A DNA stretch of 25,050 nt from a virus. Of the stretch, positions 1 to 25,050 are shown one piece after another. Made by a program: the position numbers and the translations under genes. Positions within the stretch are counted from its first letter, which is position 1. Each line of letters starts with the position of its first letter. The notes below the pieces were generated by a model. The model was not told the DNA's origin and ran no database searches. It saw nothing but the letters and a program-made list of their open reading frames with translations. The stretch lies in IMG/VR virus record IMGVR_UViG_3300009184_000197, positions 1 through 25,050 of that record; one strand, written 5' to 3'.

Positions 1-174
1 GCGTTCCAAGACCCTACTCATGTCAACATCATCACGCCTCTTACATTTGCAGAGTATTTTGATGACGAGAAGATATGGGCTAGAAACTACGGTTTTAAGG
101 GAGCTTTCCACATAGAAAAGCTAGAATATTTCGGACCTCATATCAGGTGCGAAATGAGGAAGGTTATCGTTTAG
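1..174 (+). CDS. C-terminal fragment of a probable class I SAM-dependent methyltransferase
   Basis: The first 57 codons of the window are open on the plus strand and end in TAG; the start lies outside the window. The fragment contains DPTHVNIITPLTFAEYFD followed by a YGFKG segment and a strand-rich tail. In phage and bacterial class I methyltransferases the same kind of DPTH...T..F..YFD segment follows the nucleotide-binding core and precedes the last beta strands. That family comparison is from memory. The catalytic part is not visible, so the substrate cannot be given. This is the only plus-strand gene in the window; it converges on the minus-strand block and overlaps the last small gene there by 11 bases, so it probably marks the end of another transcription unit. 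It could also be another alpha/beta enzyme. Confidence 0.55.
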   Translation, partial: AFQDPTHVNIITPLTFAEYFDDEKIWARNYGFKGAFHIEKLEYFGPHIRCEMRKVIV

Positions 175-310
175 CGGTCTGGGCAGAGCGTCTGAAGGCT
201 TCTTTGGTAGGGTATCCTTTTTGACCACGCTTCTTTGCCGGTAGTCCAGCAGCTCTTCTCTTGTTAATGTTGAAGTACAAGCCTCGTTGTGATTTTGGTG
301 TGTATGCCAT
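164..310 (-). CDS. Small basic protein, 48 aa, unknown function
   Basis: This short gene starts with ATG inside the TAATG junction with the preceding gene and encodes 48 residues beginning MAYTPKSQRGLYFNINKR. It is rich in Arg and Lys and contains a GLYFNINKRRAAGL segment, then KKRGQKGYPTKEAF. It resembles short basic phage proteins with a G-L-x-x-N-I-x-x-[KR]-R motif, but I know no function for them. No cysteines, membrane segment or signal peptide are visible. It is the last gene of the minus-strand series, and its final 11 bases overlap the end of the convergent methyltransferase-like gene. Start overlap, charge and reading-frame fit make it a likely real gene despite its size. Confidence 0.6.
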   Translation of the reverse strand: MAYTPKSQRGLYFNINKRRAAGLPAKKRGQKGYPTKEAFRRSAQTAKR

Positions 311-540
311 TATCTGCATCCCCATCTTTTTCTGGCAGCTTTGCCTCTTTCACCTGTCCAACTTTTAGAACGAGCACAAAAAGATTTGTGTCTAGGTCCT
401 GACTTAGTTGGTGCTTTTAAATTACTTCCTGTTGCTCTGTTTGTCTTTGCACGACCTTTTGCAGTCAGACCACCACCAGCCTTGACAGACAACTTCTCGC
501 CTCTGCCAACAGAGAGATTAGGAGACTTCTTTCTAGCCAT
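310..540 (-). CDS. DUF6321-like small basic phage protein, 76 aa
   Basis: The protein begins MARKKSPNLSVGRGEKLSVK and continues with GGGLTAKGRAKTNRATGSNL and a GPRHKSFCARSKSW segment. This pattern matches my memory of the DUF6321 family, a conserved small phage protein of unknown function. It is very rich in Lys, Arg and Gly and has two Cys, so nucleic-acid or protein binding is plausible but unproven. The start chosen is the ATG at 540, whose A is also the last base of the endolysin TGA stop (TGATG). A TTG one codon upstream would add one residue and is less likely. It ends in TAATG with the next small gene, so it is probably translated by reinitiation within the lysis-end operon. Confidence 0.7.
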   Translation of the reverse strand: MARKKSPNLSVGRGEKLSVKAGGGLTAKGRAKTNRATGSNLKAPTKSGPRHKSFCARSKSWTGERGKAARKRWGCR

Positions 541-878
541 CAAACATTCCTCTCAAAATGTGGACAGTCAACCAAAGATTTAAAGTTACCACCCCATCTG
601 TTTTTAGGATACAACTGTTCCCAAAAAAACCCAAGAGGTTGAAGAATTTTTTTATCCCAAATAATCTGTCCGTCTTTGAAGAAGTTTAAATCCATAGCGC
701 AGCGTTTTAAATGGATGCTATCCATTGTTTTGCTTCTGCCTGTTTTAACGTAAATAGCTTGCTGTTCGGGAGTTCTAGCCAATTCACCGCCTGTAACGAC
801 AAAACCTTCATTAGTTGCGTGTTCAATTAACAGACAAATGTCTAATAAAAATGCCGCCTGTTCTTTCATTAAGCTCAT
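540..878 (-). CDS. Endolysin, M15 family zinc peptidase (L,D / D,D-endopeptidase type)
   Basis: The 112-residue protein looks like a compact single-domain M15 peptidase (VanY/T5 endolysin type), which cuts peptide cross-links of peptidoglycan to release progeny. The zinc-ligand pattern is visible: SIHLKRCAMDLN gives His56 and Asp63, and DCPHFE gives the second His at 107. An early GGELARTPEQQ segment (about 30-40) precedes them, as in M15 proteins. Cys60 and Cys105 lie next to the active-site motifs. No signal peptide or wall-binding domain is visible, so export must depend on a holin. The start ATG overlaps the TGA of the upstream holin gene in an ATGA junction. Holin-endolysin order supports the assignment. 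The exact bond cleaved cannot be read from the sequence. Confidence 0.85.
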   Translation of the reverse strand: MSLMKEQAAFLLDICLLIEHATNEGFVVTGGELARTPEQQAIYVKTGRSKTMDSIHLKRCAMDLNFFKDGQIIWDKKILQPLGFFWEQLYPKNRWGGNFKSLVDCPHFERNV

Positions 879-1387
879 TTTTTACTCCTCATTTCAGCCA
901 GTTTTTCAATGGTTCTGCCACCAAAATAAGCACCCATGATGAGCATACCCCACTGACCCAACAAATTAACATAGGCTTCATTTGCGTTTAACCCAAAAGC
1001 GGACATCATGCTGAACAGGAAATAGCCCGTAAAGATGGCTACAAGGCTCATAGGGCGTATATTTTTGGATAGCCAAGAGTCAGATGCCATGTCTGCTTCC
1101 CAGCGTCCTGTGACGTTGTTTTCTTCGCTAACCATTGCGCCAGCTACAACCTTCATTTCTTCTAATTCCATCTTGGCTTTTTCAACACCCAGCTCAAGCA
1201 ACCGTTCTTCATGGTCGTATTGGAGTTGACGCAGTTTTTCCACCTCGTCAGAGCTTGGGTTGTCGCTAATCTTGACACCCAGTTTTTCTTCTACTACTTG
1301 TTTGCCTTTTGCTTGAATGGCAGAGGACAATAATCCTAAACCGTTTTGGGCAAGTGTTCCTAAAAGGGATGCAACAATAGGTATCAT
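875..1387 (-). CDS. Holin of the gene-transfer-agent 3-TM type
   Basis: This 170-residue protein has a hydrophobic/amphipathic N-terminus (about residues 3-24), a charged helical middle (about 45-90) with many Glu and Lys, then WLSKNIRP followed by two membrane segments at about 113-131 and 140-157 and a basic tail. That order, with the W-x-x-K-N-x-R-P motif just before the paired membrane helices, is typical of the holin family described for gene transfer agents and many phages. It would form pores in the inner membrane that let the adjacent endolysin reach the wall. It overlaps the endolysin start (ATGA) and its own start overlaps the stop of the split gene before it (ATGA), so all three are probably coupled. 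Confidence 0.75.
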   Translation of the reverse strand: MIPIVASLLGTLAQNGLGLLSSAIQAKGKQVVEEKLGVKISDNPSSDEVEKLRQLQYDHEERLLELGVEKAKMELEEMKVVAGAMVSEENNVTGRWEADMASDSWLSKNIRPMSLVAIFTGYFLFSMMSAFGLNANEAYVNLLGQWGMLIMGAYFGGRTIEKLAEMRSKK

Positions 1388-2039
1388 TTAATGTCCTTTA
1401 CGCAATAAGCAGGGATGTTCCCTGTACTCTGATATTCCACCCAACACTCTTTTGTTCGTTTGTCAGTAATCCAGCGTTTTTCAAATTCTTGACGGGTAAA
1501 TCTATCTTTTTTCTTATCCTGTGCTTCATTGTAAATGTAATACATGAGTCCAGCATAAGCCACAGATAGAGCCAAAACCCCTGCCAACACAGTAATTCTG
1601 ATTTGCCATCTATGCCAAAACTGTTGTCTGCGCTTGATAGCTTCTTGTTCTTTTTTTTTGCGTAGGCTTCTTCTGCGTTTTTCTCACGAGTAAGTCTTGC
1701 AAATTCAGCCTCATACCTGTTCCACATCTGGTTAAAAGATGAATCTGCCTCGTAGATTAAAAACTGCCTCATATCAGCAGCCTGACGCTCTAGCTCAATT
1801 TGTTTAAAGACAGTATCTAATGCCTGTGCTTTTAATGATTTTGTTTTTGGCGGGTTCTTTTTTTCTTTTTCCGCTATGTCTTTGACCTGTTCGTGAGCAT
1901 CAAAAAATTTACCTATAGCTCCACCAATCTCAGACGCAATGCTTGAGACATCCTTGCCCGTTGCTTTAACTTCCTTGTATAAGGCTACCCCCTGTTTAAT
2001 TGCCGCAAGAGCACCCAGTGCAATTGAAAAAGGCTCGAT
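1384..2039 (-). CDS. Split gene: coiled-coil protein with C-terminal membrane segment, joined by a -1 frameshift
   Basis: Two overlapping open frames make one sensible protein. From about 2039 the first frame gives EPFSIALGALAAIKQ, then a helical, charged region including FDAHEQVKDIAEKEK and a probable coiled coil (LERQAADMRQF, WNRYEAEFARLTREKN), up to the A9 run at 1651-1659. A -1 slip there continues as KKKEQEAIKRRQQFWHRW and a membrane helix at about residues 149-170 (ITVLAGVLALSVAYAGLMYY), then a charged tail with two Cys. The fused length is 218 residues; unslipped reading stops at 1398. The second-frame stop forms an ATGA junction with the holin start, which supports it as the native end. 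AGGAG at 2046-2050 precedes ATC at 2039 (6-base spacing) or ATT at 2042 (3-base); no ATG, GTG or TTG occurs in frame before 1772. It may be a pseudogene. Function unknown; it is next to the lysis genes. Confidence 0.6.
1650..1656 (-). promoter_or_regulatory. Candidate -1 slippery heptamer A-AAA-AAG
   Basis: Read on the minus strand, the zero frame is GCA-AAA-AAA-AAG, which ends in the heptamer A-AAA-AAG, the motif used for -1 frameshifting in Escherichia coli dnaX. Slipping here moves translation from the coiled-coil frame into the frame that encodes the membrane segment and ends at the holin start. I see only a weak possible downstream stem (GCTATC pairing with GATGGC) and no convincing upstream Shine-Dalgarno-like stimulator. 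A one-base deletion in the A run, real or from assembly, would look the same. Confidence 0.45.
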
Positions 2040-2052
2040 AATTAACTCCTAA

Positions 2053-2400
2053 TTAAAAACCTTCGCCCGGAGTTACGTAAACAATCCCAGTGGATGCTGC
2101 AATAATTGCAGAAACATAAACGGAACTGGTTGCTGCGTTTGCACACTGTTTAGGTGTGGTGTATATCATTGTTTGGTTGTTGTGCAAGACTGTTCCGTAT
2201 GAAGGTGTACCCGCTACAGGAATAACAGCATCATCTGTGCTACCTGTTCCGATACGGATAAAAACTTCCGCTGCTGTACCGTTATGTATCCGAACCTGAT
2301 TGCAAGGGCTATCAGAAAGAATAGATACGGTGTTAGCTGTCGTTGAGACGTTAATACGGGTTGTCTTACCCTGTGCTTGAAATGGAATATTACTTGCCAT
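2053..2400 (-). CDS. Beta-rich virion-like protein, 115 aa
   Basis: The protein is rich in Thr, Ser, Ala and Val with alternating hydrophobic residues, as expected for a small beta-sandwich. Recognisable pieces are SDSPCNQVRIHNGTAAEVFI, VAGTPSYGTVLHNNQTMIY, and a C-terminal VYVTPGEGF. It has two Cys (about 33 and 86) and no signal peptide or membrane helix. I recall similar small beta proteins in aquatic phages without a known role. By composition it resembles the two decoration-like proteins beside the capsid gene, so an accessory virion role is a guess. It starts three bases after the stop of the preceding gene, and its stop lies next to the AGGAG site of the split gene downstream. Confidence 0.65.
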   Translation of the reverse strand: MASNIPFQAQGKTTRINVSTTANTVSILSDSPCNQVRIHNGTAAEVFIRIGTGSTDDAVIPVAGTPSYGTVLHNNQTMIYTTPKQCANAATSSVYVSAIIAASTGIVYVTPGEGF

Positions 2401-2402
2401 GA

Positions 2403-2642
2403 TTAGTACACCTTACATCCACCACCCTCAGTAGGTGATTGTTTAGTATCGTAAGACGGTGTGCCAGAGAAATCAAAAACCGGACGGAAACCACCTTTAG
2501 GCAGTTGACCGGGTTGCCAGCGTTGCATACCAGAACTTACGTCTCTAGGTAATTGTGGGCGTACAGATTTAGCAACCTGTTGGTTTAAATCATGGTCACG
2601 TTGTTGTGGACGATTACTCGGCTCTTTCGGATAACTTGCCAT
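2403..2642 (-). CDS. Proline/glutamine-rich protein, 79 aa, unknown
   Basis: The product is polar and probably disordered, with Pro, Gln, Arg and Ser prominent (MASYPKEPSNRPQQRDHDLN at the start, then SGMQRWQPGQLPKGGFRPVF). It ends in GGGCKVY with a single Cys. No domain is recognised. The start at 2642 lies within the 3' end of the preceding membrane-protein gene, giving a 29-base overlap in a different frame, which is longer than most junctions here. A GAGAGAAGT stretch upstream offers a ribosome site. Position between small membrane and virion-like genes gives no firm role. It is probably a real gene because it fills the space between two supported genes in the same direction. Confidence 0.55.
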   Translation of the reverse strand: MASYPKEPSNRPQQRDHDLNQQVAKSVRPQLPRDVSSGMQRWQPGQLPKGGFRPVFDFSGTPSYDTKQSPTEGGGCKVY

Positions 2643-2838
2643 TACTTCTCTCCTTTGTGCGTACCGTAAGGTAGCAGAAAATTACATAAATTGCTAGTGT
2701 TGCCACTCGCTCCCACCCCATACCCCACATTGTCCAGCATCCTAGCCCGAATGAGGTCAGCAGGGCAAGAATAACAATCAGACGGTCTGTAATAACCTCT
2801 AACGCTAGGCGAACAAATCTGACGATAGCTGCGTCCAT
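2614..2838 (-). CDS. Small two-helix membrane protein (possible second holin or lysis accessory)
   Basis: This 74-residue protein has two hydrophobic segments, about 19-39 (RLIVILALLTSFGLGCWTMW) and 46-59 (ATLAIYVIFCYLTV), joined by a short turn and followed by a charged tail (RTKERSNGKLSERAE). Size and topology fit a small class II-type holin or an accessory membrane protein, but no family is recognised, and the three-TM holin next to the endolysin is the stronger holin candidate. An AAGGAG site lies just upstream of the ATG. Another frame across the same bases (2642-2896) is open, but its composition is unlike a real protein. It overlaps the next gene by 29 bases. Confidence 0.6.
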   Translation of the reverse strand: MDAAIVRFVRLALEVITDRLIVILALLTSFGLGCWTMWGMGWERVATLAIYVIFCYLTVRTKERSNGKLSERAE

Positions 2839-2873
2839 GTCTACTCCTTCTTGATAATGTAATAATCATATTA

Positions 2874-3086
2874 TCACTTATCCTCATCATCGTCACTCAT
2901 AAACCCTGAACCCCACTCATCATCACTGAGTTTTGCTTTTAAAGCCTCTAGCTTGAGGGCACGGTCTATTACCTTCATCTTGTCAGTAATAGACGCTGTA
3001 GAGTCCACCATGACCGCCTGTAGCGCATCACTGATGGCTTTCTCTAGGTCTGGGTTAATTCCCTTGTCTTTAGACTTCTTGCTCAT
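2874..3086 (-). CDS. Small acidic-tailed helical protein, 70 aa, conserved phage type
   Basis: The protein has a basic start (MSKKSKDKG), a helical middle (DLEKAISDALQAVMVDSTAS and ITDKMKVIDRALKLEALKAK) and an acidic end with DDEWGSGFM and a run of Asp and Glu. I recall small phage proteins with the same DKMKVIDRALKLEA...DDEWGSGF signature near structural genes; none has a function I can name. The acidic tail suggests DNA mimicry or protein binding, but that is only a guess. Its ATG overlaps the TGA of the upstream gene (ATGA), so the two are probably coupled. Confidence 0.65.
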   Translation of the reverse strand: MSKKSKDKGINPDLEKAISDALQAVMVDSTASITDKMKVIDRALKLEALKAKLSDDEWGSGFMSDDDEDK

Positions 3087-3235
3087 TTACTGAGTTTTCT
3101 GCCAATAGCTCTTTTTACAGGTCTAGAAGTTTTAGCCTGTTTACGTTGAGCCATCATGCGGTTGTAGTCCTGAGACGCTTTTGCCTCATTCTCACCACCC
3201 TCACGAGCCATTCTTTGTTCTGCGCTTTCTGCCAT
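3083..3235 (-). CDS. Small basic protein, 50 aa, unknown
   Basis: A short gene lies between the large ejection-like gene and the acidic-tailed protein. It starts with ATG at 3235, preceded by GGAGTAAATC, and ends in an ATGA overlap with the next start. The 50 residues begin MAESAEQRMAREGGENEAKA and end with a strongly basic tail (RPVKRAIGRKLSK). It is helical and charged throughout, with no Cys or membrane helix. A ribosome site, a coupled stop and the absence of any other use for this stretch support it. No family is recognised. Confidence 0.6.
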   Translation of the reverse strand: MAESAEQRMAREGGENEAKASQDYNRMMAQRKQAKTSRPVKRAIGRKLSK

Positions 3236-3245
3236 GATTTACTCC

Positions 3246-5777
3246 TTATTCAATTGCACGAGTTATCGCTGGTGCAACATACCCTGCAACAGCGTTTCTT
3301 AAAAGACGTTGAGCCATCGTAATCTTTTGCCTCAAATCCACCGGGGCTAAAAAGACTTCACTCAATTTTGATTCAATTTCAGACACTTGTTTAGGTGACA
3401 TCAAACCGTATGTGGTCAGATTATCCCCAATGTATTTCCAGTCTTGCAAAGCACCTTTAAAGCTACTGGTAGCTCTGTCAGCAATGACTTGACCTACCGC
3501 ATCCCCAAATTTTTCTTTGCCTCCGGGAGTAGAAAGAATAATTCTAGAAGTTTCTTCCCACACATCCTTGTCCGAGCTAAGAATAATATCCTTGACCCGT
3601 TTTGCATCGGTTGTACCGCCAAGTATTGTGTCTGCATATTTTTGCGCTTCAGCACGCATAGTTTTTGCAGCTTCTGTCAGAGGTTTTCCCTGTGCTTGTG
3701 CAGCCGCCTCTGCCTCTGAAACAACACCAGAAGCAGTCTTTTTCTGCAATTTCAATGCTTTTGCAGCGTCTTTTATTCTTTGCTCTTCAAGTTTGGTAGC
3801 AGTCTTCTGAGCTTCCGTCAAAACTTTCTCTGTTTGTTTTGGCAATAAAGTCTCAACTCCACCAGCTTGGGTGCGTAAAGCATCCGCTAGTTTTGACCTT
3901 GCACCGCCAAAACCTTCTGCACGAGTCATGGTTTGGGCAGCGGTAGTTAATTGATTTTTGAGAGCGGGAAATGTATCTAACCAGTCTCTTGCCGAACCTG
4001 TCTCAACAAATTCTTTAACCTGTTTGCCTGTAGCGTTACGCAATTTATCGGCTACATAAGCACGAGCAATGCTCTCAGCTTGACCTGCATTGTTACCCAG
4101 CAAAGTAATTAAATCTTTTACACCAGTCTCGCTTTTAAAAAACTTGTCACCAATAGTGGCTGGGTCAGTAGTAAACCTTGCCATATCAAACTCTTCTTTT
4201 CCAACAATAGACTCACCCAGCTTTGTTTTAAATACCCTTAATGGGTCTGAATCTTTTCTGTATTGCTCTAAAAATTTAGTAATGCTGGGAGAAAACTCAC
4301 GCTGGATAGCCTCTACAGAATCAGCTAGTTTGCCAGCCTGTATTTGACCAATAGAGTCAAATCCTTCTGCGGGTAAACCGTAAGACCTGTCACGCAAGAA
4401 TCTACGCAAGTTTTCTAACCCCTGAAAACTTACAGGTGTACCAGTAACCACGCCAGTTTGTTCATCAACAACACGAGGGTCTAAAGCTCTTTTAACCTTA
4501 TCAAGCTGGCTTTTAACTTCATTAATAGTTACGTTTGTCAGCTTGGTTTCGGGGTTTGTAATCGCTGTATCTATATCAGAAATTGCCTTTTCAAATGCTT
4601 TTGTGTCTGATACTTTTTGACCAGCCTTCTCTTTTTGGAAAGCAAAAGAAAAAGCCTCTCCTTTGTTTGTCTCAGCGTTGTCAGACCTTGTTTTTTTCAA
4701 ATCTACAAAAATAGGATTGACGGTTTCTCTTATTTTTGTGCCTATTGTTGTAGGTGTTTGTGGTGCTCCAACCGCAGAAAGGCTTTTTTGAGCTTCTGTC
4801 ACACCAGCCTCAGCTCGTGTTGTGAGTTTTCCAGCACCTTTTCTTAAATCAGCAATCTGTTTGCGTGACTCTGTTTGTATGCGTTGTGCTTCTGCCTGAC
4901 CTTTTTGCAAAGCAGCATTTGCCTCTACTTCTGCAATTTGACGAACAGACGGGCTTTGCAAACGAGCATTATCCCGAATACGCTTGGCTGTAGCCTGTGC
5001 GCTTGTAATTATTTGCTGAGATTGGTTTGCAGCCCGTTGCTCAAGTTGAGATGCGTTTAATTCTGCGGCTTGAGTAATTTTTCCAACACCAGCTTTGAGC
5101 ATATCCATGATTTCTTTTTGGGCATCTAAACTAGACTGCCCACCACGAATATCTTCTAATTTTCTAGCAATAAATGCTTCTTGTTCTTTTGTTAAGTTTT
5201 GTGGCTTTGTATTTGATTCTTGCAATAATTGACCTACCGTCTTAGCAGTAGACATTCCGGGCATAAATTTACCCGCAAGAGTTCCTAATAAACCACCTGT
5301 TTTTGTTCCCAAATATTGAATTGGAACAGGACCAAGAGTAGCAGACAACAAACGAGCAGTCTCTGCGCCTATACCCGGACCATATTTAGACTCTACAACT
5401 TGCCCAGCAGTCTCACCCATTGCCCCACCAATAACACCCGCAGCAGCAGAGGCAGGACGAGCTACCTTCATCGCTTCACCGCCAGCAGTCAATGCAGTGC
5501 TAATACCTCCGGCAGCTCTTCCGGGTATACCGGGTAAAGCACTTAAAGGTTTAATAGCACCACCCGCAGCCATCATCATTTCAGGAGCAACAGTACCGTA
5601 AATACCACCCGTCAACGCTTCACGACCAACCCGTGATATACGGTCTAGTAATCTTGGCTCTTCTTTTTCAGAAGTTGTTGGTGTTGCATCAACAGGTGTA
5701 GCAGTAGACGGGTCAAACTTTGCTTTTGCAGGTTTTGCATCTTCTGTCAATGTTGCGCTTGATGGGTCAAACTTCAT
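3246..5777 (-). CDS. Large putative internal virion / DNA ejection protein, 843 aa
   Basis: The 843-residue protein begins with two copies of KFDPS (residues 2-6 and 20-24, the second as KFDPSTATPVD), a short repeat I associate with large phage virion proteins. A Gly/Ala/Met-rich hydrophobic zone follows at about 55-165, with no clean membrane helices, then long Ala-, Gln- and Lys-rich helices that should form coiled coils (about 190-345 and 640-740). This make-up resembles podovirus proteins that leave the capsid with the DNA and form a channel through the envelope. A tape-measure protein would look similar, but no tail-tube genes are present. The chosen start at 5777 overlaps the preceding stop (TAATG); an upstream ATG at 5795 would add six residues. 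No peptidase or transglycosylase motif was recognised. Confidence 0.65.
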   Translation of the reverse strand: MKFDPSSATLTEDAKPAKAKFDPSTATPVDATPTTSEKEEPRLLDRISRVGREALTGGIYGTVAPEMMMAAGGAIKPLSALPGIPGRAAGGISTALTAGGEAMKVARPASAAAGVIGGAMGETAGQVVESKYGPGIGAETARLLSATLGPVPIQYLGTKTGGLLGTLAGKFMPGMSTAKTVGQLLQESNTKPQNLTKEQEAFIARKLEDIRGGQSSLDAQKEIMDMLKAGVGKITQAAELNASQLEQRAANQSQQIITSAQATAKRIRDNARLQSPSVRQIAEVEANAALQKGQAEAQRIQTESRKQIADLRKGAGKLTTRAEAGVTEAQKSLSAVGAPQTPTTIGTKIRETVNPIFVDLKKTRSDNAETNKGEAFSFAFQKEKAGQKVSDTKAFEKAISDIDTAITNPETKLTNVTINEVKSQLDKVKRALDPRVVDEQTGVVTGTPVSFQGLENLRRFLRDRSYGLPAEGFDSIGQIQAGKLADSVEAIQREFSPSITKFLEQYRKDSDPLRVFKTKLGESIVGKEEFDMARFTTDPATIGDKFFKSETGVKDLITLLGNNAGQAESIARAYVADKLRNATGKQVKEFVETGSARDWLDTFPALKNQLTTAAQTMTRAEGFGGARSKLADALRTQAGGVETLLPKQTEKVLTEAQKTATKLEEQRIKDAAKALKLQKKTASGVVSEAEAAAQAQGKPLTEAAKTMRAEAQKYADTILGGTTDAKRVKDIILSSDKDVWEETSRIILSTPGGKEKFGDAVGQVIADRATSSFKGALQDWKYIGDNLTTYGLMSPKQVSEIESKLSEVFLAPVDLRQKITMAQRLLRNAVAGYVAPAITRAIE

Positions 5778-7219
5778 TATTCCAGTTCCTCCCAATTGTC
5801 ATCACCCAAATACTTGGCTTTTTTACCTGACCTGTCAGTATAAACTTTGTTTACTTCATAAGAGCTTTGTGAACCAACAGAGTAATCATCATTGGGTTTT
5901 AAGTTTAATTTCATACCCGCTTTTAAATCTAATTCAGGCAAATCAAACAATTGACGTTTTAACATAATGTTTTGATTAATACGACTAGACATGCCGTCAA
6001 GTTTGTTAATCATGCTATCTGCCGTATCTCCGGGCTGAGGAACAACACCGTAGTTACGCAAAGCCTCACCACCCGTAACAGCTTTACCAGATATATTTAA
6101 GTAATAGTTATTACGCATGTCCCTAACTTTTGTTAAAAACTTTTGTAAATCAGCAGGTATATCTTGCGCTAACAATTGATTAAGAATCTTTCCTTCTTCT
6201 GTTAAAAATGCTTCTACTTGATATTTTTTTAAATTAGCAATAAGAGTGGGGTTTTGTAAATCTTTCTTTATGTCTTCTACATCTGCTTTTAAAACTGTAT
6301 CTGCAATGTATCCTTCTGTAATCTTGGCTGGGGGCTTTAATGTTGTGCCTTTTGACGCAGCCGACACTTTTGCATCAGCAGCCACTTTTGCCAATCTTTC
6401 ACGCAAAGCCATCTGTTCTTTTGCCATACGTTCACGTTGATTCATATTTTCAACATGTCTACGCTCTACATCTGCTTTTCCTTGTAAATCATTACGCAAT
6501 TTAATTCCATTGTCGTAACTTGTAGACAATTGTTTAATAGCATTTAAGGTAGCAACCTTGCCTTGCTTTTGTTCCATAGCTTTAAGAACAGGAGACTCAG
6601 CCTTCATCAACGCAACTTTTGCAGCCAAATCACCCGCTTCACGGTCAATTTGATATAACTTTATTGCGTCTTCATATTCTTTTTCTAACCCTTTAACCTT
6701 TTCGCCCATAGCTTTAAAGTTTTTGTCAAACTCTATTTGCTGTTTTTTGTACAGGTCTGAACGTCCTTTTTGATAGCCTTCAAGCATACCGTTCATAGCA
6801 AACATAGCTTGCTGGGCATGTTGTTTACCCAAGCCACCAATTGCCATGCCAATAACGCTTGTCAAGCTAAACAACCCAGCAACATCCATAGCGGTATCTT
6901 TTGTGGGAACAAACGCCATGTTTTGTAATTCTTGTCTGCCTTTGTGAAGAGCTTCTCTTTCTTCTAGCTTACGCAAACCGAACGCTGCTTCTGTTTTTCT
7001 TGATGATTCAGATTCCAGTTCTTTTACCTTTTCTTCACGCTTGGCTTTTTCAATATTAATATCTTCTGCGCCAACAGCTTGTTCTGCTTTTGTTTGCAAT
7101 CCCATGAGTTCTTGTCTGATAGGCTCGGTTTCTTTAGGACCAAGGTATCCCCTCGGTGCTGCTGGCATCCCGGAAAATAATTTTGTTCCTAATCCCGTGA
7201 TGGAATCTAACTCGCTCAT
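5777..7219 (-). CDS. Putative internal virion / ejection protein with long coiled coils, 480 aa
   Basis: The N-terminal part (about 55-95) and the middle (about 150-290) are highly charged and helical, with heptad-like patterns such as EKVKGLEKEYEDAIKLYQ. They are split by a short hydrophobic patch at 112-131 (GLFSLTSVIGMAIGGLG). The C-terminal half has a conserved-looking block, SGKAVTGGEALRNYGVVPQP (about 377-396), and ends in a small strand-rich tail, KVYTDRSGKKAKYLGDDNW. I recall this C-terminal layout from uncharacterised phage virion proteins. It lies between two other large virion-type genes, with ATGA at its start and TAATG at its end, so it is probably made in fixed proportion with them. 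An ejection or inner-core role is inferred from context. Confidence 0.6.
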   Translation of the reverse strand: MSELDSITGLGTKLFSGMPAAPRGYLGPKETEPIRQELMGLQTKAEQAVGAEDINIEKAKREEKVKELESESSRKTEAAFGLRKLEEREALHKGRQELQNMAFVPTKDTAMDVAGLFSLTSVIGMAIGGLGKQHAQQAMFAMNGMLEGYQKGRSDLYKKQQIEFDKNFKAMGEKVKGLEKEYEDAIKLYQIDREAGDLAAKVALMKAESPVLKAMEQKQGKVATLNAIKQLSTSYDNGIKLRNDLQGKADVERRHVENMNQRERMAKEQMALRERLAKVAADAKVSAASKGTTLKPPAKITEGYIADTVLKADVEDIKKDLQNPTLIANLKKYQVEAFLTEEGKILNQLLAQDIPADLQKFLTKVRDMRNNYYLNISGKAVTGGEALRNYGVVPQPGDTADSMINKLDGMSSRINQNIMLKRQLFDLPELDLKAGMKLNLKPNDDYSVGSQSSYEVNKVYTDRSGKKAKYLGDDNWEELE

Positions 7220-8364
7220 GCTGGTGCTCCCGATGGAGGCATACCGCCTACAGTCCTAGATACATTAGTATAGTAATTGTTTGTTAACTGGTTTACATAC
7301 TGGTCAGCTTGCATACCTGTCTTAATAGCACCTGACATGTACTGGTCACCAATACCCGCAATCTTTAATCCCAAATCATATTGTTGAGCTATTAACTGTT
7401 GACGGAAAGCCTCTATCTGTTGCTGCGCTTGTGCAACACCCACACCGCCTCTACCCTGCACATTTTGCGCTGCTTGAGCCTGTGCAGCCTGTAGCGACTG
7501 TTGAGCCATAGGAGTTAACTCACCCCTCTGCGCTTGTTCTTGCAATGCCTTACCTTTTTCTTGATAAGGTCTGCCAATATCTTGTATCTCTTTTTTAGCT
7601 TGCTGACCCTGCGCTGCCGCTTTACGAGCTGTTGCTGCGCCTATCAAACCTTGCGTAAGACCTAACCCACCACGCAAAGCCAAATCTCTCATTTCTTTGC
7701 CGGATGTGCCTTCTGTGAATTTGTCTGCCCAACGCTCGTAAAAAGGTCTTGTATCTTGTCCAAAGGTTTCTACTTCTGTAGGTGTTCTTGTACCTCCTCC
7801 AGCCAAAGGTATTTCTCTTGCTGGAAACGCAGATTCAGGTCTACTTACAATTGTTGGGGCATACGTAGACGTATCAATAGCACCCACATTACTAAATGGT
7901 GTTGAGGTTGAATCACCATATGAAACTCTACCACTAGAAGGCGTATACGGAATAGTTTGACCAGCATTTACTGGTCCTGTATACATATTTGTATATGGTT
8001 GTCCAGCAGAAACTTCTGGCAATCTTTTGGCTTGTTGCAAACTAACATCACCATTTGGTAAAGTTACTTCACCACCACCTAGATTTGAATAAAACACAGG
8101 AGGACTAGATTGTGGAGCTGGATTAGCTTGCTGATATTGTTGAGCTTCAAATTCTCCAGAAATATCATACGGAGTATCATCAAAAGAAGGAATACCTGTA
8201 TCAGGTTCGGGTTTACCGCTGCCACCACGGGCTTTTAACACCTCTGCTTCTTCAGGAGTAATGTAAGCAAGCATGTGACCTTCCGGGGCTTTCTTTTGTA
8301 AAAGCCTTGCTATCTTGCGAATATCGCCACCCACACCTGTTAATTTACGGATTGTCGTTGCCAT
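7216..8364 (-). CDS. Putative ejection protein A with shared MLAxIxPxEAE N-terminal module, 382 aa
   Basis: After a short basic lead, residues 31-61 carry the module MLAYITPEEAEVLKARGG...PDTGIPSF, which is shared with the gene just upstream. Residues 65-200 are low-complexity, rich in Pro, Thr, Ser and Gly and probably extended. The C-terminal half is helical and rich in Ala and Gln (for example QQSLQAAQAQAAQNVQ, about 286-301) and ends in an Asn/Tyr stretch (NQLTNNYYTNVS). The module recurs in many phage virion proteins in my memory, without a defined role. The start context GGAGTTTGATATGGC is almost the same as that of the upstream paralogue. An ATGA overlap joins it to the next gene. Internal-virion function is inferred. 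Confidence 0.6.
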   Translation of the reverse strand: MATTIRKLTGVGGDIRKIARLLQKKAPEGHMLAYITPEEAEVLKARGGSGKPEPDTGIPSFDDTPYDISGEFEAQQYQQANPAPQSSPPVFYSNLGGGEVTLPNGDVSLQQAKRLPEVSAGQPYTNMYTGPVNAGQTIPYTPSSGRVSYGDSTSTPFSNVGAIDTSTYAPTIVSRPESAFPAREIPLAGGGTRTPTEVETFGQDTRPFYERWADKFTEGTSGKEMRDLALRGGLGLTQGLIGAATARKAAAQGQQAKKEIQDIGRPYQEKGKALQEQAQRGELTPMAQQSLQAAQAQAAQNVQGRGGVGVAQAQQQIEAFRQQLIAQQYDLGLKIAGIGDQYMSGAIKTGMQADQYVNQLTNNYYTNVSRTVGGMPPSGAPA

Positions 8365-8365
8365 A

Positions 8366-9427
8366 TCAAACTCCTAACGCATCTTTAAGACGCAGGGATG
8401 ATTCATTCCACACATCTTGCCGTGGTTTACCTGTTTGTTTACTCTCGATTTCACCTGCTCCTCGTGCTCCTGTCAAGCCTGTTGTTGCGCCAGAAGACGA
8501 AATTCCTGACACCGCAGGAGACACAGCACCACCACCACTATCAGCACCAACACTAGGAGCACCGGGAACAGGCTGAGTCAACAAATAATTTAATCCAGCA
8601 CCAGCAGCACCGCTAATAGCACGTTGCGCTTCAGGAGACAAACTTGATTTGTAAGTAGGTATTTCTGTAGATGGCTCACCTTTTATACCGGGTTCTCCAC
8701 CATATTGAGTGGATTGAGACAACCCATATCCTGACAAACTAGGAACAGCTTGTATGCCTAACCCGCCCGGTTGAGTATCCGAAAACAATTGAGTGCCTTC
8801 ACCCATTGTTGCTTTTATTCCGGGTTCACCGCCATATTGAGACTTCGGAGCAATACTGTAATCCACAGATGGAGTTGTTGCAGCTTTCGCTAACTCGGTA
8901 ATACCAGCAGCACCACCCGAAATAACCGCTCCTTTTGCTGCGCCTTTTAAAATATCTTGTGCGTCTCCACCCGCAAGAGCAACACTTGCCCCCCCACTTG
9001 TTGCTCCACCAGCGGCAGCAGAACCCACCGCCCCTAATTCAGCAGCAGTAGCACCACCAACACCTGCGCCAGCAGCAGAAGCTACACCAGCTTTTAATGC
9101 TTGTTCAGGAGTGCCGCCCGTTGCAAGAACAGTACCCGCAGAAATAGTTGCAGCCCCCGCAGCCCCCGCAGCAACACCTGTAAATCCTAAAAATTCACCA
9201 ACAGCAATTGCAGCAGGTGGGTAAACAATAGAGACAACAACGGCAGCCACTCTAATTACTCTTTTCCAACTAGGTTTGTATTCAGGCAGTCCCGTGTCAG
9301 GATTAACGCTACCAGCACCACCCATTAATCTCAGCATTTCAGCTTCGTGTGGGTTTATATGCGCCAACATAGTGTCTCCACTACGACCCTTACTTGCTAA
9401 CTCTTGGTTGTTTTCTAACTTTGCCAT
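8366..9427 (-). CDS. Putative ejection protein B with shared MLAxIxPxEAE module and Gly/Ala-rich hydrophobic core, 353 aa
   Basis: Residues 20-50 carry MLAHINPHEAEMLRLMGG...PDTGLPEY, the same module as in the downstream neighbour. A basic link (KPSWKRVIR) leads into a hydrophobic segment (about 58-80, RVAAVVVSIVYPPAAIAVGE) and a long Gly/Ala-rich zone (about 81-183) that could insert in a membrane. A nine-residue unit, QYGGEPGIK, occurs twice (197-205 and 241-249). The tail is Ser/Gly-rich and ends in a polar helix. The hydrophobic Ala/Gly zone fits a protein that enters the cell envelope during genome ejection, but it could also be a head or tail minor protein. The start context GGAGCTTGATATGGC matches that of its paralogue. 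Confidence 0.6.
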   Translation of the reverse strand: MAKLENNQELASKGRSGDTMLAHINPHEAEMLRLMGGAGSVNPDTGLPEYKPSWKRVIRVAAVVVSIVYPPAAIAVGEFLGFTGVAAGAAGAATISAGTVLATGGTPEQALKAGVASAAGAGVGGATAAELGAVGSAAAGGATSGGASVALAGGDAQDILKGAAKGAVISGGAAGITELAKAATTPSVDYSIAPKSQYGGEPGIKATMGEGTQLFSDTQPGGLGIQAVPSLSGYGLSQSTQYGGEPGIKGEPSTEIPTYKSSLSPEAQRAISGAAGAGLNYLLTQPVPGAPSVGADSGGGAVSPAVSGISSSGATTGLTGARGAGEIESKQTGKPRQDVWNESSLRLKDALGV

Positions 9428-9428
9428 A

Positions 9429-9719
9429 TCAAGCTCCTAGTTCGCCAGTTTGAGCCATCTCACTTGTCAACTTGCCTAACGCAACATAGATAGACAATGT
9501 AAATGGGTTTGGTTGTGGGGGTAAATCTGACTCGTCATTAATACCTGTTGACAACGCTTTTTGACGAAAAGACGGATATAAAGCCTTGTCTTTCAACGTG
9601 GCTTCAGCCATATTGCCTAACTGAATAAGAATGTCAGGCTTTTGACCTGTTTGTTTTAACAAGTTTTTTATCTCAAACTTAGCTTCTTGTATCTGTTTTT
9701 GTTGATTAGCGTCTGCCAT
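9429..9719 (-). CDS. Small helical protein, 96 aa, unknown
   Basis: The product begins MADANQQKQIQEAKFEIKNL and is mostly helical and polar, with an LGNMAEATLKDKALYPSFRQ segment and a second helical block near the end (FTLSIYVALGKLTSEMAQTG). No cysteine, signal peptide or known domain is seen. It stands between a His-motif protein and the first large ejection-type gene, one base from each neighbour, so it is probably part of the internal-virion set as a minor component or chaperone. That role is inference from position only. Confidence 0.6.
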   Translation of the reverse strand: MADANQQKQIQEAKFEIKNLLKQTGQKPDILIQLGNMAEATLKDKALYPSFRQKALSTGINDESDLPPQPNPFTLSIYVALGKLTSEMAQTGELGA

Positions 9720-9720
9720 A

Positions 9721-10059
9721 TTACACTCCTAGAGCTGCTGCAATTTGTTGATGAATACTTTGATGAACACCTACCCAATCATAGAAGTCATCCTCCACAT
9801 TCCAATCCGCATCTAACAATTGAAAAGGATTGTCTAGTCCTAGCACTGTGGCTAATGATTCATGTTCTTGATTGTGGATAAGTAACCAGTCATCAAGGTT
9901 TCTTGTATCTGCATCTGTAATTGGATACTTCTGAATAAGTATATTTTGGTCTGCTAATATCTCGTAAAACAACTGGTGTTGAACCCCGTTCTCAAACAAG
10001 AACTCGCCCAGACCATCTTTGTCCCCAAACTTAACGTATGACAAAACTTCCATATTCAT
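9721..10059 (-). CDS. Acidic protein with two HxxxH helices, 112 aa, unknown
   Basis: This acidic protein contains two matching segments: DWLLIHNQEHESLATVLGL (His62 and His66) and DWVGVHQSIHQQIAAALGV (His99 and His103). Each has the form D-W-[LV]-x-[IV]-H-x-x-x-H-x-x-[LI]-A-x-x-L-G-[LV], which points to an internal duplication. The paired HxxxH helices could together hold a metal or simply pack as a two-helix unit. I recall similar D-W-x-x-x-H-x-x-x-H segments in small proteins beside phage tail-fibre genes, without known function. An ATGA overlap links it to the upstream small membrane protein. It is not a zinc metalloprotease of the HExxH type, because the Glu is absent at the catalytic place in one copy. 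Confidence 0.6.
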   Translation of the reverse strand: MNMEVLSYVKFGDKDGLGEFLFENGVQHQLFYEILADQNILIQKYPITDADTRNLDDWLLIHNQEHESLATVLGLDNPFQLLDADWNVEDDFYDWVGVHQSIHQQIAAALGV

Positions 10060-10280
10060 GTCTTGTCTGCCTTGCTGTCAAGTTTGTTAAAAATCTGTTT
10101 GCAAATATCTTTAATTTCGCCTATATCACGGTGATAGTCATCTTTTGTAATATAGTTTATAGGCATACTTCTAACATCATCATCTAAACGCTGTATAGCT
10201 TTAGTAATGTTGTTAAGTATCCATCCACCTAAAAAAGCAGATAAACCTATAATTGAATTAAATATTTGCTGGTTATCCAT
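10056..10280 (-). CDS. Small single-pass membrane protein, 74 aa, conserved phage type
   Basis: A membrane segment near the N-terminus (about residues 6-25, IFNSIIGLSAFLGGWILNNI) is followed by a charged helical domain with DDDVRSMPINYITKDDYHRD and IKDICKQIFNKLDSKADK. I recall the pattern R-x-[ML]-P-x-x-Y-[IV]-T-K-D-D-Y-H in small phage membrane proteins close to tail or lysis genes. The role is unknown; a holin-like or ejection-channel anchor function is possible. It overlaps the preceding fibre-chaperone gene by 8 bases and the next gene by an ATGA junction. Confidence 0.65.
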   Translation of the reverse strand: MDNQQIFNSIIGLSAFLGGWILNNITKAIQRLDDDVRSMPINYITKDDYHRDIGEIKDICKQIFNKLDSKADKT

Positions 10281-10752
10281 TAATACCCCAGTTTTGGTTA
10301 GTCACTACTTCAATTAAAGCGGGTACATCCGCACATCCACCAATATCCGTAACCAACCTTGTACATTCGGTTATCACCGCTTGGCGATAGGTTGTAGTGT
10401 CGGCAGGAATGTCCACGTTTCTCTCTGCTTTGCGGATAACCATCCAATCTGTTTGTGCCAATAATTTGTTAGCTGTGTCCTTGACTTGTGCCGTCCATTG
10501 TGATTTCAGCCCTTTTTGCACATAAGGGTCACCTTGTTCGGGTGTTATGGTTTCGTCATTAAGTTGTTTAGGATTGTCTACACCCCAATAAAACCTATCG
10601 TCATACGTTGTAGTCACATCCGCTACTTCTTCAATGCCAACCGCTTGCTTCTCATCCATGTTTGTTAAGCGTAACCAATTAGCAGGATACGATGTCCCAT
10701 CAATGGTGAATGGTGTGTCTAGTGGGATTGTGACGTTGTTGTGTTTAAACAT
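10273..10752 (-). CDS. Probable tail-fibre assembly chaperone-like protein, 159 aa
   Basis: The protein starts with a strand-rich part (FKHNNVTIPLDTPFTIDGTS, then YPANWLRLT) and ends with a helical block holding LLAQTDWMVIRKAERNVDIP followed by a YRQAV helix. The segment L-L-x-x-T-D-W-x-V-I-R-x-x-E-x-x-x-x-I-P is typical of the C-terminal part of tail-fibre assembly proteins (Tfa/DUF4376-like) in tailed phages. Such proteins fold or cap the fibre encoded next to them, and this gene follows the 800-residue fibre gene after a three-base gap, which agrees. It could instead remain on the fibre tip. The match is from memory of the motif and not from an alignment. Confidence 0.6.
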   Translation of the reverse strand: MFKHNNVTIPLDTPFTIDGTSYPANWLRLTNMDEKQAVGIEEVADVTTTYDDRFYWGVDNPKQLNDETITPEQGDPYVQKGLKSQWTAQVKDTANKLLAQTDWMVIRKAERNVDIPADTTTYRQAVITECTRLVTDIGGCADVPALIEVVTNQNWGING

Positions 10753-10755
10753 GGG

Positions 10756-13158
10756 TTACCTTGCGAGAGAAAGTTTAAAAGGATTTTCTGCTACTGCCAT
10801 AAATATATATGTACCAGCCGATGCGTTTATTCCTACACCAGTTGTTCTAAGTTTAAATCCGTTTGAAAGTAAATCATAAGAATCTGTAACAGAATCTTCA
10901 GCGTCAGATGTATTTGGAAACAACGCATAAATACCCACGTTATAAGTTGCTCTTGATGTATCCCAAATACGCCAGTTATTTCCTGCCGTATCTGTGCGTT
11001 TAATCATAATAAATCTAGGACGAAATCCAAGGTAAACAAACGTCCCGTCCGTAGACCCGTTGCCCGTGTATGAGCCAAATTTAGAATACCCTGCTACTTC
11101 GCTAAAGCAGTAGGCCACATGAGTTGATGCAGTACCAGAACCTGATGCAGTACCAATACTAAAAACTGTTGAAGTAGGTGCAGTTGCATTCCAAACAGTT
11201 GTTGATAATGTTTGAGCATCTGTTTGATTTAAATATAAAAAATAAGATGCAGAAGTTAAATTTGCATGATAAACAACCCAAATGCCACTATCACCACCAG
11301 CATTACTTCTGCTTTTAGCAATAATCATCTTTGGCGCAACACCCAATCCATGACCAACAGTAGCGTTAGCAGCCGTACCCGTATATGTCACCACGCTAAA
11401 GCCTTGCGTAGCACCCACGCTTACAGTTGATGTGATAGAGCCGTTAGTGTTGGATGCGGATGTTGTCCCCGCTTTCCATTGCCAACTTACAAATGTGTCT
11501 GCACTACCGTTGACTTGCGATGCCGTTGAAAGGGAAAAGCCGCTTGAGTTTAACGCTGTCAGCCTGTCTGTTGCTGTGATTTCAGCGATAGTTGAATCAG
11601 AAAATAGGTATGCAGATGTTCCACGAACGGAGTCAACAAGTTGATGAGAACCGTTTGTCGCGCTATTGCGTTTTTTAATCCAAACAAAGTCAGGTTGAAA
11701 AGATATGCTATTAACCGCATTACTAACAGATAGTGTTGCCCCCGTACCCGTATACAGCGTAGCCGCCATGTAGTTAGCACCATTACTAATCGTAGGTGTT
11801 GATAGGTTTTGCGTGTTTAATGCAACATATCCACTTGGGGGTGTGTAGGTGAATGGGCGTTGACCAAAGTTGATGTTACCAACACGTGAACCAGCAGTTC
11901 CCCCACGTGCTGACAACCCCATGTATAAAGTTGTATAAGTACCAGTATATGTTACAACACCTTGAGATGTATTGTTTTTAAAAAACTCAATCGTTTTGTT
12001 TGCGGCATCAATAGACATTCCAATAATATCGTTTGTTGTATAGGTTGCACCATAAGCAGATGTGACCGCATCAACTGTTTTTCTTGCATCAGATAAATAT
12101 GTTGCCACATCAGTTTGCGTATAATTGTCGTTAAATCCACGAATACCAACATCTGTTAAACCAGCCACAGCACTACTAATTCCAGACCCAGCAGTTAATT
12201 CAACATATATTTTTAAATTTGTTGGTATTTCAAAAGTAGAAAGAACAACAAAACCAGTTGTATTTACAGTTCCAGATAAATTACCATCAGCAATAGTTCC
12301 TCTTGATTGATTTGTTGCCGATATTGGGTTAAAAACAGGATAATTTCCCCGCCCATTACCACCATCGGCATAAGGTGTTGGCACATCTAGCATGGAATCG
12401 TAGGTAGTCCCTGCCGTCACACTAATGTTGTTAGGTGTCCAATTGTTAGCATTGCCCGAATAGTCTTTGCCAATGGTTGCGGCAGTAGCGGCAGAGTTGT
12501 CGCTAAAGTTTAAGTAAAAGCCATTTGTGCCATAAGTACCCGTGTACTTGGCGGGTTGCCATACGCCTGTTACTGCATTGGTAGACCCAAAAGATGATGG
12601 TGTTAATGCTTGTCCGTCAATAAAGTTTATTTCGGTTAGGTAGCCATCAAGGTATGTTGATGTCGCAGAGCCAACACCAAAACCAATACCTTGCAAAATA
12701 GATTGTTTTCCAATTTGCCAAATTCCGTTTAATGATGGGTCAGTTCCAGAAGTCCATGTTTGTTGAACTCCATTTACATAAAGTGCCATTCTATTGCTTG
12801 AAGTTGCTTGTGTTGTGTCACCAACAACAACAATATGATACCAAGCAGATGGGTCACGAAATACTGCAACAGAAGTTTTTTGCGTTGATGCTCCAGTAGC
12901 AAAATACAAAATTCCAGTTGAATCAAAATAACATAATTGAGTTGTTCCAGCACCTTGGTCTGCGGCAAATAAACAAGTGTATGTAGCAGTTACAGAACCA
13001 CGTTTAATCCATAAACTCCAAGTAAACTTTTTTCCGTCAGTTGCCGCACTTGCAGGAGTCCTATTAAAGTAAGCAGACGCAGACGAGCGTGTTCTCACAC
13101 TACGGCTAATTGTGTAGCCACTAGGAGCAGTTAAGAATATGTCTTTACTAGCAAACAT
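10756..13158 (-). CDS. Large tail fibre / receptor-binding protein with LamG-like and SPRY-like domains, 800 aa
   Basis: Residues 1-40 form a short lead. About 44-190 look like a LamG/concanavalin-type lectin domain (WSLWIKRG, AWYHIVVVGD, RMALYVNG, YLDGYLTEINFIDGQAL). About 290-440 look like a SPRY/B30.2-type sandwich (DIIGMSIDAANKTIEFFKNN, then NFGQRPFTYTPPSGY). From about 461 to the end, related units follow (FQPDFVWIKKR; APKMIIAKSR; FRPRFIMIKR) with intervening SWQWKAG, WNATAPTSTVFSIG and YTGNGSTDGTFVYLGFRP; the tail units match my memory of DUF7483. The protein should bind a host surface glycan or protein and set host range. It starts in a TAATG overlap with the upstream spike-like gene and is followed by its likely chaperone. 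No diversity-generating repeat was seen. Confidence 0.8.
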   Translation of the reverse strand: MFASKDIFLTAPSGYTISRSVRTRSSASAYFNRTPASAATDGKKFTWSLWIKRGSVTATYTCLFAADQGAGTTQLCYFDSTGILYFATGASTQKTSVAVFRDPSAWYHIVVVGDTTQATSSNRMALYVNGVQQTWTSGTDPSLNGIWQIGKQSILQGIGFGVGSATSTYLDGYLTEINFIDGQALTPSSFGSTNAVTGVWQPAKYTGTYGTNGFYLNFSDNSAATAATIGKDYSGNANNWTPNNISVTAGTTYDSMLDVPTPYADGGNGRGNYPVFNPISATNQSRGTIADGNLSGTVNTTGFVVLSTFEIPTNLKIYVELTAGSGISSAVAGLTDVGIRGFNDNYTQTDVATYLSDARKTVDAVTSAYGATYTTNDIIGMSIDAANKTIEFFKNNTSQGVVTYTGTYTTLYMGLSARGGTAGSRVGNINFGQRPFTYTPPSGYVALNTQNLSTPTISNGANYMAATLYTGTGATLSVSNAVNSISFQPDFVWIKKRNSATNGSHQLVDSVRGTSAYLFSDSTIAEITATDRLTALNSSGFSLSTASQVNGSADTFVSWQWKAGTTSASNTNGSITSTVSVGATQGFSVVTYTGTAANATVGHGLGVAPKMIIAKSRSNAGGDSGIWVVYHANLTSASYFLYLNQTDAQTLSTTVWNATAPTSTVFSIGTASGSGTASTHVAYCFSEVAGYSKFGSYTGNGSTDGTFVYLGFRPRFIMIKRTDTAGNNWRIWDTSRATYNVGIYALFPNTSDAEDSVTDSYDLLSNGFKLRTTGVGINASAGTYIFMAVAENPFKLSLAR

Positions 13159-13946
13159 TATGCGTAAGCCTGTGCAAAGTTACCAAACCAATATGTACCG
13201 TCAGCAACAAATGTCAATATATCCCACCTACTTGCCGTAGTCGTAATCGTAGGAGAAACATTGTTAGGAAACTTTACACTTGTAAATGTGCTTGTAAATG
13301 AACCCGCACCCGTAGAAAGTATAAGAATAAATGACTTTCCCGCAGTAGCAGTAGGCATAGTAAACGTGCAGTTACCCGTTAAAGTAACAGTCTGCACAGT
13401 ACCGTTCGTCAAAGATATTGTTTTAGAGGTGCTAGAGTTTCCTATCGCAACAACAGATTCTGTGTAGTTAGTTACAGTTGTATTTGCAACCGCCACATTT
13501 GTTAATGTTCCACCTAAACTAGCAGTAACATTACCACCTATAGTTACATTACCACCAAAACTACCATTACTAATAACCACTAAATTACTGATATTTGCAG
13601 TACCACTGACATTGGCTGTAGTTACAGAAACATTAGTAATAGTGACATTTCCGCTTGCAATCGTTACATTTCCAAGCGTTACCCCTTCAAGTGTAGTTAC
13701 TGTACTTCCTAGCGTTAATGTTGTTGTTCCAACAATCACATTACTGTTGGCTAGATAACCGTTAGGAAAAGCCTGACCAACGCTTGTAATGGTGACATTG
13801 CCAAGAGTTGTGTTGTTAATAGTTGTGATAGTGCTACCTAACTGCACAGAAGTATTACCTATAGTAATTCCTGTTCCAAAGTTAGTGTCGAGCTGAGACA
13901 AGGGTATAGACCCTGTTGCAGTTGCAAATGTATACGGTACTGCCAT
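13158..13946 (-). CDS. Beta-rich tail spike/fibre-like protein, 262 aa
   Basis: After an N-terminal segment (MAVPYTFATATGSIPLSQLD, then TNFG), the protein is built from short alternating Thr/Val/Asn/Gly motifs such as NTTLGNVTITSV, GVTLGNVTIASG and GNVTITNVS. This repeat style is found in trimeric beta-helical fibres. The last 80 residues change to a compact strand-rich head (TLTGNCTFTMPTATAGKSFI, then FVADGTYWFGNFAQAYA). The N-terminal A-T-A-T-G-x-I-P-L-x-x-L-D-x-N-F pattern is common at the start of phage tail-fibre-like proteins in my memory. It probably links the lectin fibre to the tail or forms a separate short fibre. It shares tight junctions with both neighbours. Confidence 0.7.
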   Translation of the reverse strand: MAVPYTFATATGSIPLSQLDTNFGTGITIGNTSVQLGSTITTINNTTLGNVTITSVGQAFPNGYLANSNVIVGTTTLTLGSTVTTLEGVTLGNVTIASGNVTITNVSVTTANVSGTANISNLVVISNGSFGGNVTIGGNVTASLGGTLTNVAVANTTVTNYTESVVAIGNSSTSKTISLTNGTVQTVTLTGNCTFTMPTATAGKSFILILSTGAGSFTSTFTSVKFPNNVSPTITTTASRWDILTFVADGTYWFGNFAQAYA

Positions 13947-15947
13947 TTAGAACCTCACTCTTAATTCATGTTCAAATTCAAACGTGTTTACGATAAATCC
14001 GGGGTCAGACGATGTCATTGTTAACCCCAAATATTTACCATACTGTTGTGCATCTGATTTGTACAAGTTGTACCCACCAGAAGAAATCCACGGGATTGTT
14101 GTGCTAAATGCGTTAGTCCAAACAACAACTTGACTTGAGTTATTTACCCAGTCAATAGATGTGTTGGTTAACGTATAAGACGGACTAGAGCCAGACTCAC
14201 TATCAACAGTAACTACAAAAGTAGCTGAATTTGATAGTGTGGCTTCTATGCCAAATTTTAATGCTTGTTTAGTACGAATAGGGTCTTTCATAGGAGAAAG
14301 AGCCGTCTTTATCGTACTAGAGACATTAGCAGTATTGTCCCCGTATAGTTTGTATAGAGCAGTGCCAGATACACCATAGAGGTTGATAAGACCGCCTATA
14401 GGAGCAGAGGTAACATACCCTAGAGAATTACCCTGTGAAGTAATAAACCATTTCTTTTCAAAAAAGACTGCCTGTACAAATCGTGAACCTGTGATAAATG
14501 GCAAGGTAGAACTGACATAGAAACTGAAGGCTGCACACAAAATATTGTTGAGCAATACCTGACCACCCGTTACAGGCTGGGTAAAGTCTATGTAAGGAAA
14601 GATGCCGTCTAGCGGGTCGCTAATCTTGCTGGTAGTTGAACCAACAAGAGCGTACATACCGTATCTATTCATAAAAAGAACAGAACGGAAATAAGGGAAA
14701 ATGCCGTATTTAAGATTAGTACCAACAGACGCACTGACGTTGGTGTTAGTAAACAAAGTAGTTCCAGCAGTAGAAACCCTTAAATCTGAAAATACGTTAA
14801 TACTGTCATCACCAAAAATATAAAGAAAGTTATTGGCAGATAACATATTTTGTATGTTGCCGTGCAATGTTTCGTCCGTCAAAGTCACACTACCTGCGGA
14901 TACAGAAACAAAGTCTGTAGGATTTGTACTAGCAGAGTAAGTAACAGTACGACCTGTAGACACCCACACACGACCAGAGAAGGTTGCTACGCTTGAAATC
15001 TGGTCTAGGTTAGGTACACCTATGGCGGTAGCGGTTGTGTTGCCTGTGGGCGTTGGAGGGGCTGCTATCGTGACTGTTGGAGCAGAGGTAAAGTTATTAC
15101 CCACGTTAGTCATAATCACAGAGGTTACTGCATTACCTGCCACAATAGCAGTAGCGGTGGCATTTGCTCCACCACCGCTAGTAATTGTTACTGCTGGCGC
15201 AGAAGAAGGGTTATATCCTGACCCGCCTTTTGTAACAGAAATGTAGAGTGCGCCCTTTTTGAATGTGAGAAGCTGGGCAATAGCAGTTGCGCCACTTCCT
15301 CCACCTCCCGCAAGAGTTACGGTAGGAGAAGCCGTGTAGCCTGTTCCACCATTAATAATAGAAATAGCAGATACCGCATTTGCTGAAATATAAGCAGTAG
15401 CAGTAGCTTGTGTACCGTTTGTTTGATTGGGTGCTGAGATAGTGACGGACGGAGCGGTTACATAGCTTGAACCTACTGCGGTAATTCCTATGCTACCAAC
15501 TGAGCCAACATTAAGTATGGTTGTTCCATCCCATGTAAACAAACCATTGTCAGGGTCACCTATAAACACCCGCTCATTTTTGTACTGAGCAACAGCCACA
15601 TTTGCAGATGAGAATGTACCAGTGACCGCCACGTTTGCTTTTGCACCGGTGTCTAGCTTGTAATACTGAGACCTGCCGTCAGCCTCAAATCCTAGCAAAT
15701 AATCGTTAAGACCAATATTGCAAGATGTGAGGGTTGTTACGGTGTTAGCAAAAGAGACGGCAGCATTGCTACCATCTTTAAGAGTTATTTGTGCGGGAAC
15801 AATTTTGATGTTGCCAAACCCTACCGGCATGGCGTTTTCTATCCATCCGAATTCTTCTTCATCAATAGCTGTTCTATTAGCTTTTGTGTTCAAGCCCTTA
15901 AAGTTCTTGATTACAGCATATGATTTTTTCTGTTCTGCTGCTGCCAT
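13947..15947 (-). CDS. Nozzle / tail-stem-like protein with four Gly-Gly-x-Gly-Tyr-type repeats, 666 aa
   Basis: The N-terminus FKGLNTKANRTAIDEEEFGW, then IENAMPVGFGNIKIVP, is the kind of opening seen in large podovirus tail proteins that follow the adaptor gene (P22 gp10-like hub or nozzle). The body has blade-like motifs (ERVFIGDPDNGLFTWDG; FGDDSINVFSDL; MNRYGMYALVG) that suggest a beta propeller. Inserted at 152-310 are four repeats of about 41 residues (starting near 158, 200, 241 and 282) with GGTGYTASPTVTLAGGGGSG-type sequence. Family and gene order suggest a ring closing the tail tube below the adaptor. The C-terminal part is strand-rich and ends FEFEHELRVRF. Assignment rests on gene order and general sequence character. 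Confidence 0.7.
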   Translation of the reverse strand: MAAAEQKKSYAVIKNFKGLNTKANRTAIDEEEFGWIENAMPVGFGNIKIVPAQITLKDGSNAAVSFANTVTTLTSCNIGLNDYLLGFEADGRSQYYKLDTGAKANVAVTGTFSSANVAVAQYKNERVFIGDPDNGLFTWDGTTILNVGSVGSIGITAVGSSYVTAPSVTISAPNQTNGTQATATAYISANAVSAISIINGGTGYTASPTVTLAGGGGSGATAIAQLLTFKKGALYISVTKGGSGYNPSSAPAVTITSGGGANATATAIVAGNAVTSVIMTNVGNNFTSAPTVTIAAPPTPTGNTTATAIGVPNLDQISSVATFSGRVWVSTGRTVTYSASTNPTDFVSVSAGSVTLTDETLHGNIQNMLSANNFLYIFGDDSINVFSDLRVSTAGTTLFTNTNVSASVGTNLKYGIFPYFRSVLFMNRYGMYALVGSTTSKISDPLDGIFPYIDFTQPVTGGQVLLNNILCAAFSFYVSSTLPFITGSRFVQAVFFEKKWFITSQGNSLGYVTSAPIGGLINLYGVSGTALYKLYGDNTANVSSTIKTALSPMKDPIRTKQALKFGIEATLSNSATFVVTVDSESGSSPSYTLTNTSIDWVNNSSQVVVWTNAFSTTIPWISSGGYNLYKSDAQQYGKYLGLTMTSSDPGFIVNTFEFEHELRVRF
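15018..15494 (-). repeat. Four tandem ~41-residue adhesin-like repeats within the nozzle gene
   Basis: The encoded units begin near VGSSYVTAPSVTIS, GGTGYTASPTVTLAG, GGSGYNPSSAPAVTITSG and VGNNFTSAPTVTIAAP, spaced 42, 41 and 41 residues apart. Each has a G-x-G-Y (or degenerate) turn, a P-x-V-T-[IL] strand and an Ala/Thr-rich strand (ATATA, ATAIA, ATATA, TATA). The third carries an extra residue in its S-S-A-P turn. They interrupt the propeller-like body. Confidence 0.75.
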
Positions 15948-15949
15948 GA

Positions 15950-16795
15950 TTAGAACGGATTAGAGTAAGGGTCAGGGATACGTCTTGTAAACACAGAGTT
16001 CTGTACAGAGTTAACCTGTTTCATGTACTCTTGTTTATATATTTCAGCCTCTCCGTAGCTTTGTTCTTTGTACTTGGCTTTATAAGCCGCATAAAACGCT
16101 ACAGGCGTGGTGTAGGGGTCATTGATAGGGTCAGTTGCATTAGGTAAGCTAAGACTTAATGCAGTGGGTAAAACAACCGTATCTAGGTCTATGACATAAG
16201 ACTGGTCAGGCACTGGTGCTATGTATATCTGAGATTGACCGTAAATGCTAAAGCAAATAGGTCTTCCTACATAGTTTTGCCAATATCTGAGCTGGGCGTT
16301 AAAGTTTGTAAATGGTAAATACCGCAGTGGAATACGGCTATTTCCCCAATACAGGTTAATGTTAATAACGTCTAGCGTTTGATTGCCAGACGGTAAAGCG
16401 GAAAAAGGAATAATCTCAGCAGGTGCAGAGTATTGCAGGGTAGCAGTACCATCCGTAAAAGATGTAGAAGGAGGATACGCATAGCCAGAAGCGGGGTATG
16501 GAGGAGAGGTGCTACCTAGCACCCCACCGGTAACCACTTTATAAATAAAGATGTTAGAAAAAACATAACTGTTAGTTGTAACAGTAGCTCCTTCAGCCCA
16601 AGCTGTTGCTGCCGTGCCGTCAGCAGCTAAAGGAACATAAGATGTTTGATAAACCCTATTGCAACCCGTGTCTCTAACGACCCTCTCACGAGCGTCATTA
16701 ATGTAGTCAGTTAGCTCTGTTTGCGACCAAAAAACATAGTTCGCATCGTGTAAGAGCCTCTGAACTTCCGTGAGGTAGGAGTTGAGAGTTGCCAT
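15950..16795 (-). CDS. Head-to-tail adaptor (P22 gp4-like), 281 aa
   Basis: The first 45 residues, TLNSYLTEVQRLLHDANYVF, then WSQTELTDYINDARERVVRD and TGCNRV, have the helical pattern of podovirus head-to-tail adaptor proteins, with the conserved-looking W-[ST]-x-x-E-L-x-x-Y-I-N-x-A-R segment. A strand-rich insertion follows (about 50-130), then a second helical part (YYAAYKAKYKEQSYGEAEIY-like sequence near 230-250) that ends in a flexible tail. The adaptor forms a ring under the portal and receives the nozzle protein, which is encoded next, two bases downstream. The order capsid, small genes, adaptor, nozzle is usual for such phages. Confidence 0.75.
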   Translation of the reverse strand: MATLNSYLTEVQRLLHDANYVFWSQTELTDYINDARERVVRDTGCNRVYQTSYVPLAADGTAATAWAEGATVTTNSYVFSNIFIYKVVTGGVLGSTSPPYPASGYAYPPSTSFTDGTATLQYSAPAEIIPFSALPSGNQTLDVININLYWGNSRIPLRYLPFTNFNAQLRYWQNYVGRPICFSIYGQSQIYIAPVPDQSYVIDLDTVVLPTALSLSLPNATDPINDPYTTPVAFYAAYKAKYKEQSYGEAEIYKQEYMKQVNSVQNSVFTRRIPDPYSNPF

Positions 16796-16807
16796 CTAAT
16801 GTCCATA

Positions 16808-17149
16808 TTAGGCTGCCCTAGCGATGACCTTTCCCCCAGCGTGTTTCTCAACACGCAGAGGTACTACGCCAACAGCCGAGGGTAACGAGCTGTTTTTTAC
16901 AGGTGGTGACTCCGTAATTTCGTACAGAGCCAACCTCTTTGTTGCTTGTTCAAGTTCACTATGAAAACGTATCAGACCTAGCGCAATCAGATACTTTTCT
17001 TTGTCATCGTCCATGTAACCAAATATATGTTTAGCAAGTTTGACAGATACTTCTATCGTCTTGTTGACAGGAAACACATAGTCGGCATAGCAATAGTCAA
17101 TAACTAAATCTTTGCCGCTTTTGTTGGTTACATAGACAACTTCACTCAT
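16808..17149 (-). CDS. Small protein of the head-tail region, 113 aa, unknown
   Basis: The product has a strand-rich N-terminal half (VVYVTNKSGKDLVIDYCYAD, then YVFPVNKTIEVSVKLAKHIF) and a helical middle ending in ALYEITESPPVK, with a basic tail. It lies between the decoration-like gene and the adaptor, a place where small head-completion or capsid accessory proteins are often encoded. No domain is recognised. Its start overlaps the previous stop as ATGA. A role in head completion is inference from position only. Confidence 0.65.
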   Translation of the reverse strand: MSEVVYVTNKSGKDLVIDYCYADYVFPVNKTIEVSVKLAKHIFGYMDDDKEKYLIALGLIRFHSELEQATKRLALYEITESPPVKNSSLPSAVGVVPLRVEKHAGGKVIARAA

Positions 17150-17559
17150 AGTGTTACAACGTCACCATATACCGCTATGTCAACTGAGTTGTTTGCGGCT
17201 GCGCCCGTATTAACACATAGAAACAACGAACCAGAGAAGATTGTTGTGGCGGTATTAGCCGTCAGATTCAAATCTTGATATTTGGTTGCGCCCGTAATGT
17301 TACCCAGAACAACAGCGTTAGACACTGCATTTGCAACAACACCATCACTGCTGGCAATGATAGTGACGTTAGCAAGAGCAACACTTCCGTTGGCATTGTT
17401 AACAGTAATACGTCTAACAATGTAGCTAGTACCGATAGTTGGTATTGTCGCAATAGCATTACCAGTGCTTCCCAAACCTATGGGAACAGAAGTAGAACCA
17501 ATGAGATAATTACCAAAATTATCTGGATACCGTGAGCCTACAGCGTTTGAGTTAGCCAT
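17146..17559 (-). CDS. Beta-rich decoration-like protein, 137 aa
   Basis: The protein is rich in Ala, Asn, Val, Thr and Ile, with repeated short strands (SYIVRRITVNNANGSVALAN and VTIIASSDGV) and almost no charged residues beyond a few near the N-terminus. It has a single Cys in SGSLFLCVNTGAAANN. Such compositions are usual for capsid decoration or virion surface beta-sandwich proteins, and it follows the capsid gene and another similar small gene. An AAGGAG site precedes the ATG. I cannot match it to a named family. Confidence 0.65.
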   Translation of the reverse strand: MANSNAVGSRYPDNFGNYLIGSTSVPIGLGSTGNAIATIPTIGTSYIVRRITVNNANGSVALANVTIIASSDGVVANAVSNAVVLGNITGATKYQDLNLTANTATTIFSGSLFLCVNTGAAANNSVDIAVYGDVVTL

Positions 17560-17568
17560 GCTGACTCC

Positions 17569-17892
17569 TTACGTTGTATATGAGCTGTTTGCTGACACAC
17601 CACCATTGATGGTGAGCAAGGTTACAACTCCGTTACCAGCGATTGCAGATGCTGCTTTTACATTTACACCGTCAGAAATCAACATGCCACCAGTGTTGTT
17701 GGCAAGAAGAACTGAAAAAGATGCGCCTGTGTTAGCAGTCACTACTACGTTAGCAGCGGGAAACATCAAGTATGTACCGGCAGGAATCAATGCTCCAGCA
17801 TTTGTAGCTGTAACAGTTGTATTCGAGAAGTACGCACCTGCTGCGTTGGTCGTTTGACCAGCAAGGATGATTTTGTTTAAACCTAATGCCAT
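17569..17892 (-). CDS. Beta-rich decoration-like protein, 107 aa
   Basis: This small Ala/Thr/Val/Asn-rich protein has segments such as IILAGQTTNAAGAYFSNTTV and ALIPAGTYLMFPAANVVV. It contains no Cys and only one or two charged residues. It comes directly after the major capsid gene, with an AAGGAG ribosome site before its ATG. Gene order and low-charge beta composition suggest a head decoration or stabilising protein, present in many copies. Size and style are shared with the next gene, though the two do not align well by eye. Confidence 0.65.
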   Translation of the reverse strand: MALGLNKIILAGQTTNAAGAYFSNTTVTATNAGALIPAGTYLMFPAANVVVTANTGASFSVLLANNTGGMLISDGVNVKAASAIAGNGVVTLLTINGGVSANSSYTT

Positions 17893-17904
17893 TTTTGTGA
17901 CTCC

Positions 17905-18906
17905 TTATAGTGAGAGGTAGTTGTAACCCGTCACCTTGGTCATGGCTTTAGGTTTGACGTTTACCAATTCGGCAATCATCAATACCGCACCAACATAACC
18001 AATTTGCCAGTTCGGGAGTGTGGACTCAAATCCTGTAAACACAAACGAACCTTGCTCATGGATGTAGAGCGAGAGATAGTTGGTGTTTAGGAAGTACACA
18101 GTACCTTCTGGGCAATATGGGTCAGGATAAATTGGAACACCAGCAACCATCAAAGCACGGAAAGCTGCTTGAGGACCGTTGTTGTCACCGTCAAATCCAG
18201 AACCGGGGGTGATGACGTATTGCTCTTGACCTACAAAGTCTTGAGCTAAAAGAGTCCATGTACCAAAACCGCAAATACCAAAACTAGGCATTTCTGCACC
18301 AGCTTTTACAGTACCTGAAATGTACTGAAGGATATTTTGACGAGTTGGGTTCACAGAGCCAGCAGCATACTGAGTGGATTTCCACCATGTGTATGTTGCA
18401 CGGTCAATGTTGCCGTATGTGCCTGAGTTGGCAACGGCAGCAGGAAGACCGATAAACTGTTGTGTATCTGTTGTATTGTTATACAAAGATGTTGCCATAG
18501 CGTCCATCATCACGTTGGTTGCATCGTTCATACGAGCTTCAATCAACGGGATAATTGCTGCGTCTTGCTGAACTGCGCCTTCCATACCGAGGAACGGCAC
18601 GGGAGAAATCATCAGTTTCAGGTCAAACTCAGCGTTGTAAGCACCTTGCTGGACTGAAGGTTGGGCAAAAGAGCCACTGTAATCAGACCATTGAGCATTT
18701 ACAAACTGTGCACCTTGGACGGGTACGGTTACGGAAGAAACACCACCAGAGGCTTGTTGACTGTTTGCAATCAATGCTGCCATCAGCGGTGTCGAGTTGT
18801 AAAGTTGTACGACCAACTTTGGAATGAAAGCCCTTCTCGTGACATAGGTTAGTTCGTTAAATTGCGAACTGCCTGTTGCCGGAAGGATGCCACCACCTAT
18901 TGCCAT
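17905..18906 (-). CDS. Major capsid protein, 333 aa
   Basis: The protein begins MAIGGGILPATGSSQFNELT and continues with FIPKLVVQLYNSTPLMAALI, a helix-rich N-arm, then a core with GAYNAEFDLKLMISPVPFLG, MDAMATSLYNN and a C-terminal strand region (VAGVPIYPDPYCPEGTVYFL, then YLSLYIHEQG). Length, position after a scaffold-like gene and downstream of portal and terminase, and the pattern of A-domain and P-domain-like parts suit an HK97-fold capsid subunit. It is probably the most expressed gene of the virion; its ATG has a good AAGGAG site (GGAG then CTATT). No protease gene is seen, so cleavage of the N-arm is doubtful. Identification rests on composition and order. Confidence 0.85.
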   Translation of the reverse strand: MAIGGGILPATGSSQFNELTYVTRRAFIPKLVVQLYNSTPLMAALIANSQQASGGVSSVTVPVQGAQFVNAQWSDYSGSFAQPSVQQGAYNAEFDLKLMISPVPFLGMEGAVQQDAAIIPLIEARMNDATNVMMDAMATSLYNNTTDTQQFIGLPAAVANSGTYGNIDRATYTWWKSTQYAAGSVNPTRQNILQYISGTVKAGAEMPSFGICGFGTWTLLAQDFVGQEQYVITPGSGFDGDNNGPQAAFRALMVAGVPIYPDPYCPEGTVYFLNTNYLSLYIHEQGSFVFTGFESTLPNWQIGYVGAVLMIAELVNVKPKAMTKVTGYNYLSL

Positions 18907-18970
18907 AATAGCTCCTTGTTACATTTTGCCACGAGAACATTCATTCGAATGATTCCCACCAATACCCTCT

Positions 18971-19501
18971 TCACAAGCCAATAGGTCTTACGGGTTTACG
19001 TAAGTCACTAAGTGCTCTTGCAGCTTCTTCACGAGCAGCACCCACTGGATTCTTCCAATACTTGTTCAGGTCAAATTGTTTGACGGCTGAAGGGTTGTAT
19101 CCTGAAGAAGTCGGTACGGCTGCTTGTTTCATCCACTGGTGATACTCTGCTGCTGTCTCGTGGTTTGTAATGCCACGCTCCAACATGATTTTCTCTACGT
19201 CACCAACCTCAGACTCGTTAGCAATCAATCCTTTTTTCATCAAAGACTTCCTGCGGTTTTGCAATTCTTCCATTGCATCACGCTCACGCAGTTTTGCTTC
19301 TAACGCCTGTACACGCTCTTCAGACTTATTAACAGCCCGATTTGTATAGTCTTCAATATCCAACTCAGGAATAGGCAGGTCAGGTTTGACCCGCTTAGTC
19401 ATGCGAAGAAAGTCTTTGCGTGTCTCAGGATTCTCCGCAAGAGTTTGAGCAAGTGCTGCTAACTCATCACGGGCTTCTAAGGAAATGTTTTCTAATGACA
19501 T
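18971..19501 (-). CDS. Probable scaffolding protein, 176 aa
   Basis: This charged helical protein (SLEARDELAALAQTLAENPE, then TRKDFLRMTKRVKPDLPIPE) has a likely coiled coil at about 55-90 (NKSEERVQALEAKLRERDAM) and a basic C-terminal tail (ARALSDLRKPVRPIGL). Scaffolding proteins of tailed phages are typically of this kind: helical, charged and encoded just before the capsid gene, with a basic C-terminal hook for the capsid. It lies 64 bases upstream of the capsid gene on the same strand. It would be present inside the procapsid and released during packaging. Another internal head protein is the alternative. Confidence 0.7.
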   Translation of the reverse strand: MSLENISLEARDELAALAQTLAENPETRKDFLRMTKRVKPDLPIPELDIEDYTNRAVNKSEERVQALEAKLRERDAMEELQNRRKSLMKKGLIANESEVGDVEKIMLERGITNHETAAEYHQWMKQAAVPTSSGYNPSAVKQFDLNKYWKNPVGAAREEAARALSDLRKPVRPIGL

Positions 19502-19521
19502 CGTGTTACCCTCTTAATGTT

Positions 19522-19704
19522 TTATATAACTTTTTTGCCGTCAGCAGGTTTGACAACAGCCATGCCCATTTTGCCAATTTTGGCAGGAGCACTCAATCCA
19601 CCGAGTTGTGCAAAACGGGGAGTGTTTGTGATAACGCCATGTTGTTGGTTGTTATCGGTAGGTCTACGGGGTGCGGCTGCGCCACGGGGTTTAAATAAAT
19701 CCAT
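19522..19704 (-). CDS. Small basic protein, 60 aa, unknown
   Basis: The product (MDLFKPRGAAAPRRPTDNNQ at the start; later RFAQLGGLSAPAKIGKMGMA and VVKPADGKKVI) is short, basic and Pro/Ala-rich, with no Cys or hydrophobic helix. It sits between the Pro/Met-rich gene and the scaffold gene, nine bases from the former. An AGGAAACATC sequence upstream offers a ribosome site. No family is recognised; a minor head or assembly role is a positional guess. An overlapping ORF on the same strand (19593-19805) and plus-strand ORFs look like shadows. Confidence 0.55.
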   Translation of the reverse strand: MDLFKPRGAAAPRRPTDNNQQHGVITNTPRFAQLGGLSAPAKIGKMGMAVVKPADGKKVI

Positions 19705-19713
19705 GATGTTTCC

Positions 19714-20172
19714 TTACATAGGGGGAGGTGTTGGTGCACCACCTGCGGGTGGCATACCGGGGACGGGCGCACTTGCCATTGCTCTGCCTTCAGGCGTTGC
19801 GCCACCAGCTTGAGGGAGAGCTTGCATCATCTGAAGAATTTCAGTTTGTTGCAGTTCATTTGTTTTACCTTTGCGTGGTCCAATCAATCCGCTGAGTTGT
19901 CTAATTGCTCCAAGAGCTTTTTGACCTTCAATAGATTCAGAGCCAAGCGCAGGTAAAGATTGTTCTAACAAGTCCATAGCCATGCCAATGTTAATTAGCG
20001 CAGCTTCCTTAGAACCCATCTTAGGTTCAGGTGTGGACATGGGGGAAGCCATAGGAGGTGTTTGAGCATCAGACATAGCCTCTGACGAGGGTGCTTCTGG
20101 CATAGGAGATTGTGCGCCAGCAGACCTGCTACCACGCATTAACTCCATCAACTTATCTTGCGGAACACTCAT
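19714..20172 (-). CDS. Pro/Met-rich helical protein of the capsid assembly region, 152 aa
   Basis: The start at 20172 is chosen because AGGAG lies six bases before ATG and the protein then begins MSVPQDKLMELMRGSRSAG; an ATG at 20202 would add ten residues with no such site. Residues about 20-55 are Pro, Ser, Met and Ala rich and likely disordered. A helical centre follows (KEAALINIGMAMDLLEQSLP, then ALGAIRQLSGLIGP), and the end is again Pro/Gly/Met-rich (GMPPAGGAPTPPPM). I recall similar helix-in-disorder proteins between portal and scaffold in related phages. It may be a packaging or scaffold accessory. Three hairpins lie just upstream of the gene. Confidence 0.6.
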   Translation of the reverse strand: MSVPQDKLMELMRGSRSAGAQSPMPEAPSSEAMSDAQTPPMASPMSTPEPKMGSKEAALINIGMAMDLLEQSLPALGSESIEGQKALGAIRQLSGLIGPRKGKTNELQQTEILQMMQALPQAGGATPEGRAMASAPVPGMPPAGGAPTPPPM

Positions 20173-20190
20173 AATTAACTCCTGATGCCT

Positions 20191-20292
20191 GTTTGTAACC
20201 ACTTACAAACATTTTGTCAATAGGTGGCAGTTATTTTTCATCCAACTGCCAATGATGGGTTGCTCTAGGCAATCAAGGTTTTACCCTTGATT
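20191..20292 (-). other. Cluster of three RNA hairpins between the micro-ORFs and the next head gene
   Basis: Three perfect stems lie in about 100 bases. Each arm is given on the plus strand. The first is AATCAAGG/CCTTGATT (20271-20292, six-base loop). The second is TGGCAGTT/AACTGCCA (20225-20251, twelve-base loop). The third is GTTTGTAA/TTACAAAC (20191-20210, four-base loop). None is followed by a U-run in the direction of transcription, so they are not ordinary intrinsic terminators. The first begins at the stop codon of the micro-ORF. They may be processing sites, mRNA-stabilising ends or attenuators that adjust head-protein levels. No other gene is seen between 20173 and 20290. Confidence 0.6.
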
Positions 20293-20332
20293 ACTTGCGA
20301 GACTTACGTCCTTTGCGTGCTTTACGTGCCAT
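20291..20332 (-). CDS. Micro-ORF, 13-aa Lys/Arg-rich peptide (MARKARKGRKSRK)
   Basis: An ATG at 20332 with AGGAG eight bases upstream opens a 13-codon frame encoding MARKARKGRKSRK and ending in TAA. Nine of its 13 residues are Lys or Arg. A second micro-ORF 75 bases upstream encodes a peptide of the same length with G, R, K and R at the same positions 8, 9, 10 and 12. The clear ribosome site and the matched pair argue for real translation, either as a nucleic-acid-binding peptide or as a regulatory leader peptide. No homologue is known to me, and chance cannot be ruled out for such a short frame. Confidence 0.5.
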   Translation of the reverse strand: MARKARKGRKSRK

Positions 20333-20407
20333 GTTAATGACTCCTAAAAGAGCGGTCACCTACTTCAGAGGGGAGGCAGCCACACCCTTCTTCTCCTCAC
20401 GGAAAAC

Positions 20408-20452
20408 TTATCTCCGGTGCTTGCGACCACGTTTCATTGCTTTGTACATCAT
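20408..20452 (-). CDS. Micro-ORF, 13-14-aa Lys/Arg-rich peptide (M)MYKAMKRGRKHRR
   Basis: Two adjacent ATG codons (20452 and 20449) follow AGGAG with 3- and 6-base spacing; the second spacing is better. The frame encodes MYKAMKRGRKHRR and ends in TAA. Seven of 13 residues are Lys or Arg. Aligned without gaps to the downstream micro-ORF it keeps Gly8, Arg9, Lys10 and Arg12. It begins shortly after the stop of the 55-residue gene. The strong site, tandem ATG and matched partner support a translated peptide. Its role is unknown; a DNA- or RNA-binding peptide packed in the head or a leader peptide are possibilities. Confidence 0.5.
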   Translation of the reverse strand: MMYKAMKRGRKHRR

Positions 20453-20467
20453 GTACTCCTGAGTTGG

Positions 20468-20635
20468 TTACTGGCGAGCATAATCTCTTTGACTACGCCC
20501 ACCCGTGTTTTTAACTCCAGTTTGACGATATGTCAAGTTAGGAGTTGATTCATTTCTTTTTAATGAACCTGTGTCTACTCTTGGTTGGTCAGCTTTTGGC
20601 TGAGTCATACTTCTAGTACCCGGTGCTGTTGCCAT
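20468..20635 (-). CDS. Small polar basic protein, 55 aa, unknown
   Basis: The ATG at 20635 overlaps the portal stop (TAATG), and the frame runs 55 codons to TAA. The protein begins MATAPGTRSMTQPKADQPRV and ends with VKNTGGRSQRDYARQ; it is Thr-, Arg-, Gln- and Pro-rich and probably disordered. It has no Cys or hydrophobic segment. Stop-start coupling with the portal and the fit of its end to the next ribosome site make it a likely real gene. Its place directly after the portal suggests a minor head or packaging component, but no family is recognised. Confidence 0.6.
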   Translation of the reverse strand: MATAPGTRSMTQPKADQPRVDTGSLKRNESTPNLTYRQTGVKNTGGRSQRDYARQ

Positions 20636-22272
20636 TATCCCACCTGCTTTAAGTCTGGTTTACCCTCTGCCTTGGGAGGCTTTTGCTGTTGTTGCTGTGC
20701 AGCTTGTGCCTGACCCTTTTCTTCCATCTTCTTGAGACGGTCTTTAAGTAATTGTTTCATAGGTGGTTCTATCAAGTCAAGCAAAGACTCTTTGTCAATG
20801 ACTTGAGCTTTGAATAAATTAAACGCAAGCTGGCGCATGTCTTCCATAAAGATGGGAGAGTTGGAGTGAGCGTCTACTTTCACCACGAAATCTTTTGTAA
20901 ATTGTTCTGCAATAAAGGGGCGACCCTCCATATCTTTAAAGTGCGTATTGTCATAAACTTGCATACACTTTAGATAGAGGGTCGCAACCTTCTCAAGACT
21001 GTCTTCAATTACCAATGCTCTTTTCTTGGCACGGCTAGAACCCAGTCTTGCTAACTGGCTTGCATGACCAGAGGAGCGAACACCCGCCTCACCTCTACCT
21101 TGCAAGACGCTGACAATGCCTGAAGCCTCTTCAAACATTAAATCAATTTCACCCACCTCTTTAAATAAATCAGGAGGCATAGTAGGTGCTAACTTCTCCA
21201 CCTTTGCATTAGGCATGTCGGTTGCTAGTAAACCGCCAGAGCGATTAAGCGCAAAATTCTTTTCGTCAAGAATACCTGTAAAGCCTATTAACGCTGTAGG
21301 TGGACTTACTTGTTTGGCAAGAAGGTCTAGGATTTCTGTAAGCCTTTTATTTCTCATCTGTTGCAAGAATATTAATCTCTGCACCTCTGAGCTACCCCAG
21401 TAATAGTCATACAAAGGGTTAGGACAAACTTGCACAAAAGGCAACTCGCCTTTGAGAAACACAGACTCACCAGCCCGGTCATAAATGATTACATCGGGGT
21501 CGGCTTTGGTTACAACTTGATAATCTTTTGTCTCGTCATTCCATACCCAAAGCTCTGTCATTTCTACTGTCTCTTCTGCGACAACAGCTTTGTATCTATT
21601 CTGACCAGCAAGGTCTAAGTTGACATTACCGTACATGGTGGGGTTGGACTGAGACATGATGATGCGCTCAATACCGTTCGCAATATCTGTTCTCTCATGT
21701 TGCTGTGCAGAGACACGCTTGACAATTTCTTCACGCTTGGGATGAGAGTACAAGCGGTCATAGAGTTCAGACTTGGTGATGTAATAAGTTTGAACAATAG
21801 CTTCTTGTCTGTCTGAGTAAGGAGTATCTTCTCTCAAGACCCCCATGCAAGAAGGCTCAACCATGTAAGGGTGAATACCATTGTTGATTACAAGTTTTAC
21901 AAAGGTTGTGTTGTAAGCGAGTGCCCACGTAACTGCTGTAGAAAAAACTTGGTCAGCGTTGGAATTAAGCCACTCATCATGCAGAGCACGAGTAAGTGAC
22001 GGAACTTTTGTTTGCTCACCTTCGGGGACAGACGCACCTGTGTTGATGCTGAATCTTGTGGTCTCTGCTGAATAGAGGAAGGAAGTGAGCTGGTCAATAT
22101 GAGGATATATTTTGTTATAGATGGCAGAACTCTCATCAGGTCCATTGCCAAACAAATACCAAGAACGCAGGGAGTTGTAATCTACTTTTCTTTCCTCTTT
22201 ACTGACTAAACATTTTTGAATCAGATTGAGATAAAAAATTTCTCTGTCCACCGGGTTCTTGGGTATCTTCAT
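20635..22272 (-). CDS. Portal protein, 545 aa
   Basis: The protein opens with a helical N-terminus (MKIPKNPVDREIFYLNLIQK), followed by YNSLRSWYLFGNGPDESSAI and a helical/strand wing (VFSTAVTWALAYNTTFVKLV; VEPSCMGVLREDTPYSDRQE). A stem/crown-type helical region comes near 290-390 (FLQQMRNKRLTEILDLLAKQ; SGIVSVLQGRGEAGVRSSGH). The end is charged and Gln-rich (KKMEEKGQAQAAQQQQQKPP). Portals form the dodecameric vertex ring through which terminase pumps DNA; length and position between terminase and scaffold/capsid agree. The Q-R-G-x-G-E-A-G-V-R-S-S-G-H segment is one I recall from podovirus-type portals of aquatic phages. An ATGA overlap joins it to the zinc-ribbon gene. Confidence 0.85.
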   Translation of the reverse strand: MKIPKNPVDREIFYLNLIQKCLVSKEERKVDYNSLRSWYLFGNGPDESSAIYNKIYPHIDQLTSFLYSAETTRFSINTGASVPEGEQTKVPSLTRALHDEWLNSNADQVFSTAVTWALAYNTTFVKLVINNGIHPYMVEPSCMGVLREDTPYSDRQEAIVQTYYITKSELYDRLYSHPKREEIVKRVSAQQHERTDIANGIERIIMSQSNPTMYGNVNLDLAGQNRYKAVVAEETVEMTELWVWNDETKDYQVVTKADPDVIIYDRAGESVFLKGELPFVQVCPNPLYDYYWGSSEVQRLIFLQQMRNKRLTEILDLLAKQVSPPTALIGFTGILDEKNFALNRSGGLLATDMPNAKVEKLAPTMPPDLFKEVGEIDLMFEEASGIVSVLQGRGEAGVRSSGHASQLARLGSSRAKKRALVIEDSLEKVATLYLKCMQVYDNTHFKDMEGRPFIAEQFTKDFVVKVDAHSNSPIFMEDMRQLAFNLFKAQVIDKESLLDLIEPPMKQLLKDRLKKMEEKGQAQAAQQQQQKPPKAEGKPDLKQVG

Positions 22273-22763
22273 TTCTTCACCTGTAAGTTTTCGTGGTCAC
22301 CTATATAACTTGCGGCTTTTGGTCCTGTCAAGTTTCCAGCCTGTTTTGGGTTAATACCTACCGATTCTCCATTAACGGACTTAAATTGTCCACCCATAAC
22401 AGATTTCATACTGATATTTCCTCCACCGCCCCATATAACGCCATTATGTTTGTTTTTTTGCTGCGTTGTAGCTGCCATAGCCTCACCAGCCTGTGCAAAC
22501 TCTTTATCAGTGAGCTTATTGTTCCTTTTGAGGTAACCTTCTTGGTGTTCTCCCTCTTTGGTACTCTTAATGTCGTTCATACCAAAGTCAAGAGACAAAT
22601 TCTTTAGATTTTGGTCTGTAGACTTAGTTTTGGATGATTTTGTGCCCACAGGCTTCAAATGCACGACAGATAGCTCTCCATTACAGTTTTTCATGGGACA
22701 TTGTGCTTCCCATGCCTCAAATATGCCGTGTTTATCGCAATGATAGTCTCTTAGTATGCCCAT
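22269..22763 (-). CDS. Protein with N-terminal zinc-ribbon-like motif, 164 aa
   Basis: The N-terminus DYHCDKHGIFEAWEAQCPMK, then NCNGEL, carries a C-x2-H ... C-x4-C arrangement (Cys9, His12, Cys22, Cys27) with the H-G-x-F-E signature of short phage zinc ribbons. The rest is polar and Gly/Asn/Lys-rich with no obvious fold (SLDFGMNDIKSTKEGEHQEG; VIWGGGGNISMKSVMGGQFK). It lies between the helix-turn-helix-like gene and the portal gene, overlapping the latter by ATGA. A DNA or protein contact role in packaging or head assembly is plausible, but nothing in the sequence proves it. Confidence 0.65.
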   Translation of the reverse strand: MGILRDYHCDKHGIFEAWEAQCPMKNCNGELSVVHLKPVGTKSSKTKSTDQNLKNLSLDFGMNDIKSTKEGEHQEGYLKRNNKLTDKEFAQAGEAMAATTQQKNKHNGVIWGGGGNISMKSVMGGQFKSVNGESVGINPKQAGNLTGPKAASYIGDHENLQVKK

Positions 22764-22765
22764 TG

Positions 22766-23155
22766 TTACCCCCTTAGTGCTTCGTCAAGTGTGATTTCGG
22801 AATAGTCATGGCGGTTAACCATGCCAACTTTTATCTTTATTCCCTCTGAAGTTACCTGCAAACCTGTGCGAGGGACAAACACGGGCTTGGATTCTTTCCT
22901 GTAATCGACATAACGAGTCCTGTCTATGCGTTGCATGACCTTCACATTACCCGCTTTCCACTGCTGATAGGCTTTGCTAACTCGCAATTGGACGTATTCC
23001 GTTAAAAGTTCAGTCTCATAAATGAATACATCGAGCATATGTTCTCTATTAATCCCCGCTAATTGGGCAAATAGCTCCTGAGATATGCCCCTGTCGGGGT
23101 CTTTCAGGAATCGTTTTATCTGTCTTTTGAGTTCACGCTTGGATAACGGGGGCAT
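22766..23155 (-). CDS. Helix-turn-helix-like small protein of the packaging module, 129 aa
   Basis: The start at 23155 is chosen because GGAG lies seven bases before it; an ATG at 23179 would add eight residues and lacks a good site. Residues 5-20 are basic (KRELKRQIKRFLKDP), and 22-45 (RGISQELFAQLAGINREHML) have the pattern of a helix-turn-helix. The following YVQLRVSKAYQQWKAGNVKV and YVDYRKESKP are basic, and the C-terminus is strand-rich (GLQVTSEGIKIKVGMVNRHD). A small-terminase-like or DNA-binding regulator role is possible given its place between terminase and portal, but small terminases normally precede the large subunit. The start lies within the end of the glycosyltransferase gene. 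Confidence 0.55.
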   Translation of the reverse strand: MPPLSKRELKRQIKRFLKDPDRGISQELFAQLAGINREHMLDVFIYETELLTEYVQLRVSKAYQQWKAGNVKVMQRIDRTRYVDYRKESKPVFVPRTGLQVTSEGIKIKVGMVNRHDYSEITLDEALRG

Positions 23156-23939
23156 GATGGTACTCCACGGTATAGCCATTTTGCTCTAACCAACCTAAAA
23201 ACTCATACTCACGCCACGCATCATCTACGCTGCAAGGTATGACAACATGGTTGTTCTCTTTTAACTTTCTTGTTTGGGCATGATGACCCACCAGCTTGGA
23301 GTAATCAAACCCTTCTTCGTGAAACCCGCCACCTACATACTCAATACTAAATTGTTTGGCAATGTCCATTGGGCAATATTTATACCCATAACTTTCTAGC
23401 ACGGGCTTTAAGATAACTGACAACTGAGCGTCCTCGTTCCACCCGTGTATATCGTTGGAGTTCATGTGCACAATGCCATGCTTGTTACAAGCCTCCAGAA
23501 ATCTTTTGCTACGCAGGGAGAATCCTCCGTTTTGCACAACGCTCACCGGCTCTGTAGCCTGTGTCCACGCAAATTTAAGATACAGATGCCCGTCTCCAAA
23601 AGCGCAGTGCGAGGGTGCGCCTATGTAATCGTATTGGTAATAGTCTTCGGTAAAGTTTTTGCCATTAAGAACCCAGCCATCATCTTGAACGATAAGGCAA
23701 TATTGTGTCTTTATATAAGAATGTAGGCAGTGCATCATAAAGACGCTGTAACCTAAATAATCAACAAAGTGAGTTCTCTTCCATTTAATATTTTTAGGAA
23801 GATTCTTAGGTTTTGAAACAGAGATAAGTAACCCACGACTACCGGGCAGTTCCTGCATACTCTTGACAATGCTAGGAATGACAGCAGAGCCATCGTTATG
23901 TCCATACACAGAAACAATTGTTAATTTATCATGAACCAT
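23133..23939 (-). CDS. DUF5672-type putative glycosyltransferase, 268 aa
   Basis: Conserved-looking blocks in order are YCLIVQDDGWVLNGKNF (80-96, with Asp86 and Asp87 resembling a metal/nucleotide-sugar DxD-like site), QYDYIGAPS (102-110), VVQNGGFSLRSKRFLEAC (134-151) and HGWNEDAQLS (165-174), where an acidic residue often acts as base in glycosyltransferases. A C-terminal FSIEYVGGGFHEEGFD block follows. This order matches my memory of the DUF5672 family, which is related to GT-A glycosyltransferases. The acceptor is unknown: a virion protein, phage DNA base or host glycan are all possible. Its start overlaps the terminase stop by 11 bases. No signal peptide or membrane segment is visible, so it should act in the cytoplasm. 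Confidence 0.75.
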   Translation of the reverse strand: MVHDKLTIVSVYGHNDGSAVIPSIVKSMQELPGSRGLLISVSKPKNLPKNIKWKRTHFVDYLGYSVFMMHCLHSYIKTQYCLIVQDDGWVLNGKNFTEDYYQYDYIGAPSHCAFGDGHLYLKFAWTQATEPVSVVQNGGFSLRSKRFLEACNKHGIVHMNSNDIHGWNEDAQLSVILKPVLESYGYKYCPMDIAKQFSIEYVGGGFHEEGFDYSKLVGHHAQTRKLKENNHVVIPCSVDDAWREYEFLGWLEQNGYTVEYHHAPVIQA

Positions 23940-25050
23940 ACATTCCTATCCTCTTTAAGTAATCACTCACATTTCTGCCAACCGTTATTTGTTCAGGGGT
24001 AAAACTCTCCTGCGCTGCGCTCACCGCTCTTGTTATTTTGTGAGCAATCATCCTTGGTTGTACCTGCTCTGCGTAGGCAACAGCAGCAAGAGCACTCGCT
24101 ATCACTCTGTCATCCTTACCCCTACCCGGTGCGCCAATGAATCCTTGTTCTCGGACAATGCCTTTCATTTCTTCAAGTGTGTCCATACTTCTGATTTTCA
24201 TCATGCTGCGTTCAAAATAATCTTTCATGTATTGGAGCATCCGCTCTTTACTGTTGGAAGTAGTCAGGTATCCGATAGAGTTAGATAAGCCCCCCATCGT
24301 ATCGTTACGCCTCCAGATGTAGTTTTGCATACTACCCAAGACATCATGTAAATCTCTTCCCACAGCCCCGCCTACTGCGCTTGCCAAGCGTTTTAAATTG
24401 CGTAGCTCGTTGATGACTGCTTGACCCGGTCCGTTAACCTCAAGGTTTAAAGTTGAGTTTTTGTACGCACCTGCAAGGTGGGCAATGACCCATGCAAACT
24501 GATAGGTGTTGAGTTCAGAGGTTGCAAATTCAGCCACTTGGTCGAGACCATCAGCATAGACTCGGAATACTTGAATACAGAATCTATCTGCCCAGTCTGA
24601 GCTTCCGTAGGCTGGGTCTGCACCGATGACGTAGTAGGCTGAGTCAATAGGCTCTTCCCAGATTTTGAGAGTTCCCAGTCTTTCTGTTGATTGCAACACT
24701 TCTGTGTCTTGGAATAATTGTCCGAATACATAACGGTAGTGGTCAGGGTTAAGTTTTTTAGATTCTTTCGCAGCCTCTGTGCAACGGCTGTTAGAGAAGA
24801 AGGAAGTGCCAGTCATCACAAACGCATAGTCCTCAGTGGGAGGAAACTCTTGGTACATCAGGGCTTCATCTTTAATGCCCTCGTACATCTTCCATCTCCA
24901 CCATGCCATCTGCCTAGAGTTGACTTCAAAGCCATATAACTTCTTTACATCTTTAACCCACTCCTTCTCCTCACCCGTTAACTTGCCATCCCAGTAAACC
25001 TTGTAAATATTGGAGTCAGCGGGAACAGAGTAGAACTCATTTCTCCACCA
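23929..25050 (-). CDS. terL: Terminase large subunit, C-terminal part (nuclease half), partial
   Basis: The frame is open to the right edge, so the N-terminal ATPase with Walker motifs is outside the window. The visible 373 residues start in WWRNEFYSVPADSNIYKVYW and pass through the linker QEFPPTEDYAFVMTGTSFF. Counting from the Met at 24909, the nuclease domain shows its acidic triad: Asp98 in YYVIGADPAYG, Glu157 in LNLEVNGPGQA and Asp266/267 in GRGKDDRVIASAL. This RNase H-like nuclease cuts concatemeric DNA as the head is filled, working with the portal encoded downstream. The E-[FY]-P-x-x-x-x-x-A-F linker and G-x-D-x-A-x-G block are classical for large terminases. Confidence 0.9.
   Translation of the reverse strand, partial: WWRNEFYSVPADSNIYKVYWDGKLTGEEKEWVKDVKKLYGFEVNSRQMAWWRWKMYEGIKDEALMYQEFPPTEDYAFVMTGTSFFSNSRCTEAAKESKKLNPDHYRYVFGQLFQDTEVLQSTERLGTLKIWEEPIDSAYYVIGADPAYGSSDWADRFCIQVFRVYADGLDQVAEFATSELNTYQFAWVIAHLAGAYKNSTLNLEVNGPGQAVINELRNLKRLASAVGGAVGRDLHDVLGSMQNYIWRRNDTMGGLSNSIGYLTTSNSKERMLQYMKDYFERSMMKIRSMDTLEEMKGIVREQGFIGAPGRGKDDRVIASALAAVAYAEQVQPRMIAHKITRAVSAAQESFTPEQITVGRNVSDYLKRIGMYGS

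Follow-up and report, generated by a model that had tools for sequence, protein, structure and literature searches.

A split gene at the head of a phage lysis cassette and its probable expression by programmed -1 frameshifting

In tailed phages, most of what is known of conserved programmed frameshifting concerns tail-assembly genes, in which the chaperone pair G/GT is produced as two proteins in a ratio set by a -1 shift at a conserved position. Comparable events are described elsewhere. The tau and gamma products of dnaX depend on the heptamer A-AAA-AAG, and dnaX orthologues use either the ribosomal or the polymerase route (PMC3711429). An A run in tssM of C. rodentium and Y. pseudotuberculosis leads to a membrane protein of two lengths (PMC4256274), and in MS2 ribosomes that shift frame in the coat gene end near the start of the lysis gene (PMC10885494; references in PMC5009743). 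A search of titles and abstracts in the open-access literature, which does not prove absence, returned no case of programmed frameshifting associated with lysis or a holin, and the word holin is absent from the PRFect paper.

The gene analysed here belongs to an IMG/VR virus record of 25,050 bases (the window, meaning this whole stretch), in which the genes lie on the minus strand. It shares with dnaX the heptamer A-AAA-AAG in the same frame, and one group of its relatives (clade A, below) reads GCA-AAA-AAG-C, in some sequences with a predicted downstream stem-loop. Unlike in dnaX, the shifted product would be the longer, membrane-anchored one and the window has A9G with no clear stem; no Shine-Dalgarno-like element was recognised at the dnaX spacing. 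As with G/GT, two products would be made in a ratio by a -1 shift of conserved position, but the gene is a different one, it is located in a lysis cassette and its trans-frame part contains a membrane helix. The resemblance to TssM is in the A run and the two length variants of a membrane protein, with the differences that the run is A9 rather than A11, the gene belongs to a phage and a ribosomal contribution is likely. In MS2 the shift only delivers ribosomes, whereas here the trans-frame product is itself conserved.

Gene organisation and the lysis cassette

A preliminary description had read two overlapping frames of the window as one gene joined by a -1 shift. Its coordinates, frames and lengths agree to the base with the window sequence, in which the following features were placed:

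2039..1384, minus strand: split gene, two frames joined at a slippery A run
1398..2039, minus strand: zero-frame ORF of 213 residues, in which a conserved helical domain at the N-terminus precedes a non-conserved tail of ~83 residues
1650..1661, minus strand: slippery site GCA AAA AAA AAG (A9G, with A-AAA-AAG inside), -1 shift
1384..1683, minus strand: -1-frame ORF with basic coil, membrane helix and C-terminal tail, its TGA overlapping the holin ATG
1531..1596, minus strand: membrane helix ITVLAGVLALSVAYAGLMYYIY, in the -1 frame
1387..1530, minus strand: putative periplasmic tail with conserved ECWxxYxxxGxxPxYC, a similar motif being present in L156, L157, L190, L240 and clade C
875..1387, minus strand: holin gene, second in the cassette (phrog_3427, E 3.6e-14)
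540..878, minus strand: M15 peptidase-type endolysin (PF13539)

The zero frame is open from the codon at 2039 through the slip site and stops at 1400-1398, while the -1 frame has no stop between 1683 and the TGA at 1386-1384. This TGA and the holin ATG (1387-1385) overlap as ATGA at 1387-1384, as the preliminary description had noted. The heptamer is in the correct zero-frame phase for a -1 shift of the X-XXY-YYZ class, and the joined (trans-frame) protein has 218 residues. No other A/T run in the window reaches nine, which makes the A9 run the longest. However, 1.3 runs of this length are expected by chance under a first-order Markov model of the window, so the run alone is no proof and the case rests on comparison; its position, frame and conservation in relatives are what count.

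The split gene heads a compact cassette of holin-like gene and M15 endolysin. The distance from the -1 stop to the next start was measured in the window and in 11 split relatives and was between -1 and +11 nt in all 12, the zero-frame stop being 13-196 nt upstream of the next gene's ATG. An exception is L185, in which the next ORF lies 91 nt on; by eye, that ORF (MEVMAALSAVNTAIKVVKATVSTCQNLESLGPC...) resembles a second helical gene and is possibly a paralogue. In the window and in L054 the split gene is followed by a phrog_3427 holin gene; the L054 holin is weakly related to phrog_1544, the group (unknown function) to which the next gene belongs in the other loci. After this gene comes one for an M15 peptidase endolysin, both in the window and in 8/8 loci tested. 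This arrangement bears on whether the gene encodes a tail-assembly chaperone that shifts frame in the usual manner of G/GT, a reading that can practically be dismissed: although this is a phage gene with a -1 shift at a slippery site, and two of 19 relatives gave weak phrog_3792 matches (E 0.0013), it is positioned between the structural genes and the holin and endolysin rather than ahead of a tape-measure gene, its trans-frame part is a membrane helix, and Pfam lends no support.

Homology of the two frames and distribution of the split

Searches with the zero-frame N-terminal domain identified 52 IMG/VR relatives at ~56-62% identity. All 52 of these nearest relatives are single-frame proteins, 179 residues long, in which a membrane helix follows the domain, and their genes have no A run. 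A search from the holin brought together the neighbouring genes, and with single-frame proteins found there the joined window protein aligns over ~170 residues, across the junction. Direct searches found no relatives of the -1 frame because the C-terminus diverges fast, a difficulty that was solved with a profile of the C-terminus built from four single-frame relatives (L156, L157, L190 and L240). In hmmsearch this profile matched the -1 frame with an E-value of 4.5e-23, extending to the shared ECWxxYxxxGxxPxYC-type tail, and nothing else in the window. This indicates that the -1 frame is the native C-terminus of the gene.

Among named phages, a DNA-level search gave no match and a protein search only one distant relative, present in two records. 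The family is absent from the phages with the closest terminase found (MW202753, 79%; MW202825, 72%). Just before its holin, MW202753.1 has two overlapping small ORFs (L244:23272-23807), the second in the -1 frame and with a membrane helix; neither matched the family profiles. An exact search found no second copy of the window's junction DNA, and no other contig of the window's species was found.

The gene of a further contig, L054, is split at the same point, with the sequence GCA AAA AAG C. Its N-terminal domain retrieved 22 contigs (L134-L155, its own included), all with A-AAA-AAG and the helix in the -1 frame, and a profile scan added four with the same heptamer (L175, L179, L180 and L181), giving clade A (26 contigs). 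The same scan added L185 and L186, which have GAA AAA AAG (A7G), and clade C, with CAA AAA AAA AGG (A9). The conserved N-terminal domain was found in 225 locus records, and the gene is split in 66 of the 194 with a near-complete domain; these 194 are not all independent, as some contigs were fetched by several searches and the window was counted twice. Clustering at 95% identity gave 61 clusters, of which 17 have the split, always -1 and never +1, and always at the same point.

A phylogenetic tree separated the 17 split clusters into four positions, namely clade A, L185, clade C and the window, and a single clade of split loci was rejected (p-AU 2e-47). Clade C is sister to a group that holds the window together with 29 single-frame clusters, the window itself being on a long branch whose exact place is unsure. 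The window's A9 may go back to an ancestor shared with clade C or be of independent origin; counting changes on the tree does not distinguish gain from loss. The preliminary description had proposed an alignment of homologues, taking conservation of the A run and the split as favourable and single-frame homologues without a slippery sequence as refuting. The comparison gave both outcomes, with split and A run kept in other branches and the nearest relatives in a single frame without an A run. As the split is kept under selection in those other branches, the single-frame nearest relatives do not refute the shift. One single-frame clade (L002-L053) has another small membrane gene (MATxKNAKPxxRQ...IPPP...), whose start lies in the -1 frame and overlaps the 3' end of the family gene, so that the same stretch codes in two frames.

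Selection on the slip site and mode of slippage

Codon use at the junction differs from that in the rest of the gene. The slip codons GCA AAA AAG are identical in 10/10 clade A sequences, whereas a single codon is kept in only 11 of 72 invariant-residue columns (Met and Trp excluded). Similarly, CAA AAA AAA AGG is identical in 8/8 clade C sequences, against 9 of 68 such columns. The slip codons thus never vary while ~85% of the other invariant-residue codons do, and both AAA and AAG are used in most other invariant lysine columns. Substitutions 3' of the site fall mostly at the third position of the -1 frame; third, first and second positions have, for example, 18/6/2 and 24/5/5 changes. When split relatives are compared in pairs, conservation is higher in the -1 protein than in the zero-frame tail. 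The 213-residue zero-frame ORF is present as first described, but the different hydrophobic tail attributed to it does not hold as a conserved feature, such tails being less alike than the -1 frame. Homology across the junction and conservation of the site and split support the original proposal of two frames of one gene joined by a -1 shift.

A separate small gene in the -1 frame, with an internal start and no joined protein, is highly improbable on this evidence. Overlapping genes are common in phages, and the small membrane gene of the L002 clade, which begins in the -1 frame over the family gene end, offers a parallel. However, the sole canonical start in the -1 frame ahead of the helix core, GTG at 1590, is not preceded by a Shine-Dalgarno sequence, consistent with the earlier remark that the second frame has no ribosome site of its own. 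In addition, the profile match covers the basic coil upstream of this GTG, both parts form one protein in the single-frame relatives, and an internal start would not need invariant slip codons.

The length of the run was surveyed in clade C by two pattern scans that allowed nine to eleven A's. A9 was present in 18 of 19 contigs, A10 in one and A11 in none. The A10 contig (L240, also L246, IMGVR_UViG_3300006108_000480) has the frames joined in its DNA, is otherwise close to L228, and may be a natural variant or an error. An indel could similarly account for the window if its A9 results from misassembly of a genuine, single-frame A10, or from a recent inactivating mutation in the phage. This is improbable, even though the nearest relatives (52 loci, 56-62% identity) and the A10 contig of clade C are single-frame, homopolymers are a typical place for such errors and there is no replicate contig of the window. 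The sister clade C keeps A9 and the split in 18/19 contigs from different samples, clade A is split at A6G, which is not an error-prone run, and the window's -1 frame is otherwise intact to the ATGA overlap. We conclude that the family almost certainly uses programmed -1 frameshifting, and that such a shift operates in the window's gene with a probability of roughly 0.8, an indel in this one contig being the main rival reading.

Folding of the 54 bases after the site was compared with synonymous shuffles. Of 13 clade A sequences, seven have a predicted stem-loop after the heptamer, with z from -2.3 to -3.1; the test is noisy, a single-frame control, L157, having scored z -4.4. No unusual folding was detected in clade A members L054, L135, L146, L175, L179 and L180; the stems predicted in different sub-clades pair in different registers, so that no conserved structure is claimed, and there was no Rfam match. 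Folding is weak or ordinary in clade C and in the window (z -1.8 for the latter), and several A9 sites have no stem. The doubt first expressed about a stimulatory stem is thus justified for the window, while part of clade A has a predicted stem-loop.

A run of about nine or more A's, the length expected for programmed transcriptional realignment, is present in the window and clade C, with shorter runs in clade A (A6) and in L185 and L186 (A7). A-AAA-AAG is among the most efficient frameshift motifs in E. coli (PMC4066793), so a ribosomal -1 shift fits clade A, L185 and L186. The A9 of the window and clade C is compatible with slippage of either the ribosome or the polymerase, and transcription as well as translation may be the step at which the frame changes there. 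Programmed transcriptional slippage alone, in which the polymerase inserts an A at A9 and no ribosomal shift takes place, is a sub-case of the preferred reading with the same products, and the confidences in the two overlap. It is somewhat unlikely. It would suit the A9 runs, mostly without a stem, in the window and clade C, the TssM poly-A (A11), from which a membrane protein of two lengths is made (PMC4256274), and the finding that bacterial polymerase needs long A runs and T7-type polymerase much shorter ones (PMC6260861). Against it, clade A, L185 and L186 have A6G or A7G and a strong ribosomal heptamer at the same place, and the window too contains A-AAA-AAG in the correct frame.

Start codons, protein products and their possible role

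The start of the gene is also unusual, with two features in the window:

2046..2050, minus strand: Shine-Dalgarno AGGAG; AGGAG with 6-nt spacing is also found in L193, L198 and L243
2037..2039, minus strand: non-canonical start ATC (AUC), aligned with the start column of relatives (AUU, GTG, AUG or AUA)

The ATC at 2039 is 6 nt downstream of AGGAG (2050-2046), and no in-frame ATG, GTG or TTG lies upstream of it. ATT occupies the first-residue column (xDP/xEP) in 99 locus records (24 clusters), none of which has an in-frame ATG, GTG or TTG; the column holds ATA in eight records, ATC in the window and L096 clusters, and GTG or ATG elsewhere. Overall, 111 of 194 locus records (28 of 61 clusters) have an AUU, AUA or AUC start and no canonical in-frame start. 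Examples are L002-L053, L075, L129 and L243 (AUU), L205 and L238 (AUA) and L096 (AUC). In those inspected, a Shine-Dalgarno-like stretch precedes these starts. Stop-codon readthrough was considered as a source of the AUU starts and rejected, as upstream genes and frames vary among loci. The infC gene starts with ATT in E. coli and with ATC in Streptomyces, and such starts are repressed by IF3 (PMC5472188); the family would be a large natural set of phage starts of this IF3-discriminated type. In the deposited phage genome MW202462.1 (L162:4001), a distant relative is annotated from 4028, and GTG 4001 aligns with the family start, so the annotation is probably 27 bases short. Because of the frequent AUU start and the change of frame, gene callers will mis-start or split the gene.

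AlphaFold2 applied to the naturally fused L240 (pLDDT 87.7, pTM 0.58) gave a model of three helices followed by a 90-residue helix that includes the membrane segment and then a short tail. Confident Foldseek matches were limited to uncharacterised proteins of uncultured tailed phages. Matches to the PDB, some of them to syntaxin Habc bundles, were not significant (E ~0.6 or more), so no function is claimed from the fold, and Pfam gave no match of note for the family. The N-terminal domain weakly matches the phrog_32327 profile (E 1.8e-4 for the window; 8/19 relatives match), a group of unknown function for which neither a frameshift nor a start-codon feature is on record. By the positive-inside rule, the basic residues ahead of the helix suggest a cytoplasmic N-terminal domain.

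From these comparisons we infer two products in some ratio and a slipping process that yields them; very probably, both soluble and membrane-anchored forms of one protein are made. Most initiations would lead to the zero-frame product, which would be soluble and contain the conserved N-terminal helical bundle. A fraction would slip back one base at A9G, by the ribosome at A-AAA-AAG, by RNA polymerase adding one A, or by both, and would give the 218-residue product, in which the same N-terminal domain would continue into a basic coil, a single membrane helix and a short tail in the periplasm, and which would end on the holin start. One gene at the head of the holin/endolysin cassette would in this way supply soluble and inner-membrane-tethered forms in a set ratio. 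Shifted ribosomes would end within a few bases of the next start, which makes coupling to the holin possible. A role in lysis timing or holin control is what we infer from gene position alone, most likely through control of the dosage or timing of a membrane protein that acts together with the holin. A more speculative and rather doubtful extension is that the first gene of the cassette is under two translational checkpoints, initiation at AUU, AUC or AUA (IF3-discriminated) and the -1 slip, through which lysis timing would read the state of the translation machinery; the slip would both choose between the soluble and the membrane-tethered form and deliver ribosomes to the holin start.

The frameshift proposed here sits in the lysis cassette of an uncharacterised family and occurs in several separate lineages, which between them use two kinds of slippery site at the same homologous position. 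The family is therefore a natural comparison of ribosomal with polymerase slippage, and of gain and loss by a single A (A9 versus A10). If confirmed, the shift would give these phages a means to set the ratio of soluble to membrane-anchored protein beside the holin.
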